Source: Alphaproteobacteria bacterium HGW-Alphaproteobacteria-18 (GTDB taxonomy: Bacteria; Pseudomonadota; Alphaproteobacteria; Caulobacterales; Hyphomonadaceae). From it: a stretch of DNA of 64,000 nt. Numbering within the stretch: the stretch's first letter is position 1; each line of letters opens with the position of its first letter. Below, piece after piece: positions 1-64,000 of this stretch. The position numbers and the translations under genes are program-made. The notes under the pieces were generated by a model that made no database searches, had not been told where the DNA came from, and was given only the letters and a program-made list of their open reading frames with translations. The DNA is taken from positions 124,001-188,000 of the forward strand of contig PHEH01000004.1 of NCBI GenBank assembly GCA_002841155.1. Reading direction: 5' to 3'.

Positions 1-1846
1 CGAGGAGATGGTGGCACCAGTGCGCGAGCGTCGTTTCGGCGAGCTCGGGCGTGGCGAAATGGAGATAGCCGTCGCCGCCCTGAAAGCTCGACTCGTGGAT
101 AATCCGTATGCCGAGGGCCTGGGCGTTGGCGCGGGTCCAGGGGGTGAGGAGATGATCGAAGCGCTGCTCGAAACTGCCGGGCCAGGCGCCCCGGCCCATG
201 GATTCGCCATGCGTATTGAAGATCAGGAGACCCGCGCCCGGCACGCGCGGCGCCATCGCGCGCAGGATCAGGTTATGAATACGCTCGATCGCCATATTGC
301 CGGCGATCTGGCCGATGAAACGGCCCGAGTCTGAAAAGCCGAGCTGGATCGAGAGATGCCCCCGGCGGCGCACATAGGTGGCAAATTCCGGCTCATCCAG
401 CAGGCGCTCGATGAAGCGCCCGCCGGTCTCCAGCGCTTCGGGCGTTTCAAACAGGGGCGAGATGTCGAGCTTTGTGTTCACGCCGTAATGGCGGGCGAGA
501 TAGAGCGCGGCCATGACGGTGGCGGGGTTCTCGCTCTCGGCAATCAGGAAGCGGATGGGTGAGCCGGCATCAATATGTTTCAGGATCTGCGCGCACATCA
601 TGAACTGGCGGCGGGCGGTCGACTGTTCCAGGAAGAGGTCAGCGAAGTTTACTTCCACCGGCTTTGGCGCGGCCGCACGGCGGGAGAGTTCTGTCAGGGT
701 GAGGCGGCCGAGGCTGCGTTCGTCCGCATCGAGATTAAGCTCGCGGCGGATTACGTTGGCGATCTGGGCGGCGTTGACGCGCAGATGGATGCGGCCCGTA
801 CCAAGCTGCTGGCTCTCGACCTGGGCGCGCAGGACGAGCAGCTCGCGGGCGAGCACGGTCTCTCCCTCGGCGGCGGCGAGCGCTGTATCGAGAGCGGCGA
901 TGATTTCGGCGGCGTCTGTCAGGCGGCCGGGGCCTTCTGATGTGAGGCGGTTGGCGGCGGCGACGAGATGATCCGGGTCCTGAAGGTCGCCGCTGAACTG
1001 GGCGGCCTGGAGCGCGGTTTCACCGGCGGCGAGATCGAGGCGCTCCTGCAGCGCGGCGAGGCCTGTTGCGCCGGGATGATCCTGGAGGATCGTCTGCACA
1101 CGGGCGTGGTAGCGGCGCAGCTGCTCGGCCTTTTCGGCGAGGCGGAAGGTGATCGAATGATACCAATGGATATCGGTGCGGCCATCGAGATCGTAGCCGA
1201 CCCAGCTGGCGATGGTGGGCAGGGCGGGGCGCAGCGAGCGCCACGTTTCCGGGAAATGCGCGCGGGCGATATCGTAGATGAGACCGGCATAATGCTGCTG
1301 GGCGCCTGCTGCGTTCAGCAGCGCGGCCTGCGCCTCTTCATGTTCGCGGGTCAGGGTGATCGAGCGGTTCCAGTCGCGGGCGTCGGCGCGGATCGCACTT
1401 TCGAGCGCAGCGCGGGCGTCCTTGCCCGGCCGGGCCGCTTCTCCGGCGATGGCAGCGCGCAGCTCCGGGGAGAGCGAAAAGGTCGGGTGGGCGGTGAAGA
1501 CGACGCCGCCGCGCGCCTCTTCCAGGGCGGCGCGGAAGGCTTCAAACCCCTCACCGGCGAGGCTTTCGAGGCGGGCTTTGACCAGCGGCCAGACCTTTTC
1601 CGGATTGGCCCCGGCATGACGCTCGCGCAGGCGCCCGGCGCGCTGGCTGACGAGGAGGAGATGGGCTTCGTCGATCAGGCCGGCGACCTCATCGAGGCCC
1701 GTTTCACCCTGCTCGATATCGCGGAAGAGCGTCTGCGCCAGGGCGAAGACCGAATTGGTCATCGGATCTTCTTCGATCCGCTCGGCCTGCTGGCGCAGAT
1801 ACTCACCGGCAGCCGCGAGGGTCGGCTCGATACGTGTCATCGTCAT
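1..1846 (-). CDS. ppc: Phosphoenolpyruvate carboxylase-like protein (3' end outside window)
   Basis: Open frame running off the left edge; about 615 residues are visible of the 850-900 usual for the family. Seen: FTAHPT near residue 115 (the catalytic His motif of PEP carboxylase), WVGYDLDGRTD near 215 (equivalent of the WIGGDRDGN motif), GFSDSGRFIGQ near 505 (equivalent of GYSDSAKD), and NTHGESMGRGAWPG near 552 (equivalent of the HGRGGxxGRG loop). The family carboxylates PEP to oxaloacetate in the cytoplasm as an anaplerotic step. The motifs are divergent, so this is a distant branch and activity is inferred. The start at 1846 (ATG ACG ATG, two possible Met) lies 9 bp after the esterase stop, so it is probably the last gene of the operon led by dctP. 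A long frame on the other strand here is a codon-bias shadow. Confidence 0.8.
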   Translation of the reverse strand, partial: MTMTRIEPTLAAAGEYLRQQAERIEEDPMTNSVFALAQTLFRDIEQGETGLDEVAGLIDEAHLLLVSQRAGRLRERHAGANPEKVWPLVKARLESLAGEGFEAFRAALEEARGGVVFTAHPTFSLSPELRAAIAGEAARPGKDARAALESAIRADARDWNRSITLTREHEEAQAALLNAAGAQQHYAGLIYDIARAHFPETWRSLRPALPTIASWVGYDLDGRTDIHWYHSITFRLAEKAEQLRRYHARVQTILQDHPGATGLAALQERLDLAAGETALQAAQFSGDLQDPDHLVAAANRLTSEGPGRLTDAAEIIAALDTALAAAEGETVLARELLVLRAQVESQQLGTGRIHLRVNAAQIANVIRRELNLDADERSLGRLTLTELSRRAAAPKPVEVNFADLFLEQSTARRQFMMCAQILKHIDAGSPIRFLIAESENPATVMAALYLARHYGVNTKLDISPLFETPEALETGGRFIERLLDEPEFATYVRRRGHLSIQLGFSDSGRFIGQIAGNMAIERIHNLILRAMAPRVPGAGLLIFNTHGESMGRGAWPGSFEQRFDHLLTPWTRANAQALGIRIIHESSFQGGDGYLHFATPELAETTLAHWCHHLL

Positions 1847-1855
1847 GTCTTTGGC

Positions 1856-2860
1856 TCAGCGGTCTGGGGTAACCTTGGGGAAGATGCCCTTGTTAACGGC
1901 CCATTGGCTCAGAAGCGAGGGCCAAGATTGCAGCGGCGTGCCGTCTATGCCGCGCAGCCCGAAACCATGGCCGCCCGCCTCGAAGATGTGCAGGGCCACG
2001 GGCACGCCCGCCTTGCGGAGCGCGGCATGGAGGATCAGCGCGTTTTCCACAGGCACGGCTTCGTCATCGGCCGCGTGCATCAGGAAAACGGGCGGCATAT
2101 CCGGCCGCGCGAGCGTTTCGAGCGACCAGGCGGCGACCGCATCGGCAGACGGGGTCTCGCCGAGCATGTTGAGGCGCGAGCCCGGATGGGCGAAGGGTTC
2201 GGCCAGCGTGGCGACGGGATAGATCAGCGCGGCGGCGTCTGGCCTTGCCGAGAGGGCGTCTGCGGCATCGGCGGGCGGATAGGTGGCCGTGTCGAACTTC
2301 ATCGCGAGCGTGCCGGCGAGATGTCCGCCTGCGGAGAACCCCATCACCATAACGCGGGCAGGATCAATGCCGTCTTCAGCGGCGCGCGCGCGGATGAGGC
2401 GCAGCGCGCGCTGGGCATCCTGAAGCGGAGCCTCTCGCCCGGCCTGCCAGCCCTGATGCGGCAGGCGGTAGCGCAGGACATAAACCGTTGCGCCTTCGCC
2501 GGCAAAATGCCGGGCACCTTCGAAGCCTTCCTTGTCGATCACCACCCATTTGTAGCCGCCGCCCGGAATGATGAGGATGGCCGAGCCATTGGGCGTGTCC
2601 GGATGGAAGATTGAGAGGCTCGGCGCGGTGATATCATGCGCGGCGCGGTCCATCAGACCGAAGGGATTGTCGCGGTAGACGACCTTCTCCTGCAGGCCCT
2701 CCGGCACGCCGCCGGGCGGGCCTTCGGGCCAGAGGAGGACGACTTCATCGGCCTCGATGGCGGCGGGCATCTCGGCGCGGGCGACCGGGGCGCTCGCGCA
2801 GGCGGTGGCGGCAAGCGCGGTGATCGTTGCCAGAAGGAAACGCCGGGACAGCATGGTCAT
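1856..2860 (-). CDS. Alpha/beta hydrolase, carbohydrate-esterase-like, exported
   Basis: 334 aa. The N-terminus has a twin-Arg/hydrophobic signal with a possible lipobox ending at Cys21. A classic alpha/beta hydrolase fold follows: oxyanion-hole IPGGGY near residue 98-103, nucleophile motif GFSAGGH with Ser176, acid in HAADDEAV (Asp265/266), and His298 in GGHGFG. This pattern matches acetyl-xylan/pectin acetylesterase-like BD-FAE proteins, so it probably removes acetyl groups from pectic sugars in the periplasm or at the surface. Its start overlaps the stop of the upstream cupin gene by 4 bp (ATGA), so the two are translationally coupled. Substrate is inferred from the pectin locus; other acyl esters are possible. 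Confidence 0.8.
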   Translation of the reverse strand: MTMLSRRFLLATITALAATACASAPVARAEMPAAIEADEVVLLWPEGPPGGVPEGLQEKVVYRDNPFGLMDRAAHDITAPSLSIFHPDTPNGSAILIIPGGGYKWVVIDKEGFEGARHFAGEGATVYVLRYRLPHQGWQAGREAPLQDAQRALRLIRARAAEDGIDPARVMVMGFSAGGHLAGTLAMKFDTATYPPADAADALSARPDAAALIYPVATLAEPFAHPGSRLNMLGETPSADAVAAWSLETLARPDMPPVFLMHAADDEAVPVENALILHAALRKAGVPVALHIFEAGGHGFGLRGIDGTPLQSWPSLLSQWAVNKGIFPKVTPDR

Positions 2861-3288
2861 TTCCCCGGAGGATAAGCGATGATCAGGACCAGCGGCTCTG
2901 CGCCCACCTGCCGTATGCCTACATTTGCGCCGGTATAGAGATAGGCGGCCATGCCCGCTGTGAGGGTTTCTTCCGCGCCATCAGAATGGACGACGCCTTC
3001 GCCGGAGAGGACGTAATAGATCTCGTCATGATTGATCGGGTGGAGACCGATAGCGCTGCCGGGATGGAGCGCGCGCTTGCGGAACTCGAAGGCGCGGACC
3101 GGCACGGCATCCGATATGCGCCAGGCGGTGCTCATGCCGATCTTGCCGTGAGGCGGGGGCTCGTCCACCTTCACGTCTTCTTCTGCGATGATCACCATGG
3201 CGGGCGCGGGCGCTGCCTCCGGCGCCGGAGCGCTCGCGCAGGCAGCCAGGGTGGCGGAAGCAAGCAGTCCAGTCAGCAGGCGGATCAT
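2857..3288 (-). CDS. Cupin-domain lipoprotein
   Basis: 143 aa. A signal peptide with a good lipobox (LAAC, Cys17) is followed by an Ala/Pro linker and one cupin barrel. Metal-ligand candidates are His83, His87 and Glu89 in GLHPINHDE and His101, followed by the GEG turn. A cytosolic cupin of this type (KdgF) converts unsaturated galacturonate to its linear keto form in pectin degraders. This one carries an export signal, so a KdgF-like job in the periplasm is only a suggestion. It sits between the TRAP genes and the esterase in one operon, 9 bp after dctM. Confidence 0.75.
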   Translation of the reverse strand: MIRLLTGLLASATLAACASAPAPEAAPAPAMVIIAEEDVKVDEPPPHGKIGMSTAWRISDAVPVRAFEFRKRALHPGSAIGLHPINHDEIYYVLSGEGVVHSDGAEETLTAGMAAYLYTGANVGIRQVGAEPLVLIIAYPPGK

Positions 3289-3297
3289 GGCAGGCCT

Positions 3298-4578
3298 CTA
3301 TTTGAACATGCCCGGCAGGGAGAGCGACAGGGCGGGAATATAGGTGATGAGCAGCAGCGAGACGATGAGCGCCAGATAGAACGGCCAGATCGTCTTGACG
3401 GCGTCTTCGACCTTAATGCCGCCGACCGCGGCGCCGACGAACAGAACCGAGCCCACCGGCGGCGTGACGAGACCAATGCCGAGATTGAGCATCATGATGA
3501 TGCCGAAATGGACCGGGTCCACGCCCACTTCCATCACCACCGGCAGCAGGATCGGCGTGGTGATCACGATCAGGGGTGACATGTCCATGAACGTGCCCAG
3601 GATCAGAAGCGTGATGTTGATGATCAGGAGGATGGCGAGCGGATTTCGCGTGATCGAGGTGATGAGTTCGGCAAGCTGCGCGGGCGCCTCAAGCACCGCG
3701 AGGGCGTAGCCGAAGGCGGTCGCCGCGCCGATGATGAGGAGCACCATGGCCGTGACCTTCACCGATTGCTGGGCCGCATCCACGAAGCGGGACCAGCCGA
3801 GCGAGCGGTAAACGAAGGCGCCCACGAGGACGGTGTAAATCACGGCGACGGCGGAGGATTCCGTAGCGGTGAAAATGCCCGACAGGATGCCGCCCATGAT
3901 GATGACGGCGGCCATGAGGCCCGGAACCGCGATCAGGATCGCGCGGGCAAAGGCGCGCCAGCCGGGAAACTTCCCACTGGGATAGCCCCGCCGGACCGCG
4001 ACGGACCAGGTGACCGCCATCAGGATCAAAGCTGTAATGATCCCGGGCACGACACCGGCCAGGAACAGGTCTCCGATCGGCACACCGATGCCGGAGGCGG
4101 CCGAGTAGATGATCATATTGTGCGAGGGCGGAATGAGCAGGCCGACGATGGCGGCAGAGGCAGTGACGTTGACGGCGTAGTCTGCGTCATAGCCCTTCTG
4201 TTTCATCAGTGGCATGAGCGTCGCGCCCATGGCCGAGGCGCTGGCGATGGCAGAGCCCGAGACGGCGCCAAACATCGTGGAGGCGCCGACATTGACGAGG
4301 CCGAGACCGCCGCGCGTGCGCCCCAGCATCGCCTCAGCCACCTCGACAAGGCGCTGGGCAATGCCGGAGCGGTACATGAGATCGCCGGCAAAAATAAAGA
4401 ACGGAATAGCCATCAGCGAAAAGACGCTAATGCCGCCAGCAAGGCGCTGAAACACAACCACCAGAGGAATGTCCATCGCCAGGAAGGTGGCAATCGAGGC
4501 GCCGAGCAGGGAGTAAGCTACGGGCACACCAATGGCGAGCAGCAGCACGAGCACACCCATGAGAATGAGCAGTTCCAT
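3298..4578 (-). CDS. dctM: TRAP transporter large permease (DctM family)
   Basis: 426 aa, almost wholly hydrophobic with about 12 predicted helices and the typical DctM length. The N-terminus (MELLILMGVLVLLLAIGVPV) and the GLVTPPVGSVLFVG segment near residue 360 are characteristic. It forms the Na+- or H+-driven channel with DctQ and receives substrate from DctP. The start codon overlaps the dctQ stop (TGATG), so the genes are coupled. In this context the substrate is likely a uronate or short oligogalacturonide; the sequence alone does not fix it. Confidence 0.93.
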   Translation of the reverse strand: MELLILMGVLVLLLAIGVPVAYSLLGASIATFLAMDIPLVVVFQRLAGGISVFSLMAIPFFIFAGDLMYRSGIAQRLVEVAEAMLGRTRGGLGLVNVGASTMFGAVSGSAIASASAMGATLMPLMKQKGYDADYAVNVTASAAIVGLLIPPSHNMIIYSAASGIGVPIGDLFLAGVVPGIITALILMAVTWSVAVRRGYPSGKFPGWRAFARAILIAVPGLMAAVIIMGGILSGIFTATESSAVAVIYTVLVGAFVYRSLGWSRFVDAAQQSVKVTAMVLLIIGAATAFGYALAVLEAPAQLAELITSITRNPLAILLIINITLLILGTFMDMSPLIVITTPILLPVVMEVGVDPVHFGIIMMLNLGIGLVTPPVGSVLFVGAAVGGIKVEDAVKTIWPFYLALIVSLLLITYIPALSLSLPGMFK

Positions 4579-5084
4579 CAGGCGGTTTCCTCATTCGGGG
4601 CGTCTTCTGCGCGAAGCCCGAGACGTTCGAGAACCTGTTCGAACGCGAACAATGCCATCAGCGCGCCGGAAATCGGCAGAGCGAGATAGGTCAGCCCGCG
4701 CGGGATGCCGAGCGAGGGGACGACATGGCTCCAGGTGCGCAGGACAAGTTCGCCGCCCCAGATGAACATCGCCGCGCCGCAGAGGCCGACGATGGTGTTG
4801 GAGACGACCTGCATCCATTTGCGAACAGTGGGCGAGACTGCATCTTCCAGCGCCACGATGCGGATATGAAATCCGTGCCGCACGCCCGCCGCCGCGGCAA
4901 GCGCGACATACCAGATCATCAGGGTGAGCGCGGCCTGCTCCGACCAGGAGGGGGTGGAATTGAGAACATAGCGGCCAAACACCTGCCAGCCGATGATGAC
5001 TGTCATCAGGACAAGCCCGAACGCGGCCGCCTTGATCAGCAGGTCTGCCGCAATGCGCGTGACATTGGCGAGCATACGGATCAT
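4578..5084 (-). CDS. dctQ: TRAP transporter small permease (DctQ family)
   Basis: 168 aa with four predicted helices. The family signature is WQVFGRYVLNSTPSWSEQAA (residues about 31-50), followed by an Arg/His-rich cytoplasmic loop. I chose the Met at 5084 because it gives the normal DctQ N-terminus and overlaps the dctP stop by 4 bp (ATGA). A longer frame reaching 5261 would run inside dctP and is rejected. It bridges DctM and the loaded DctP. Confidence 0.92.
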   Translation of the reverse strand: MIRMLANVTRIAADLLIKAAAFGLVLMTVIIGWQVFGRYVLNSTPSWSEQAALTLMIWYVALAAAAGVRHGFHIRIVALEDAVSPTVRKWMQVVSNTIVGLCGAAMFIWGGELVLRTWSHVVPSLGIPRGLTYLALPISGALMALFAFEQVLERLGLRAEDAPNEETA

Positions 5085-6100
5085 GCGCTCTCCCCCATGG
5101 CTTCGATTTCGGAGACGAGGCGCTGGGCCTTTTCGGAGACGATGTAGCGATCCCAGACCGGGCGCATGGCCGCCGCAAAGGCGGCCTTGTCTTCGATTTC
5201 GTTGATCTCGATGCCCGCCGCGATGAGGCGCGCGCGGGAATCCTCCACGCGCTGATCCCACAGGGTGCGCATATAGGGCACCGACGCCTTGGCCGTCTGG
5301 CGCACCAGGGCGCGGTCCGCCTCGTCGAGCTTGTCCCAGCGGGATTTCGACATGACGAGGACTTCGGGCGCAATGACATGCTGGGTCAGGCTGTAATATT
5401 TTGCCGCCTCGAAATGGCGCCCGCTTTCATAGGAGGGCCAGTTATTCTCCGCCCCGTCGATCACGCCCTGGACGAGCGCCTGATAGACTTCGGCGATGCT
5501 CATCGGCGTTGCGTCTGCGCCGAGCGCGCGGATCATCGAGACATAGAGATCAGAGCTTGGCACACGGATCTTCAGGCCACGCATGTCTTCAGGTGTGCGG
5601 ATGGGGCGGCGGGTGTTGTAGAAGTTGCGGTCGCCGCTGTCATAAAAGCAGAGGCCGATGAGGCCGTGGGGCTCCAGCGAGGCGAGGATTTCGTCGCCGA
5701 TGGGGCCGTCGAGCGCGCGGCGCATGTGTTCGTTCGATTTGAACAGGAAGGGCAGCGCGGGAATGGTCGTCAGCGGCTCGATGGAGTTCAGCGGGGCGAG
5801 GTTTACGCGGTTCATGTCGAGGCCGCCGAAGACGGTGATCTCCAGCGTATCCTGCTCCGAGCCGAGCTGGCCCCCGGCATAGATCTTGATGCCGAGCCGG
5901 CCATCAGTGCGCGCACTCAAGAGGCGGCCCATTTCCTTGACCGCCTGGACGGTGGGGTATTCTTCCGGGTGCGTATCGGTTGACAGGAACTCCCGGCCTG
6001 CACGCATGCCGCACGCGCTGAGCCCGGCCACAGCCGCGCCGGCGGCCAGAACGTGCCGGCGGCTGGGCCTTACTGCATCAGCTGAAGCTGGCATCCGCAT
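5081..6100 (-). CDS. dctP: TRAP transporter substrate-binding protein (DctP family)
   Basis: 339 aa. The leader has a twin-Arg (RR14-15) and a lipobox-like LSAC with Cys30, so it is probably a Tat-exported or lipid-anchored binding protein. The body shows DctP features: the MRGLKIRVP segment that carries the conserved carboxylate-binding Arg, and the VDGAENNWPSYESG-type motif (here IDGAENN). It captures an organic acid in the periplasm and delivers it to DctQM. First gene of dctP-dctQ-dctM-cupin-esterase-ppc. An operator and promoter candidate lie 77-92 bp upstream. Confidence 0.93.
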   Translation of the reverse strand: MRMPASADAVRPSRRHVLAAGAAVAGLSACGMRAGREFLSTDTHPEEYPTVQAVKEMGRLLSARTDGRLGIKIYAGGQLGSEQDTLEITVFGGLDMNRVNLAPLNSIEPLTTIPALPFLFKSNEHMRRALDGPIGDEILASLEPHGLIGLCFYDSGDRNFYNTRRPIRTPEDMRGLKIRVPSSDLYVSMIRALGADATPMSIAEVYQALVQGVIDGAENNWPSYESGRHFEAAKYYSLTQHVIAPEVLVMSKSRWDKLDEADRALVRQTAKASVPYMRTLWDQRVEDSRARLIAAGIEINEIEDKAAFAAAMRPVWDRYIVSEKAQRLVSEIEAMGESA

Positions 6101-6176
6101 GGGTGTTTTCCTGCCCCCGTTGGGCGCCGGGCTTTGCGACCGGCCTCTTCTTTATCTGGCACTATACTGGCGTTAT

Positions 6177-6190
6177 GGTAACCGGTGTCA
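6177..6190. promoter_or_regulatory. LacI-type operator, site 1 (dctP promoter)
   Basis: GGTAACCGGTGTCA, the reverse complement of TGACACCGGTTACC, with core palindrome ACCGGT. On the minus strand it overlaps a TTGACA (6187-6192) that is a -35 candidate. An AGTATA/TATAGT -10 candidate lies 18-20 bp downstream. Bound repressor would occlude the promoter. Confidence 0.7.
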
Positions 6191-6211
6191 ATACTGTTTC
6201 GGCGCTGGATC

Positions 6212-7210
6212 TCAGCGTTTTACATCGAGGCTTCCGCCCGCCATGGCGGCCTCGACTTCGGCGACCGTCACGCGGCTGAAATCACCCGGGATCGAATGTT
6301 TCAGCGCCCCTGCCGCGACGGCAAAATCGATTGTGTACTGCCCGTCCCTGCCCTCAATCAGGCCATGCAGTGCGCCGGCCGCGAAGGCATCGCCGCCCCC
6401 GATCCGGTCGATAACGCCAGGGAGTTCATGCACGGGCGAGGTCCAGCGCCCTTCCCTTGTGACGAGCTCACCGGCAATCGCCTGATCGTCTACGGAGGAT
6501 TGCTGGCGGGTGGTCGCCGCGATGGCCTGAAGGCGGGGGAACGCCTCGAAGGCGTGCGCGAAGGCGGACTGGCGGTCTTCAAACCGCGATCTCAGGATCA
6601 GTGCAATGTCGCGCTCATTGATGAAGGCATAGGTGGCGCAGGCGAGAATTTCCCTGAGGATGGCCGGGCCGTCGCCGTCCCAGGCCTCCCACAGCAGCGC
6701 GCGGTAATTGCCATCAAACGAGACAGGCACACAGGCGGCAACAGCGGCCTTGACGGCGCGCACAGCGGCTGCGGCGCCGTTTGCGCCGATGGCGGGGGTG
6801 ACGCCGGAGATGTGAAACAGCGCTGCGCCAGGAAGAATGGCGGACCAGTCGAGGTTGCCGGGGGCCGCGCCCGCAAAGGCAGAGCCGGCGCGATCATAGG
6901 TGATGCGGGAGGGGCGGCGCACGGCGCCTGGCTCAAGGAAATAGAGCCCCATCCGGCCCGGCGCGGAGAGGACGGTATCGGTATGGACGCCGTGCCGGCG
7001 CAGCTCGCCCAGGGCCGCCGCGCCAAGGGGATTATCTGCCACAACGCTGGCAAAGCGCACATCATGCCCGAAGCTGGCGAGCGATACGCCGACATTGGCT
7101 TCCGCCCCGCCCACGCAGACATCCAGCGACCAGGACTGAAGCAGACGCTCGGCCCCCGGCGCAGTCAGGCGCAGCAGCAGCTCTCCAAAGCAGACGACGC
7201 GCGCGGCCAT
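6212..7210 (-). CDS. kdgK: 2-keto-3-deoxygluconate kinase (PfkB/ribokinase family)
   Basis: 332 aa. PfkB signatures are present: GGAEANVGVSLA near residue 34-45, and the C-terminal IDRIGGGDAFAAGALHG with the catalytic Asp in GGGDAF. This family phosphorylates 2-keto-3-deoxygluconate (KDG) with ATP to KDPG. The assignment to KDG rather than another sugar rests on the neighbouring KduD-like and isomerase genes, which make KDG. Last gene of the unit rpiB-like, kduD-like, kdgK, 24 bp after the dehydrogenase. No KDPG aldolase is present in the window. Confidence 0.85.
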   Translation of the reverse strand: MAARVVCFGELLLRLTAPGAERLLQSWSLDVCVGGAEANVGVSLASFGHDVRFASVVADNPLGAAALGELRRHGVHTDTVLSAPGRMGLYFLEPGAVRRPSRITYDRAGSAFAGAAPGNLDWSAILPGAALFHISGVTPAIGANGAAAAVRAVKAAVAACVPVSFDGNYRALLWEAWDGDGPAILREILACATYAFINERDIALILRSRFEDRQSAFAHAFEAFPRLQAIAATTRQQSSVDDQAIAGELVTREGRWTSPVHELPGVIDRIGGGDAFAAGALHGLIEGRDGQYTIDFAVAAGALKHSIPGDFSRVTVAEVEAAMAGGSLDVKR

Positions 7211-7234
7211 GACTGTTTTCCTCCCCGGCCCCGC

Positions 7235-7996
7235 CTAGCGCGCGAGCCAGCCGCCATCCACGGCGACGACTGTTCCGTGCACATAATCAGATGCGCGGGA
7301 GGAAAGGAACACGGCCGCGCCGCCAAGATCGGAGGGCGCACCCCAGCGCCCTGCCGGAATGCGCCCAAGTATCTCGGTATTGCGCTTTTCATCGGCGCGC
7401 AGGGCGTCGGTGTTGTTGGTGGCGAAATAGCCCGGCGCGATGGCATTCACATTGATGCCGTGCTTTGCCCATTCGTTGGCGAGCAGCTTCGTCAGACCCG
7501 CAATGCCGCTCTTGGACGAGGTATAGCTCGCCACGCGGATGCCACCCTGAAAAGACAGCATCGACGCAATGTTGATGATCTTTCCGCCGGACTTGCGCGC
7601 AACCATGCCCCTGGCAACGGCCTGGGACAGGAAGAACGCCGATTTCAGGTTCACATCCATCACCTCGTCCCACTCGGCCTCGGTGAAGTCCAGCGCGTCA
7701 TTGCGTTTGATCGTGCCGGCATTGTTGACGAGGATGTCCACAGGACCGAGGGCCACTTCCGCCTGAGCGGCCACATCACCGGTGACCGATGGCTTGCTGA
7801 AATCTGCCGGTACAAACGCAAACTTGCGGCCAAGCGCCTTCACGGCGGCTTCTGTCTCGGTGGGCACGGAGCGGCCCGCCGCAACGATGTTCGCGCCCGC
7901 TTCGGCGAGCCCAACAGCGAGGCCTTGCCCAAGACCCGTATTGGCGCCGGTGACCAGAGCGGTCTTGCCTTCAAGGCTGAACATGCTGAGGCTCAA
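7235..7996 (-). CDS. kduD: SDR oxidoreductase, KduD/DhuD-like 2-keto-3-deoxygluconate dehydrogenase
   Basis: 253 aa, classical short-chain dehydrogenase. Seen: cofactor motif TGANTGLG (16-23), NNAG (91-94), catalytic Ser145, Tyr158 and Lys162 (YTSSK). Members next to uronate genes reduce 2,5-diketo-3-deoxygluconate (DKII) to KDG with NAD(P)H. Overall pattern and length match KduD. It follows the RpiB-like isomerase by 50 bp and precedes kdgK, which gives a linear cytoplasmic route to KDPG. Other SDR substrates cannot be excluded by sequence alone. Confidence 0.85.
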   Translation of the reverse strand: MSLSMFSLEGKTALVTGANTGLGQGLAVGLAEAGANIVAAGRSVPTETEAAVKALGRKFAFVPADFSKPSVTGDVAAQAEVALGPVDILVNNAGTIKRNDALDFTEAEWDEVMDVNLKSAFFLSQAVARGMVARKSGGKIINIASMLSFQGGIRVASYTSSKSGIAGLTKLLANEWAKHGINVNAIAPGYFATNNTDALRADEKRNTEILGRIPAGRWGAPSDLGGAAVFLSSRASDYVHGTVVAVDGGWLAR

Positions 7997-8046
7997 GGGT
8001 TCCCTCCAGAACTACGGCTTTACATGCGCGCGCAACCGCGCGGCGA

Positions 8047-8688
8047 TCAGGATGCCAGCACGCTCTTCACATAGCTGGAAATCGACTCGTCCTGCGAGTT
8101 GGCGAAGAAGTATTCCTGGAACTTTTCACCTGAAATGGCGGTCTGCAGAAGATCCTGATCAATCGCCTTCAGCACGGTCAGCATATCGTGGCAGGACGCT
8201 TTCTTCAGATCACTGAGGATACCGCGATTCTTCGCCATGACGGCGGCGCGTTCCTTGGGATAGCCTTCGCCGCGCTTGACCTCAAACAGCTTGCGGTAGC
8301 AGTCCTGAAGGTTGAGTTCGGCGGCCCAGCCGAAGCCCTTTGCATAGGGCATGGAAATGGCGTTGCCGTCATTGATCTGGCCGAACAGGAAGGCATCGGT
8401 CGGGTCAATGATGAGGCCGCAGAAAATCCCCGGCATGGCATTGCAGGCGAGGTTCGAGCCCATGCCCGTGCCGCAGCCGGTGACAATGAAATCGGCGGCT
8501 TTCGAGTTGATCAGGATGCCGGCGAGGATACCGATCATGGGATAGGTGAGGTGCGCTTTGTCTTCGGGCGTGTGCATGCCGTAGTGAAACACTTCGTTGC
8601 CGAGCGGCTCGGCGACAGCTTTCAGCGCGTCGTGGACAATGCTGCTTTTTGCTGCCTGGCTGTTTTCAATGATGAGCGCGATTTTCAT
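8047..8688 (-). CDS. RpiB/LacAB-family sugar isomerase, probable DKI isomerase (DhuI-like)
   Basis: 213 aa. Fold signature GCGTGMGSN (71-79) with Cys72, as in ribose-5-phosphate isomerase B, but about 60 residues longer than RpiB. RpiB homologues beside a KduD-like SDR are known to replace the cupin isomerase KduI: in streptococci DhuI acts on 4-deoxy-L-threo-5-hexosulose uronate and DhuD follows. By that analogy this enzyme would make DKII for the next gene. First gene of its unit, with an operator 29 bp upstream of the start. Confidence is high for family and moderate for substrate. Confidence 0.8.
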   Translation of the reverse strand: MKIALIIENSQAAKSSIVHDALKAVAEPLGNEVFHYGMHTPEDKAHLTYPMIGILAGILINSKAADFIVTGCGTGMGSNLACNAMPGIFCGLIIDPTDAFLFGQINDGNAISMPYAKGFGWAAELNLQDCYRKLFEVKRGEGYPKERAAVMAKNRGILSDLKKASCHDMLTVLKAIDQDLLQTAISGEKFQEYFFANSQDESISSYVKSVLAS

Positions 8689-8716
8689 GGGGCGGTTCCT
8701 TAGCGGCGTATCATTT

Positions 8717-8730
8717 GGTAACCGGTGTCA
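8717..8730. promoter_or_regulatory. LacI-type operator, site 2 (isomerase-kduD-kdgK promoter)
   Basis: GGTAACCGGTGTCA, identical over all 14 bases to site 1. It is centred about 35 bp upstream of the isomerase ATG, close enough to cover the -10 region or start site. Confidence 0.7.
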
Positions 8731-8795
8731 TACCTCTAGCCGCCAGACGCTGCAAGCCGTTATCGCCCCCATATCCGGAAATTCGGGAAGGCCTA

Positions 8796-9893
8796 TCAGC
8801 CTGCCCGGCGCGGCGCGGCGGCGGAGGACTCCCGCACCACGATTTCAGGCGTGAAGCTGATCACCTCTTCAGGCTCCTTCCCCGCCGCCTGGTCGAGAAG
8901 CAGCCGGGCGGCCGCCGTGCCCATTTCGCGGATCGGCAGGCGCACGGTGGTCAGCGCCGGCCAGAGACGCCCGGCGATCGGGGTATCATCGAAACCGACG
9001 ATCGACACGTCTTCGGGAATACGCAGGCCCGCCTTGCGCACGGCGACATAGGCGCCGGTGGCCATCTCGTCATTGCCCGCAAACACAGCCGTCGGGCGGC
9101 GCTTGCCATACAGCAGGCGCTCCATCGCCTGAAGGCCTGAATCGAACGTGTAACCCGCCTCGACGGTGAGTTCCGGATCAAGGGTGATGCCCGCCTCGGC
9201 GAGGCCGCGCCGGAAACCATCGCGGCGCTCATGCGCCGACCGGAAAGATTCGGGGCCATGAATGTGGGCAATATCCGTATGCCCCAGCGCGCAGAGATGG
9301 CGGGCCGCCTGCGCGGCGCCCTCGCTGTCATGCGTACGGATCATACGGCCAGGCTCGTCCAGCATGCCCGACGCAATGCGCACATAGTCTACGTCATGGT
9401 CCCGGAACATCTGCGCGAGATCCTCGTCCTCCGAAACGGACGGCGGCAGGATAAGACCGAACGGCTTATGCTGCTGGATGAACTGGCGCAGGCGCCCTGG
9501 ATAATGCGCATCCGTGCGGCTGACCGGGCGCAGAACGAGCTGAAAATCGGTTTCCTCCAGCGCATCCAGGATGCCGCGCTGCATGTTGACGACATATTGC
9601 GGGCTGGGATTGTCATACACCAGACCAATGAGGAAGGAGCGGCGCAGCGCCAACGCGCGCGCCTGCGGGTCGGGCGTGTAGCCAAGCTCGGCAATAATGG
9701 CTTTGACGACTTCGCGCGTGCGTGACTTGACCAGCGGGCTGTCATTGATGACCCGCGATACCGTTTTCTTCGACACCTTCGCGATGCGCGCGATGTCGTT
9801 GATCGTGGCCCGGCCGCGCTGCTTGAATTCAGCAGCCTCCTGCACAGCTGCCGCAATCTCGGCTTCGAGGTCAGGCTTTGATTTGTCGATCAC
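8796..9893 (-). CDS. LacI-family transcriptional regulator of the pectin/uronate locus
   Basis: 365 aa. The helix-turn-helix (INDIARIAKVSKKTVSRVIN, about 31-50) is followed by the hinge and a periplasmic-binding-protein-like sensor domain. The first 28 residues precede the usual LacI start, so the true start may be slightly downstream. LacI proteins bind palindromes with a central CG, and ACCGGT fits the six repeated sites in this window. This gene is the only LacI member here, so it is the best candidate for their ligand-responsive repressor. The inducer is probably a uronate intermediate (inferred). No copy of the operator precedes its own start. Confidence 0.9.
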   Translation of the reverse strand: MIDKSKPDLEAEIAAAVQEAAEFKQRGRATINDIARIAKVSKKTVSRVINDSPLVKSRTREVVKAIIAELGYTPDPQARALALRRSFLIGLVYDNPSPQYVVNMQRGILDALEETDFQLVLRPVSRTDAHYPGRLRQFIQQHKPFGLILPPSVSEDEDLAQMFRDHDVDYVRIASGMLDEPGRMIRTHDSEGAAQAARHLCALGHTDIAHIHGPESFRSAHERRDGFRRGLAEAGITLDPELTVEAGYTFDSGLQAMERLLYGKRRPTAVFAGNDEMATGAYVAVRKAGLRIPEDVSIVGFDDTPIAGRLWPALTTVRLPIREMGTAAARLLLDQAAGKEPEEVISFTPEIVVRESSAAAPRRAG

Positions 9894-9974
9894 CGGAAAC
9901 CCTTGTTTGAAAATGGATTGTCCTCTTTTGCCCGGCGGTGGACATTTTGCAAGCGGCAGGCGCTCTGGCTTCCT

Positions 9975-11369
9975 TTACGTCCCCCGGCTACGGGCGCCCG
10001 AATCCAGCGCCTCCGAAGACTTCGGCAGCATGGTATCGAGATCCCACAGGGCCGGATCGAAGGCCTTGTAGCTCGGCTCAACGGCCGGATAGCCGCCGAC
10101 TTCGGACTGGCTGTCGATGATCTCGCCCCGCCCTTCAGCGGCATTTGCGAATACGCGCACATCATGACTGTCGCGGTCCCAGGGGCGCGCGCCCGCATTG
10201 GCCAGCACAAACCGCTCGACCGCCACGGCAGGCATCACCGGCAACCCCGCCGGCAACGGCATCGCCTCAGGCGCATCGATGAACTTCGCCGGACCCGCCG
10301 TATAGCGGCCCCGCTCCGGCAGCGGGTTACCCCAGCGATCGACGGCAATGTTGTCCCGCGCGTGAAGCTCCAGATCACCATCTCCGCCAATCATCACCAG
10401 CGGCAGCCCCTCGGCGGTGGACTGGCCGGCGCGCATCACATTGCCGATAAGATCCATCTTGCCGGTCTCGAAGGGCACCTTGCCCCATTCCAGCGCCTGC
10501 AGATTATAATGCACCGCGCGCTGGCCAGGATCGTAGATGAAATTGTTGACGATCTGTCCGTGTACGCCGCCCTTGAACAGGGGGCTGCGCTCGTAATTAT
10601 GCGCATACAGATTACCGTAAATCAGGATACCGTTCACATTGTCGTGGATCAGGGAACCTTTGGAGTGTTCGAATTTCGGATGAGTCGCATCCGCAAGCCC
10701 TTCAGCGATTAGATTGTGACTATAGAGAATATTGTGTGACGTGCCAGCGCGCCATTCGTCTGGCGTATCCCCCGTGAAGCGAGGCCCCGAAGCGGAAAGG
10801 TTTTCGTCCACCGCCCAAGTCAGCGAGCAGTGATCTACAATGAGGTTACGGGCGCTGGCCGTGGAGATCGCGTCCTCGGCAAAGCCTGAAGCCCGCGCCT
10901 CGCCATTATCGCCGGGACGGATGCGCAGATGCTGAATGATAACGTCATGCGTCTTCACATCAAAGCCGCCACGGATCAGAGTTATTCCCGGCGAAGGCGC
11001 GGTCTGGCCTGCGATCGTTATGTTCGGATTGGAGATGGTGATCGTCTCCTTTTCCAGATCGATGACCCCGCCGACCTCGAACACGATAATTCGCGGCCCC
11101 TCCATCGCGATGGCTTCACGCAGGCTGCCGGGTCCATCGCCCGCGAGCGTCGTGACGCGGACAAGCTCTCCGCCACGTCCGCCCTTCGTGTACGATGCCC
11201 AGTCTATGGCAGGAAAAAACCATGCCGGCCCGGCCACACCCGTTTGCGCCGGCTGCATGGCTGGCGACGCATTCACTGCCGGAGCAATCGCCAGGCTCGC
11301 GCATCCGCTGAGAACAATCGCCAGAATAGCTGCGCTGCTGCGCACCGAGCTGTGGAACCGAAAACCCAT
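9975..11369 (-). CDS. Pectate lyase-like lipoprotein (PL1-type parallel beta-helix)
   Basis: 464 aa. I chose the start at 11369 because AGGAGG lies 6-11 bp upstream and a clean signal follows. A frame to 11477 would cross the operator. LSGC at residues 20-23 is a good lipobox. The body is a right-handed beta-helix: repeated I-x-N and H-N-x-I turns, VDHCSLTWAVDE and a GGRGGELVRVTTL start that is typical of polysaccharide lyase family 1. It would cleave polygalacturonate by beta-elimination, giving the unsaturated ends that the cytoplasmic pathway expects. Divergent from the hydratase gene, with an operator between. Confidence 0.85.
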   Translation of the reverse strand: MGFRFHSSVRSSAAILAIVLSGCASLAIAPAVNASPAMQPAQTGVAGPAWFFPAIDWASYTKGGRGGELVRVTTLAGDGPGSLREAIAMEGPRIIVFEVGGVIDLEKETITISNPNITIAGQTAPSPGITLIRGGFDVKTHDVIIQHLRIRPGDNGEARASGFAEDAISTASARNLIVDHCSLTWAVDENLSASGPRFTGDTPDEWRAGTSHNILYSHNLIAEGLADATHPKFEHSKGSLIHDNVNGILIYGNLYAHNYERSPLFKGGVHGQIVNNFIYDPGQRAVHYNLQALEWGKVPFETGKMDLIGNVMRAGQSTAEGLPLVMIGGDGDLELHARDNIAVDRWGNPLPERGRYTAGPAKFIDAPEAMPLPAGLPVMPAVAVERFVLANAGARPWDRDSHDVRVFANAAEGRGEIIDSQSEVGGYPAVEPSYKAFDPALWDLDTMLPKSSEALDSGARSRGT

Positions 11370-11471
11370 GACTTCCTCCTGCATGTGGCGCTCTGGAACG
11401 GACGCCTGACCTTGTCTTTGCCTGCCACCCTTTTGAGAAACCAGTTGACAGAATGAACTTTCACGCAAGTA

Positions 11472-11485
11472 TGACACCGGTTACC
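11472..11485. promoter_or_regulatory. LacI-type operator, site 3 (pectate lyase / hydratase divergent region)
   Basis: TGACACCGGTTACC, same 14-mer as sites 1 and 2 in the other orientation. It lies 103 bp from the lyase start and 23 bp from the hydratase start, so it could control both. Confidence 0.7.
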
Positions 11486-11508
11486 TGATCTGTCCAGCAA
11501 AGCCGGTC

Positions 11509-12429
11509 ATGGAAACCAAACAAACAGACCCGCCGGGCGCGAACGCGCTTCAGCAAACAGAACGGGCTTCAGGGATGGCGCAGGGAAATACAACTGAAGT
11601 AAGCAATCTGGCGACCGCAGATGCCCGCGCCGACGCCTTTGTGAGCGCGCGCCTTCTGGCGCAGCCATTGCCAGTATATCCCGGCACGATGCCCGCGACG
11701 CTGGCCGAGGCGTATGCGATTCAAAACCGCGCGATCCAGCTTTGGCCAGACAGGCTGGCCGGCTGGAAAGTGGGCCGGATCAATCCCCCCTGGGACGGCG
11801 TCTTCGGTACTGACAGGCTCGCCGGACCAATTTTCGCCTCCCAGGTGTCGCGGGCCACGGGCGATCCAGTAGACTGTTTCATCTTCCAGGGTGGATTCGG
11901 GGCTGTGGAGAGCGAAATCGTGATTGTTGCGGGGAATGATGCACCGCCAGAGAAACTGCGGTGGAGCCTTCAAGACGCAGCAGACATGGCAGGATCCATG
12001 CACATCGGCGCGGAAATCGCCTCCAGCTGCTTCCCCGGAATCAATGACCACGGGCCGCTCGTGACCATATCGGATTTTGGCAACAATAACGGCCTTATCC
12101 TGGGAGAAGAGATTCCCGGCTGGCGCGCCGCAGCGCCTACTGACTGGCGCCTGCGAACCCTGATCGACGGGCGCGAAGCGGGATACGCCGACGCGACAAC
12201 GATCCCCGGCGGACCAATGGAGTCTTTCCGCCAGCTTCTCGAGATCACGGCAGCCAGAGGCCTGCCCCTCCGAAAGGGAACGCTTGTGTCAACGGGCGCC
12301 GTCACGGGCGTGCACGCCGCGCAGGCCGGACAAACCGCGACTGTAGAGTATGCAGGGCTTCAGACAATCCATCTTAGATTGCTATCCGCCCATCCCTTCA
12401 ATCAGACAGACAACCCACCCTCAAGCTGA
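11509..12429 (+). CDS. FAH-superfamily hydratase/hydrolase (2-keto-4-pentenoate hydratase-like)
   Basis: 306 aa. Residues from about 38 onward match the 2-oxopent-4-enoate hydratase branch of the fumarylacetoacetate hydrolase fold: LAEAYAIQNRAI, LAGWKVGR, VESEIVIV with the metal-ligand Glu pattern, and GAEIASSCF. Known members hydrate or dehydrate 2-keto acids using Mg2+. Placed in a pectin locus, it may act on a 2-keto-3-deoxy sugar acid; this is inference. The start is uncertain: ATG at 11509 or at 11575 (MAQGNTT), neither with a clear ribosome site. Not an aromatic meta-cleavage locus, so the usual substrate is unlikely. Confidence 0.75.
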   Translation: METKQTDPPGANALQQTERASGMAQGNTTEVSNLATADARADAFVSARLLAQPLPVYPGTMPATLAEAYAIQNRAIQLWPDRLAGWKVGRINPPWDGVFGTDRLAGPIFASQVSRATGDPVDCFIFQGGFGAVESEIVIVAGNDAPPEKLRWSLQDAADMAGSMHIGAEIASSCFPGINDHGPLVTISDFGNNNGLILGEEIPGWRAAAPTDWRLRTLIDGREAGYADATTIPGGPMESFRQLLEITAARGLPLRKGTLVSTGAVTGVHAAQAGQTATVEYAGLQTIHLRLLSAHPFNQTDNPPSS

Positions 12430-12494
12430 GCGTTGCTTCTGCATCAGGCGTCAGGAATGTACCAAAATGATGGATTAAGGTCGAATTTTACAAT

Positions 12495-12532
12495 TGCCAC
12501 CGGTAGCATAATGAGTAATGATACCGGTAGCA
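12495..12532. promoter_or_regulatory. Tandem LacI-type operators, sites 4a and 4b (TonB receptor promoter)
   Basis: TGCCACCGGTAGCA at 12495-12508 and TGATACCGGTAGCA at 12519-12532, 24 bp centre to centre. Both keep the ACCGGT core, and TGnnACCGGTnnCA is a perfect palindrome frame. Two sites about two helical turns apart suggest cooperative binding upstream of the receptor. Confidence 0.7.
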
Positions 12533-12602
12533 TTATCGTGATCCTCTTCACAGAAAGAGGGCAGCTAATCGAAACGACGATATCCTGGGGAGGAGACCAG
12601 AC

Positions 12603-15482
12603 ATGCGTTTCAAGGAAAACAGCTTTAATTTCAGGCTTCTAATGGGTGCGGCGGCTATCAGCCTCCTCACGAGCGGCTTGAGCGCAACGGCACAGGAAGA
12701 CGCATCGGCAGACGAAGCGGAAAGCCGTCAGGAAACCGTGATTGTGAAAGGGTTCCGCGGAAGCCTTCAACAATCCCTCGCCGTCAAGCGCAACGAAACC
12801 AGCATTGTTGACGCCATCAGCGCCGAAGACATCGCCGACTTCCCTGACCTGAACCTTGCTGAAGCCCTTCAGCGTATTCCGGGTGTCCAGATTGACCGGG
12901 ACGGTGGAGAAGGCCGCTCGATCAACGTGCGCGGCCTCAGTTCGGATTTCGTCAGGGTCCAGATCAATGGGATGGAGGCCCTGGCTACGAGCGGCGGGCG
13001 CGATGGCCGCGCAAACCGCAATCGCCAGTTTGACTTCAACATTTTTGCCGCCGACCTGTTCAACAGCGTCAAGGTGGCCAAATCGCAGGAGGCATCCGTC
13101 GACGAAGGGTCGCTCGGCGCGACCGTTCAGCTGCGCTCAGCCAAGCCGTTCGATTTTGACGATTTCACCTTCGCCACAGGCGTGCAGGCTTCCTATAACG
13201 ACCTTTCAGAGGAAACTGATCCGCGCTTTACGGCGCTGATTTCCGACCGCTGGATGGATGGCCGCCTCGGGGGGCTGCTCTCGGTTGCCTATTCCAGCCG
13301 CAACACGTTCGAAGAGGGCTCCAGCTCAGCCCGCTTCCGCGTACCTGGAAACGATGGCTGCGTCCCTACGACAACAGACGGCGTTATTACCAGCTATGTC
13401 GGCACAACGCGCTGCTACCAGTCGGTCGGCACCATCACCGATGCCAGTGGCAATACCCTGACGGGCCTGGCCGCCGAAGAGGCCGCATGGAACGCCGCCC
13501 ATCCCCGCATCCCGCGCTATGGCCGCATTGGCTATGACCGTGAACGCCTCGGCCTGACAGGATCAATCCAGTTTGAGCCCTGGAGCGGAACAGAAATAAC
13601 GCTCGACTCTCTCTATGCGAAACTTGAACAGACGCGTACGGAAGAGTTCCTTGAGGTCATTTCGTTTGCCCGTGAAACCGGGGTCCAGGGCTTGCGCTCT
13701 GTGGACCTCATCTCTGGCCGTGTTAATGATAACAACACACTTGTTCAGGGAACTTTCAACGATGTGGACATCCGCACTGAGCAACGGATCGACAAGCTGT
13801 CGACCGAGTTCTTCCAGAACTCCCTGTCTCTGGAGCATGCCTTCTCTGACCGTCTGCGGTTATCGGCAATGGGGGGCGTTTCCCGCGCAATCGGATCCAA
13901 CCCTCAGCAAACAACAATCTCGCTCGAAGCGTATGACATTGACGGATACTCCTACGATTACTCTGACTCAAACCTCCCATCCTTCAATTACGGGTTTGAT
14001 GTAACCAATCCTGCAAACTTTGTTTTCTCTTCCAGCACAGCACTGGGCGATGCCTCGATCATCCGTCTGCGTCCTAACAAGACCATGAACAGTTTCGAGA
14101 CGATTCGCGTCGATCTGGAATATGACCTGACAGACATCTTCACCCTCAGCGGCGGCGTGTCCTTCAAGGAGTTCGGCTTCCGGGTAAATGAATGGCGCAA
14201 GCCGGTTGAAGGCGTTTCAGCAGCCACCCTCGCGCAGCTTGCCGCGAACGGTTACACCCTTGCTGATTACACAACCACCATCACCAATTTCGGGCAGGGC
14301 ATGGATCTGCCGGCGGGCACACCAACCAGCTGGGTTATCCCCGACCTGAACGCGCTGAACGGCATCATCAATTTTGATTGCGACTGCATCAACGAGTATG
14401 GTGACTGGCGCCGCACGGTATTTGCCGGGGAAACCCGCAGCGCGGTTGAAAAGTCGACGGGCGCCTATGTCCAGGTTGACTGGAACACCGAGCTTGCCAG
14501 CCTGCCATTCCGCGGGAACTTCGGTGTACGGTATGTTGAAACGGACCTCACATCGGTCGGCATTCTCAGCAATGCTGAAACGACCGCCAATCACAGCTAC
14601 TCCGATACACTGCCTGCCCTGAACCTCGTCCTCGAACCGATACCGGATGTCCTTGTGCGGTTCGCAGCCGCCAAGACGATGGCCCGGCCGAACCTGACAG
14701 CACTGACACCGGGCGGGTCCATCGATGCCAGCCCGCCAGGCCTGTCGCTTACAGCAGGTAACCCTTATCTCGATCCGATCCGGTCAAACAATTATGACCT
14801 GTCTTTCGAGTGGTATCCGTATCCGGAGGCCCTGTTTTCAGTTGCCTTGTTCCGCAAGGAAATCGAGAGCTTCAACCAGCGCCTCCGCCAGGATATTCCG
14901 TTCTCGGAGACCGGCTTCCCCACATCACTGCTGCAACCGGGCGTATCGCCAAGCGACATCTTCGCGGTAACCACCTTCATCAATACCCAGGGCGGCGATC
15001 TCACGGGCTTTGAAGTCACGGCACAAACGCCGTTCAATTTCAGCTTTATCCCGGAATATCTGCATGGCTTCGGCGGTATCGTGAACTTCACGAAGATCGA
15101 ATCCGAATTCGATTATATCGTGAACCCGACAACGGGGGCCACGGTTACCCAGCCTTTGATCGGTCAGTCACCGGAATCCCTCAGCGCCACGCTTTACTAC
15201 GAGCGCGGACCTTTCGAAGCGCGCATCTCAAGCACCTGGCGTGACGAATATCTGACGACCGTTCCCGCCTCGAGCGGAAACGATGTCGAAGGCAAGGCCG
15301 CGACGCTGAACCTGGACTTCTCGGCATCTTATCGGCTGACAGACAAGATCGACCTGACGTTTGAGGCGATCAATCTTACCGACGTCTATGACGAGCGCTG
15401 GATCAACTCCGAACGCCAGAATAGCCTCAACTATGAGCATACCGGCCGGGAATTCGTTGTAGGCGTCCGGTATCGTTACTAG
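12603..15482 (+). CDS. TonB-dependent outer-membrane receptor, glycan type
   Basis: 959 aa. The start at 12603 follows a strong GGGGAGGAG site. A signal peptide ends near residue 31 (SATAQE). ETVIVKG near 45 is the TonB box. The plug has IVDAISAEDIADFPDLNLAE, ALQRIPGVQIDR and the NVRGLSSDF motif typical of Caulobacter/Xanthomonas carbohydrate receptors. A 22-strand barrel ends in VGVRYRY with a terminal aromatic. It should import oligogalacturonides across the outer membrane using TonB-ExbBD energy. It has two operators upstream and a strong terminator downstream, so it is probably monocistronic. Confidence 0.95.
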   Translation: MRFKENSFNFRLLMGAAAISLLTSGLSATAQEDASADEAESRQETVIVKGFRGSLQQSLAVKRNETSIVDAISAEDIADFPDLNLAEALQRIPGVQIDRDGGEGRSINVRGLSSDFVRVQINGMEALATSGGRDGRANRNRQFDFNIFAADLFNSVKVAKSQEASVDEGSLGATVQLRSAKPFDFDDFTFATGVQASYNDLSEETDPRFTALISDRWMDGRLGGLLSVAYSSRNTFEEGSSSARFRVPGNDGCVPTTTDGVITSYVGTTRCYQSVGTITDASGNTLTGLAAEEAAWNAAHPRIPRYGRIGYDRERLGLTGSIQFEPWSGTEITLDSLYAKLEQTRTEEFLEVISFARETGVQGLRSVDLISGRVNDNNTLVQGTFNDVDIRTEQRIDKLSTEFFQNSLSLEHAFSDRLRLSAMGGVSRAIGSNPQQTTISLEAYDIDGYSYDYSDSNLPSFNYGFDVTNPANFVFSSSTALGDASIIRLRPNKTMNSFETIRVDLEYDLTDIFTLSGGVSFKEFGFRVNEWRKPVEGVSAATLAQLAANGYTLADYTTTITNFGQGMDLPAGTPTSWVIPDLNALNGIINFDCDCINEYGDWRRTVFAGETRSAVEKSTGAYVQVDWNTELASLPFRGNFGVRYVETDLTSVGILSNAETTANHSYSDTLPALNLVLEPIPDVLVRFAAAKTMARPNLTALTPGGSIDASPPGLSLTAGNPYLDPIRSNNYDLSFEWYPYPEALFSVALFRKEIESFNQRLRQDIPFSETGFPTSLLQPGVSPSDIFAVTTFINTQGGDLTGFEVTAQTPFNFSFIPEYLHGFGGIVNFTKIESEFDYIVNPTTGATVTQPLIGQSPESLSATLYYERGPFEARISSTWRDEYLTTVPASSGNDVEGKAATLNLDFSASYRLTDKIDLTFEAINLTDVYDERWINSERQNSLNYEHTGREFVVGVRYRY

Positions 15483-15556
15483 GGCAATGCCAGGGGCGGC
15501 GTGTTGTCAGCTTCCTCCCTTAGCCCGGCACACCGCTACCTGACCTCGCCCAAATG

Positions 15557-15594
15557 CGCCGGCGGCTTCTGTTCCTGAAGCCGCCGGCGTTTTT
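15557..15594 (+). terminator. Rho-independent terminator after the TonB receptor
   Basis: A 13-bp perfect stem (15557-15569 with 15577-15589; CGCCGGCGGCTTC) with a 7-base loop, followed by TTTTT. It lies 75 bp after the receptor stop and 20 bp before the GH43 start, so GH43 probably relies on read-through or its own promoter. Confidence 0.85.
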
Positions 15595-15613
15595 GTTTTC
15601 GGAAGGAGCCCCG

Positions 15614-17281
15614 ATGATCCGCTTTTCACGCCGCCGCGCCCTTATCGGGCTCGGCACCTTGCCGGTGGCTGCCGGATGCATGTCCCGCTCCGCGGCGCCG
15701 CCTTCTGCTGCATCTTCTATCATGGACCAGGCTGGACGCCCTCAGACCGAAGGGCTGCTGTCGGTTTCGGGGAAGGACTGGCGGCACCTCTCCTGGCCCG
15801 GAGGGTTTGAAGGCCAGCGCCGCGCCGATCTTGGCAATGGCACATTCCTGAACCCCGTCTTCTCGGGAGACCGGCCCGACCCGAGCGTTCTGCGGGATGG
15901 GGACACGTACTACATGACATTCTCAACCTTCGACGCCTATCCAGGCCTCACGATCTGGAAGTCGATAGACCTGATCAACTGGTCGCCCGTCACGGCCGCC
16001 CTGAAAACGCCGATCGGGTCTGTCTGGGCCCCGGAACTGTGTAAGCATAAGGACAGGTTCTACCTCTATATTCCGGCGCGATTCCCCGACTATCGTTCCA
16101 ACTATGTGATCTGGGCAGACAGAATCGAAGGGCCGTGGAGCAAGCCAATCGACCTCAACCTGCCCGGCCATATTGACCCTGGCCATGCCGTTGGCGAGGA
16201 CGGCAACCGTTATCTGTTCCTGAGCGGGGGCGACCGCGTTCGCCTGACCCCGGATGGCCTGGCAACACTTGGCGAGGTCGAACATGTCTACGATCCCTGG
16301 CGCTATCCTGAAGACTGGACCGTAGAGGCCTTTGCACCAGAGGGACCAAAGATCACCCGCCGGGGCGGCTATTTCTACATGATAACTGCCGTGGGCGGCA
16401 CAGCTGGCCCACCGACCGGGCACATGGTCATTGCCGCGCGGTCCCGCTCCATAAATGGTCCGTGGGAAGACTGTCCCTACAATCCCATCCTGCGCACAGT
16501 CTCCGCAGAGGAGAAGTGGTGGTCGCGCGGCCATGCGACACTGGTTGAAGGCCCCGGCGGACAATGGTGGATGGCATATCACGGGTATGAAAACGGCTTC
16601 TGGACACTGGGCCGGCAGATGCTGCTTGATCCTGTCTTCTGGAGTGAGGATGGCTGGCCACTCGCCAAAGGCGGCGACCTGTCAATGCCAATACGAATGC
16701 CCGCGCCAAGCCGGAACTCAGTTCATGCCCAGCCACTGTCGGACGACTTCCGCACAAACCGCCTCGGTTCACTTTGGACCTTCTATGATCCATCAACCGA
16801 TGAGAGCGACCGGTTTCGCCTGACGCCAGACGGGCTGAGACTTGCGGCCAAGGGGGCTGGCCCGGCGGATGCCTCACCGCTCTGCTTCATTGCAGGCGAA
16901 CTCGGTTATGAGGTTGAAGCCGACATCGAAATTGACCAGGGAACCGAGGCTGGCCTGTTGCTGTTCTACAGCAAGCGTCTCTATGCAGGGCTTGGCTTCG
17001 ATGCAAATGGGCTCATCATGCATCGCTATGGCCGGCCGCGCCGGGGCCGGGCACCGGATAACCACCCCCACCGGCTATACATCCGTATCCGGAACGACCA
17101 TCATATCGTGACAATCCATACCAGCCGTGACGGGCTGGCCTGGGATAAGTATCCCGTTCAGATGGAAGTTTCAGGTTATCACCACAACACAGACGGAGAC
17201 TTTCTGAGCTTGCGGCCGGCGCTATATGCCTCTGGAAAAGGCAATGCGCTTGTAAGGTCGGTGATGTTTCGGCGGATCTAG
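15614..17281 (+). CDS. Glycoside hydrolase family 43 lipoprotein with C-terminal beta-sandwich
   Basis: 555 aa. I chose the Met at 15614 because GGAAGGAG precedes it; a frame from 15554 would start inside the terminator. An Arg-rich signal ends at Cys22 (VAAGC). The five-blade GH43 propeller has its catalytic base at Asp89 (RPDPS), pKa modulator at Asp188 (HIDPGHA) and acid at Glu243 (APEGPKI). From about residue 380 a concanavalin-like domain follows (DDFRTNRLGSLW, LYIRIRNDHH), as in beta-xylosidases and arabinofuranosidases of this family. It probably trims arabinan or xylan side chains; the linkage is not set by sequence. The last 4 bp overlap the convergent esterase gene. Confidence 0.88.
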   Translation: MIRFSRRRALIGLGTLPVAAGCMSRSAAPPSAASSIMDQAGRPQTEGLLSVSGKDWRHLSWPGGFEGQRRADLGNGTFLNPVFSGDRPDPSVLRDGDTYYMTFSTFDAYPGLTIWKSIDLINWSPVTAALKTPIGSVWAPELCKHKDRFYLYIPARFPDYRSNYVIWADRIEGPWSKPIDLNLPGHIDPGHAVGEDGNRYLFLSGGDRVRLTPDGLATLGEVEHVYDPWRYPEDWTVEAFAPEGPKITRRGGYFYMITAVGGTAGPPTGHMVIAARSRSINGPWEDCPYNPILRTVSAEEKWWSRGHATLVEGPGGQWWMAYHGYENGFWTLGRQMLLDPVFWSEDGWPLAKGGDLSMPIRMPAPSRNSVHAQPLSDDFRTNRLGSLWTFYDPSTDESDRFRLTPDGLRLAAKGAGPADASPLCFIAGELGYEVEADIEIDQGTEAGLLLFYSKRLYAGLGFDANGLIMHRYGRPRRGRAPDNHPHRLYIRIRNDHHIVTIHTSRDGLAWDKYPVQMEVSGYHHNTDGDFLSLRPALYASGKGNALVRSVMFRRI

Positions 17282-18849
17282 CTGCCCCACTGAATGAAGG
17301 GTACTTTCGCGAAAAGAGCCCGCTCATTCCCGCGCGGGTCATGCTCGGCTCGTATTGTCTCGCCGAAGATCATCGTCTCCCGCGCAGGCAGCGTATGCCG
17401 CGGCCAGTCTGGAATGCCCGAATGGTTCGGGTCTCCATACCGTGCATGCGAGATGAACGCGCCGGACAGGGCATCGGCAACACGTTGGGCAAAACGCCTG
17501 TCGCCGGGCATGGCGCCGCTCCGGTCGAGATTCAGGAAAGCATATCCGATATCGGCCATGTGCGGCGCACCCCATTGGCTGCCTTCTGCCGTCCACGGAA
17601 GATCAAACCGGTACACCCAGCTTGGCCCGCGCTCTCTTGCCCGGGCATCAGCCTCCTCGACCTGACCGCGCCAGGACCGCGCTGCCGTCGTCGCCGCAAA
17701 GAATATCTCTGCTGGCGAGCGTTCCGGATAGTAGCCGCGATAAGCGGCAGCCACTTCCTGCGGATCGATATCACAGCGCAGATGCCGGGCGAGCGCAGCA
17801 GGAAGCGCGTCCCAGCTCAGCTCGAACATTTCCGGCTCGCTCCGGCCGATAAGATTGCGCGTTTCGTCCAGTGTATTGCCAAGGATCATTGGAATGGCGG
17901 CGGACTGCGCCGGCGCATCTGGCCAGAAAGGGTGACGCGGCAGAAGCCGGCCATCCATCACTGGCCCGAAATAGATCTGAAAGTCGCTGTTGACGGGGTC
18001 TTGTGAATCCAGAGCGTCCACAAGACGGCCAGGAGGAAGGCTTTGCAGCGCTTCCCCATCGCCAGGCTGCACACCCAGCCGCTGCAGATAGGCCAGCGCG
18101 CGCATCTTTGCGTTCAGCGGGCCTGAAGCCGTCACCTGCTGGCCGCTCATCGTGGCAACGGAATGGAAAAGACCATCGGCCGCCGGCGCCGCCATAAGTG
18201 TGGCGATCTTGGCGCCACCGCCTGACTGGCCAAACAGCATAATCCGCGCAGGGTCCCCGCCAAATGCCGTCACATTCTCCTTCACCCAGCGCAGTGCCAG
18301 CAGGATGTCCCACTGACCGGCATTACCGGCATCAGGAAACATCTCCGGCATCAGCTGACCCAGCGAGAGATAACCGAAAGCGTTCAGGCGGTGGTTGAGG
18401 GTGATGACCACCACATCGCCGCGCGCGGCCAGGCGCGCGCCATCATATAGCTGATCGGAACCTGAGCCTGAATTGTAAGCGCCGCCATGAATATAGATCA
18501 TTACGGGACGCGCTCCGCCCTTGCGCGCTTCAGGTGTCCATACGTTCAGAAAAAGACAGTCCTCGGACTGATTGGGCTCACTGTGGCGCTGCGGCGCAGC
18601 CGCGCCATAGATAACGGCGCGCATGACGTCCTGCCAGGGTGAGGGCCGCTGAGGTTTTTGAAAGCGCGTGCGCGCGGTATCGGCGCCATAGCGAATTCCT
18701 CGAAACACGGCGACACCATGTTCATGCACACCCGAGACCGGGCCGTTGACGGTCAGCGCCACAGGGTCGTCCATGCCGCCAGCGCGCGCGGTCAACGCCA
18801 CCCCCGTGCTCCCGAGCCCCATCAGAACATGGCGGCGGTTCAGCTGCAT
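17278..18849 (-). CDS. Type-B carboxylesterase, exported
   Basis: 523 aa. The N-terminus LNRRHVLMGLGSTG is a Tat-like signal. The type-B signatures are clear: SEDCLFLNVW (95-104), oxyanion HGGAY (121-125) and nucleophile FGQSGGG with Ser209. Glu (near DETRNLIG) and His (GAPHMAD) complete the likely triad. Neighbours and the upstream operator tie it to the pectin locus, where it may release acetyl, methyl or feruloyl groups. It converges with GH43, the stops overlapping by 4 bp. Confidence 0.87.
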   Translation of the reverse strand: MQLNRRHVLMGLGSTGVALTARAGGMDDPVALTVNGPVSGVHEHGVAVFRGIRYGADTARTRFQKPQRPSPWQDVMRAVIYGAAAPQRHSEPNQSEDCLFLNVWTPEARKGGARPVMIYIHGGAYNSGSGSDQLYDGARLAARGDVVVITLNHRLNAFGYLSLGQLMPEMFPDAGNAGQWDILLALRWVKENVTAFGGDPARIMLFGQSGGGAKIATLMAAPAADGLFHSVATMSGQQVTASGPLNAKMRALAYLQRLGVQPGDGEALQSLPPGRLVDALDSQDPVNSDFQIYFGPVMDGRLLPRHPFWPDAPAQSAAIPMILGNTLDETRNLIGRSEPEMFELSWDALPAALARHLRCDIDPQEVAAAYRGYYPERSPAEIFFAATTAARSWRGQVEEADARARERGPSWVYRFDLPWTAEGSQWGAPHMADIGYAFLNLDRSGAMPGDRRFAQRVADALSGAFISHARYGDPNHSGIPDWPRHTLPARETMIFGETIRAEHDPRGNERALFAKVPFIQWGS

Positions 18850-18947
18850 GGTATGCCCCTACCAGCGAGGGAAACACCCATAATCGCCCTGCTTCTCGTC
18901 ATGCCGGTCCTCCTCCCGCGCGACGGAACTATCGTCACGACAAGAAA

Positions 18948-18961
18948 TGACACCGGTAGCA
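18948..18961. promoter_or_regulatory. LacI-type operator, site 5 (carboxylesterase promoter)
   Basis: TGACACCGGTAGCA, 99 bp upstream of the esterase start. The following TTATCG matches the flank of site 4b, so the two share a 19-base block with one mismatch. Confidence 0.65.
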
Positions 18962-19038
18962 TTATCGGTCAAGAGACCTGCCTGGCCTTGCCCCAGCGCG
19001 CACGCCAGATTGCGCCTGAGACCGGGCTTGCTCTGCCC

Positions 19039-19959
19039 TTATTCAGCTGGAACCATATTCGCCGCATCATCCTTGCGAACAGCCCGGCGCAGAACATCGA
19101 AATAATCCCGCGAGATACAGTCAACGCCATCATAATAGCCGCGCTGGACCAGCAGGGTGTGGAGCTTGCGCAGGTTGTAGGGCGGGATATGCGCGAACAG
19201 GTGATGTTCCAGATGGAAGTTCACATTGTTGGGCGCCACCAGCACGCGCTGCCAGAAAGGCGCGGTCGTCGTGCCGGTATTGAGGCGCGCGTCGCGGCTG
19301 GTGCGGTCACGCGCCGTGCCATGCTCGCCGATCTGCCGCAGGCGGACAATGGCCGGATAGACGAATATCTCCGCCGCCCACCACATCAGATACGCCCAGG
19401 GCGCGCCGGCAAGCGTCAGCGCCCCCAGCAGCAGGAGATGGAAGACGAGCCAGGGATAGTTGCGGGAGAGCTTGAAGCTGCGGATCTTGCGCAGCGTATC
19501 GCGATAGCCGGTCTGGCCGGTGAGATCGCGCACGAATTTGCGGCGCAGGCTCTCGGCCGGCACCGGATAGTTCTTCACGAAAATGATGTCGGGATCATCC
19601 GGTGTGCCGGCATACTGGTGGTGTTTGAGATGGTAGGCGCGGTAGGCAGCCAGCGAGATGTTCATCGGCGCGCCAACGATCCAGTGGCCGACAAACTCGT
19701 CCACCGCCTTGCTCTTGAAGAAGGCGTGATGGGCGCAGTCATGATTGATGATGCCAAGGCCAAGCTGGCGCCCGCCGAGGATGACGATGCCCAGAAGGAT
19801 CGTCAGCGGATTTGGCCAGGCAATCGCAATGGCAAAGGCGGCCACGATTAGCCCCCAATTCCATACCAGCGTGGCCAGCGCCTTCAGGTCAGACTTCTGC
19901 CGGAGCACGCTCAGCTCCTCTTTTGACAGGACGTCGGAAATCTTGGCTAAAGACTGCAT
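19039..19959 (-). CDS. Membrane fatty acid desaturase
   Basis: 306 aa. The three His boxes of the di-iron membrane desaturases are present: HDCAHH (73-78), HLKHH (110-114) and HLEHH near residue 235. Hydrophobic segments lie near 30-60 and 160-200. It would introduce a double bond in acyl chains using O2, reduced ferredoxin or cytochrome. Divergent from a PaaX-type regulator with only 53 bp between starts, so control by that regulator is plausible. Sterol or carotenoid-type substrates are alternative options for this fold. Confidence 0.85.
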   Translation of the reverse strand: MQSLAKISDVLSKEELSVLRQKSDLKALATLVWNWGLIVAAFAIAIAWPNPLTILLGIVILGGRQLGLGIINHDCAHHAFFKSKAVDEFVGHWIVGAPMNISLAAYRAYHLKHHQYAGTPDDPDIIFVKNYPVPAESLRRKFVRDLTGQTGYRDTLRKIRSFKLSRNYPWLVFHLLLLGALTLAGAPWAYLMWWAAEIFVYPAIVRLRQIGEHGTARDRTSRDARLNTGTTTAPFWQRVLVAPNNVNFHLEHHLFAHIPPYNLRKLHTLLVQRGYYDGVDCISRDYFDVLRRAVRKDDAANMVPAE

Positions 19960-20000
19960 GCGCTTCCTCTCCCATTATGTGTTCTGAAACACTTATTACA

Positions 20001-20006
20001 TATAAT
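20001..20006 (+). promoter_or_regulatory. Possible -10 element for the PaaX-type gene (leaderless candidate)
   Basis: TATAAT ends 6 bases before the ATG at 20013, where transcription would be expected to begin. If used, the mRNA would be leaderless. No good -35 is seen at the normal distance. Confidence 0.35.
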
Positions 20007-20012
20007 AGCACA

Positions 20013-20849
20013 ATGAGTCAATTCTCGTATTATTTTAATCCTGTTGCGACGCAGCCGCTGTCAGCGAAGGCGCTGATCCTGTCCCTCATCAGTTCGACTG
20101 ACACTGACCGCCAGATGATCGGCAGCCTCATCCATGCCGGCGAACTCTTCAGTATCGAGCCCGCAACGGTGCGCGTGGCGGCAACGCGCCTCCTGAAAGA
20201 AGGCCTGCTGGAAAGCCCCGAGCGCGGCATCTATGTGCCCGGTCCAAAATCGCAGGCGCTGACCCGGCGGGTGCAACAATGGCGCGATGTGGGCGATAAG
20301 GTTGTCGCGTGGAATGGCGACTGGCTTGTGGCGATGACCCACCATCTGGGCCGCCGCGACCGCAGGCTGCTGCGCAACCGCGAACGCGCGCTTGCCCTCT
20401 TCGGATATCAGGAAGCAGAAGCTGGTTTATGGGTACGCCCTGCAAATCTGGCGCGGAAACTAGATGACCACAGGCAGGACCTGATCGGCATCGGCGCGGA
20501 CGAAACCCTCCCGGTGCTGCGGATCTCCGAGATCTCCGCGCCGGACATGCAAGGCTGGCCAGGCCTCTGGTCGGCGCAGGCGCTGGAGCAATCCTACCGC
20601 GCAGCCATCGGCGCCATGACTGGTAGCCTCGGCCGGATCGGCAGTCTCAGCGCCGCAGACGCCGCCCGCGAAACACTGCTGATCGGACAGGCAGCCATCC
20701 GCGCGATAAACTTCGATCCGCTCCTCCCGCCTGAACTAGGCAATCAGCGCCTCTTTCTGGAGATGGTTTCGACGATGAAGGTTTATAACGAGGCGGGCAT
20801 CGAATGCTGGCGCGCCTATCATGCGGCCGCCGCGCCGTCCGATAGCTGA
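20013..20849 (+). CDS. PaaX-family transcriptional regulator
   Basis: 278 aa. The N-terminal winged helix (LILSLIS, then IEPATVRVAATRLLKEGLLES at about 45-65) and the long alpha-helical C-terminus match PaaX, the CoA-thioester-responsive repressor of phenylacetate catabolism. I chose the Met at 20013; a frame from 19812 would run antisense through the desaturase. No paa genes are near, so the ligand may be an acyl-CoA linked to the divergent desaturase (inferred). Confidence 0.85.
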   Translation: MSQFSYYFNPVATQPLSAKALILSLISSTDTDRQMIGSLIHAGELFSIEPATVRVAATRLLKEGLLESPERGIYVPGPKSQALTRRVQQWRDVGDKVVAWNGDWLVAMTHHLGRRDRRLLRNRERALALFGYQEAEAGLWVRPANLARKLDDHRQDLIGIGADETLPVLRISEISAPDMQGWPGLWSAQALEQSYRAAIGAMTGSLGRIGSLSAADAARETLLIGQAAIRAINFDPLLPPELGNQRLFLEMVSTMKVYNEAGIECWRAYHAAAAPSDS

Positions 20850-21128
20850 CAATTCGTGTGCCATCGCGGGACACGGGATCCAAGGTGAATTTTATCCGCT
20901 GGGAAGATCGTTTGACTTCCAGGCTCAATGCGCGCATAGGGCCGCTTGTTAGGGTGGATTTTCCACCTGGTCGGGTCTGCGTGAGCGAGCAAGTCAGAGT
21001 AATCTGAAACGTTCCAGACCCTTCCTTAGAGACAATTCACCCCACGTCCTGTATCACGCCGGGCCGTTATTTGCCCCCGACGCTGGCTGCCATTGAGCAG
21101 GTCCGGCGCCTTCATGACGAAAGTAATC
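20850..21128. other. Intergenic stretch before the helicase
   Basis: 279 bp with no credible gene. It should hold the helicase promoter and 5' leader; long leaders are common for DEAD-box helicase mRNAs. I see no clear hairpin or operator. Confidence 0.4.
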
Positions 21129-22538
21129 ATGTCCGATTTCCAATCCCTCGGCCTCACCGGCCGTATTCTCACGGCTTTGACCAAAGCCGGCTACACGGCC
21201 CCTACCCCGATCCAGGCACAAGCCATTCCGCTGGTCATTGAAGGCCGCGACATTGTCGGCCTCGCCCAGACCGGCACCGGCAAGACGCTTGCCTTCGCAG
21301 CCCCGATCCTTGACCGCCTCAGCCGCAATACCACCCCGGCGCCGGTGCGCGGCACGCGCGTTCTCATCCTGGCACCCACACGGGAACTCGCCGGCCAGAT
21401 CGCCACGTCGTTCGGCACCTATGGCGCGGGCCTCAACCTCCGTGTCGTGATGGTGTGCGGCGGCGCAAAGATTGGCGGCCAGATCCGTCAGCTTGAGCGC
21501 GGCGCGCATATCCTGGTGGCAACGCCGGGCCGCCTGATCGACCTCATGGAACAGCGCGCTGTTTCGCTCGACAAGGTGGAAACCCTTATCCTCGACGAAG
21601 CCGACCAGATGCTGGACCTTGGCTTCATTCACGCCCTGCGCGCCATCGCGAAGAACGTGCCTTCCAAGCGTCAGACGCTGTTCTTCTCGGCCACCATGCC
21701 GAAAGCCGTCGAATCGCTGGCAGCGACCTTCCTGCGCAATCCGGCCTCTGTCTCCGTTGCGCCGCCAGCCACTACGGCCGGCCGCATCGAACAGCGCGTC
21801 TGCTTTGTCGAGCAGGCCGAAAAGCTGTCCCTGCTTGTCGAAAAGATCCGTGAGCCCGAGCTTCGTTCGGCCATCGTCTTTACCCGCACCAAGCATGGCG
21901 CTGACGCTGTGGTTAAGCGCCTCGCCAAGGCTGACATCGACTCCGTTGCCATCCACGGCAACAAGAGCCAGTCCCAGCGCGAGAAAGCCCTCGACGCCTT
22001 CAAGGCGGGCCGCGTGCCGATCCTGGTCGCCACCGATATTGCCGCCCGCGGCATTCACGTTGACGGCCTCACCCACGTCATCAACTATGACCTGCCGGAT
22101 GTGCCGGAACAGTTCGTGCACCGCATTGGCCGCACGGCCCGTGCCGGCAATTCGGGCGTGGCCATCTCCTTCTGCTCGCGCGATGAGCGCGGGACACTCC
22201 GCGCCATCGAAAAACTCACCGGCCTGAAGCTTGCGCCCAACGGCGTGATCCTGCCGGACGAGCCCCTGCGCAAGCCCGGCAAGCCCCAGGGCAATCGCTC
22301 GGGGAACCGTTCGGGCAATCGCTCCGGCAATGATGACCGCAATAGCGACCGCAACGGTGGCCGCAGCGGCGGGTATCAGGGGGGCCAGAAGTCTGAAGCG
22401 AAGTCCGGCGCCCAATCTGGCCGGCCCCACCGCAAAGGCCCGCCTGGCGGCGGCGCGCAGTCCTCGGGGCAACGCCCGCAGCAGTCCGGCAACGGTTCGG
22501 CCCGTCCCCGCCGCTTCAAGGAACGCGCAGACGCCTGA
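21129..22538 (+). CDS. DEAD-box RNA helicase, RhlE-like
   Basis: 469 aa from the Met at 21129; starts at 21114 and 21093 are in frame and not excluded. Motifs in order: Q motif (PTPIQAQAIP), Walker A (AQTGTGKT), PTRELA, TPGRL, DEAD (LDEADQMLD), SAT, ARGIHVDG and HRIGRTAR. The last 90 residues are a low-complexity Gly/Asn/Ser/Arg tail that binds RNA without specificity. It remodels RNA in ribosome assembly or decay. A strong terminator follows. Confidence 0.95.
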   Translation: MSDFQSLGLTGRILTALTKAGYTAPTPIQAQAIPLVIEGRDIVGLAQTGTGKTLAFAAPILDRLSRNTTPAPVRGTRVLILAPTRELAGQIATSFGTYGAGLNLRVVMVCGGAKIGGQIRQLERGAHILVATPGRLIDLMEQRAVSLDKVETLILDEADQMLDLGFIHALRAIAKNVPSKRQTLFFSATMPKAVESLAATFLRNPASVSVAPPATTAGRIEQRVCFVEQAEKLSLLVEKIREPELRSAIVFTRTKHGADAVVKRLAKADIDSVAIHGNKSQSQREKALDAFKAGRVPILVATDIAARGIHVDGLTHVINYDLPDVPEQFVHRIGRTARAGNSGVAISFCSRDERGTLRAIEKLTGLKLAPNGVILPDEPLRKPGKPQGNRSGNRSGNRSGNDDRNSDRNGGRSGGYQGGQKSEAKSGAQSGRPHRKGPPGGGAQSSGQRPQQSGNGSARPRRFKERADA

Positions 22539-22568
22539 TCTTGCGGCAAATCGCCTGAAAATCAAAAG

Positions 22569-22594
22569 CCCCGGCAGCAATGCCGGGGTTTTTT
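22569..22594 (+). terminator. Rho-independent terminator after the helicase
   Basis: Perfect 8-bp stem CCCCGGCA/TGCCGGGG with a GCAA tetraloop (22569-22588), followed by six T. Confidence 0.93.
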
Positions 22595-22687
22595 ATTCCG
22601 CAAGCTGATCAATCAAGGCGACGTCTTGCCAATCCGGGAACACCCGACGATAAGCGGGGCGCCCCCTTCAACTGCCCCGGTTTTTCC

Positions 22688-23467
22688 ATGCCCCCCATTC
22701 GCCTCGACATCAAAGCGCCCCTGGCCGAAATCGTTCTCAACCGGCCCGAGCGGCGCAACGCCCTTTCCGTTACCATGTGGCAGGCCGTGCCCGGCCTCGT
22801 CGCTGAGGCCAACGCCCATAAGGATGTCAAGGTGATCCTCCTCCATGGCGGCACCGCAGGCGCCTTCGCCGCCGGCGCGGACATCTCCGAGTTTGAGACG
22901 ATCTACGCCACGCCCGAAACGGCCCAGGCCTCCGGCGAAAGCATCGCCAGGGCGCTGGATGCCATAGAAACCAGCGGGAAACCTGTCATCGCCGCTATCG
23001 AGGGCGCCTGCGTCGGTGGCGGGGTCAGCCTCGCCATGGCCACCGATCTTCGCGTGGCGGGGGCTGGCGCAAGGTTTGGCGTCACTCCCGGCAAGCTCGG
23101 TCTCGTCTATCCGGCGGGCGATACACGCCGGCTCCTGGCCGCCATCGGCCCCGGCGCCACCAAGGACATCCTGTTTACGGGGCGTATCTTTACGGCCGAT
23201 GACGCCAGATCCATCGGCCTGATCGACCGCCTCGTGGAAACGGGCACCGCGCTGGACGCAGCCCGCGCCTGGGCCAGCGAAATCGCCGCCATATCACAAT
23301 GGTCCACGCGCGCCATCAAACGGATGATCCGTGGCCTGCAAGCTGGCTGGAGCGACGATAACCCGGACGCGCAGATGCTTTTTCTGGAAGGCTTCTCGAA
23401 CGAGGACTTCCAGGAAGGCTACCGGGCATTCCTCGAAAAACGCCCGGCAAACTTCACCTACAGATAA
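22688..23467 (+). CDS. Enoyl-CoA hydratase/isomerase (crotonase family)
   Basis: 259 aa. Crotonase features: NRPERRNALS near residue 16, oxyanion GAFAAGADISEF near 60-70, and the second oxyanion segment EGACVGGGVSLAMATDL near 105. The catalytic Glu equivalents fit hydratase rather than isomerase poorly, so I leave the reaction open. It acts on acyl-CoA in the cytoplasm. The start is at 22688 because the helicase terminator lies upstream; no strong ribosome site is seen. Confidence 0.85.
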   Translation: MPPIRLDIKAPLAEIVLNRPERRNALSVTMWQAVPGLVAEANAHKDVKVILLHGGTAGAFAAGADISEFETIYATPETAQASGESIARALDAIETSGKPVIAAIEGACVGGGVSLAMATDLRVAGAGARFGVTPGKLGLVYPAGDTRRLLAAIGPGATKDILFTGRIFTADDARSIGLIDRLVETGTALDAARAWASEIAAISQWSTRAIKRMIRGLQAGWSDDNPDAQMLFLEGFSNEDFQEGYRAFLEKRPANFTYR

Positions 23468-23546
23468 ATGGCCGGTTGACCCGCCCCGGTTGAGGCCAGG
23501 GGCGCAGGAGGGGATATTACCGGCAGAGAATCATCTGTGCTCTGAA

Positions 23547-23582
23547 GAATACCTGCCAGAATACCTACCAGAATATCCGGCG
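23547..23582. repeat. Three tandem 12-bp units
   Basis: GAATACCTGCCA, GAATACCTACCA and GAATATCCGGCG in direct succession; the third is degenerate. It sits in the gap between the hydratase and the PilZ gene, about 110 bp before the latter. Confidence 0.5.
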
Positions 23583-23691
23583 CTTTTATGCGCTCGCGGC
23601 CCCCGCACCGCACCATTGGACTTCCCAACGCTCCAGAATTGGGACACTTTCCAAAGAATCCTGTTTTTTCTCGGAAGGAGATACCACGCTC

Positions 23692-24027
23692 GTGGCGTTT
23701 GGAAAAAAACCCACACCCATTTCAAAGGAGCGCCTCTCGGCTGCTTTACGCACACCTGCGCCGTCTCAGGAAATGCAGTCCGCGCGCCGCGGCCCCCGCG
23801 CCAACCGCGAATCGACCTGGGCAACCTGCGTTCTGGTATGGGAGCCCAAGGGGCGGGAAGAAGGCATTTGTATCGACATTTCGGCAACTGGCGCCAGGGT
23901 GCGCTTCAGAAACAAGGTGTTCCTGCCTCCCCAATTCCACTTCGTCTCCTCGAAGCTCGGAATCAATTCACCGGCCGAATTTGTCCGCCAGGACGGCCAT
24001 GATGTGGCCATCCGCTTCATAGACTGA
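23692..24027 (+). CDS. Small PilZ-domain protein
   Basis: 111 aa from a GTG start preceded by GGAAGGAG. PilZ signatures: RRGPRANRE near residue 32 (the RxxxR c-di-GMP arm, atypical) and DISATGARVRF near 63 (the D/NxSxxG motif). It would bind c-di-GMP and act on a partner; a stand-alone PilZ gives no output by itself. The next 344 bp are AT-rich. Confidence 0.75.
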   Translation: MAFGKKPTPISKERLSAALRTPAPSQEMQSARRGPRANRESTWATCVLVWEPKGREEGICIDISATGARVRFRNKVFLPPQFHFVSSKLGINSPAEFVRQDGHDVAIRFID

Positions 24028-24371
24028 GTGCAAGCGCGCTGAACAACAGCCGCCCGCGCCGCCCGGCAACGCGCCAAATCATTATGTTGTTTTCATTGGC
24101 TTCTGTCTGGAGCGGGCGAAGCGCTCCACTAAAAATTTAAAATACATATTTTTCAATGTGTTATCGGGTCGGAATTTTCTAAATGTAGGGAGTTTTGTAG
24201 GGATATCTGTAGTATGATTTTCGCCTCCGTTTTTCCTGTCGTGAATCCAGATTCGAAGCATCGACCCAATCGCACGCTCTTGAGACTTTGCAACCAGCTT
24301 TCTGATCGCAATCGGTCTGTTGGACTGATCTGCCAAGACACTCATCTATGAAGCGGCGCCGCAAGGTTCTG
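24028..24371. other. AT-rich gap between PilZ and the 249-aa gene
   Basis: Clearly lower GC than the neighbours around 24100-24350. A minus-strand frame of 87 codons (24082-24345) starts 26 bp after the 249-aa gene. I see no family in it and rate it as more likely non-coding. Base composition suggests acquired DNA. Confidence 0.4.
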
Positions 24372-25121
24372 CTACGCAGGATGATCCCGCCGGAACCGGT
24401 GAGCTGCCAAAACCGACACTTCGGCAACCGAAGGTGAGTACTCAAAAGCCTTCGCCCAGAGCGGCGTCGTGATGTATCGCCTGTCTTCAAAATGGGCGTG
24501 CTCGCTGGTCGTGATGTCCGCCAGGAGGCCCATCCAGCAGAGCGGGCGCAGCACCTGGTTCCAGATCATGCCAGGAACCCGGTCATAGGATCCTGCCGGC
24601 TCAGGGCGGCCAAAGAGGGCTTCCCGCAGAGCGCCGCAGGTAACGCCGCGCGCCGCTTCGACGTGCAGCAGGTTGAGGTAAAGGCTCCAGTTATCGAGCC
24701 GTGGTTCAGGTATCCGCGACCAGGCGGCATGATCGACCTGGAACAGGTAGAAGGGCGCGATTTCATTAAAGAGATCGCCAGGCGAGCCCGCCATCGCCCT
24801 GCCCGCTTTCGTCAGCCTGCAAGTCAGCTTTTCATGCCGTATGAGCTTCAGCTTCAACAACACGAAGTGCAGCGCCTCGAGCGGCGGGAAGTCGTATTCG
24901 TTGAGCACTTTGTTGACGGAGAAGAGCTTTTCCTCTTCCCAGCCCGGCCAGGCGAACTCTGCCGCGGCCCAGTGGACGAACTTGCGCTGGAATGCCTTGC
25001 CTTGGGTCAGCCCGATGGTTTCGTGTTCAAGCAGGAACGCCAGCAGCTTCTGAGCGGCGCAGATCATTGGCGCGTCAGCAAGCGCCGGCTCATTATTGGA
25101 AATGGCAATGGAATGGAGCAT
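24372..25121 (-). CDS. Conserved hypothetical protein, 249 aa, with decayed copies elsewhere in the window
   Basis: Not recognised. The protein is soluble and helical with no signal or membrane segment. Residues about 75-115 (YDFPPLEALHFVLLKLKLI, then LTKAGRAM) resemble a winged helix, as does the region near 165-185 (VTCGALREALFG). Two degenerate copies exist: the segment around residues 78-100 at about 34.15 kb, and residues about 12-45 at about 61.7 kb. The 61.7-kb copy also keeps the upstream region. It stands alone in an AT-rich patch, which fits an acquired or mobile unit. Function unknown. Confidence 0.65.
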   Translation of the reverse strand: MLHSIAISNNEPALADAPMICAAQKLLAFLLEHETIGLTQGKAFQRKFVHWAAAEFAWPGWEEEKLFSVNKVLNEYDFPPLEALHFVLLKLKLIRHEKLTCRLTKAGRAMAGSPGDLFNEIAPFYLFQVDHAAWSRIPEPRLDNWSLYLNLLHVEAARGVTCGALREALFGRPEPAGSYDRVPGMIWNQVLRPLCWMGLLADITTSEHAHFEDRRYITTPLWAKAFEYSPSVAEVSVLAAHRFRRDHPA

Positions 25122-25657
25122 AACAGCGGATCCCGGTCAGGCGCTTACTTTCGAGTGATCAATTCACCGGTACAAGCAGGAACTTCCCCTGGGGTCTGGA
25201 TCAGGTTCGAGCCCCGAATGTCGCGTCGAACCAGACCATACGGCGGAGACGCAAAAATCATTTCAGGAATTTCAACAGGTTAAGCCATAGGGTTCGACGC
25301 AAGTGACGTGCTACGATCCATAATTTATTTCCTATATATTCAGATACTTACGTGATTGATTGTCGCTTTCTGGTCCTCAGTTTGGTCTACTTTTGGTCCA
25401 CAGTTTTGAGGACCTGCGATTTCCACGCGGGAACATGCATCGCGCCGTTTGTTAACACGAAGATGCCCTTTGCTGAATCGTAAATTCCGGTGTCCCAGAT
25501 GACCGCTTGTCATCTTAAATGAACGCCACTAGGACCCTTTTGTGCTGCAATGCAGCATGCTGCTGGGTTTCCAGTCTAATTCACCAAAAGCTTTTTTCTG
25601 ACGTAGCCACGTCCCTCATCCGGGCGTGTGGCTCTGTCCCTACTACGGGAACTCACC
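25122..25657. other. Long leader region between the 249-aa gene and sulP
   Basis: 536 bp with no gene. It contains AT-rich promoter-like DNA at about 25315-25365 and the 43-bp inverted-repeat element at 25372-25414. It should carry divergent promoters for the 249-aa gene and sulP. Confidence 0.5.
25372..25414. repeat. 43-bp element with GGTCCTCA/TGAGGACC ends, copy A
   Basis: Ends form an 8-bp inverted repeat, and the inside repeats TTGGTC(C/T)AC-like blocks. The same 43-bp arrangement recurs at 61926-61968 beside the decayed copy of the 249-aa gene. It is 251 bp upstream of the intact gene, so it may be an operator or a mobile-unit boundary. Confidence 0.65.
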
Positions 25658-27151
25658 ATGAAGGTCATGCCGAGCCTGACCGGCCTGAAAGACATCTGGG
25701 CCTTCAATATTCGCGGAGACCTGCTGGCGGGCCTCGTCGTAGCGCTGGCCCTGATCCCCGAAGCTATCGCCTTTTCGATTATTGCCGGGGTCGATCCGAA
25801 GATCGGGCTTTATGCTTCCTTTTCAATCGCCGTGATCACCGCATTTGTTGGCGGAAGGCCCGGCATGATTTCCGCCGCAACGGCGGCGACAGCGGTCCTG
25901 ATGGTGACGCTGGTCAAGGATTATGGCCTGCAATACTTGCTGGCCACAACTGTTCTGGCAGGCCTCTTCCAGATCGGCGCAGGCTATCTCCAGCTTGGCC
26001 GCATGATGCGCTTTGTGTCGCGCTCGGTGCTGACAGGGTTCGTCAATGCGCTCGCAATCCTGATCTTCATGGCGCAGATACCCGAACTGATCGGCGTGCC
26101 CTGGCTGACCTATCCCATGGTCGCCGCAGGACTGGCGATCATCTATCTCTTCCCACTCCTGACCAAGGCCATTCCCTCCCCTCTGGTTTGTATTCTGGCG
26201 CTGACCGCGGTCGCGATCGGCTTCGGCCTCGATGTGCGCACAGTGGGCGATATGGGCGCGCTTCCTGACACGCTGCCGGTGTTTCTCATTCCCGACATTC
26301 CGCTAAACTTCGAGACCCTTCAGATCATCTTCCCCTATGCTCTTGCCGTGGCGGTCGTGGGCCTCCTCGAGTCCTTGATGACCGCGTCGATTGTCGATGA
26401 GCTGACCGACACGCCCAGCGACCGAAATCAAGAATGCATCGGCCAGGGCGTGGCTAATACCGTCACGGGATTTTTCGGCGGCATGGCGGGTTGCGCCATG
26501 ATCGGCCAGTCCATCATCAATATCAAATCGGGCGGGCGCGGGCGGCTCTCGACGCTCTCGGCCGGCATCTTCCTGCTGGCCATGATCCTGCTGGTCGGCG
26601 ACTGGGTGAGCCAGATCCCGATGGCGGCGCTGGTCGCGATCATGATCATGGTCTCCATCGGCACGTTCAGCTGGTCTTCGCTGAAGGCGCTCAGAGTCCA
26701 TCCGCGCAGCTCCTCCATTGTCATGCTGGCGACGGTTGCGGGCGTGATCCTGAGCCACAACCTTGCCATTGGTGTGCTGATTGGTGTGCTTCTTTCCGGC
26801 GTATTCTTCGCGGGCAAGATCTCGCAGGTTTTCCGGGTTACCTCCAATCTGTCAGCAGACGCACGCACGCGCACCTACCGTGTCGAAGGTCAGCTCTTCT
26901 TCGCCTCGGTCGAGATGTTCAACGCCGCCTTCGACCTGAAAGAGGCGCTCGACGAGGTCGTCATCGATGTCAGCGAGGCCCATATCTGGGACATATCGAG
27001 CGTCGCCGCGCTCGACATGATCGTCCTGAAATTCCGCCGCGAGGGGGCAAATGTCGAACTGATCGGCCTCAATGAAGCCAGCGAGACCATCGTTGACAAG
27101 CTCGCGCTGCACGACAAGCCCGGCGCACTCGATAAACTGCTGTCGCATTAG
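25658..27151 (+). CDS. SulP-family anion transporter with STAS domain
   Basis: 497 aa from the Met at 25658 (another Met four codons on). About 11-12 helices: the [20 protein letters not shown] motif near residue 35 is the SulP signature, and [24 protein letters not shown] text ([12 protein letters not shown]) lies near 280. The C-terminal 95 residues are a STAS domain ([19 protein letters not shown]). Members carry sulfate, bicarbonate or dicarboxylates with Na+ or H+. It is followed 14 bp later by a universal stress protein, a pairing also known from BicA-like transporters. Confidence 0.92.
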
Positions 27152-27165
27152 GAAGCCTTGAAGCC

Positions 27166-28014
27166 ATGACCCACATCCTCGCCCTGATCGACGGCTCGAT
27201 CTACACTCATAGCGTCTGCGATCATGCTGCCTGGGTCGCACGCCAGTATGCCGGCGATGTCGAACTCCTGCACGTGCTCAGCCAGAAGAAAGCTGGATCG
27301 CTCCCGTCTGACCTGTCCGGCGCGATCGGCCTCGGTGCACGCTCGGCATTGCTGGAAGACCTGGCAGACCACGACGCCGCAGCCGCGCGCCTCGCCAAGG
27401 AACGCGGCCGCGCCATTCTCGATGCGGCCCAGGATCGACTTGAAGAACAGGGCGTGACCGGGATCAGCCTCGCCCTGCGCCACGGCGAGATTGCCGAGAC
27501 GCTGACCAAGCGCGCCGGAGACCTCATCGTGATGGGCAAGCGGGGCGAAGGCGCGGACTTCGACAAGCTGCATCTCGGCGCCAATCTCGAACGGGTCGTG
27601 CGCTCGGTAAACCGGCCTGTGCTCGTCGCGAGCCGCGCATTCAAGCCAATCCGAACCGTCATCTTCGCCTTTGACGATGGTATCAGCGCCCGAAAGGCCC
27701 TCGACGGCCTGACAGGCAAACCGCTTGCGGACCGCCCGAAGATGGTCGTGCTGACCATTGGCGCAGAAGGTTCTGAGCATGCCGCCGCCGCCGACGCAGC
27801 GACGAGGCGTCTCTCCGCGGCAGGGTATGAAGCGGAGACACGCGTCCGGCCGGGCCATGCCGAGAAGGTCATTGCCGAGGAGGCAGCAGCAACCGGATCA
27901 GACCTCTTGATCATGGGCGCTTATGGCCACTCGCGCATCCGCTCCATGATCATTGGTTCGACTACGACGTCCATGATCCGCTCCTGCCGGATCCCGCTCC
28001 TCCTGTTTCGCTAG
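27166..28014 (+). CDS. Universal stress protein, tandem Usp domains
   Basis: 282 aa with two Usp domains, about 1-145 and 150-282. The second ends in the ATP-binding loop GAYGHSRIRSMIIGSTT (G-2x-G-9x-G-S/T), and the first has GKRGEGADFDKLHLGANLE in the same place. It starts 14 bp after sulP, so it is co-transcribed and may tune the transporter or sense its energy state (inferred). Confidence 0.9.
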   Translation: MTHILALIDGSIYTHSVCDHAAWVARQYAGDVELLHVLSQKKAGSLPSDLSGAIGLGARSALLEDLADHDAAAARLAKERGRAILDAAQDRLEEQGVTGISLALRHGEIAETLTKRAGDLIVMGKRGEGADFDKLHLGANLERVVRSVNRPVLVASRAFKPIRTVIFAFDDGISARKALDGLTGKPLADRPKMVVLTIGAEGSEHAAAADAATRRLSAAGYEAETRVRPGHAEKVIAEEAAATGSDLLIMGAYGHSRIRSMIIGSTTTSMIRSCRIPLLLFR

Positions 28015-28015
28015 G

Positions 28016-28341
28016 TCAAGGCACACCGCCAATCCAGCGCGTAGCCGCAAGATCGATTTCGAGCCGCTTGCGATTGATGGCTTCGCCGCAGTCGGTGCAG
28101 TGGCTGTGAACAGGCCCGCGCCCATTACCGAGAATGCCCAGATTGGCCAGCACATCATGCCGAGCGCTGCGCTGATGCCTGGCAGTTGCGTCAGTGTGTG
28201 AGCGGCGGCGGCAAGGCAGAAGGAAACGCCCGCGATACGCCGCGGCGTGTGGCTTCCGCGCGCGTTCAAAATCGCCAGCCCGAGGAACGGGCCCACAGCC
28301 GCGCCACGTGCAAGAATTTCGAGAACGGCAGTGTCGTTCAT
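28016..28341 (-). pseudogene. Truncated membrane AraC-type regulator (N-terminal part only)
   Basis: From ATG 28341, about 80 codons resemble the N-terminal membrane region of AraC-family regulators (ILARGAAVGPFLGLAILNA, then GVSFCLAAAAHTL). No helix-turn-helix part follows. The frame becomes unrelated sequence and runs into the convergent stress-protein gene. It is a remnant. Confidence 0.5.
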
Positions 28342-28521
28342 ACCGATGGACGTATCAGCATATTTGAGATTCCGGCTACCGCCCCAATCGCAGAAAGATC
28401 AGGTTGGCGACCTCTGTCAAACTCAAGGACTGGAAGGGCTTCTTCAGACCAATCATCGGGGCGTCTGGTCTCCAGCGGGCGGAAGATCACGATCGGTCGC
28501 TGCCGTTGAGGGGCGACAGGA

Positions 28522-29565
28522 TTACGATCTCGTTCGTGCCTCCCCTCGCGAACTTGCCAATATGTCAATTCGCAACCTCGCCCAATTCGGCCGCTCGAAC
28601 AGGGCACGTAAAGGCGTGGGCTTGAGTATCCGATGAAGGGCAAGTGGCGCGACGATGCATGCCGCGAGCGTGACCAAACTGGCTGGACCTGACAGATCGT
28701 CCGACACGCTGCCGATCGCGATGAGCTTCAGCATAATCGCCAGAGGAATGGGGAATACGAGGTAAATCACGATCGAGTGGCGGCCGCAGTAGCGCAAGAC
28801 CTTGGCCCAGTCGAACCTAACCAGCAGCGCGGCAATAGTGCAAACCGCAGCGGCTCCCATTGCGCCGAGGACGAGGCTGGTGCCGAAGCCGGTGTGAAGC
28901 CCGCGGTCGACGCCAAGCTGGTTGATCACCGCCCAGGTAAAGAGACCAGCCAATGCGAGCGGCACGGAGGATGCGGCGCGGGACGCAAACGCAAACACGG
29001 CAGGCGCGAACGCATAGCCGGCGAAGAAATAGACGTAACGGTTGGCGAAACGGTCCAGCACGGTCCAGCCGGTGTCGATCCAGCCGAGTTGGTAGGCCGA
29101 CTGCAACGCGACGGCGCCCGCGAAAACGACCATGACCGGAACTTGCCGGAGTAACCGCGTGACGGCATAAAAGATCAACAGCATGTGCACGAACCAGAGC
29201 GTGCCCGATGGCTCGACAAATCCGAACAGCCACAGCGACAGGAAACTGTCGGGCGACGACATCAGCAGCGGGAGGTCGAAGACGGCTAGCTGGATCGTGT
29301 GCCAGAGCACGTAGAAGTAGACGAAATGTATGAACTTCCGGTCGATGTATTCCGCAAGCGGACCGTTCAGCGAGCGGCTAAGAAAGAGTCCGGAAATAAG
29401 GAAGAAGTCCGGCATGCGGAAAGGCTGTGCAAAATGCACGATCGGTCCGAGGAACCCCTCCGCGCCGATCTGACCTTCCACGCGGTTAACCGTATGCATC
29501 ATCACCACAAGAATGATGCAGATGCCCTTGGCGTAATCGACCCAATCGATGCGTTCCTTCGTCAC
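28522..29565 (-). CDS. Membrane acyltransferase (acyltransferase_3 / OpgC-like)
   Basis: 347 aa from a GTG start at 29565, with GGAGG 9 bp upstream. A frame to 29754 gives no sensible N-terminus. About ten helices. The N-terminal RIDWVDYAKGICIILVVMMH segment has the conserved Asp/His region of acyltransferase_3 proteins, which O-acylate surface sugars from cytoplasmic acyl-CoA. No polysaccharide genes are near, so the acceptor is unknown. Confidence 0.85.
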   Translation of the reverse strand: MTKERIDWVDYAKGICIILVVMMHTVNRVEGQIGAEGFLGPIVHFAQPFRMPDFFLISGLFLSRSLNGPLAEYIDRKFIHFVYFYVLWHTIQLAVFDLPLLMSSPDSFLSLWLFGFVEPSGTLWFVHMLLIFYAVTRLLRQVPVMVVFAGAVALQSAYQLGWIDTGWTVLDRFANRYVYFFAGYAFAPAVFAFASRAASSVPLALAGLFTWAVINQLGVDRGLHTGFGTSLVLGAMGAAAVCTIAALLVRFDWAKVLRYCGRHSIVIYLVFPIPLAIMLKLIAIGSVSDDLSGPASLVTLAACIVAPLALHRILKPTPLRALFERPNWARLRIDILASSRGEARTRS

Positions 29566-30145
29566 CGTGTTTGCCCTCCGGCCAGAACCGCCGCCTAGCT
29601 CTGGTCGCGTTGGTTTTGCGCGCCCAGAAATCGAACTGGCACAAAGCTGCCATGAAGCTGGCGATGCCCGAAGCAATTCGCAGGCCAAGCGCCGGAGTCG
29701 CCGGACTTGCGGCCATGGGTGGGACAAGGAAGGCGAACTGCCGGTGCAGGCCAAAACCTGTTGTCGATTTCACGAACTACGCCACCAGCAGCCATATTAA
29801 CCACCCGCGCAGCAGCGAGGCCGATACAATTGCACGCATCAGCTACTGAATTCGCTTCAGATACCGCCGGGCTGCCTGCGATGATCAGTTTCCGCGTTTA
29901 GCAGGATCGTCTCACTCCTGCCGCTCAGTCACATGATCAGCACCTGGCCGCCGTTAGCCGAAGACTGCCGGCCGGCTCACGTGCGACTATAGCAGACCTT
30001 GTCCTGCCTGGTAGTTCAGCAGAGCCACCAGGCTACTCCGGTCGAGACCGCACCGATCTTCGGCATCGAGGCAGCATCAACGGAATTATTTCAGGCGGGC
30101 GCATCCAATCGCGTTCTTGGGTGCATCTCATGTTTCGAACACCAG
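29566..30145. other. Non-coding stretch of 580 bp
   Basis: No frame has support on either strand. A remnant of a lost gene is likely because flanking gaps are also wide. Confidence 0.4.
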
Positions 30146-31231
30146 ATGGAGAGCCCCTTGATCAAATTCCTGTCGTTTCGCATTTGCGCTGCCTTAATCG
30201 CGATGGCGCTTGTGCCGACCGTTGCCATTGGCCAACCAGCGCCTCAGCCAGATCCAGGCTCCGTCAGCATGACCGCCGCTGAAAATCGCGAAGTTGTGCT
30301 TTCTCTGGCGGACGTTATGCGCCAACGCTTTGCCTTCGAGGAACGCGGCGCAGCTGCTGCTCAAGAGATCACAGTCTTGGAACAGAGCGGGGTTTTTCAG
30401 AATGCCCGCACGGCGGCAGAGCTACTGAGCCTGATCGACACGCAAATCGCGCCCCTGGTCAACGATCGCCACTTTCGAGTTCGCTACATGGGCCCAGAGG
30501 TGATCGCGACGTTCAGCGAAGCTCCGCCGTCAGCAGAAGAGATCGCCGCTTACAATGACGAGGTCCGTCTTCGCGGCGGCGAGATTCCCGAAGTGCGCTG
30601 GCTGGCGGGCAATGTGGGATACCTCCGGATAAACATGTTTCTCGACGCGGAGCCCAGCACCGAAAAGCTCGGCGCGGCCATGAGCATGCTCGCCGATACC
30701 GGCGCATTGATCATCGACGTTCGCGGGGCGCCGGGCGGTGAACCCGCCGGCGTTGCGAACGTCATTGGTCATCTGGTGGCCGAGCGCACGCCTACAGTGC
30801 GCGCACATGATCGGTTCGACTCCTCAGCAAGCCGCACGTTTTACGCAGAACCCAGATCTCCCGGGTTCGCAAACAAGCCTGTGTTCGTACTGATCGATGG
30901 GGGCACAGGCTCCGGCGCAGAAGAATTTGCCTATGACCTGCAAGCCATTAAACGCGCAACACTTGTGGGTGCGACCACCTACGGCGCTGCAACCCCAGGC
31001 GGATTTCGGCCGCTGGCGGCGGGCTTCGCAGCCTTTATCCCGATGCAGGTGGTCACCAACACCGTGACGGGCGGCAATTGGGAGAGCATCGGCGTCAGTC
31101 CCGACATAGCGGTGCCCTCCGAAGAAGCTTTGGCACGGGCTCATCGCTTGGCACTTGAAGCCATCCTTGAGAGTGCTCAAGGTGTGCCGCGGGCAATCGC
31201 CGAAGAAGGACTGGCTTCGCTGGAACCTTGA
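30146..31231 (+). CDS. S41-family peptidase-like protein, exported
   Basis: 361 aa from ATG 30146, or 357 from TTG 30158, which has GGAG 6 bp upstream and gives a cleaner signal peptide (IKFLSFRICAALIAMALVPT). After a helical N-domain comes the tail-specific protease core: VGYLRINMF near residue 160, LIIDVRGAPGGEP near 190, and the nucleophile Ser in GGTGSGAEEFAYDL near 255. It lacks an obvious PDZ domain, as in interphotoreceptor-retinoid-binding-like members. Probably a periplasmic peptidase. Confidence 0.85.
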   Translation: MESPLIKFLSFRICAALIAMALVPTVAIGQPAPQPDPGSVSMTAAENREVVLSLADVMRQRFAFEERGAAAAQEITVLEQSGVFQNARTAAELLSLIDTQIAPLVNDRHFRVRYMGPEVIATFSEAPPSAEEIAAYNDEVRLRGGEIPEVRWLAGNVGYLRINMFLDAEPSTEKLGAAMSMLADTGALIIDVRGAPGGEPAGVANVIGHLVAERTPTVRAHDRFDSSASRTFYAEPRSPGFANKPVFVLIDGGTGSGAEEFAYDLQAIKRATLVGATTYGAATPGGFRPLAAGFAAFIPMQVVTNTVTGGNWESIGVSPDIAVPSEEALARAHRLALEAILESAQGVPRAIAEEGLASLEP

Positions 31232-31552
31232 TTTGCGACAGAACAGATCGGCTGGGTGCCCGGAAATTGCACCAACTGCGGACATTTCATAAGGCCGGAA
31301 TTCCTTAGTCTGTTGGCATCTGCTTACGATCAAGGAGGCTCAGACGATCCGTCTGGGCCACTGGCCGGAACACCTTAGTACAGCCAACCGGCTGCATTGC
31401 CGCAAGCAAGCAGGACTTCGTCGATTGGCGACCGATTTTTCGATCACGATGAGCGAAAACGTCCGTAGACATTGGGATCTAGAGCTCCACCCACAGAACT
31501 TTATAGTGTACTTGCGGTTTTCCGAAGTTTGGATTCTAGCTTGGGCAATTTC
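31232..31552. other. Non-coding stretch of about 320 bp
   Basis: No supported gene. Lower GC than the surroundings; it should carry the VOC-gene promoter. Confidence 0.35.
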
Positions 31553-31915
31553 ATGTTCATAACACGACTGGACCACGTACAACTTGCGATGCCGGAAAAC
31601 GGTGAGCCCGATGCGCGCGCGTTCTATGAAGGTATGCTGGGCATTACCGAAATCCCTAAGCCTCCGCATTTGGCAAAACGAGGTGGCTGCTGGTTTGAGC
31701 GGGGAGAACTCAAGGTTCATTTGGGAATCGAACCGGATTTCAAACCCGCTCGCAAAGCGCATCCTGCATTTATTGTGGTAGGACTCACCGCGCTCGTCGA
31801 AAGGCTTCGGAAGGCAGGTTACAAGGTAGCAGATGATGAACCACTTCAGGGCTACGATCGCATCTATGCTGATGATCCATTCGGCAACCGAATTGAACTA
31901 ATGGAGCCGATTTGA
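31553..31915 (+). CDS. VOC-family (glyoxalase-like) protein
   Basis: 120 aa. The two beta-alpha-beta-beta-beta units of the vicinal oxygen chelate fold are visible: LDHVQLAMP with a metal His, FYEGMLGI, and the closing YADDPFGNRIELMEP with a metal Glu. I chose Met 31553; a frame from 31472 has no ribosome site. Could be a lactoylglutathione lyase-like enzyme or a resistance protein; substrate unknown. Confidence 0.85.
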   Translation: MFITRLDHVQLAMPENGEPDARAFYEGMLGITEIPKPPHLAKRGGCWFERGELKVHLGIEPDFKPARKAHPAFIVVGLTALVERLRKAGYKVADDEPLQGYDRIYADDPFGNRIELMEPI

Positions 31916-32091
31916 AGTTGCTTTTGGTCCGTATTTAGGGATCTCGCCTATCCCCTCAACAAACGTTCGTTGAGCGTGCGCCGAACCACGTAATTGTCAG
32001 CTAGGATTCCGGAAACTCGTCCCTTGGGTCGCATACGGTCTCGCACAAGGACCGTCACTCGTTCGGCTTTGATTCGGCCGTCACTCAAATG

Positions 32092-32733
32092 TCAGGCCGC
32101 TGTCTGGGAGCGCGCTGCCCCTTCAACCAACGCTAACTGGAACCGGTCGCCGAGACGAACCAAGGCATCATAGCCACCTATGTATTTGCCATCGATCCAG
32201 ATCTGAGGCGTCGTGATTGGCACTTTGGGACCAACGATCGCCTTGGCCCGACTGATCATCTCATACATTGCGCCCGGATTGCGCACGACATCGTGATAGA
32301 CATACGGCACACCCGCCGCATCGAGGCTGGCCTTGGCATTGCTGCAGTAGCTGCAATTTGCTTTCCCAAAAACATGTGTGCCACTGACCGGGAACTGTGC
32401 GACGTGCGCCGCCATGACCGCTTCCGCGAGCAGGCCGCGATTCAGGGCGACGCCTTGAGATATTACTTTGCCGTTCAGCAAAACAGCCGGAGCGTGCCTC
32501 GCGCCTCTCATGAACGCTTCGAGCACATGGCTCAACCAGTCCTTGACTTCGAGATCGACCACCGCGTTGGCAAGTTCATTCTCGAGTACGTCCATGATGA
32601 CGTCTTTGGTCAGGGTGCACTCGCCGCACGGCACTTTTACTTTGAAAGGGCCCCACTGACCCGCCCAGCGATAGAGCGTCAGCTTCGCGGGTTTCCGGTC
32701 GAATTGAATGGGCTGTTGAGTCCGCTTGCTCAT
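32092..32733 (-). CDS. Glutaredoxin-family protein with two thioredoxin folds
   Basis: 213 aa. The first half (17-110) looks like a DsbA/thioredoxin-fold unit with a CGEC pair (Cys36, Cys39). The second (118-205) is a glutaredoxin with CSYC (Cys127, Cys130), the cis-Pro motif TTPQIWIDG and GGYDAL. Two CxxC motifs in one chain suggest an internal electron relay or a peroxiredoxin-like reductase. The start has GGAG 8 bp upstream. Standing alone between wide gaps. Confidence 0.75.
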   Translation of the reverse strand: MSKRTQQPIQFDRKPAKLTLYRWAGQWGPFKVKVPCGECTLTKDVIMDVLENELANAVVDLEVKDWLSHVLEAFMRGARHAPAVLLNGKVISQGVALNRGLLAEAVMAAHVAQFPVSGTHVFGKANCSYCSNAKASLDAAGVPYVYHDVVRNPGAMYEMISRAKAIVGPKVPITTPQIWIDGKYIGGYDALVRLGDRFQLALVEGAARSQTAA

Positions 32734-33208
32734 GATTTGCTCCGCGCTTCAGTGCGAGGATAGCCGGGCAGAGACTTTGGATCGAATCCCGTGGCTTCTG
32801 ATTGCAGGGATGTTCGCCCACAAGGATTGCAGGCTGCAAGGCACCGCAGGGGACCCCGGGTCAATCTGTAGAAAATAATCGCGCGTTCGATTGCGTGGTT
32901 CATGGCGTGTCTCCTTTGCATTCTGGCCATGAAGCAAACGTACGCCTGGCCGGACCGCACCAAAACTCACGAACAGCTGAAGTCGGCACACGAGCACGTG
33001 AACGCTACACGTCTAAAACACGACGCGTCTCACCCCGGGCCAACCAACTGATAGGAAAAGCGGCCCGTACGCACCGCGGCTCGCCGTTTGATCGGTACAC
33101 GGCGTGTTCGAGCTAGTTTCCATTGGCCCGATGCGAATTGCCCCCCCCTGGAAAAGGCAAGTACCTTATCCAAAAGCTGAAAAGCAGCGCAGCAGGTGGG
33201 GTCTTTAT
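32734..33208. other. Non-coding stretch of about 475 bp
   Basis: No supported gene; several short frames contradict one another. Confidence 0.35.
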
Positions 33209-33802
33209 TTATCCGCCGTGCTTGCCCACGGCCCAGCCGTTCGCCCCGAGATGCGACTCGGCGAAAGTCAGCGGGGACTCTTCTAAAGGGGTAGCAAGTG
33301 TATCATTCCAGCGATTGAGGAAACCGAATAGAGCAACAATGCCTACAATCTCCACGATCTCGTTTTCCGAGAAATACTTCTTCAGCGTGTCGAAGTGGTT
33401 TGCGTCTGCCGTATTCGGAACACTGCCGGCAGCCTGTGCCAGCGCAAGTGCGGCACGTTCGGCGTCGCTGAAGAGGGGGCTCGTCTCGTACGACCAAACG
33501 GCCGCGATCTTCGCCGCTGAAACACCCGCGCGCTCTGCGCCATGCGCGGTGTGGGCCTGACAATACCGGCAACCCGCTGCAGCGCTTGCGATGTGGGCAA
33601 TCAGTTGCCGCAGGTCCGGTGCAAGCGCTGCGCCGGGGCCCATCAGGGAAACCGTCAATCCCATAAATCCCTGGAGCAACGCGGGATTGCGCGCCATGAT
33701 TTTCAGTGAGTTTGGAACAAAACCCATCGCAGCGCCTGTCAGGCCCAGCAGCGCCGAATTTTGCTCAAGCTGGTCATCAGGCGCTATAGATACATGTGCC
33801 AT
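33209..33802 (-). CDS. AhpD/carboxymuconolactone decarboxylase-family protein (1)
   Basis: 197 aa. Active motif Cys78-x-x-Cys81-x-x-His84 (CRYCQAH) as in AhpD alkylhydroperoxidases. AAGG AG-type ribosome site before the ATG. It probably reduces peroxides or related electrophiles with a thiol partner; the glutaredoxin 475 bp away is a candidate (inferred). One of four AhpD-like genes between 33 and 55 kb. Confidence 0.88.
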   Translation of the reverse strand: MAHVSIAPDDQLEQNSALLGLTGAAMGFVPNSLKIMARNPALLQGFMGLTVSLMGPGAALAPDLRQLIAHIASAAAGCRYCQAHTAHGAERAGVSAAKIAAVWSYETSPLFSDAERAALALAQAAGSVPNTADANHFDTLKKYFSENEIVEIVGIVALFGFLNRWNDTLATPLEESPLTFAESHLGANGWAVGKHGG

Positions 33803-34412
33803 TTTCAGAAACTCCTTTTCCCCTGCTAACGTCGTGGGTGCTCAATCGGTCTTTGCAAAACCTCTAAGGCCGAAGCGCGTAGTTTCGTCCGAGCTACTGC
33901 TTTTTTCAAGTTGCGCCTCATTCGGCACGTTTCTTTGATCAGACCTTGCCGGAAGAATGACCGCCAACCCCGCTGCCAGCGTATCGGAAACTCTTCGTAG
34001 CACTCACCACCAATGACATGACATAGCCAATGATGATCGGTTGCGTTCGAGGATTTGGCTGTAGCGCGAGACTGCTTGGGGCCGCCATTACCGAGGCGCC
34101 GGTCAACTTGCGCGCGGCGAACGCGCTCCAATCCTGACGGCTCACTCTGGTTCCGGATGAGTTTCAGATTCAGACGCAAAATGTGAGACGGCTCAAGCGG
34201 CGGGAAGTCTTATTCGCGCCAAGCTCCAATCTCGAGGAAGAAACTGTGTTCGCTTGCTTCGCAACTCGCCGGGAAGGCGAGCGTGCTCAGAGCGACACGG
34301 CGGCAGTAGAATCGCGTTCACATTCCTGTCATCCCCTTGAGAATTTTCCGTCATACCTATTGATGCGCACCGGGGCGCAATGCGTGCGTTCACGTTGTTC
34401 CGGAGAGTCTAC
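33803..34412. other. Degenerate region with a fragment of the 249-aa gene
   Basis: 610 bp. Minus-strand codons at about 34139-34215 read DFPPLEPSHILRLNLKLIRN, interrupted by a stop just before DFPP. The intact protein at 24.4-25.1 kb reads DFPPLEALHFVLLKLKLIRH, so this is a decayed copy. Elsewhere nothing is supported. Confidence 0.5.
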
Positions 34413-36650
34413 ATGAAACATACACGCACTTGGCAGGCCGCACTGGCGTCCTGTTGCGCCGTCGCCTTGCTTGGCCCCGCCGCGCTCGCCCAGGAGGCTG
34501 CGCCGGCTGACGGCGCGCTCAAGCTGAAGTCGGTCACAGTGACCGCCACCAAGCGCGAAGAGAACATCAAGGATGTGCCCGTCTCGATCACTTCGCTCGA
34601 CGAGACCACCCTGCAAGCCTACGGCCAGGCTGGCGAAGACATCCAGTTCCTCACTGCCCGCGTGCCCAGCCTGATCATCGAGACGTCCTTCGGCCGCATC
34701 TTCCCGCGCCCCTACATCCGCGGCCTCGGCAACACCGACTTCGACTTCAACGCCTCCCAGCCGGTCTCTTTCATCTATGACGAGATCGTCTACGAGAACC
34801 CGGTTCTCAAAGGCTTCCCGGTCTTCGATACTGAGCGCGTCGAAGTCCTGCGGGGTCCGCAAGGCACGCTCTTTGGACGCAACACACCGGCCGGCGCCCT
34901 GAAGTTCGAAAGCGTCAAACCGGGCGACGAACTCGATGCTTATGTCCGCGCCTCCTACGGCACCTTCGGCACGGCGAACGTCGAAGGCGCCGTCGGTGGT
35001 CCGGTCTCTGACAAGGTCTCCCTGCGACTCTCCGGTGTCTTCCAAACCCGCGACGACTATATCGAAACCGCCCTGCCTACCGGCGGCGCCGATGCCGGCG
35101 GCTATGAAGACTTCGCCTGGCGCGCCCAGGCCAAGGTCGAACTGACCGACAACCTCACCTGGCTCGGCAACCTGCACGGCCGCACGCTCGATGGCGGCCA
35201 GGTCAGCTTCCAGGCCAACGCCTTCCAGACCGGCTCGGCCGGCCCGCGCCCCGGTTTCGACCGCGAACAGAACTTCGCCGACGCGCAGATCAACTCGGTT
35301 CTCGAAACCGACGTCTTCGGCTTCACCTCCCGCGCCGACTGGGATCTCTCCGGCGTCGAACTGACCTACCTCCTGGGCTACGAAACCGTCGAGACCTTCT
35401 CGCGCGGTGATGTGGACGGCGGCGCCGGCGCGGCCTTCCTGCCCACCGGCTCGACCCCCGGCTTCATTCCGTTCCCGGCCGAATCGGCCGACGGCATCGA
35501 CGACCACCAGCAGATCACGCACGAACTGCGCCTGTCGAACGGCGCCGACGCGGCCCTTCGCTGGACCGCCGGTCTCTATGCCTTCGACGAGGAAATCGAC
35601 ATCAGCTCTTACAGCTACGACACGCTGGCGGGCGGTATCGAGAACGGCTCGGCCTTCCAGACGCAGGACACCGAATCCATCGCCGTGTTCGGCAACCTCG
35701 CCTACGATCTCACCGACCGGCTGACCGGCCAGGTCGGCCTGCGCTACACGGACGAATCGAAAGACCTGACCGCCCGCCGCGTCGTCTCGCCCTTCGGCGC
35801 GCCGCCGCTCAGCCCGCCGACCGTCAGCGTCGGCGATGAGCAGCTCTCCTGGGATGCCTCGCTGACCTACGCGGTCAATGACGACACCAAGCTCTATGGC
35901 CGCATTGCCCGGGGCTTCCGCGCTCCGTCGATCCAGGGCCGCCTCGTCTTCGGCGACGTCATCACGACCGCCGATTCCGAAATCCTCGACAGCTACGAAG
36001 CCGGTCTCAAGACCACGCTGCTCGACGGCCGCCTTGACGCCAACCTTGCCGTCTATGCCTACACGGTCGAAGACCTGCAGCTGACCGCCATCGGCGGCGC
36101 CGGCAACTTCAACCAGCTGCTCAACGCCGAAGAGGGCAAGGGGTACGGCTTCGAAGCCGACATCCGCGCCCTGCTCAGCGAGAACCTCGCCTTCAGCGCC
36201 GGGCTTTCCTACAACAATACCGAGATCAACGATGCCGGCCTGACCGCCGGAATCTGCGGCTCGGCCTGCACCGTGCTCGATCCGATCGACCCGGTGACCG
36301 GCGGCGCGCTGATCGACGGCAACCCGTTCCCGCAAGCGCCGGAATGGATCGCCAACTTCGCCTTCGACTACACCCGCGACTTCCGCGGCGGCGAAGTCTT
36401 CGCCTCAACCGACTGGTCCTATCGTTCGGACTCGAACATCTTCCTCTATGAATCGATCGAGTTCACGGCCGAAGGCCGCTGGGAAGGCGGCGCGAGCCTC
36501 GGCTACAGAAAAGGCCCGTGGTCCGGCAAACTGTTCGTGCGCAATCTGACCGACGAAGTCGGCACGGTTTCGGCAATCGACTTCAACAACCTCTCCGGCA
36601 TCTTCAACCAGCCGCGCATTTATGGCGTAGAACTCGGCTGGACGATGTAA
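34413..36650 (+). CDS. TonB-dependent outer-membrane receptor (2)
   Basis: 745 aa from Met 34413, preceded by CGGAGAG. Signal peptide to about residue 26 (LAQEAA), TonB box SVTVTATKREENI, plug with DVPVSITSLD, the IRGLG motif, VEVLRGPQGTLFGRNTPAGA and barrel ending YGVELGWTM. This is the sphingomonad/Hyphomonas type common for siderophores and plant-derived small molecules. No transport partner is adjacent, so the ligand is unknown. Very high third-position GC makes a long antisense frame that I treat as a shadow. Confidence 0.95.
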   Translation: MKHTRTWQAALASCCAVALLGPAALAQEAAPADGALKLKSVTVTATKREENIKDVPVSITSLDETTLQAYGQAGEDIQFLTARVPSLIIETSFGRIFPRPYIRGLGNTDFDFNASQPVSFIYDEIVYENPVLKGFPVFDTERVEVLRGPQGTLFGRNTPAGALKFESVKPGDELDAYVRASYGTFGTANVEGAVGGPVSDKVSLRLSGVFQTRDDYIETALPTGGADAGGYEDFAWRAQAKVELTDNLTWLGNLHGRTLDGGQVSFQANAFQTGSAGPRPGFDREQNFADAQINSVLETDVFGFTSRADWDLSGVELTYLLGYETVETFSRGDVDGGAGAAFLPTGSTPGFIPFPAESADGIDDHQQITHELRLSNGADAALRWTAGLYAFDEEIDISSYSYDTLAGGIENGSAFQTQDTESIAVFGNLAYDLTDRLTGQVGLRYTDESKDLTARRVVSPFGAPPLSPPTVSVGDEQLSWDASLTYAVNDDTKLYGRIARGFRAPSIQGRLVFGDVITTADSEILDSYEAGLKTTLLDGRLDANLAVYAYTVEDLQLTAIGGAGNFNQLLNAEEGKGYGFEADIRALLSENLAFSAGLSYNNTEINDAGLTAGICGSACTVLDPIDPVTGGALIDGNPFPQAPEWIANFAFDYTRDFRGGEVFASTDWSYRSDSNIFLYESIEFTAEGRWEGGASLGYRKGPWSGKLFVRNLTDEVGTVSAIDFNNLSGIFNQPRIYGVELGWTM

Positions 36651-36657
36651 TCCCCTG

Positions 36658-36690
36658 CCCGGCACGAGGTCCGAAAGGTCTCGTGCCGGG
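36658..36690 (+). terminator. Hairpin after TonB receptor 2
   Basis: Perfect 11-bp stem CCCGGCACGAG/CTCGTGCCGGG with an 11-base loop, starting 8 bp after the stop. No T-run follows, so it may protect the 3' end rather than terminate alone. Confidence 0.6.
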
Positions 36691-36938
36691 ACTTGGCATA
36701 ATCAGCGCGTTCGCCGCAAACAGCTTCTGATCGAGGGCGTAACTCCGCTCAATTCTGCTTCGGCGGCTGGCAGACGAAGACCCATTTTGCCGGTCGCAGC
36801 GGCAAACCCTTCTATGAAGCAGCGGGCGCCGATACGCTCTGAGGGCAGGCCAAACGGAGAGAGGGGGCCAGACATGCAAATGCACGCTCCCTCAAAGCGC
36901 CCAGACACAACTCGCGGGGACTGATGAGTGGACGCTCT

Positions 36939-37490
36939 TCAGCTGAGGCGAATTGCGATCGCTTCAGCAGCTTCACGCGATGCGCGCCGAATCTCGGTTC
37001 TTGTCGCTCCGCTCCGCGCAAGACCATGCAGACCCAGCGCCGAAGCAAAAACAAAGTCTGCCAGACCGGCATCGCCGCGAGCAAGCTTCTTGAGCTTTCG
37101 CAACAACCGAGAGCGAGCCTGGAGGACAGTTTTCCTTACGTCCTCGTCCAGTTCGGACACGTTCAGCAAGGTTTCCGAGAAGAAGCAGCCTCGGTTCCCC
37201 TGCGTTGCGACAAAAGCGCCAACTGCCCGGATGAAATCGGGCAGCGCGCCGGAATCGGATCGTTCGAGCATTGTAAGGCGAGGCATCAATATCTGTTCGA
37301 GATATCTGCCAAATGCTTCGCTGAAAGCCCGCGGCTTGTCGTGGAAAGCCCGGTAGAAGCTACCGCGCAAGATCCCAGCAGACTCCTGCAGCTTGTCCAC
37401 GTCGGCGCCCGCATATCCGTGGGTCCAGAACACATCAACAAATGCGTCCAGTGCGATGTCTCGGTCGAAGTTGCGCGGTCTGCCTGCCAT
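36939..37490 (-). CDS. TetR-family regulator (1)
   Basis: 183 aa. N-terminal helix-turn-helix: FDRDIALDAFVDVFW then ADVDKLQESAGILRGSFYRAF (about 8-48). The C-terminal half fits the TetR ligand domain. A 9-bp inverted repeat (CTGCCATAC at 37484, GTATGGCAG at 37509) overlaps its start and may be an autoregulatory site. It lies beside two AhpD-like genes that share another operator, so its targets may be those. Confidence 0.87.
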   Translation of the reverse strand: MAGRPRNFDRDIALDAFVDVFWTHGYAGADVDKLQESAGILRGSFYRAFHDKPRAFSEAFGRYLEQILMPRLTMLERSDSGALPDFIRAVGAFVATQGNRGCFFSETLLNVSELDEDVRKTVLQARSRLLRKLKKLARGDAGLADFVFASALGLHGLARSGATRTEIRRASREAAEAIAIRLS

Positions 37491-37585
37491 ACAGGCTAAA
37501 TGTGTCCCGTATGGCAGTAAGGCAAGTGCCTACGCGCGTCGGGCGACAGGCCGCGCTTCTTCGCTCGCTTCACAAAGCCCTGACC

Positions 37586-38140
37586 TCAAGCTGGAACAGT
37601 CCACTCGAACTTTGCAAACGCCTCGTCTACGGGCGTACTTGCAAGATGGTTAGCGTAGTTGGACATGGTTTTCTGCGCCAGCCCGAGGAGAACATCGAGA
37701 ATGTGCCGCTGTGTGAAGCCTGCGCCGAGGAACTGCGCGACCTGGGCATCTTCAAGCCGGCCACGCTGGCGAACGAGCGCAAGCGTGAATTGCCGCAAGG
37801 CTTCCAGACGGGCATCCTTCAGGGCAGTTTCGGACCGGAGCGCGTCGACGATATCGGCATCGACGCCTTGCATCAGGGCGATGGCGGTATGGGCTGGCAC
37901 GCAATAATGGCAGGCATTCTCGACATTGATGGTCATCCAGACAACGTTGCGTTCAACCTTGCTGAGGCTGGAGCGCTCAAAGAGAGCATGCAGCATCTTG
38001 TATGCTTCGAGATGCTCCGGACTTTCTGCCATAACGGCATGAAGGTTCGGAATTCGGCCGAACGCCTTAGCAGAATTCTCAAGCAGCGGCCTGGAAGCCT
38101 CCGGTGCGGTGTTGATATCGTGGATTTTAAAACTGGACAT
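37586..38140 (-). CDS. AhpD/carboxymuconolactone decarboxylase-family protein (2)
   Basis: 184 aa. CHYCVPAH gives Cys77, Cys80 and His84. Strong AGGAGA site before the ATG. It resembles the protein at 53757 in layout (N-terminal helix PLLENSAKAFGRIPNLHAVM) more than the gene at 38187. An operator lies 44 bp upstream. Confidence 0.88.
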   Translation of the reverse strand: MSSFKIHDINTAPEASRPLLENSAKAFGRIPNLHAVMAESPEHLEAYKMLHALFERSSLSKVERNVVWMTINVENACHYCVPAHTAIALMQGVDADIVDALRSETALKDARLEALRQFTLALVRQRGRLEDAQVAQFLGAGFTQRHILDVLLGLAQKTMSNYANHLASTPVDEAFAKFEWTVPA

Positions 38141-38173
38141 GGCTTTCTCCTGGAGTGGAGAGGGCGAAGTGGG

Positions 38174-38197
38174 TATTGTTTACTGACTAGTCAATAA
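38174..38197. promoter_or_regulatory. TTGTTTACTG-type operator, site I
   Basis: TATTGTTTACTG then ACTAGTCAATAA; TGACTAGTCA (38184-38193) is a perfect palindrome. It precedes the AhpD-like gene (2) and overlaps the stop of the next gene. Matches sites II and III. Confidence 0.65.
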
Positions 38198-38780
38198 TTG
38201 GCCTGGCAGATTCTTGTTTGTCCGCTATCAACCCCTCACGCCTGCCCCAGTCGGCGTACCCGCCGCGCCGGCGTTGCTCGAGAGCTGCCGCATCCGGCTT
38301 TTCATACTCAGCACCCGGAACGATTCCCGTGGCCTGAACAAGACGGTTCATGAACGCATAAAGCGAGACCACCATAACGGCGTCATAGACGGCCGACTCG
38401 CTCCATCCTGAAGCAAGCAGCGCCTGTGTATCGCTTCGTACGACGCGTTCCGGCTCAAGTGTCAATTTCCGGGAAAATCTCAGCAACTCGGCCAGTTCCG
38501 GGCGAACTGGCGCAGTGTCCAGATCTGCGAACAAAGCGTCGATCAGGTCCATGCTGACACCGAAAGCCTCAGCCATGACCCGGTGGGCACCGAAGCAGAA
38601 ACGGCATTGATTGAGCCCGGATACCCAGGCCGCAATCAATTCCCGGTCGGCGACGGAAAGCTCGCTGTCTCGCCGGAGCACATCGTCATGCAAGTGCAGA
38701 AGGGGCGTAACCCCTCGCGGAAAGCGGCGAAAGACATCCCTGAGGTGGGCGCCTTCACTGAGAGAGGCGAAGTTTGGCAT
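38187..38780 (-). CDS. AhpD/peroxidase-related protein (3)
   Basis: 197 aa from Met 38780, chosen because GGAG lies 9 bp upstream and the longer frame to 38855 lacks one. CRFCFGAH provides Cys59, Cys62 and His66. Layout is of the uncharacterised peroxidase-related group. Divergent from the bufferin operon, with site II between. Confidence 0.85.
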
Positions 38781-38893
38781 GATGTGTCTCCGATTCGGGC
38801 CCGCATTTGATGAATTAACGCCGTTGAAGCTGACATTGCTGAAGCTGACATTCATTCACGCCGCCGGTCGATCGTTCAAGAGTCGGAATCAGT

Positions 38894-38918
38894 GTATTGT
38901 TGACTGCACAGTCACTAA
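38894..38918. promoter_or_regulatory. TTGTTGACTG-type operator, site II
   Basis: TATTGTTGACTG then CACAGTCACTAA; TGACTG/CAGTCA form a palindrome at 38901-38914. Lies between AhpD-like (3) and bufA, so it could control both. 19 of 24 bases match site I. Confidence 0.65.
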
Positions 38919-39042
38919 TCGCGGGTTCGTGAACGCTGAGCACGGGTTCGTGAGTTTTGAAACCGCAGCGCAAAAGCTAGGCAGAAGGTGTTCCGCATCA
39001 AACCACGCGGGACCTAAAGAGCAACTCCCAGAGGAAACCCTC

Positions 39043-39417
39043 ATGTCCCAGAACTCCATCATCGCCAAATCGATCCTGGCCGGCTTCACGCTTGCCGCTG
39101 CCGCAAGCGGCGCAGCCTATGCCAAACCGAACACGCAGCTGACGCTCGCGCCGAATGCACCTGCCGAAATCCAGGCCGACTTTGCTTCCTGGCAAGGCGG
39201 AGAACGCCTCTCGGGCCGCAAGGACAAGTGTTACGGTATTGCTCTGGCCGGCGAAAACGACTGCAAGGCTGGCAAGGGCACGAGCTGCGAAGGCACTTCG
39301 ACGGTCGACTTCCAGGGCAATGCCTGGACTTACGCCCCGAAGGGCGCTTGCGAGTTCATTCAGACACCTGCCGGCCCGGCTTCGCTTGGCGAACTTGATC
39401 GCGCAAACCCGGCCTGA
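39043..39417 (+). CDS. bufA: Bufferin-type precursor peptide (DUF2282)
   Basis: 124 aa. Signal peptide to about residue 27 (GAAYA). The DUF2282 core reads [14 protein letters not shown] and contains four Cys: 63, 74, 82 and 103. In Caulobacter, bufferins of this type are exported ribosomal peptides whose Cys are converted by the partner MNIO enzyme into copper-binding heterocycles. This one has an unusual C-tail of 21 residues after the last Cys and no His-rich run. AGAGGAA ribosome site. First gene of the operon; 27 bp to bufB. Confidence 0.88.
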
Positions 39418-39444
39418 TCAATCCAGGATCCTCGGACCACGGCA

Positions 39445-40302
39445 ATGCCCCCCGCACCGTCCCTTCCCCTCCACGCAGGTCTTGGCCTGAAACCCGATCA
39501 CTACCGGGCAGCGCTTGAGACCGGATGCGACGGGCTGTGGTTCGAGGTACATCCTGAAAACTACATGGTAGATGGCGGCCCGCGGCTTGCCTGGCTGGAA
39601 GCCCTGCGCGCCAACCGCGCTCTCAGCTTTCATGGTGTCGGCGCCTCGCTTGGCGGTCTGGACCCGTTCAACCTGGATCACCTTTCCCGGCTGAAGCAGC
39701 TCATCGGCCGCTATGAACCTGAACAGATTTCCGAACACGCAACCTTCTCCGCGCATGAAGGCAGGTATCACGCCGACCTGCTGCCGCTCCCGCGAACGCA
39801 TGAAGCGTTGAGCCATCTCTCTGACCGGATTGACATGTTCCAGTCATCCCTCGGCCGGAGAATCCTGATCGAGAACCCCACGAACTATCTCCCCTTCACC
39901 AGCGAACTTGATGAACCGGACTTCCTTGTCACCGTCGCCCGGACGTCGGGCTGCGGACTGTTGATGGATCTCAACAATATCTGGATCAGCGCGGCAAACG
40001 TCGGCGTGGATCCGTATGCCTACGTTCGCGCCATACCGGGCGAACTGGTCGGAGAAATCCACGTTGCCGGCCATTCGCCCGATCCTGTCCTTGGCGGCAG
40101 GTTCCTGATCGACAGCCACGACGAACCGGTGAGCGGCGGCGTCTGGCACCTTCTAAAGTTCGCCCTCGAACGCTGGGGCCCAAAGCCCGTTCTCATAGAA
40201 CGAGACGCTAAAATTCCGCCGTTTGAAGACCTGATGAGTGAAAGAAGCCGCGCCGAGACCCTGATCTTGCGGCAGAAACAAATGGCGCATGACGCCGCTT
40301 GA
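39445..40302 (+). CDS. bufB: MNIO-family peptide-modifying oxidase (DUF692)
   Basis: 285 aa. TIM-barrel with the MNIO metal motifs: WFEVHPENYM near residue 32, LSFHGVGASLGG near 52, SEHATFSA, IENPTNYLP near 143, LLMDLNNIW near 171, EIHVAGHS near 195 and DSHDEPV. Members bind two or three Fe and oxidise Cys in the precursor to thiooxazole-like groups. Overlaps bufC by 14 bp, so tightly coupled. Acts on the bufA product before export. Confidence 0.92.
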   Translation: MPPAPSLPLHAGLGLKPDHYRAALETGCDGLWFEVHPENYMVDGGPRLAWLEALRANRALSFHGVGASLGGLDPFNLDHLSRLKQLIGRYEPEQISEHATFSAHEGRYHADLLPLPRTHEALSHLSDRIDMFQSSLGRRILIENPTNYLPFTSELDEPDFLVTVARTSGCGLLMDLNNIWISAANVGVDPYAYVRAIPGELVGEIHVAGHSPDPVLGGRFLIDSHDEPVSGGVWHLLKFALERWGPKPVLIERDAKIPPFEDLMSERSRAETLILRQKQMAHDAA

Positions 40303-41077
40303 GCAGCATATCTTCCTCCTTTCGGGACTGGCGAGCCGCGGCGCGCAGCCGGCCGATCTGGCCTGGCTGATGGTCGGTCGACGGGAGCCTGGCCAGCGCG
40401 CGCTTGTCTATCGCAATTCCGGTATAGCCGCCTGCACCGATGCACTCAGGTCAAACTATCAGCGGCTCGCGAGGGTCGTGGGCGATACGTTCTTTCGCGG
40501 CCTTGCACATGCGTATATCGACCAGCACCCACCCGTTCAGCACAGCCTGGTCGGTTACGGACACGCGTTACCAGATTTCATCGATGAAGCCGCCAACAAG
40601 CACGGGCTATCCTGGCTGGGCGACTTTGCCCGCCTGGAAAGAGGATGGCTAAGGGCACACCTCGCAGCCGACCGTGCATTGCTCGCTCCGACCGCGTTGG
40701 AAAGTCTCGGTGACGAGGCACTGATCTCGGCACGGATCAGTTTCCATCCGAGCACTACGCTGGTGAAAACCCGGTGGCGGCTTTGGGAGCTTTGGCAAGA
40801 GGCCGGCGAGGAAGGCTTCAGCGAGGCGGCAAGAACACTGCTCCAGCAAGATGACGCTGTCCTTTTCTGGCGGCCTGGACACGAGGTCAGCGCGCGGCAA
40901 CTCCCTGTGTCCAATACAGCGTTTATTGAATCGTTGCGAAACGGCGACTCGCTTGGAACGGCGTGCGCGCGCGTACTTGCTCTTGCACCTGGCGAGAACC
41001 TTCCTGGCCTGATTGCCGGGGTTCTGGCGGCCGGCTTCATAACTGACATCAACACGGAAACGGGGGACTCCCAGTGA
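40289..41077 (+). CDS. bufC: MNIO partner protein (DUF2063)
   Basis: 262 aa. The DUF2063 N-domain covers about residues 3-95 (LEQHIFLLSGL, LVYRNSGIAACTDALRSNYQ, YIDQHPPV). The rest is a less conserved helical region. In bufferin systems this partner recognises the precursor and positions it in the MNIO enzyme. Overlaps the next gene by 4 bp (GTGA). Confidence 0.9.
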   Translation: MTPLEQHIFLLSGLASRGAQPADLAWLMVGRREPGQRALVYRNSGIAACTDALRSNYQRLARVVGDTFFRGLAHAYIDQHPPVQHSLVGYGHALPDFIDEAANKHGLSWLGDFARLERGWLRAHLAADRALLAPTALESLGDEALISARISFHPSTTLVKTRWRLWELWQEAGEEGFSEAARTLLQQDDAVLFWRPGHEVSARQLPVSNTAFIESLRNGDSLGTACARVLALAPGENLPGLIAGVLAAGFITDINTETGDSQ

Positions 41078-41610
41078 CACTTCTTGATCGCGCTCGCACC
41101 TTGTATTCATGGCTTGCTTCGAAGGCTGACCTTGCTGAACCGGCAGCCCTTCTCCTCGCGCGTCTTGCAGTCGCGCGGGTTTTCTTCATGTCCGGCCTGA
41201 CAAAATGGAACGGGTTCCTGTCGTTCAACCCGGACAAGTATGATCTGTTCCTCTACGAATTCTTCTGCCCCGAAGAGACTAGGCCCGGCGCCCTCGTCCT
41301 TTGCACCGACCAGGCGGAAGGCACCTATGCACCGGCAACCCAGTGGATCGTCGAGCGGTTTGCAAACATGGCGGGGATCATGGAGATCCTTTTGCCTATC
41401 CTGCTGGTATTCGGGCTCACGTCACGCCTTGCTGCGGCCGGCCTTCTGGCAATGACGTTGGTCATCGAGCGTCTTGTGTTTCCGGACGCTGACAGCTGGT
41501 GGGGCAGCCATGTGTGGTGGGCGGCCATCCTGTTTGTTCTCGTGGCCCGCGGCCCCGGCACCTGGTCGCTTGATCGACTGCTCGGTCTAGACGGCGCCCG
41601 GAAGGCCTGA
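41074..41610 (+). CDS. bufD: DoxX-family membrane protein of the bufferin operon
   Basis: 178 aa, four helices, GTG start with GGGGGA upstream. FMSGLTKWNGFLSF and LLARLAVARVFF are DoxX features. Such proteins accompany bufferin modules and are thought to take part in redox or membrane steps; its exact role is not known. Ends 3 bp before the next start. Confidence 0.87.
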   Translation: MTLLDRARTLYSWLASKADLAEPAALLLARLAVARVFFMSGLTKWNGFLSFNPDKYDLFLYEFFCPEETRPGALVLCTDQAEGTYAPATQWIVERFANMAGIMEILLPILLVFGLTSRLAAAGLLAMTLVIERLVFPDADSWWGSHVWWAAILFVLVARGPGTWSLDRLLGLDGARKA

Positions 41611-41613
41611 TCG

Positions 41614-43269
41614 ATGCCAGGGGGCCCATTCAGGATCAGCTTCAGACACTTCTGGTACGGGTGCGGGGCGCTGGGCATCGGTGCGGTTCTGGCTCTTGTG
41701 CTGAGTTCTGGCTGGCTAGGACTGCGCCTCTTCCAGCTTGAATGGGCGCCTCAGGGCGAGACGGAACTCACATTCGAGCCGGTTGCGCTTGACTTCCAGA
41801 ACCGCACCGACCTGACCGAAAAAACCGGATCGCTGCCCTTCATGGCAGGGATCGTCATTGATCTGGATGCGGACGGCCGGGACGAGATCGTGCTTGGCGC
41901 CGGACGCGGCCAGGCAGACGGCGTCTTCGCGCTGGCCCCCGAGTTCAAGTCAATGACAGACCTGTCCGCGAGCCATGCGCTCGACAAGGGTGCGGACGAT
42001 GCAACAATGGGGGGCACCTCGACAGACATTGATTCCGATGGATTGCCGGACCTGTTGCTCGCGCGCGAAAGCGGCGTCTGGTTGTTCCGCAATTCCGGGG
42101 GCTCATTCTCCCGAGGAGAGCGTGTTTTTGTTCCGCCCGATAGTGACCGTACGACCATCATTTCAATAAGCCCCGGAGATATCAACGGTGACGGACACGC
42201 GGATCTCTATCTGTCGGGGTATATCCACAATAGCGACGTCGAAGGCCAAACTATCTTCACGCGGGCTTACGGAGGATATGCCTATCTCCTGATCGGTGAC
42301 GGCAAGGGTGCCTTTGCGGATGCGACATCGGAATGGGGCCTGCGCCGCCAGCACAACACATTTACGGCCGTGTTCGCGGATATTGACCGAGACGGCCTTG
42401 CCGACCTCGTCGCCGCGCAGGATACGGGCGTCGTCGAAACCTGGCGTAACGCAGGTGCCCCGCCGCTTGAATCGATCGCAAATCCATCCGTGTATTCCTA
42501 TCCGATGGGCATCGCGGCCGGCGACTACAACAATGACGGCCATCTCGACTTCTATTTTTCGAATGTCGGCCACACCCTGCCGGAAGTGCTGGTGAGAGGT
42601 GACCTGCCCGGATCGGCCAGGTTCAATCCCGCTTACATGCTGTTTGCCGGAGATGGCGAAGGCGGGTTTGAGGATGTCGCCGCGAGCATGAAGGCAGCGC
42701 GGCTCGGCTTCGGTTGGGGCGCCGTTACCGCAGACTTCAACCTGGATGGGCTGGAAGATATTGCCATCGCCCAGAACTATGCAAAGTTCGGCCAGCCCGC
42801 CCTCATTCATCGCTATGCCGGCAAGCTGCTGCTCAATATCGCGGGCAATCACTTTGTGCCCGTCGAGAAGCGCGCCGGCGTCGCCAATCGGCTATTCGCG
42901 ATCACGCCGCTTGCGGCCGATCTGGACGCGGATGGCCGGCCCGATCTTGTCTGGGTAAACCTGAACGGCCCCGCCCGCGTTTTCCTGAACCGTCTGCCGG
43001 ACGCCAGAAGCGTGACGTTGCGCTTTGACGATTCCCCCTCCGCCTATGGCGCGGTGATCGAAGCCGGCGTCTCGGGTCGTCAGATTGTTCGCCAGGTTGT
43101 TCCGGGACAAGGGCTTGCGTCGGACAGTTCCGCAAACCTGATCATCGGTCTGGGTGAGGCGCGTCAGATCGATGGCCTGCGTGTGACCTTTTCCGACGGG
43201 CGTGTGCAGTCCTTCGACACGGTGACTGCCGGACAGGTTCTCGATCTTCGCAGGGATATCGGCCCGTGA
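41614..43269 (+). CDS. FG-GAP/VCBS repeat protein with ASPIC/UnbV C-domain (CRTAC1-like)
   Basis: 551 aa. One N-terminal membrane anchor (about 10-35) then a beta-propeller with at least seven calcium loops of the form DxDxDGxxD (DLDADGRDE, DIDSDGLPD, DINGDGHAD, DIDRDGLAD, DYNNDGHLD, DFNLDGLED, DLDADGRPD). The last 80 residues form the UnbV/ASPIC domain. Exported and Ca-binding; function unknown. Membership in a bufferin operon is unusual. Overlaps the next gene by GTGA. Confidence 0.88.
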   Translation: MPGGPFRISFRHFWYGCGALGIGAVLALVLSSGWLGLRLFQLEWAPQGETELTFEPVALDFQNRTDLTEKTGSLPFMAGIVIDLDADGRDEIVLGAGRGQADGVFALAPEFKSMTDLSASHALDKGADDATMGGTSTDIDSDGLPDLLLARESGVWLFRNSGGSFSRGERVFVPPDSDRTTIISISPGDINGDGHADLYLSGYIHNSDVEGQTIFTRAYGGYAYLLIGDGKGAFADATSEWGLRRQHNTFTAVFADIDRDGLADLVAAQDTGVVETWRNAGAPPLESIANPSVYSYPMGIAAGDYNNDGHLDFYFSNVGHTLPEVLVRGDLPGSARFNPAYMLFAGDGEGGFEDVAASMKAARLGFGWGAVTADFNLDGLEDIAIAQNYAKFGQPALIHRYAGKLLLNIAGNHFVPVEKRAGVANRLFAITPLAADLDADGRPDLVWVNLNGPARVFLNRLPDARSVTLRFDDSPSAYGAVIEAGVSGRQIVRQVVPGQGLASDSSANLIIGLGEARQIDGLRVTFSDGRVQSFDTVTAGQVLDLRRDIGP

Positions 43270-43931
43270 CGCCGGCGCAGCAAACACCAGACCCGCTCTA
43301 CGGCTACGCCTTTGCCGGGCTCGCCGGCGCCTTGTTGACAGGCCTCGGAGAGGGCCTGCTCCAGCTCGCGCCGGGCAGCAACTATGCCGATCCACATTAC
43401 GCCTACTTTGGGCAGGTCCCGGAAGCGCGCCTGTTTCTAGGACATTTCATCAGCATAGCGAGTGCGCCTCTGTACATTGCCGGATACTGGCATCTTACGG
43501 CCAACCTGTTGCCGGACCATCGCCGCGCCCGTCTCATCGTCTTTGCAGCGTGCGCCTATGCGTTCATCATTGGAACGGTCTGGATCGGGCAGCGTGCCTT
43601 CCTGGGAATGACCGTACAGGCAATCGATGCCGGGCGCGCCGACGCAATCCTGCTCGCCGGTTTTTCTGCGCTGAACGAGCCGCTCGTCAATGTCCTCCGG
43701 ATTGCGCTCGTCGGCTTCTCGGTCCTCTGGATACTGAGGATTTCATCGGGCAACTCCCGATATCCCCGCTGGATGGCCTTGCTGAGCCCGGCGGTCCTCA
43801 TTGCCGCGATCTTTGCGGCTTACAGCCTGTGGCCGGAGCCGGCATCATTTATCCTACCGACAGCGCTGAATACGGCGCACGTTCTTGTCTTCTCCGCATC
43901 TCTTTATTCACTTCGCTTCGGGGCTCGCTGA
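43266..43931 (+). CDS. Integral membrane protein, 221 aa, bufferin operon
   Basis: GTG start inside the previous stop. About six helices (for example LYIAGYWHLTANL, AACAYAFIIGTVWIG). No family recognised with certainty. The acidic/aromatic loop SNYADPHYAYFGQ near residue 38 is the only polar motif. Possibly a small-molecule or electron-transfer membrane subunit. Confidence 0.75.
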   Translation: MTPAQQTPDPLYGYAFAGLAGALLTGLGEGLLQLAPGSNYADPHYAYFGQVPEARLFLGHFISIASAPLYIAGYWHLTANLLPDHRRARLIVFAACAYAFIIGTVWIGQRAFLGMTVQAIDAGRADAILLAGFSALNEPLVNVLRIALVGFSVLWILRISSGNSRYPRWMALLSPAVLIAAIFAAYSLWPEPASFILPTALNTAHVLVFSASLYSLRFGAR

Positions 43932-44308
43932 TGAACCGACTCTTGTTGATGGGCGCACTGGCTATAGCAGGCTTTCTGGCCACGCTTTCATGGGCTGTCG
44001 CCCCGCTCGGCGAGGCGGCCGTCTGCCCTCCCCTCGGGTCGGTCCCCGCATGTGCTTTCGCTCTCGGGGGATATGCGGCGATGTTTTCCTCGACGCTGCT
44101 TACGGGCTGGCGTGCGTCCGCTGTGTTTCTGTCCGGCTGGATCATAACGCTCAGCCTTTCGGTGTCCGGCGCGTTGGCTGGCGCGCTTGGGGGAACGCCG
44201 GCAGTCGCCCTGCTCCTCGCCGGCCTGATGTCCACGATCACCGCCGGGCTGCTGGGCGTGATCTGGGTCAGACCTTATCTGTGCCAACCTCTCTGGAGCC
44301 GCCGATGA
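43931..44308 (+). CDS. Small membrane protein, 125 aa, bufferin operon
   Basis: Four helices, with a pair of Cys in the periplasmic loop (residues near 33 and 43: AVCPPLGSVPACAF) and another Cys near the C-terminus. Start overlaps the previous stop by one base (TGATG). Family not recognised. Confidence 0.72.
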   Translation: MNRLLLMGALAIAGFLATLSWAVAPLGEAAVCPPLGSVPACAFALGGYAAMFSSTLLTGWRASAVFLSGWIITLSLSVSGALAGALGGTPAVALLLAGLMSTITAGLLGVIWVRPYLCQPLWSRR

Positions 44309-45549
44309 AGTACGCCGTTGCCGCCGCCGCAACGCTTTTGATGGGTGGCTGCGCCAGCAGCTATCCGGCAGGCAGCGCGCCATCCGGGTGGGCCCGGTAC
44401 AGCCAGATGCCAGCAGACACTGCAGAAATGATGACCGGCGAAATCCTGTTTGTCACAGACCGGGCACCTCGCGGCGGCGGATATGGCGTTGAGCGATCGA
44501 CATCCATGGCGGCTGGGAAGGCCCGCATCGAGGTCAAAGGGATAGACGCGCCGGCCTATGGCGCCTTCATGTCCGGCGAGAGCGACCAGCGTCCCGCTTA
44601 CTCAGCTGACTCGATTAGTGAAATCGTCCGCTTCCCTGGCACGCCGCTCGCTTTTTCGATCGAGAATGGCGTGCTTACACGTGAGCGCCCGTCCCTAGCC
44701 CGGTACCAGGAAGCCGGCAAGGCATTTCAGGGAATGCTCTCTGAGGCGGTCGCCAGCCAGGATACCGGAAACGTGCTGCTCTACGTGCATGGCTTCAACA
44801 ACACATTCGACCATGGCGCTTTCAATCTTTTCGAAGTCTGGAATGCCTCCGGGCGCGCCTCAGTGCCGGTCTTGTTCAGCTGGCCAACGGGCGGACGTTC
44901 AGTATGGGGTTATCTTGGCGACACCCAGGATGGGGATTTTGCGATCTTCCACCTGAAAGAAGTGATCCGCCTGATCAGCGCGGCGCCGGAAGTCGATTCT
45001 GTCACGATCCTCGCGCACAGCCGGGGCGTATCGCTGGTAACAGACGCACTCCGGGAGCTGATGATTGAAGCACGCGGGTCAGGCCTGTCGATGCGCGACA
45101 CGTACCGGGTCGAAAACCTGATCCTTGCGGCGCCGGACATGGACCTTGGCGTAATGGAGCAGCGGCTGGTCGCCGAAGCTTTTGGCATGGGGTTCGGCCA
45201 GATCAACGTCTACGTAAATCCAGGAGACGACGCCCTTGGCCTGTCCGGCTGGGTCTTCGGCGCGCCTCGCTTCGGCGCCCTGACGGCCGAATCCATGTCG
45301 GAAGAATCCAAGGCTGTATTCCGGGGCGTCCGGTCCGTCTCCTTCATTTCCGTCACAGACGCTGACCGGTTCGATCCGCACAACTATTTCCGCCGCCATC
45401 CCGGCGTCCTGGCGGATATTGCCGCAACCATCCGGACCGGCGCGCATCCGGGCGATCCCGAGCGTCCCCTTGAAAAAGGTGAGTTGAACTTCTGGAGCAT
45501 CGACCAGCAGTATGTGCCCAGACTGCAACAACAACCGAAAGAGCCGTGA
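44305..45549 (+). CDS. Alpha/beta hydrolase lipoprotein (DUF900-like)
   Basis: 414 aa from ATG 44305; a longer frame from 43885 is rejected because it lies antisense to signal logic and inside other genes. Lipobox GGC at Cys16. DUF900 features: ILFVTDR near 48, LLYVHGFNNTFD near 157, FSWPTGG, nucleophile ILAHSRGVSLV near 233 and AAPDMDLGV. Esterase/lipase-like, anchored in the periplasm. Overlaps the previous gene by ATGA. Confidence 0.83.
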   Translation: MKYAVAAAATLLMGGCASSYPAGSAPSGWARYSQMPADTAEMMTGEILFVTDRAPRGGGYGVERSTSMAAGKARIEVKGIDAPAYGAFMSGESDQRPAYSADSISEIVRFPGTPLAFSIENGVLTRERPSLARYQEAGKAFQGMLSEAVASQDTGNVLLYVHGFNNTFDHGAFNLFEVWNASGRASVPVLFSWPTGGRSVWGYLGDTQDGDFAIFHLKEVIRLISAAPEVDSVTILAHSRGVSLVTDALRELMIEARGSGLSMRDTYRVENLILAAPDMDLGVMEQRLVAEAFGMGFGQINVYVNPGDDALGLSGWVFGAPRFGALTAESMSEESKAVFRGVRSVSFISVTDADRFDPHNYFRRHPGVLADIAATIRTGAHPGDPERPLEKGELNFWSIDQQYVPRLQQQPKEP

Positions 45550-45552
45550 GTC

Positions 45553-45744
45553 ATGCGCCCGATCCTGATCCGAGCGATCATCATTTCCCTGATCGTAGGC
45601 TCGCTCCTGACACTGATCAACCAGTTCGAGCGCGTTACCGCGCTTGAACTCCCAAACCTCTGGAAGATGGGCCTGAGCTATGTCGTGCCCTTCTGCGTTT
45701 CCCTGTTCAGCGCGCTGGCGGTCAAGGCGCCGCCGACGGATTAA
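45553..45744 (+). CDS. Small membrane protein, NrtS-like
   Basis: 63 aa, two helices: IIISLIVGSLLTLINQF and LSYVVPFCVSLFSAL. The pattern resembles the small NrtS nitrate/nitrite transporter family. Starts 3 bp after the hydrolase stop, so it closes the operon. Resemblance is by eye only. Confidence 0.6.
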   Translation: MRPILIRAIIISLIVGSLLTLINQFERVTALELPNLWKMGLSYVVPFCVSLFSALAVKAPPTD

Positions 45745-45746
45745 CC

Positions 45747-46190
45747 TCAGCTACCGGTCTGCGCCGCCCGAATGCGATCGGCTATACCGGCCTCTGTTTC
45801 CTTGTGCGTCACGAGATCGATCACAGCCTGGCTCTGGACATCGACCAGCAGGAGTTGGCCCGTCTTGATACCGCCTGCAAAATGGGTACGGATCGCTTGG
45901 CCAACACCGAGACGGTCTGCTTCAGCGAACACAGCCTCCTTGTCACGCTTTGTATAGTCGATCCGGACAAAGCTGACGCCGTCCCAGTCGCCTGACGTGG
46001 CAACAGCATCGAGTTTCGGGTCCAGCGCCCTGCAGTTGGGGCACCAGTCAGCATAGACGCGAACAGCAGCGATTTCGGACGATGCAACCGGACGGCTTGC
46101 TTCTCCGGCTGGCCGTTTTGTTTCAGCACAAGCGGCCAGCGGGGTAATCGCAACCAGCATTACAGCTGCGGCGGCAAACAGGGTTTTCAT
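45747..46190 (-). CDS. Thioredoxin-fold lipoprotein
   Basis: 147 aa. Lipobox PLAAC with Cys21, redox pair Cys50/Cys53 in YADWCPNCRALDP. Periplasmic thiol reductase or oxidase. Converges with the bufferin operon (2 bp apart) and faces a DoxX-like gene, with operator site III between them. Confidence 0.88.
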   Translation of the reverse strand: MKTLFAAAAVMLVAITPLAACAETKRPAGEASRPVASSEIAAVRVYADWCPNCRALDPKLDAVATSGDWDGVSFVRIDYTKRDKEAVFAEADRLGVGQAIRTHFAGGIKTGQLLLVDVQSQAVIDLVTHKETEAGIADRIRAAQTGS

Positions 46191-46309
46191 GATCTCGTCT
46201 CCTTTAGGGGTCGGCAGAAACTGCCGGTTGCTTAACCTGTCCCCTCGCTCCGCGGGACTGACATTTTCGTGATATCGCTTGCGTAACGGTCTGGCGAGCA
46301 GATATTCCG

Positions 46310-46326
46310 GACTAAGCAGTCAACAA
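46310..46326. promoter_or_regulatory. TTGTTGACTG-type operator, site III
   Basis: On the minus strand TTGTTGACTGCTTAGTC, matching the first 11 bases of site II exactly and sharing AGTC. It sits 17 bp before the DoxX-like start and 120 bp from the thioredoxin-like start. Confidence 0.55.
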
Positions 46327-46342
46327 ATGGATTCTTCCTCTC

Positions 46343-46765
46343 ATGCGCCCGATCCTTGTCACAGCGCCGCCCTTCATTCTTGCTGCGTTCCTTGTCTTTA
46401 TGGGGATTCAGAAGTTCGCTGGCGACGTACCGATCTTTTCCATCATCGAAGCCAATGTCAGCAACCAGACAGGCCTCACACTCGCATTCATCGAGCCTTT
46501 CGGGCGATACCTGACCGGAGCACTTGAGTTCCTCGCCGCCATCCTGCTTATCGCCAGACGCTTCTGGGGCGGCCTCCTCGCCACCCTGGTGTCTGCCGGG
46601 GCTGTGGCGGCCCATCTCACGTTCCTTGGCATATCCACCCCTGAATCCAGCACGCCCGGCGCCGCTGAAAGCCCGGTGCTCTTCTTCATGGCACTCGGCG
46701 CGCTCGCCCTGTCCGGGCTGGTAACCTACCTTGCGCGCCCCAGGCCTGCCCCGACCGAAGCCTGA
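46343..46765 (+). CDS. DoxX-like membrane protein (2)
   Basis: 140 aa, four helices; FLVFMGIQKFAGD and FIEPFGRYLTGALEFLAAILL are DoxX-like. Probably a small redox-associated membrane protein. Followed 7 bp later by another membrane gene. Confidence 0.78.
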   Translation: MRPILVTAPPFILAAFLVFMGIQKFAGDVPIFSIIEANVSNQTGLTLAFIEPFGRYLTGALEFLAAILLIARRFWGGLLATLVSAGAVAAHLTFLGISTPESSTPGAAESPVLFFMALGALALSGLVTYLARPRPAPTEA

Positions 46766-46772
46766 GCCTGCA

Positions 46773-47213
46773 ATGAGCTCTGGCCGGTCAGTCGTTCGAT
46801 CAATTTCGCTTTCGTTCAACAGCCTTCCCCTCTGGGTCAGGCTCTGGATTGCGGGCTGGCTCGTGCCGGTCAACGCAGCTTCGATTTTCTTTCTTGGTAC
46901 GCCGGTTGGCCTGTGGACAGCCATCAGCGCCGGCCTGGTCGGCGTCAGCAACGGGTGGCTCGCAGTCCGTCTCAAAGGGCTCTCGCGCGCCCTGGCCTTC
47001 CCTCACCTTGTTGTTTGGATCCCACTTTGTATTGCGATCGCGGCGCGGCTGACGGGGCCTGATGCCGGATCAATCGGCCGCACCGAGTACATCTACGGCG
47101 TTGTGGTGCTCACAACCAATATCCTCTCCATCGGACTCGACCTGGTTGATGCCTATCGGTGGATAGCGGGCGAACGGTCAGTTCCCGGACAAGGCTCCAC
47201 AGGGCCGGCCTGA
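46773..47213 (+). CDS. Hypothetical membrane protein, 146 aa
   Basis: Four helices (WIAGWLVPVNAASIFFL, LVVWIPLCIAIAARL, VVLTTNILSIGLDLVDAYRW). Met 46773 chosen because an upstream frame would overlap the DoxX gene. Family not recognised. Confidence 0.7.
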   Translation: MSSGRSVVRSISLSFNSLPLWVRLWIAGWLVPVNAASIFFLGTPVGLWTAISAGLVGVSNGWLAVRLKGLSRALAFPHLVVWIPLCIAIAARLTGPDAGSIGRTEYIYGVVVLTTNILSIGLDLVDAYRWIAGERSVPGQGSTGPA

Positions 47214-47247
47214 CTCTATTCCGGTCAAAGGAAAAACCAGATGAAGC

Positions 47248-47838
47248 TCAGGTCCGGCGAGAGAGGCGCGCCAATTCAATCAGCAGGCCAAGTTCTCCAG
47301 CGGTGGCTTCAATTGGCTTGCGGCTCCGATCCACGCGGGCCTGAATGAGGCTCCCCTGCAAGGCAGAGATACACAGCACCGCAAGTCGGCTGGCTTCAGT
47401 GCGGGAGAAGCCATCTTCCGCGAGCTTTCCTTCAATCAGGGCCTGCCTTGCACTGTAAGCCTTTCGCGCAGCTTCGGTGACCCGCCGGTCTTTTGGGGCA
47501 AGCTCCAGGATAACCGTGGTGATCGGGCAACCGTCCCGGTAGCCAGACTTTTCCATCCAGCCCGCAAGAAGCCGCGCGTGCTCCTTAAGGAGCTCGGAAG
47601 TCGACCCGGTCTTGCGGACCAGCGTCTCGACGGTACGGACGACGCGCTGGCCGGCTTCCTCTACTGCCGCTGCGGCAATCGAAGGCTTGCCCTCCGGAAA
47701 ATAGTGGTAGAGCGAACCCTTGGGTGCGCCGGAAGTATCGACAAGGTCGTTGAGACCGGTCGCCGCATAACCCTGCTGGCGGAAAAGCTTCACCGCTGCG
47801 TCTATGACCGGCTCGCGATGACGTTGCCTTGGCGCCAT
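47248..47838 (-). CDS. TetR/AcrR-family regulator (2)
   Basis: 196 aa. Helix-turn-helix VIDAAVKLFRQQGYAATGLN then APKGSLYHYFPEGK (about 10-50). A YxDGCPIT motif near 100 places it in the LmrA/YxaF-like group. Upstream, ATATTGATCGGTCTAAAT recurs 2.5 kb away at the crotonase promoter, which suggests that operon as target. Confidence 0.9.
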   Translation of the reverse strand: MAPRQRHREPVIDAAVKLFRQQGYAATGLNDLVDTSGAPKGSLYHYFPEGKPSIAAAAVEEAGQRVVRTVETLVRKTGSTSELLKEHARLLAGWMEKSGYRDGCPITTVILELAPKDRRVTEAARKAYSARQALIEGKLAEDGFSRTEASRLAVLCISALQGSLIQARVDRSRKPIEATAGELGLLIELARLSRRT

Positions 47839-47865
47839 GAAACAATCTCCTTGTCATTAGAGGAT

Positions 47866-47884
47866 ATATTGATCGGTCTAAATC
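47866..47884. promoter_or_regulatory. TetR(2) operator candidate, site 1
   Basis: ATATTGATCGGTCTAAAT, about 30 bp upstream of the tetR start. Shares 16 of 18 bases with the element at 50399. Confidence 0.55.
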
Positions 47885-48027
47885 GAACCGCAAGACAGGC
47901 CGTTGCCGAAATGGGCTGCGAGACAGCTTGGGCCAATGCCAAAAAAAAGGCCCGCCGAAACGGGGCACGTAAACTGAGCAGCCGTTACGAAAATATGCGG
48001 CGTGGATGTTTTCCGTTCCACATGGCT

Positions 48028-48915
48028 TCAATCAGCATCGCTTACCGTGACGTAGGCAGAGCCTTCAAACAATTCGGCTTCACGCCGAAACGAATTGTAG
48101 ACGAAGTCTGCAAAGGCGCGCGTTCGCGGTGCATGTTGCATCTCCGGTTGCATCAACAGCCAGATATCGAGGTCGTTTTCGAGACGCCGAGGAGGAACGC
48201 GGATGAGTTCAGGGCGCGTGTCTCCTAGCCGGCAGGGCAGCCGCGCTATTCCGACGCCTGCCTCCACAGCAGCCAGAACTTCTAGCTTGCCAGTCAGCCG
48301 GCACCCGATTTTGGAGTTCGGATAGGTCTTCAGAGCCCAGTCCGGTTTGATCGACCGAGTACCGAGGATTATAAGTGTGGGGACTTCCTTGTTTTGCCAC
48401 CAATACTCCCTTTGTGCGTACACTGCGGTTCTTTGAACACAAAGTTTTCGGCCGACGAGATGATCATCCGGCGTATTCGACGCTCTGATCGCAATATCCG
48501 CCTCCCGGCGATTCAGGTTGGCAATGTCATCCGTGGAGACCAGCGAGAGGATCAAATCAGGATGCTCCTGCCGGAACCGGGCGATGATGGGTGTGAGAAC
48601 GGTCACCATAAGCGCAAGCGGTGCGGTAATGACGAGCTCGCCAGTCAATGAATGATCGTGAGCTCTCAGCGTGCGCTCGGCCGCATGGACGGCTGCTTCG
48701 GCTGAACAGGCACGATCAAGCAGTGCCAGTCCCGCGTCTGTAAGGAAATATCCCTCCTGGCGTCTGTCGAACAGCCGGACGTTGGTTGTCTCTTCCATCG
48801 CCGCAATGCGGCGCGAGACGGTGGAATGATTGACGCTGAGTGCATGCGCAGCGCCGGTTACTGTCCCCGATCGCGCTACGGCGAGAAAGAAGCGGTAGTC
48901 GTCCCAATTCAGCAT
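48028..48915 (-). CDS. LysR-family regulator
   Basis: 295 aa from Met 48915 (MLNWDDYRFF); a start five codons earlier is also possible. N-terminal winged helix: AVARSGTVTGAAHALSVNHS then VSRRIAAMEE (about 11-42). Effector domain follows. Divergent from the DUF1330/SMP-30-like pair, with 94 bp between starts, a typical LysR arrangement. Confidence 0.92.
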   Translation of the reverse strand: MLNWDDYRFFLAVARSGTVTGAAHALSVNHSTVSRRIAAMEETTNVRLFDRRQEGYFLTDAGLALLDRACSAEAAVHAAERTLRAHDHSLTGELVITAPLALMVTVLTPIIARFRQEHPDLILSLVSTDDIANLNRREADIAIRASNTPDDHLVGRKLCVQRTAVYAQREYWWQNKEVPTLIILGTRSIKPDWALKTYPNSKIGCRLTGKLEVLAAVEAGVGIARLPCRLGDTRPELIRVPPRRLENDLDIWLLMQPEMQHAPRTRAFADFVYNSFRREAELFEGSAYVTVSDAD

Positions 48916-49009
48916 CGTGCCTTTTTGCACGTCAATCGTGCGAAAGTCGATAATTTTCGCAAGGCCTCCTGACCTCTATCTCGGTCGTTCAACAACAGAG
49001 GAGTTGACC

Positions 49010-49297
49010 ATGAGCGCCTTGCTCATCGGACTGATGACGGTCCGAAACACGAACTGGCAGGAGCAATATCAGAGAGAGATGCCTGCCCTGATCAAAAAGC
49101 ACGGTGGGCGTCTTGTCGCTGCATCTCCCCCGGAACGATTCGAAGGCAACCAAATGCCCGACCGCCTGGTCATTCTGGAATTTCCAGATCTGGAGAGCGC
49201 TCGCCGCTGGTACTCGGACCCATCGCACGCTCCGCTGATCGAGCTTCGTCAGTCCGGCGCTTCATTTGATCTGATTGGTCTGGAAGTGAAAGGATAG
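49010..49297 (+). CDS. DUF1330-family protein
   Basis: 95 aa. AGAGGAG site before the Met. DUF1330 pattern: EFPDLESARRWYSDPSHAPL near residue 57 and an alpha/beta ferredoxin-like dimeric barrel. Small enzymes or stress proteins of unknown substrate. Followed 9 bp later by the SMP-30-like gene. Confidence 0.87.
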   Translation: MSALLIGLMTVRNTNWQEQYQREMPALIKKHGGRLVAASPPERFEGNQMPDRLVILEFPDLESARRWYSDPSHAPLIELRQSGASFDLIGLEVKG

Positions 49298-49306
49298 GTG
49301 GCTGCT

Positions 49307-50287
49307 ATGATCAGAACACTGATTGGAATGCTTGCTCTCGGCATTGGGCAGGCCGCATTTGCCTCAGCGGAGACGGGTCCGGGCGACCCTTTCCTTGTGC
49401 GCCTGACTGAGAACAACGAAGTCCCATTACCCGGGACTGAGTTTTATCCTGAAGGCATTGCCGTTTCGCGCGAAGGAGATCTCTATGTTGGAAGCCTTGC
49501 GCAGAATGAAGTCTGGAAACTCGATCGTCAGACGCGGAAAATCGAGCGATTCTCTTCGGCCGAAGCCGGTCTTCATTCGGTGATCGGCATCCATGTTGCT
49601 CACGATCAGCGCACACTCCATGCTTGTTCGTCCGATCCCAAAGGTGCGTTTCCAGGTAGCCGGTCCGAACTCGTAACCTTCGATCTGCAGACAGGTACGG
49701 TCGTCAGACGGGCCTCACTTCCGCCAGGAGGGCTGTGCAATGATATTGCTGAGACGGATGACGGGACGATCCTGCTTACAGATTCCTTCGGCGCACGGAT
49801 CTTTTCGATAGCGTCAGACGAAACTGAGCTGACTGTCTGGTCGGAGTCGATGGATTTTGTCGGCGAAGGGTTCGGTCTGAACGGCATTGCAAACCTGAAT
49901 GGGTCGATCTTTGCAGTCAAATACAACTCAGGAGAATTGTTCAGGTTTAGCAAAACCGACCAGGGTGTCATTCATGAACGGGTCGCGCTTCAGCGTCCGC
50001 TGCAAGGGCCTGATGGTCTTGAGCCATTGAACGACGGAACGCTTCTGGTTGTGGAGGGTTATTCAGGCTCAGTTTCCGTCATAGATATCAGCACAGGATC
50101 TGTGGAGGTTCTGGCAGGCGGCCTCGACAGCCCGACGACGGCGGCAATCCATGAGGAGTTCGTCTATGTTGTTCAGGGACAGCTTGATCATTTCTTTGGG
50201 ATGACACAAACGCCGCCAGGCCCTTTCGGTCTGAAACGTGTCAATCTGCATCAAGTCCTGGCTGCGCTCTCGCAACGAGTAGAGTGA
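49307..50287 (+). CDS. SMP-30/gluconolactonase-like beta-propeller, exported
   Basis: 326 aa from Met 49307; an in-frame GTG at 49298 directly abuts the previous stop. Signal peptide to about residue 21 (AFASA). Six-blade pattern: FYPEGIAVSREGDLYVGS near 48, GGLCNDIAETDDGTILLTDS near 143 and GLNGIANLNG near 190, which include the Glu/Asn/Asp metal positions of the family. Probably a periplasmic lactonase or esterase under LysR control. Confidence 0.82.
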   Translation: MIRTLIGMLALGIGQAAFASAETGPGDPFLVRLTENNEVPLPGTEFYPEGIAVSREGDLYVGSLAQNEVWKLDRQTRKIERFSSAEAGLHSVIGIHVAHDQRTLHACSSDPKGAFPGSRSELVTFDLQTGTVVRRASLPPGGLCNDIAETDDGTILLTDSFGARIFSIASDETELTVWSESMDFVGEGFGLNGIANLNGSIFAVKYNSGELFRFSKTDQGVIHERVALQRPLQGPDGLEPLNDGTLLVVEGYSGSVSVIDISTGSVEVLAGGLDSPTTAAIHEEFVYVVQGQLDHFFGMTQTPPGPFGLKRVNLHQVLAALSQRVE

Positions 50288-50348
50288 AAAGAGTCGGCCG
50301 ATCTTATGGGCGAATGCCCGGGTCATTGTATGACCGAAAGATAAGACG

Positions 50349-50372
50349 CGATGGCGCAGGGATGCGCCATCG
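50349..50372 (+). terminator. Hairpin between the SMP-30-like and crotonase genes
   Basis: Perfect 10-bp stem CGATGGCGCA/TGCGCCATCG with GGGA loop. No T-run. May terminate the upstream operon or insulate the next promoter. Confidence 0.55.
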
Positions 50373-50398
50373 CTGCCCGGTATAAAAAGCGACTTTTC

Positions 50399-50416
50399 TA
50401 TATTGACTGGTCTAAA
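50399..50416. promoter_or_regulatory. TetR(2) operator candidate, site 2
   Basis: ATATTGACTGGTCTAAAT, 16 of 18 bases as at 47866. It lies 41 bp before the crotonase start. The preceding TATAAA (50381) may be a -10. Confidence 0.55.
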
Positions 50417-50456
50417 TGGGATTGGAAATCTCCGCTTAAAGTTAAGGAGCAGCCCA

Positions 50457-51161
50457 ATGTCGGAATTGATCCGGTGCGAGAGAATAAACGGCAACAACTT
50501 CATTACCATGGCAGACGGCAAGGCAAACATCATGTCGCCTGCTATGTTGGACAGGCTTGCGGACGCGTTTGACATCGCCGAACGCGATGGGGGGCCCCTG
50601 GTTTTGCGCTCAGCTGCGCCCGGCGTATTCTCGGCGGGTTTTGACTTGTCCGTATTCAAGTCAGGAGATCGCGCGGCATTGCACGACATGGTGCGCAAAG
50701 GCGCCGAACTCGCCGCACGTCTGCTTGAATTTCCCTATCCGGTCATCGGGCTGCTTGAAGGCCATGCTTATCCAATGGGAGCGTTTTTATTGCTGGCCAG
50801 CGATCTCCGGATCGCATCCAGAAGTCCCCTCCGGATCGGGCTCAACGAAGTCGCCATTGGCATCGTCCCGCCCGCCTTTGCGATCGAGCTTGCACGAAGC
50901 CGCCTTCACCCTGCCTGGCTCAATCGGACAGTCGTCCTTGGCGAAATGTTTGGGCCGGATGATGCTTGCCAGGCAGGTTTCGTAGACATCGTGGTCAGCC
51001 CTGAAGACCTAGACGCAACGCTTGCAACAGCGCTGCAGTCTGTTCGGGCTGTCGATGCGGCCGCACACCGCAGGGCGAAGCAAAAACTACGTGGTCCCGT
51101 TGCTGCGGCCATCCGGAAGGCAATCGCCGCGGAGATGGGGCAGACTGAAACAGCGGCATGA
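50457..51161 (+). CDS. Crotonase-family enzyme
   Basis: 234 aa, AAGGAG site before Met 50457. GVFSAGFDLSVFKSGD near residue 58 and EGHAYPMGAFLLLASDLRI near 97 form the oxyanion pockets. The second-pocket catalytic Glu position is not clearly conserved, so the reaction may differ from hydration. First of three coupled genes. Confidence 0.85.
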   Translation: MSELIRCERINGNNFITMADGKANIMSPAMLDRLADAFDIAERDGGPLVLRSAAPGVFSAGFDLSVFKSGDRAALHDMVRKGAELAARLLEFPYPVIGLLEGHAYPMGAFLLLASDLRIASRSPLRIGLNEVAIGIVPPAFAIELARSRLHPAWLNRTVVLGEMFGPDDACQAGFVDIVVSPEDLDATLATALQSVRAVDAAAHRRAKQKLRGPVAAAIRKAIAAEMGQTETAA

Positions 51162-51382
51162 CGGTCCGCAGAGCTCATAAGGCGCAAAGGGCTCGGGGTT
51201 CGGCTGGATCTGATTCTCTGCCTGCATTGGTTTCGATCTATCTGGGCGAAATTGGAATTGAGCCTGATCTCCAGAGTCAGAATCAGCGCCGCATCACCGA
51301 GGGCCCGCTCCGCGGACCTACCCTCTTTCAGGCGACGATTGCAGACGCAATTCTAACAGGCAAAGAGCGAAACGAGCTGTGA
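51158..51382 (+). CDS. Hypothetical protein, 74 aa, coupled between two genes
   Basis: Start overlaps the previous stop by ATGA and its stop overlaps the next start by GTGA, which supports a real gene. No family seen. N-terminus is basic (RRAHKAQRARG). Could alternatively be a spacer with chance overlaps. Confidence 0.5.
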   Translation: MTVRRAHKAQRARGSAGSDSLPALVSIYLGEIGIEPDLQSQNQRRITEGPLRGPTLFQATIADAILTGKERNEL

Positions 51383-52212
51383 ATTTTTTCGAAGACCATG
51401 CAGCTTCCGACGACGCGCTTGAGCAGACCGGGATACTGGCACAAAGGCTTAGCACGTCGGCCCCGATGGCGCTTCGAGATCAGGACGCCGCCCTTCTTGC
51501 CGGCGCATCACAGTTCTGGTTTGGGCCTCAGGCGAGCCGTCCAGGCTGGTCTTTCGGGGAAGGCCCTATTGTCCTTCTGGTCCATGGCTACTCTGGCCGC
51601 GGTGTGCAGATGGCTGTGCTCGCAAGGGCGATTGCCGCGAAAGGGTTCAACGCCGTCATTTTTGATGCAGGCGGCCACGGTAGTGCGCGCCGTGAGAAAA
51701 TCGGGTTTAATACATTCATCGAAGATACTGCCGCCATCGCTCAGCATCTGAACGCCCCTCTCTTTGCCATGATTGGACACTCTGCAGGAGGGCTGGCCAT
51801 GATGCGTGCGAGAGCCATCCACGGTGTCAGAGCGCAGCGATACGGTGTGATCGCCGCGCCTTTCTTTCCTTACGTCCCTTTGGAGAACATGGTTCAGCGC
51901 GGCGCGCCGAGAAGCGTACTGCCATACATCAAAGCGATCCTCGCGGATCAGTTTCAGGCGACCTGGGCTGAACTCGTGAACGGACTTTCGTTCTCGCCGG
52001 AAGCAGAAAAGCCCCTGCTCGCGGTTTATGATGACCTGGACGACCGCATACGCCTTTCTGATGCAGACCTCATTTCATCTGTTTGGCCGGATTCTAAAAT
52101 CGTCAGGACCAGCGGCTACGGGCACAACAGGATCCTCCAGGCCGACGAGGTCGTTTCCGCGACGACTAAGTTTCTGCTTGAACCCGCATTGCGCACCAAC
52201 CCCACGGCATAA
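51379..52212 (+). CDS. Alpha/beta hydrolase
   Basis: 277 aa from GTG 51379. IVLLVHGYSGRG near residue 65, nucleophile MIGHSAGGLAM near 132, Asp in VYDDLDDRI near 217 and His in GYGHNRIL near 246. Cytoplasmic; probably a thioesterase or ester hydrolase acting with the crotonase two genes upstream. Confidence 0.85.
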   Translation: MNFFEDHAASDDALEQTGILAQRLSTSAPMALRDQDAALLAGASQFWFGPQASRPGWSFGEGPIVLLVHGYSGRGVQMAVLARAIAAKGFNAVIFDAGGHGSARREKIGFNTFIEDTAAIAQHLNAPLFAMIGHSAGGLAMMRARAIHGVRAQRYGVIAAPFFPYVPLENMVQRGAPRSVLPYIKAILADQFQATWAELVNGLSFSPEAEKPLLAVYDDLDDRIRLSDADLISSVWPDSKIVRTSGYGHNRILQADEVVSATTKFLLEPALRTNPTA

Positions 52213-52242
52213 CCACCTGGAATCCGGCCGTCGGGGATCTGC

Positions 52243-52788
52243 TTAACCGGGAGGTTTGGTCGCAATATACGCCTTCCGTTTCAGCAGCGACTCATGAGCG
52301 GCGTCGTAGGGATGCATGTACTCAGTGGGACCCAGGTCATCTTCGAGTGGTTGGTTCTGGTTGTGCCAAAGGAAAACGCCGCCGGAGAGATTATACAGCT
52401 GAACGTCTGAGTCAGGCGGCAGGATTTTCTGCAAGCGGTTCGCCATCCGGGTCGAGCGGTAGCCGACAGAACAGTAGAGGACTACCATTTCCGGACTCCC
52501 CTGCTCCTTGCTCAGGGCGGCAATGCTTTTGGCCGAAGCCTGAGGATCCACCCGGATAGCACCTGCAATATGGCTTACGCGGAACTCCGCCTGTGTACGC
52601 ACATCGAGAAGCAGGAAGTCGCCGGAGCGCGCGATTTCGCGCGTCAGCTCGTCCGGGGCGATCACCTGCACGCGCGGGTATTTTTCAACAAGGCGCGCCT
52701 CGATGTCACTCAGCGTCTGGCTTACGGCAACCGGGGCAGCCCCGAGGGTCAGAACAAGCAGCAGAAAAAGGCGGATCAAAAGGAGCAT
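52243..52788 (-). CDS. Rhodanese-domain protein, exported
   Basis: 181 aa. Signal peptide to about residue 24. Rhodanese domain: LLDVRTQAEFRVSHIAGAI near 60-79 and active loop CSVGYRS with Cys106. Would transfer sulfane sulfur in the periplasm. Single-gene unit. Confidence 0.88.
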   Translation of the reverse strand: MLLLIRLFLLLVLTLGAAPVAVSQTLSDIEARLVEKYPRVQVIAPDELTREIARSGDFLLLDVRTQAEFRVSHIAGAIRVDPQASAKSIAALSKEQGSPEMVVLYCSVGYRSTRMANRLQKILPPDSDVQLYNLSGGVFLWHNQNQPLEDDLGPTEYMHPYDAAHESLLKRKAYIATKPPG

Positions 52789-52877
52789 GTTTGTACTTTG
52801 GATCGCACGCCTATGAATTGCATCTGTCTCATTCTGTCATGACGCAAACGTGACGCGCTTCAAGCGCGATGGCAGCC

Positions 52878-53465
52878 CTAGCGAGCAAGAAGCACAGTTC
52901 GTGCGGTCGCCATCGCCTCCTTGAACGGTTCGCCGGAATCGAATGCCTTGGACGTGATCAGGCCTCCCTGGATAAGCGCAACGGCGAGTATGCCTCTCCG
53001 CCGGGCTTCCTTGCGTTCGATGCCCTCTGCGCGAAGCGCATTCGCGATCCGGTCCGCCCAGAGCCGGATCAGTTCACCCGCCCTTTCGGCCAGCGGCCCG
53101 TTCTCGTCACTCGACAGGAGACTTGCCAGAAGGCAGGGATCGTCGCCGCCGCCATAAATTCCGGTGACGGACGAAATCATCCCGTCAATCCGGGATTCCA
53201 GCGAATCTCCTGCCATGAGCGGGGTGAAGACAAAGGCCTGCATGTTGCTGGCGGCCTGTTCAACGACCGTGCTTGCCATCTCTTCCTTGCCGCCGGGAAA
53301 GTGATGGTAGAGACTGGATTTGCCGAGGCCGGTCGCTGCCGAGATATCTCCCAACGAGACCCCGTCATAACCTCTCCGACGGAACAGGTTCGCGATGACA
53401 TCGACAATTTCGGCTTTCTGGTTACTCAAGTAATTCGCTCCGGACGGCGGATCGCTGCGATCCAA
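52878..53465 (-). CDS. TetR-family regulator (3)
   Basis: 195 aa. Helix-turn-helix IVDVIANLFRRRGYDGVSLG then TGLGKSSLYHHFPGGK (about 20-60). Divergent, with 291 bp, from the AhpD-isochorismatase-NTF2 operon, whose promoter holds an 18-bp palindrome. Confidence 0.9.
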   Translation of the reverse strand: MDRSDPPSGANYLSNQKAEIVDVIANLFRRRGYDGVSLGDISAATGLGKSSLYHHFPGGKEEMASTVVEQAASNMQAFVFTPLMAGDSLESRIDGMISSVTGIYGGGDDPCLLASLLSSDENGPLAERAGELIRLWADRIANALRAEGIERKEARRRGILAVALIQGGLITSKAFDSGEPFKEAMATARTVLLAR

Positions 53466-53682
53466 GCCTTATAAAGAATATGAAATTGCTGCCGTGATCG
53501 CCATGGCGCTGATTTATATAGGCTCTCCTGCGCCCGAATAAACCTCACGGAGTCTATAAGCCTTACCCAAGATCACTTCGGCTGCGCCTAGAGTCGTTCA
53601 AGAGATAAGGTCGGCCGCCAATCCTCCAAGCTTTGCACTGATCTGGTGAAGATGCCGCCAATAAAATTTCCATGCAACTATT

Positions 53683-53700
53683 GTACCGATCGTTCGGTAC
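53683..53700. promoter_or_regulatory. TetR(3) operator candidate
   Basis: GTACCGATCGTTCGGTAC: 7-bp arms GTACCGA/TCGGTAC around TCGT. It lies 56 bp before the AhpD-like (4) start. Confidence 0.65.
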
Positions 53701-53756
53701 GCCATATGTCTTTCACGGAAGCATACTGCGATCCGGCCAAACAAAGGTAATTCCCA

Positions 53757-54308
53757 ATGTCCCGCATCCCAACCCCTGCAGACATCTCTGCAGCCCCAGA
53801 ACAATCGCGCCCCCTGCTTGAGGGCGTGCAGAAGAAAATCGGCATGGTGCCGAACATGTACCGGCTCGTCTCCAACAGCCCGGCGACGCTTGAAGGCCTC
53901 CTGGCGCTCAACGGCGCCCTGTCGAAAAGCACACTCGGCGGCGCCGTCACCGAGCGTATCGCCCTCGCAGTCGCGAACTACAATGGCTGTACATATTGCA
54001 ACAGCGCCCACACTTTCCTCGCGCGCAATGTTGCCAAGCTGGATGATGCCGAAATCGCAGCTGCCCGTACCGGCAACGCGAGCGACCTGAAAGCATCCTA
54101 CGCACTGAAATTCGCGCAGGAGATCATCCGTGAGCGCGGCCGCGTCAGCGAGGAAGACGTCCGCCGCGCCCGCAATGCCGGCTTCAGCGATGCCGAGCTG
54201 GTCGAGATCGTGGCACACGTCGCCCTGAACACGCTCACCAACTACCTGAACGAAGTATTCGATACGGAAGTCGACTTCCCGAAACTGGACGCCGCCCGCG
54301 CGGCCTGA
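53757..54308 (+). CDS. AhpD/carboxymuconolactone decarboxylase-family protein (4)
   Basis: 183 aa. CTYCNSAH gives Cys78, Cys81, His85. Close in layout to the gene at 37586 (PLLEGVQKKIGMVPNMYRLV equivalent). First gene of a three-gene unit with TetR(3) divergent. Peroxide or electrophile detoxification is the likely role. Confidence 0.9.
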   Translation: MSRIPTPADISAAPEQSRPLLEGVQKKIGMVPNMYRLVSNSPATLEGLLALNGALSKSTLGGAVTERIALAVANYNGCTYCNSAHTFLARNVAKLDDAEIAAARTGNASDLKASYALKFAQEIIRERGRVSEEDVRRARNAGFSDAELVEIVAHVALNTLTNYLNEVFDTEVDFPKLDAARAA

Positions 54309-54351
54309 GGATCCTTGCAGCTCGCAAGGCGGATCATCTGATCCGGACCAA

Positions 54352-54434
54352 GCAGCAGGCCGGCTCCACGTTCCCCTACGCTCTGACAGCCCTCTGCGTC
54401 CCCACCGCAGGTCAGAACGGAACCGGCCTGCTGC
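54352..54434 (+). ncRNA. Long intergenic hairpin 1 (before the isochorismatase-family gene)
   Basis: Outer arms GCAGCAGGCCGGCTCC (54352-54367) and GGAACCGGCCTGCTGC (54419-54434) pair over 16 bp with one mismatch. Inside, TCTGAC (54382) pairs with GTCAGA (54411) and CTGCG (54394) with CGCAG (54406). It ends 30 nt before the next ATG and has no T-run, so it looks like a processing or stability element, not a terminator. Confidence 0.6.
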
Positions 54435-54464
54435 GCCTTTCAAACACAAACCCTGGAGGACAAG

Positions 54465-55274
54465 ATGTCTCGCACCAACCTGATTGCACTTGCCGCCGCC
54501 CTTTCGGTGACGGCCTGCATGACCGCCTATTCAACCGCTCAGGCCAAGCCGGCCGATCTGCCCAAATCGCTTCCGGCTGCCTATGCCGATCCGGCTGAGC
54601 CCGCCCTTCCGCAGACGGACATGATCGTGACCGCATCGGATACAGCCATCGTCATCACGGATCCGCAGATCGACTTCCTGTCGCCGGACGGCGTCACCTG
54701 GGCGGTCGTCGGCGAGAGCGTCACTGAACTTGGGACAGTCAACAACCTCGAACAGCTGATGAAAGCGGCCAAGGCCAATGACATGCCGCTGTTCATTTCT
54801 CCGCATCATTATCATCCGACCGATCATGGCTGGAAATTCGAAGGCCCGCTCGAAAAACTGATGCACACCATCGGCATGTTTGACCGCAAAGGTCCGTATA
54901 CCCTCGAAGGCTTTGAAGGCTCGGGCTCGGACTTCATGCCCCAGTACAAGCCCTACATCCTGGACGGCAAGACGGTCATTGCCAGCCCGCACAAGGTTTA
55001 CGGCCCGCAGCAGAATGACCTCGTTCTGCAACTGCGCAAGCGGGGGATCAACAAGGTTATCCTCGCCGGCATGTCGGCCAACCTCTGCACCCAGGCTCAC
55101 CTCTATGAGCTTCTGGAGCAGGGTTTCGAAGTCGCCGTCGTGCGCGATGCGACCGCAGCAGCGAAGCTTCCGGAAGGCGATGGCTACCTCGCGGCACTGG
55201 TCAACTTCCGCTACGTCGCCAACGCGCTCTGGACGACCGAAGAGACCGTTTCGCGCATCGAAAAAGCCAGCTGA
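54465..55274 (+). CDS. Isochorismatase-family cysteine hydrolase, exported
   Basis: 269 aa. Lipobox-like VTAC (Cys18) or cleavage near AQA (27). Triad: Asp66 (VITDPQIDF), Lys177 (SPHKVYG), Cys208 (SANLCTQ). Acts on an amide or vinyl-ether substrate in the periplasm or at the membrane; substrate unknown. Preceded by a GGAGGA site. Flanked by two long hairpins. Confidence 0.88.
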   Translation: MSRTNLIALAAALSVTACMTAYSTAQAKPADLPKSLPAAYADPAEPALPQTDMIVTASDTAIVITDPQIDFLSPDGVTWAVVGESVTELGTVNNLEQLMKAAKANDMPLFISPHHYHPTDHGWKFEGPLEKLMHTIGMFDRKGPYTLEGFEGSGSDFMPQYKPYILDGKTVIASPHKVYGPQQNDLVLQLRKRGINKVILAGMSANLCTQAHLYELLEQGFEVAVVRDATAAAKLPEGDGYLAALVNFRYVANALWTTEETVSRIEKAS

Positions 55275-55284
55275 TCCAGAGAAA

Positions 55285-55356
55285 CCGGGTACGGGCCGGC
55301 ATGTTGCCGCCTGCGATCTTCCCCTCGGGGCGCGGTAACGCGCGGCCCGTATCCGG
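55285..55356 (+). ncRNA. Long intergenic hairpin 2 (after the isochorismatase-family gene)
   Basis: Arms CCGGGTACGGGCCG (55285-55298) and CGGCCCGTATCCGG (55343-55356) pair over 14 bp, one G-U. Inner GTTGCCGC pairs with GCGGTAAC (one G-U), and CCCC/GGGG closes the tip. Ends 33 nt before the next ATG; no T-run. Same size and position as hairpin 1. Confidence 0.6.
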
Positions 55357-55389
55357 CCCTCTTGAACCACCCCCCCTCCGGAGAATGTC

Positions 55390-55806
55390 ATGTCCCGTCC
55401 CCCATTGCCCCCATTTACCGAGATCACGGCGCTTCAGAAAGTGAAAGCGGCTGAAGATGCCTGGAACACGCGGGAGCCGGAGAAAGTCGCCCTTGCCTAT
55501 ACGCCGGACAGCGTCTGGCGGAACCGGGACGAGCATTTCGAGGGCCGACCTGCCATCGTCGCATTCCTCAGGCGGAAATGGGACCGCGAACTGAACTACC
55601 GCCTGCGCAAGGAGCTATGGGCCTATACCGGCAACCGCATCGCCGTGCGCTTTATATATGAATGGCATGACCGGACCGGGCAATGGTGGCGCAGCCACGG
55701 CAACGAACTCTGGCAGTTCACCCCCGAGGGGCTGATGGAGCGCCGCGAAGCCAGCATCAACGACATCGCGATCCAGTTCGGCGAAAGGCTGCTAAAGGCT
55801 GAGTAG
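55390..55806 (+). CDS. NTF2-fold protein (DUF1348)
   Basis: 138 aa. DUF1348 signatures: [19 protein letters not shown] near residue 36 and [20 protein letters not shown] near 105. Small cone-shaped barrel, often an enzyme or carrier for small molecules. Third gene of the unit. Confidence 0.9.
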
Positions 55807-55839
55807 CCACATGGCTCAAACCTCGTTCGGCGCGCTGGC

Positions 55840-56286
55840 CTACCGTGCTGCTGCCAGCACTTTCTCAAAATCGGCCGGCTCTCGCATGACCTGCACCTGC
55901 CCCCATTCACACATCGCGCGCAGCACCGGCTCGAGAGCCTGACCTGCCGGGGTCAGCGAGTATTCGACGCGGGGCGGAATTTCCGCAAACACCTCACGGC
56001 GAACAAGGTTGTCAGCCTCAAGATCCCGCAGCTGGTTGGTCAGCATGCGCTGGGTGCACCCAGGCAGTGACCTCTGCAATTCGTTGAACCTCCGTGTGCG
56101 CACCAAAAGCCGGAGGATGATAAGCGCTTTCCACTTTCCCCCGATCCGGCTGATCGCGGCCTCGACAGGGCAATGCTCCACAAGGTGATGGCGGGCTTGC
56201 CGGAGCGGAAGAGCGGCCGATGAAACCGAATCCGATATCAGTGCACTTTCAGACACTGAGTGCATGTTTTGTGCGTTCTTGTGCAT
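55840..56286 (-). CDS. HxlR-family transcriptional regulator
   Basis: 148 aa from Met 56286; TTG at 56304 with AAGGAA is an alternative. HxlR winged helix: CPVEAAISRIGGKWKALIIL then LPGCTQRMLTNQLRDLEAD. Cys at 32 could sense thiol-reactive compounds as in YodB/HypR. Divergent from the alpha/beta hydrolase gene, 66 bp apart. Confidence 0.9.
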   Translation of the reverse strand: MHKNAQNMHSVSESALISDSVSSAALPLRQARHHLVEHCPVEAAISRIGGKWKALIILRLLVRTRRFNELQRSLPGCTQRMLTNQLRDLEADNLVRREVFAEIPPRVEYSLTPAGQALEPVLRAMCEWGQVQVMREPADFEKVLAAAR

Positions 56287-56352
56287 GAGCGATCTGATCC
56301 TCAACTTTCCTTTTCAAGCTGCGCAATGTCGCGCACGCCCTGGAGACACCTT

Positions 56353-57207
56353 ATGCTTACCCGAAACTTTCTTGCTTCTCTCGCCGCCGCAATCATGTGG
56401 GGGCAACCAGCACTCGCGGACGATACCGTCCTGCTTGGCCACCGCATCCACGGCCATGGCCCCGAGCACGTCATCATGCTGCATGACTGGATGGGAGATG
56501 CATCCAATTATGACGATGTGTTGCCCTGGCTGGATGAAGACCGCTTCACCTACGTCCTCGCCGATGTCCGAGGTTACGGGCTGTCGCGCAATCTCGAAGG
56601 TGCGTTCACGTCCGACGAAGTCAGCGGCGACATTGCACGCCTTGCCGATCACCTCGGATGGTCGCAGTTCCACCTCGTCGGTCATTCGATGAACGGGATG
56701 GCGGGGTTCAAGTTCCTGCTCAATGACGCGCTCGGTGCCGGGCGGCTCAAAAGCTATGTTGCGGTAACGCCTGTTACACCGGACGGTTACCCGGCGACTG
56801 AAGAAGACCGCGCTTTCCTCGCTGCTGCAATCTCGGACGATGATACCGCTCGCATGGCATTCGGCGCCCTGACAGGGGCAAAGCTCAACTCGGCCTGGGG
56901 CGATGGCAAGACTGCCCGCAATCGGCAGACGTCTCGGCCAGACGCCCTCAAAGGCTATTACACGATGTGGCTCGACGAAGACTTCTCTGAAGCGTTCCGA
57001 AAGGCTCATATTGCTACGCCCGTTCTTGTGATCGGCGGGCGAAATGACCTGCCGGGTTTCCAGGAAGCTCACTACTCGGCGACGATCGCCAATTGGCTTC
57101 AGAACGTGCGCTTTCACTATGTGACGGATGCAGGTCACTATCCCATGCAGGAAACGCCGGTCCTGTTCGCAAGCCTGATCGAAGGTCATTTTGCAGCGGC
57201 CCGGTAA
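56353..57207 (+). CDS. Alpha/beta hydrolase, exported
   Basis: 284 aa. Signal peptide to about residue 22 (PALA). HDWMGDASNYDDV near 44, nucleophile Ser112 in VGHSMNGM, acid in GGRNDLPG near 235, His in DAGHYPMQ near 262. Likely HxlR-controlled. Substrate unknown; resembles non-heme haloperoxidase/esterase-like members. Confidence 0.86.
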   Translation: MLTRNFLASLAAAIMWGQPALADDTVLLGHRIHGHGPEHVIMLHDWMGDASNYDDVLPWLDEDRFTYVLADVRGYGLSRNLEGAFTSDEVSGDIARLADHLGWSQFHLVGHSMNGMAGFKFLLNDALGAGRLKSYVAVTPVTPDGYPATEEDRAFLAAAISDDDTARMAFGALTGAKLNSAWGDGKTARNRQTSRPDALKGYYTMWLDEDFSEAFRKAHIATPVLVIGGRNDLPGFQEAHYSATIANWLQNVRFHYVTDAGHYPMQETPVLFASLIEGHFAAAR

Positions 57208-57314
57208 CCCGGCGCAAACGTCCAGCCGGGCGCATCACGCGATTGCTACTCGCGTGTTGCGCCCGCTCCTTACATAACGCGCGAACTGCGCAATTTTTGG
57301 GGCGAAGCAATTGC

Positions 57315-57647
57315 ATGCCAACTGAGACCTTCATTCTACTGATCATGTCCCTCTACGGTGCGGGTCAGGCTGCTGTCATGGGACGCTCTGAAACCCTCCA
57401 GCAGGTTCACCGGAACTTTTCGGAGACATTCTTCCTGTTTTCGGCAGGCATCTTGCTTATCCCGCTGGTCGGCACGTTCGGTGTCTGGTCTGCCAAGGGC
57501 AGCGTTGTCTATGCCGCTGGCCGGGCTGCCTATCTTGCGCTTTCCTGGGGCGCCGCGCGGAAGCTGCGCAAATGGGCATGGGCAACCTCCATTGCCGGCA
57601 TCGTGGGAGTTCTCGCAGATGTCGTCCGGATCACCGTATCGGCCTAG
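57315..57647 (+). CDS. Small membrane protein, MAPEG-like
   Basis: 110 aa, four helices. VHRNFSETFFLF near residue 31 resembles the RxHxNxxE signature of MAPEG proteins, which use glutathione. Weak match, so tentative. Met 57315 chosen; no strong ribosome site. Confidence 0.6.
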   Translation: MPTETFILLIMSLYGAGQAAVMGRSETLQQVHRNFSETFFLFSAGILLIPLVGTFGVWSAKGSVVYAAGRAAYLALSWGAARKLRKWAWATSIAGIVGVLADVVRITVSA

Positions 57648-57669
57648 GCCGTGAGTAGACCTCTGCCCC

Positions 57670-58080
57670 TCACACGTGTTTGTCAGCACTGCGCCGGCGC
57701 CGTTCAAGCAGGAGCGCTACCAGCGTTGCAAGCAACAGGAGTGCCACGATCGGGACGGCCACGTTGATACCGTAGATCGCAATCTGGGTTCCGTCCGTGT
57801 GCAACATCGAGCCGCCATAAGTGCCCTGCAATGCCCAGGCGATCAGGAAAGGCAACGAAAGTGGCAGGCAAAGGAGCAGAGCCGCAAAGGCGCGCCCTTT
57901 TCGCCAGACGAGGTAAAGCGCCGTGCCGGCGATCATGCCGTTTGCAAGGAGCTGCCAGGCTTCGTGCAACCGCGCATGTCCCGGCCAGTCCTCATTCAGC
58001 AGATGCGTCTCGCTGATTTCCAGGACCGGGATGAGAACCAGAAAGACGGCTGCATAGCCCGTCACCACAATCCTGTTCAT
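57670..58080 (-). CDS. Membrane protein, 136 aa
   Basis: Four helices; HLLNEDWPGHARLHEAWQLL near residue 27 is a notable His-rich loop. Divergent from TetR(4), whose tandem operators lie just upstream of this start, so it is a likely target. Confidence 0.75.
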   Translation of the reverse strand: MNRIVVTGYAAVFLVLIPVLEISETHLLNEDWPGHARLHEAWQLLANGMIAGTALYLVWRKGRAFAALLLCLPLSLPFLIAWALQGTYGGSMLHTDGTQIAIYGINVAVPIVALLLLATLVALLLERRRRSADKHV

Positions 58081-58100
58081 GAACTTCTCCCGTCACGATG

Positions 58101-58141
58101 TTGACACTGTCTATATTGACTTGAAAATTGACACTGTCAAT
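58101..58141. promoter_or_regulatory. Tandem TetR(4) operators
   Basis: TTGACACTGTCTATAT (58101) and ATTGACACTGTCAAT (58127-58141) repeat with 28-bp spacing. The second is a perfect palindrome ATTGACA-C-TGTCAAT. Located between the divergent membrane gene and tetR. Confidence 0.7.
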
Positions 58142-58148
58142 ATGGCGC

Positions 58149-58775
58149 ATGACCCGAACAAAGACCTTTCATCATGGCAACCTGCGACGGGCCCTAATCG
58201 AGGCCGCGCTGAACCTGCTCGACGCAGAGGGCAGCGCCGGCGTCACGATCCGGGCGGTCGCGGCGAAAGCGGGCGTGTCCCATGCCGCGCCTGCCAATCA
58301 CTTCAGGGATCGCAAGGCTCTTCTGACCGCTGTCGCGAAGGCCGAGTTCGAACAGATCTCGGAGCACATAAATTCTGGACTGGCATCCAGGACAAAGGAT
58401 CGTGCCCGGATATTTCTGGACACGATTGCCAACTATGCTTTTGCGCATCCGAACCGGTACGACTTGTTGTGGCGCAGCGACCTCGTTGATCATGCGGATG
58501 CCGACCTCGCGCCGCTGCTCGACAGTCTCTATGCATCGCTCTGCACCGAACTTGCTCGGGAACCCAATCATGCTGGCCGTGACATCGACACGGTAGCGGT
58601 TGCGCTCTGGTCGATGATGCACGGCTATGTCGCTTTGCGGCTTTCGGGAATGTTCGAGCCTGCTGAGGACCGCGTGACAGGTGAGCCGCGGTACGATGCG
58701 CTGATGTCACTCCTTTTGCCTGCGGCCAAGCCGGCGTCTTCGAGGATGGGCAAACGGAGCGCCCGAAAGCCATGA
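58149..58775 (+). CDS. TetR-family regulator (4)
   Basis: 208 aa from Met 58149. Helix-turn-helix RALIEAALNLLDAEGSAGVT then AGVSHAAPANHFRDRKAL (about 14-55). Overlaps the GNAT gene by ATGA. Probably represses itself and the divergent membrane gene through the tandem sites. Confidence 0.9.
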   Translation: MTRTKTFHHGNLRRALIEAALNLLDAEGSAGVTIRAVAAKAGVSHAAPANHFRDRKALLTAVAKAEFEQISEHINSGLASRTKDRARIFLDTIANYAFAHPNRYDLLWRSDLVDHADADLAPLLDSLYASLCTELAREPNHAGRDIDTVAVALWSMMHGYVALRLSGMFEPAEDRVTGEPRYDALMSLLLPAAKPASSRMGKRSARKP

Positions 58776-59230
58776 CGATCATCCGCGCACTCACAACCGC
58801 AGACCTCGACGTTATTTGTGATCACAGAGCCCGGATGTTCCTGGAAGCGGGCCGGGCTGCACCGGATGTACAAGCGATGGCGGCGCCATTCCGCGCCTGG
58901 CTGGAACCCAGGCTGTCGGACGGGCGTTATTTCGGCTTTATGGCTGAAGCTCGCGGGTGCATTGTTGCCGGCGTGGGCTTGATGGAGCTCGATTGGCCGC
59001 CGCATCCTGCCCATCCGGTTGAAAGCCGGCGCGGCTATGTCCTGAATGTCTTCGTGGAGCCGGAATTCCGGCGCCGGAAAATTGCCAAGGCTCTTATGGA
59101 CGCGGCAGAATCAGAATTCCGGTCGAGGGGTCTCGGCTACCTCATCCTGCACGCCACAAGGCAAGGCGCGCCCTTGTATGAATCGAAGGGATGGCGCGCC
59201 ACATCTGAAATGAGCAAGCAGATAGCCTGA
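58772..59230 (+). CDS. GNAT-family N-acetyltransferase
   Basis: 152 aa. Acetyl-CoA-binding region YVLNVFVEPEFRRRKIAKAL near residue 90 with the RRxxG/A-like loop (RRRKIAKA), and YESKGWRAT at the end. Coupled to TetR(4). Acceptor unknown. Confidence 0.92.
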   Translation: MTIIRALTTADLDVICDHRARMFLEAGRAAPDVQAMAAPFRAWLEPRLSDGRYFGFMAEARGCIVAGVGLMELDWPPHPAHPVESRRGYVLNVFVEPEFRRRKIAKALMDAAESEFRSRGLGYLILHATRQGAPLYESKGWRATSEMSKQIA

Positions 59231-59275
59231 TAGCCGCAACGTGCCCGGGCACAGCCCCTGATGGCCCCTCACAGA

Positions 59276-59869
59276 TCAGTCGTTCGAGTTTGCCGGCGTT
59301 GCGGCGGGCAAGAATGCCGAATTGATCAGCACACGTGCGGCAGCGCGCGCGGCATCTGCCGCACGGTGCGCATCATTCAGGTGAGCGATGTTGATGGCAC
59401 CTTCAGAAACCAGCTGCAGGTGCAGCGCGAGTTCTGCCGGATTGCGGGCCCCCGCTTTTTCCGCAAGCTTTTCGAGATAGAGCTGGAGCAGTCGCTTGTG
59501 TTCGGCCGCCGCAGCATGGATTGGGCTGGCGCGGTCCTGAAATTCAGCAGACGCTTTCACGAACATGCAGCCTCTGAACCCCGGCTCAGTCAGCCACTCG
59601 TGCAAGGCGTCAAAGACCGCAACCAGCCTGAGAGAGGGCTCACTCGCCAGCACTTCGACCCTGCGCACCAGCCAGTTCCGGAATTGCTCATCACGCAGCC
59701 GAAGCGTGGCGAGGATCAGATCGTCCTTGGTCCGAAAATGCTTGTAGATCGACGTTTTCGAAACGCCCGTCTCCGCCGCGATCCGGTCCATGCCGATGGC
59801 GTTGAAGCCCCCCTCATAGAAGATCTTCAGCGCACTTTGGACGAGCTCATCCCTTTTCGACGCACTCAA
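59276..59869 (-). CDS. TetR-family regulator (5)
   Basis: 197 aa. Helix-turn-helix LVQSALKIFYEGGFNAIGMD then TGVSKTSIYKHFRTKDDL (about 9-50). Divergent from the alpha/beta hydrolase gene 225 bp away; the same 16-bp element lies near both starts. Confidence 0.92.
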   Translation of the reverse strand: MSASKRDELVQSALKIFYEGGFNAIGMDRIAAETGVSKTSIYKHFRTKDDLILATLRLRDEQFRNWLVRRVEVLASEPSLRLVAVFDALHEWLTEPGFRGCMFVKASAEFQDRASPIHAAAAEHKRLLQLYLEKLAEKAGARNPAELALHLQLVSEGAINIAHLNDAHRAADAARAAARVLINSAFLPAATPANSND

Positions 59870-59892
59870 GGCAGCAGGACCTCCAGATTACA

Positions 59893-59908
59893 TTTACCGT
59901 TCTGTACA
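59893..59908. promoter_or_regulatory. TetR(5) operator candidate, site 1
   Basis: TTTACCGTTCTGTACA, 24 bp upstream of the tetR start. 15 of 16 bases as in site 2. Confidence 0.65.
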
Positions 59909-60046
59909 TATCACGACTTCACAAGAAGTAAATTATAGAGAGCATTTCTGCTTAAATTACAGAGATTTGCATCTGAGCGCATAACAACCTCCACCCGAAT
60001 AGGCGAACTTTTCATTGACTGATCGGTTAACGTCTCCTAAGTCACC

Positions 60047-60062
60047 TTTACCGATCTGTACA
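60047..60062. promoter_or_regulatory. TetR(5) operator candidate, site 2
   Basis: TTTACCGATCTGTACA, 32 bp before the hydrolase start. A related TTGACTGATCGGTTAA lies at 60015-60030. Confidence 0.65.
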
Positions 60063-60093
60063 CCTTTCGTGAATTTCAACGCGCGAAGCGCAA

Positions 60094-61137
60094 ATGGAGA
60101 ACCTGATGTTTAGCCTAGAAGTTACCTCGCCCGCCGCAGCACCCCAGGCCGCCCGGTCGAGGCGGGCATTGCTTATTGCGGCAACCGCAGCCGCCCTTGT
60201 GATTGGTCTCGTCGGCGCTTGCGCGCCTTCCGCACAATCTGAACCCGTTGCGCTGACCCGCACGGCGACCCCGGCCGTTCACTACCGCGATCTCACGATC
60301 AACGGGATCAAGATTGCCTACAGGGAGGCTGGCGATCCGGCGAACCCGACGATCGTATTGCTGCACGGATTTCCGACCTCCTCCCAGATGTTCCGGAACC
60401 TCATCCCGGAACTGGCCAAGACCTACCATGTGCTTGCACCGGACTACCCAGGCTACGGTGCCAGCGACATGCCGGCCCGTGAGACCTTCGAGTACAGCTT
60501 TGCGAACTTCGCAAATATCATCGACGGTTTCCTGACCGAGAAGAATGTATCGTCCTACGCGCTCTACGTGATGGATTACGGCGCGCCGGTCGGCTACCGC
60601 CTGTTTGCAAAGCACCCGGAGCGCGTCACCGGCTTCGTGATCCAGAACGGCAACGCCTACGAAGAAGGGCTTCGCGAGTTTTGGGATCCCATCAAGGCCT
60701 ACTGGGCCGATCCGTCTGAAGCAAACCGCGATGCGCTCCGCGGTCTCCTGACGCTCGATGCAACAAAGTGGCAGTACACTCATGGCGTCGGAGACGTCAC
60801 GCGGGTCAGCCCGGATACTTGGTTCACGGATCAATACCTTCTGGACCGCGCGGGTAACGCCGAGATCCAACTCGATATGTTCCTGAGCTATGCTAGAAAC
60901 GTATCGGAATATCCTCGCTGGCAGGAGCTTTTCCGGGAGCACCAGCCGCCTGCCCTGATCGTCTGGGGAAAGAATGACCAGATTTTCCCGGCGGATGGAG
61001 CCCATCCGTACAAGCGCGACCTGACGGATCTCGAGTTCCATCTGCTCGATACCGGCCACTTCGCTCTCGAGGAATACGGTCCAGACATCGCCGCTGAGAT
61101 GATCGAGTTCCTCGATCGCGAAATCCCTCGCGACTGA
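60094..61137 (+). CDS. Alpha/beta hydrolase with Asp nucleophile (epoxide hydrolase/dehalogenase-like), exported
   Basis: 347 aa. Lipobox-like VGAC (Cys43) after a long Arg-containing signal; Met 60106 is an alternative start. [10 protein letters not shown] near 91, nucleophile Asp161 in VMDYGAPVG, His in [12 protein letters not shown] near 325. An Asp nucleophile points to epoxide hydrolase, haloalkane or haloacetate dehalogenase. Export is unusual for these. Under TetR(5). Confidence 0.88.
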
Positions 61138-61149
61138 GCTGGCGACTGC

Positions 61150-61173
61150 GCGGCATGGGAGACCCCATGCCGC
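61150..61173 (+). terminator. Hairpin after the alpha/beta hydrolase gene
   Basis: Perfect 10-bp stem GCGGCATGGG/CCCATGCCGC with AGAC loop, 12 bp after the stop. The following CGTTCCT is only weakly T-rich. Confidence 0.55.
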
Positions 61174-61253
61174 CGTTCCTCCAACACTAGCCGGTCCCGG
61201 ATTGATTCAGGTCACGGCCCCGCGCGTCAAAATTCACACATCAAGGAATACGC

Positions 61254-61670
61254 ATGAGCCAGATTCCCCTTACCCACGGCGTCCATCACATTGGCCTTAC
61301 GGTTCCCGACGTCGCCGAAACAGCCGATTTCTTCGTCAGTGTCCTGGGCTTCACCCAGGTCGGAACCCGTCCGGATTACCCGGCCGTGTTTGTTCGTGAC
61401 ACGGCTGTTCTCTTGTCTCTCTGGCAGGTTCAGGAAAAGGACCGCCTGGTAGCGTTTGAACGCAAGAACACAGTCGGCCTGCATCACCTCGCCTTGAACG
61501 TGGACGGCGAGCAAGGCCTCGCATCCGCGTTCGCACGACTGGCAGGTGCGCCTGGCGTCACGATAGAATTTGGCCCGGAACCGCTTGGAAAGGGCCCCTC
61601 GCGTCACATGATGTGCCAGATCCCTGGCGGCATCCGTCTTGAGTTGATTGCGGCGGCGCAGAAGGCATAG
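61254..61670 (+). CDS. VOC-family (glyoxalase-like) protein (2)
   Basis: 138 aa. VHHIGLTVPDVAETADFF near residue 10 and LHHLALNVDGEQGLASAF near 75 carry the paired metal His; closing IPGGIRLELI has the Glu. Substrate unknown; may detoxify alongside the preceding hydrolase. Confidence 0.88.
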   Translation: MSQIPLTHGVHHIGLTVPDVAETADFFVSVLGFTQVGTRPDYPAVFVRDTAVLLSLWQVQEKDRLVAFERKNTVGLHHLALNVDGEQGLASAFARLAGAPGVTIEFGPEPLGKGPSRHMMCQIPGGIRLELIAAAQKA

Positions 61671-62541
61671 CCGCTGACAGCCCTCGACGCCGCCAGTCAA
61701 CGAAACTGAACTGAAACGCCTTGCCTGGGTTCGGCCCGACGGTGTTGCGCCAGGTCAGGAATCCCAGCAGCTTTTGGGCTGCGCAGATCGTGGGGTTCCC
61801 GCAAGCGCCCGCTCATCACTGGACAGGGGGCAAAGACTGGAGCACGAAAGCGGATCGGCGTCATGACGCGATCCATAGTCTTTTTCCTAATTTATCAACG
61901 TATTATGAGTTAAAAATCGACTCTTGGTCCTCGTTCCGGTGTGGATTTGGTCCACATTTTTGAGGACCCCGCCGAGATCAATTCAACCCGTCCTGCCAGA
62001 TCGATAAACTATGATATTTTTGCAGCTTCGGGAATCCCAGATTCATTGGCCCAGAGTGCCGGCTCGCGATCCTCTTTCTAGGCGGACCAACAGAAATTCG
62101 GGCAGTCGTACTCATCCGGCATGAAACTCATCGAGACGGGGCAAAGCACGGCGGGCAGATCGACTGCGAAACTTTATGCGGCCTCGATTGGTTCTGAACT
62201 CCAGAGATCTCAGGCAGGCGGTGTCGGATCGCTGGAGGTCGGCGAGGCAAGTTCGGGATCATAGGTAACGCTGATAACCTGCCGCTCCAGCATCCGCTGA
62301 ACCTCGGGCTGAAGTTACAAAGTTCGCAAGCCATTAGCGGGGACTGACAAAGTTCGAATTCACGCCACCAGCAAGAGTATGCCGTAGACGTATTTTTTGC
62401 TCGGCCTGCAGACAGCGCAATACTGCCCCCGTGCTTGAGCCCCAATTGTTGCGGCGAACCTCCCGAAGCGACGCAGCTAAAGAATTAGTCGCCCCTTACC
62501 CGGGCCAGCCGGACTTTGGAGTTTCTTGCCGACTTGGTTCT
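61671..62541. pseudogene. Decayed copy of the 249-aa gene and surrounding remnants
   Basis: Minus-strand codons at about 61727-61810 read TICAAQKLLGFLTWRNT then PGKAFQ; the intact protein has MICAAQKLLAFLLEHET and QGKAFQ. The upstream DNA, including the 43-bp element, also matches. The rest of the gene is missing. From about 62000 to 62540 no gene is supported; ACAAAGTTCG occurs twice (62316 and 62348), possibly a remnant of a mobile element. Confidence 0.6.
61926..61968. repeat. 43-bp element with GGTCCTC/GAGGACC ends, copy B
   Basis: Same length, ends and internal TTTGGTCCACA as copy A at 25372. Internal region has diverged, so the copies are not recent. Confidence 0.65.
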
Positions 62542-63156
62542 TTAGCAGTTTCCGACCGTTAATCGGGAAAAGCTCCGACGCACCATTTCCTGTCCTCGTT
62601 CTCTGAGATCTAGCAAATCATCATCCCGGCCTGAGATAGCGCACTCCGTTGCAACGCCGAGCATCAGCCGCAGGTACAGCACGGCGTCTTCCTCGCAATT
62701 GATAGCCGGGTTGATCGTGGCGTCTGCCAGCCCCTTTCTGATCAACAGTCCGACCTCGTCCAACAAATCCGACTTAGCTATGGCGACTGCATTACGCATG
62801 GCCGGAAGGTCCGGAATATGGGCCGACAGTATTTCAAAAAACGCCGCCTGTTCAAAATCCGCCGAAGCGGCTCTCACATGGGCCGAAAAATGATGCATCA
62901 AGGCATCAATCCCATTGTGATTCACCAAACAGAGCTCAGATGTCAGGTGCTTGCGCCGGGCATTCAGATAGCGGACCGCCGCAACCAGCAGCCCCTCTCT
63001 GGAACCGAATCGCTGATAGGTCTGCCCCCGGCTATAGCCCGCGAGTCGGCCGACTTCTTCACATGTCAGCCCCTGAATTCCGACACGGACCGCGACGCGG
63101 CAGGCTGCAGACAGGAGCTGGCTCTCGGACCTCAGTCGGCGCTGAGGTTGTGACAT
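62542..63156 (-). CDS. TetR-family regulator (6)
   Basis: 204 aa from Met 63156 (MSQPQRR). Helix-turn-helix LLSAACRVAVRVGIQGLTCE then AGYSRGQTYQRFGSREGL (about 13-55). Divergent from the diiron gene, 280 bp apart. Confidence 0.88.
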   Translation of the reverse strand: MSQPQRRLRSESQLLSAACRVAVRVGIQGLTCEEVGRLAGYSRGQTYQRFGSREGLLVAAVRYLNARRKHLTSELCLVNHNGIDALMHHFSAHVRAASADFEQAAFFEILSAHIPDLPAMRNAVAIAKSDLLDEVGLLIRKGLADATINPAINCEEDAVLYLRLMLGVATECAISGRDDDLLDLRERGQEMVRRSFSRLTVGNC

Positions 63157-63436
63157 TCGAACTTCGTACACGGAATTCCTCCGTCGTTTACGACCTTGCC
63201 AGACAATACCGCCAAGGGCTTCTTGTCCATCTGGAGACGATCCGTCCGAACAAGGCAGGCTCAACTACTTTTCCTGCTGCCCGGAATTTCGAGATCCCGA
63301 AGACGTGGAAAGTATGTCACGCCCCCAAAGATGACGCATCCGTCATTTTCCGTATATCCTTTATTTTTTGTACCGATAGCGTCCCTCCACTGGCGCGAAA
63401 TCGAGACGCCAAGTCACGATAAAGGGAGAAACGACG

Positions 63437-64000
63437 ATGAAAGTTAAGCTCGTATCCGGGCCGCCAACCCAGCCCCGCACATTTGAAGATCCAGGCGAAC
63501 TCGCCGACAAGCTGTCGCCGGAAGATGTCGAGATCGTACGCGAGATCTTCAACACGCCGCTGACCGGTTCTTATAACTGGGACTATGAAAGCGCGAACGC
63601 CAAGATCCGGCGGCTCTACGAACTCGGCAAACGCTTTAACTGGAACGCTGAGCTGGATGTCGACTGGGAGGTGCCTTTCGACAAGTCGCAGGGTCCGTCG
63701 CAGGCCGGTCTCAATCCCCTGCACGATCACCCGGTTTTCCTGGCGATGAGCGACGAGCAACGCAGCGAATATGCGTGGCGATCCCTTTCCCAGGTGCTCT
63801 CGCAATTCCTGCACGGCGAACAGGGTGCGATGATGGTTGCCTCGCAGCTTGTCTCCTGCGCGCCGACCTATGATGCGAAGCTTTATGCTGCCTCCCAGAC
63901 TTTTGATGAGGCACGCCATGTCGAGGTGTTCAACAAATACCTGCGCACGCGCTGCCGGATCGAATATCCCGTCAACCCGAGCCTGAAGCTTCTGCTGGAC
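63437..64000 (+). CDS. Ferritin-like diiron protein (5' part; runs off right edge)
   Basis: 188 residues visible. AAGGGAG site before Met 63437. Diiron ligands: Glu128 in FLHGEQGAM and Glu158/His161 in DEARHVEVF, a four-helix-bundle pattern as in ribonucleotide reductase R2-like oxidases and monooxygenase subunits. Second ExxH pair lies beyond the window. Probably an O2-activating oxygenase under TetR(6). Confidence 0.82.
   Translation, partial: MKVKLVSGPPTQPRTFEDPGELADKLSPEDVEIVREIFNTPLTGSYNWDYESANAKIRRLYELGKRFNWNAELDVDWEVPFDKSQGPSQAGLNPLHDHPVFLAMSDEQRSEYAWRSLSQVLSQFLHGEQGAMMVASQLVSCAPTYDAKLYAASQTFDEARHVEVFNKYLRTRCRIEYPVNPSLKLLLD

Follow-up and report, generated by a model that had tools for sequence, protein, structure and literature searches.

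The window analysed here, a DNA stretch of 64 kb, carries nine genes on the same strand at 39043-45744 (Table 1), the junctions of which range from -14 to +27 bp. The gap between bufA and bufB measures +27 bp, bufB and bufC overlap (-14 bp), as do bufC and doxX (-4, GTGA), and doxX is followed at a spacing of +3 by unbV, which overlaps the DUF6796 gene (-4, GTGA); this in turn overlaps mp2 (-1, TGATG), mp2 overlaps the DUF900 gene hyd (-4, ATGA), and the nrtS-like gene follows at +3. The coordinates thus bear out the statement of a first-pass annotation that these junctions overlap or nearly touch. Between 38800 and 46400, 4 promoter-like sites were predicted against 1.8 (sd 1.3) in shuffled sequence and 14 terminator-like sites against 6.6 (sd 3.1); both counts exceed the shuffles, so that an internal signal may exist, and 17 of the 18 sites fall within coding sequence. 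The direct repeat CGGGTTCGTGA-N10-CGGGTTCGTGA is a candidate regulator site. Scanned for in the window and in loci other than L134-L213, it occurs upstream of bufA in the window, in G057 and, in diverged form, in G021, the other five matches being weak and scattered. The gene next after the nrtS-like gene, at 45747-46190, is thioredoxin-like and convergent to the block. CMD and TetR genes stand divergent from bufA, outside the operon, as they also do in G057 and G039. In G057, a CopA-like P-type ATPase is encoded approximately 3 kb upstream of bufA, where the stretch ends and only 303 C-terminal residues are covered. Elsewhere in the 64-kb window no obvious copper genes were noticed in the open reading frame listing (by eye, no profiles).

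Table 1. Features of the block and its upstream region, in window coordinates; scores are given against profile cut-offs.
Feature	Description	Position	Strand	Basis
Direct repeat	CGGGTTCGTGA-N10-CGGGTTCGTGA, 5' of bufA, candidate regulator site	38922..38953	+	Repeat scan
bufA	Buf1 bufferin precursor	39043..39417	+	DUF2282/PF10048, 77.1 bits vs 22.4
bufB	MNIO bufferin maturase	39445..40302	+	NF050167, 327.3 bits vs 310
bufC	DUF2063 partner protein	40289..41077	+	PF09836, 60 bits vs 27.2
doxX	GTG start, Cys-containing insert (CPEETRPGALVLC)	41074..41610	+	DoxX, 36.8 bits vs 23.6
unbV	FG-GAP/UnbV CRTAC1-like propeller protein	41614..43269	+	PF07593 (UnbV_ASPIC), 50.3 vs 23.4; FG-GAP repeats
mp1	DUF6796 multi-pass membrane protein	43266..43931	+	PF20599, 45.7 bits vs 26.9
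mp2	Four-helix (4-TM) membrane protein, no Pfam/NCBIfam family	43931..44308	+	Model of the G041 homologue
hyd	DUF900 alpha/beta-hydrolase	44305..45549	+	PF05990, 141.5 bits vs 20.5
nrtS-like	Small membrane protein	45553..45744	+	NF038050, 22.6 bits, below cut-off 25

Buf1 bufferin clusters are characterized by thiooxazole-modified cysteines that chelate copper. The first four genes of the block encode a DUF2282 precursor with four Cys residues (63, 74, 82 and 103), a bufferin-type MNIO, and adjoining DUF2063 and DoxX proteins, so that all four families of the module recognized in the first-pass annotation are confirmed by profile scores, and the predicted bufABC-doxX core is an ordinary, canonical Buf1 one. 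BufA has a signal peptide, read by eye, and its four Cys are preserved in all nine aligned bufferin precursors; Buf1 has been reported to retain a disulfide linking the first and last Cys. BufA has no His and, as claimed, carries 21 residues past its last Cys, but this tail exceeds those of three canonical precursors aligned with it (16-17 residues) by just 4-5, and an unusual precursor was accordingly rejected in favor of an ordinary four-Cys Buf1. The DoxX insert with its Cys is visible in both the alignment and the DoxX table, and the protein scores 36.2 against a cut-off of 80 with the model of the HvfX maturation protein (NF050144). As Buf1/captophorin clusters such as that of Caulobacter vibrioides are described in PMC12452194 and PMC13097082, they share with the window the signal-peptide four-Cys precursor, the MNIO, the DUF2063 partner and DoxX; in contrast, the window block has five extra genes, a DoxX subtype bearing the Cys insert, and a BufA with a longer N-terminal stretch ahead of the first Cys. 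Section 14 of PMC12452194 presents bufferins as a very large family of copper-binding RiPPs with clusters of four core genes, and its survey of MNIO clusters encountered additional conserved genes in "extremely low proportions"; the terms UnbV, FG-GAP, ASPIC, DUF900 and NrtS are absent from the main text of that paper. Among the titles and abstracts listed from open-licence papers, none tied the UnbV, DUF900, VKOR or NrtS families to bufferins, and the one paper found to combine two of these subjects is unrelated.

The FG-GAP/UnbV protein claimed for the block is supported by its UnbV_ASPIC and FG-GAP profile matches (FG-GAP_3, 131.8 vs 26.9 bits), which place it in the UnbV/ASPIC family; its profile finds Cartilage acidic protein 1 as the best solved match (9etn, E 4e-14) and also integrin alpha-6 (7ceb, E 0.0057). 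With CRTAC1/ASPIC-UnbV proteins it has in common the FG-GAP repeats and the C-terminal UnbV_ASPIC domain, whereas what reads by eye as a membrane anchor at the N-terminus, together with the adjoining DUF6796 gene, sets it apart. UnbV is represented in 28 plasmid records, the 15 matches listed being CRTAC1-annotated or unannotated at 24-28% identity. For the DUF6796 protein, none was found on plasmids, a fold search with its AlphaFold2 model (pLDDT 93.7) gave no clear relative, and the family was not found in the open-licence papers searched.

The predicted fold of mp2 is probably VKOR-like, as the modelled G041 homologue adopts four helices and has a Synechococcus VKOR as its nearest relative in a fold search. 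Like the quinone-linked disulfide enzymes VKOR and DsbB, mp2 proteins have a Cys pair in each of two loops (11 of 13 members in the Cys table). However, its spacings are CPx7C and CPx8C in place of the CXXC plus loop Cys pair of VKOR (CXXC being given as the conserved motif in PMC4555120), and the window copy retains the first pair (CPPLGSVPAC) without the second. With a limit of E 1, the VKOR profile PF07884 matched no protein in the set of 13 mp2 sequences; it also matched nothing in the window's own genome, and a single one of the 13 touches an NCBIfam DsbB model (E 0.16). By sequence, mp2 matched no solved structure up to E 1; the VKOR domain of G052, tried as a yardstick, matched no solved VKOR. 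Signs of an internal duplication are weak (hhalign probability 43%). The probably VKOR-like fold and its two Cys loops hint that thiol chemistry in the envelope may accompany the sequestration of copper, although the second Cys pair is missing from the window copy.

The DUF900-like hydrolase with a lipoprotein-like N-terminus was rightly recognized at first pass, as PF05990 matches and a lipobox-like N-terminus with Cys16 can be read by eye. Cys16, Ser239, Asp278 and His359 are invariant in 7 of 7 proteins, in keeping with the DUF900 family, and we infer that the last three form the catalytic triad. Among solved structures, Hyd matched nothing but potassium-channel domains, over short C-terminal segments, and these matches were judged to be chance (best E 0.00046). 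The small nrtS-like product does resemble NrtS nitrate/nitrite transporters in size and profile match, as had been proposed, but the window copy falls short of the NF038050 cut-off, which homologues in G238 (28.8) and G088 (26.8) pass.

The order bufABC-doxX-unbV-DUF6796-mp2-hyd is kept in all five same-genus genomes that match DUF2282, including that of the window, and among 110 bufferin loci five have this eight-gene block. When compared by tblastn with G041 and G039, the window block retains its order, with protein identities of 44-84% for seven genes and a lower 29-37% for mp2. Conservation of gene order thus holds for the first eight genes but not for nrtS, which in G039 and G050 lies approximately 2.1 kb from the block, behind a GGDEF/EAL gene, and which did not turn up in the 16-20 kb surrounding the block of H. 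johnsonii; nrtS accompanies a bufferin core in the window and at 7 other loci of the 110. The nine-gene observation is confirmed, and the extended block exceeds chance. The arrangement is rare, and in those Hyphomonas genomes that have it the predicted genes are kept as a unit; as to its role, this is a guess.

Outside the genus, unbV adjoins DUF6796 in 25 of 27 stretches, a bufferin gene is seen in none of the stretches read, and the occurrence of unbV-DUF6796(-mp2) away from bufferins excludes an extension exclusive to that neighbourhood. Conversely, hyd and nrtS stand behind a bufferin core without unbV-DUF6796-mp2 in G238, which belongs to another family, nrtS alone joins the core in G088, G340 and G151, and loci with the same precursor type in G021 and G088 are without unbV, DUF6796, mp2 and hyd. 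These differing combinations in G238, G088, G340 and G151 dispose of the five extra genes as one inherited set. The first-pass proposal that they constitute one larger system is likewise not supported, as the trio is separate in other genera and hyd-nrtS is without it in G238; an export, redox or metal-handling role of the extension is a hypothesis. In a tree of 81 of 104 BufB rows (>380 bits or labelled; near-copy L028 left out), BufB of G238 and G255, from other families, nests in the window's own clade, suggesting that the bufferin core has been transferred, and the Hyphomonas hyd groups with the bufferin-linked copy of G238. Co-occurrence of the unbV-type set with bufferin has an order-wide p of 7e-8, although p values of 0.0017 in f5 and 0.06 in f4 weaken it as proof of function. 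In the window's own family co-occurrence is 6/6 vs 9/99, a figure that mostly reflects the linked operon itself.

Taken together, these data permit a tentative reading, held at clearly less than even confidence, in which the block is a composite operon, an envelope trio having been spliced into bufABC-doxX-hyd-nrtS, with the extension acting on the envelope thiol side of copper stress. As the genes are predicted, the unbV-DUF6796-mp2 trio lies between doxX and hyd-nrtS, and the putative hyd and nrtS also partner a same-clade bufferin core in another family. Under such a scheme, BufB and BufC would modify the bufferin precursor, which would be exported by Sec and bind excess periplasmic copper, while mp2, the Cys-insert DoxX and the propeller protein could assemble in the membrane to form or repair disulfides or, alternatively, to shield envelope thiols from copper, and Hyd may remodel the envelope. 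Having a single Cys pair, mp2 of the window strain may have turned into a structural subunit. A lineage whose bufferin operon contains another, otherwise independent gene set would provide a handle on steps downstream of copper capture, on the role of DoxX in bufferin clusters and on three poorly known membrane/envelope families (DUF6796, mp2 and DUF900).

It is possible, if somewhat doubtful, that the composite operon reflects a shared stress regulon, in which a general envelope trio gained copper-responsive expression behind the bufferin promoter, the transcript being common and the pathway not. That the trio stands alone elsewhere, that the fusions form one clade in the UnbV tree (27 rows, leaving out fragments L091 and L108 and loci L112, L113 and L117), and that the divergent CMD and TetR genes recur without operon membership would all be in line with this. 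However, order and overlaps persist although UnbV, DUF6796 and hyd are down to 54-63% identity, DUF900 genes accompany both the bufferin and the unbV systems, and unlinked co-occurrence is positive. A closer bond, by which an undescribed envelope module (CRTAC1-like propeller, DUF6796 and a new VKOR-fold twin-Cys-loop protein) would be functionally tied to bufferins and fused once into their operon in Hyphomonas, is considered rather unlikely; unlinked co-occurrence in more than one family and the shared DUF900 partner are its basis, and, if true, sequestration of copper and thiol-redox chemistry of the envelope would be combined in one system.

Surface display or anchoring, whereby the UnbV propeller and the hydrolase would anchor, process or release bufferin or an envelope polymer on a platform of DUF6796 and mp2, could draw on the CRTAC1 and integrin matches and, for Hyd, on the lipobox-like sequence at its N-terminus and on its conserved Ser, Asp and His residues. 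However, this appears improbable, as a secretion channel or sortase match is found in none of the nine genes, and as the G021 and G088 loci have this precursor type but not the four genes concerned. Neutral or selfish clustering, in which the genes co-travel by horizontal transfer without a joint product function, would suit the patchy distribution and the apparent transfer of the core, but is very unlikely given that pairwise dN/dS between the window and G057 stays well under 1 in every one of the nine genes (0.31 in mp2, 0.05-0.16 in the other eight) and that each of four lineages shows overlaps at no fewer than 4 of the 7 junctions within the eight-gene block.

The first four of the nine same-strand genes at 39043-45744 (bufA, encoding the DUF2282 protein, bufB, bufC and doxX) form a standard Buf1 bufferin core, each above the Pfam cut-offs, with BufB also above the cut-off of the NCBIfam bufferin maturase model. 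The junctions through the block are +27, -14, -4, +3, -4, -1, -4 and +3 bp, and a convergent thioredoxin-like gene follows directly. The first-pass annotation was right to read nine genes together, and the extension after doxX is genuine; as an arrangement it is both conserved and rare, and no published description of it was found in the open-licence papers searched. DUF2282 is present in 15/105 genomes of the family, and in the window's own genus, taken to be Hyphomonas, all five genomes that carry it (G000, G039, G041, G050 and G057) have the identical order from bufA through hyd; these represent about four lineages, as G039 and G050 share identities and gene lengths in the block. Beyond the window, the block occurs in Hyphomonas johnsonii, H. 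chukchiensis and two Hyphomonas MAGs, with a fragment (L035) in a MAG named Alphaproteobacteria bacterium. UnbV scores above 1000 bits in all five genomes, G021 being next at 778. The nrtS gene immediately follows hyd in G057, the closest relative; in G039 and G050 a GGDEF/EAL gene intervenes and nrtS is about 2.1 kb away, and the stretch read around the H. johnsonii block (G041) yielded no nrtS. At that locus, among ten window flanking genes tested, only a TonB receptor matched (29%, opposite orientation). Compared with G057, the window gives a pairwise dN/dS of 0.31 for mp2 and of 0.05-0.16 for the other eight genes.

A set of 110 bufferin loci was scanned with profiles built for the nine genes. 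Every one of the 102 genomes that had DUF2282 in a draw of 398 from the order contributes at least one locus; G050, five more genomes of family f4 and a second locus each of G091 and G111 complete the set. Further DUF2282 places of several genomes lie outside it, and the stretches extend about 7 kb or less past bufA. Core genes stand alone at 101 loci (complete core 92, partial 9, some being short contig ends). The full block is confined to five loci of the own genus, one without nrtS; hyd and nrtS without the trio unbV-DUF6796-mp2 occur once (G238), and nrtS is the sole extension gene at three loci (G088, G340 and G151, in the last between bufA and bufB). These counts may overlook distant homologues, since the sequences behind the extension profiles come largely from the own clade and its relatives.

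Instead of a single larger export, redox or metal-handling system, as first proposed, the block is better read as at least three parts combined. The DUF6796 profile matched 25/398 order genomes and 4/385 class genomes, own included (E 1e-10). The neighbourhoods of DUF6796 matches outside the genus, together with L038, L041 and L054, gave 27 different stretches to examine, each about 4-20 kb long (L087 and L088 repeat L039 and L040). Whole or partial unbV accompanies DUF6796 in 25 (fragmentary in L091, cut in L108), mp2 occurs in 9 and hyd in 2, and none of the 27 holds a bufferin gene. One of the two stretches without unbV is from G211, which carries unbV-mp2 on another contig. Some f4 genomes have a different small membrane-like protein between unbV and DUF6796; the one tested had no Pfam match. 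L111 (G052) encodes a VKOR-domain protein with what by eye is an epimerase-like part preceding the domain, the sole PF07884 match in 61 genomes searched.

Against one five-gene system stand both this separation of unbV-DUF6796 from bufferin and G238, a genome of another family, where hyd-nrtS sits on the core without the trio (bufABC-doxX-hyd-nrtS, 4-bp overlaps at doxX/hyd and hyd/nrtS). The extension thus consists of separate pieces, not one set. G238 also carries unbV-DUF6796-mp2-hyd on a separate contig; this stand-alone set is preceded by a TonB-dependent receptor, a PepSY_TM protein and a small protein resembling, by eye, window 46343-46765. In an unrooted hyd tree of seven rows with one long branch, a 100/100 branch parts the Hyphomonas hyd and the G238 bufferin copy from two module copies. 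The four UnbV from fused operons form one clade (100/100), next to that of G021 of the same family (99/98), in which the unbV-DUF6796 pair and bufABC-doxX lie on different contigs. The simplest account has unbV-DUF6796-mp2 entering a bufABC-doxX-hyd-nrtS operon between doxX and hyd in the ancestor of these Hyphomonas; alternatively, the trio was lost elsewhere instead of gained. In the BufB tree the own clade (99/94) also takes in the proteins of G238 and G255, from families f4 and f5, an indication that the core has moved between families; the G255 contig stops about 1.6 kb past bufA, short of the extension region.

Across genomes, the association of trio and bufferin is moderate, and the trio also exists without bufferin, as judged from figures within families and genera. 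In the order draw DUF2282 occurs in 19/25 DUF6796 genomes vs 83/373 others, a contrast inflated by shared descent. Corresponding counts with and without DUF6796 are 6/8 vs 9/54 in f5 (p 0.0017), 13/25 vs 34/104 in f4 (p 0.06; pooled OR for both families 3.3, p 0.002) and 4/5 vs 4/23 in genus g14 (p 0.015), and DUF2282 is absent from all six genomes of genus g54 carrying DUF6796. The five of 165 drawn genomes with mp2 all have DUF6796 and DUF2282, three being Hyphomonas with the fused operon.

Features of the block, its surroundings and related loci
Feature	Location	Remark
unbV		fifth gene of block; UnbV/FG-GAP protein
DUF6796 gene		sixth gene of block
mp2		125-residue membrane protein, no family name
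hyd		DUF900 protein, lipobox-like N-terminus
nrtS		NrtS-like peptide, last gene of block
DoxX Cys-insert subtype	window 41074-41610; L026-L031, L120, L121, L130, L197, L203, L206	
TetR gene and two peroxidase-related CMD genes	window 36939-38855 (-)	divergent from bufA
Palindrome TGACTGCACAGTCA	window 38901-38914	between TetR/CMD genes and bufA; by eye
Small protein between unbV and DUF6796	L088:3461-3910, L094:4192-4602, L097:8668-9075, L099:8705-9115	
Stand-alone unbV set of G238	L095:2316-6299	
CopA-like P-type ATPase	L030:2-913	C-terminal part at stretch edge

DoxX belongs to one subtype at 13 of the 110 bufferin loci, marked by a Cys-containing insert (CPE[ED]xRxGALxLC or close) that is a possible copper or redox site. 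The divergent TetR/CMD genes are kept in G057 and G039 and were not found at the H. johnsonii locus. In G057, a CopA-like copper P-type ATPase lies about 3 kb upstream of bufA.
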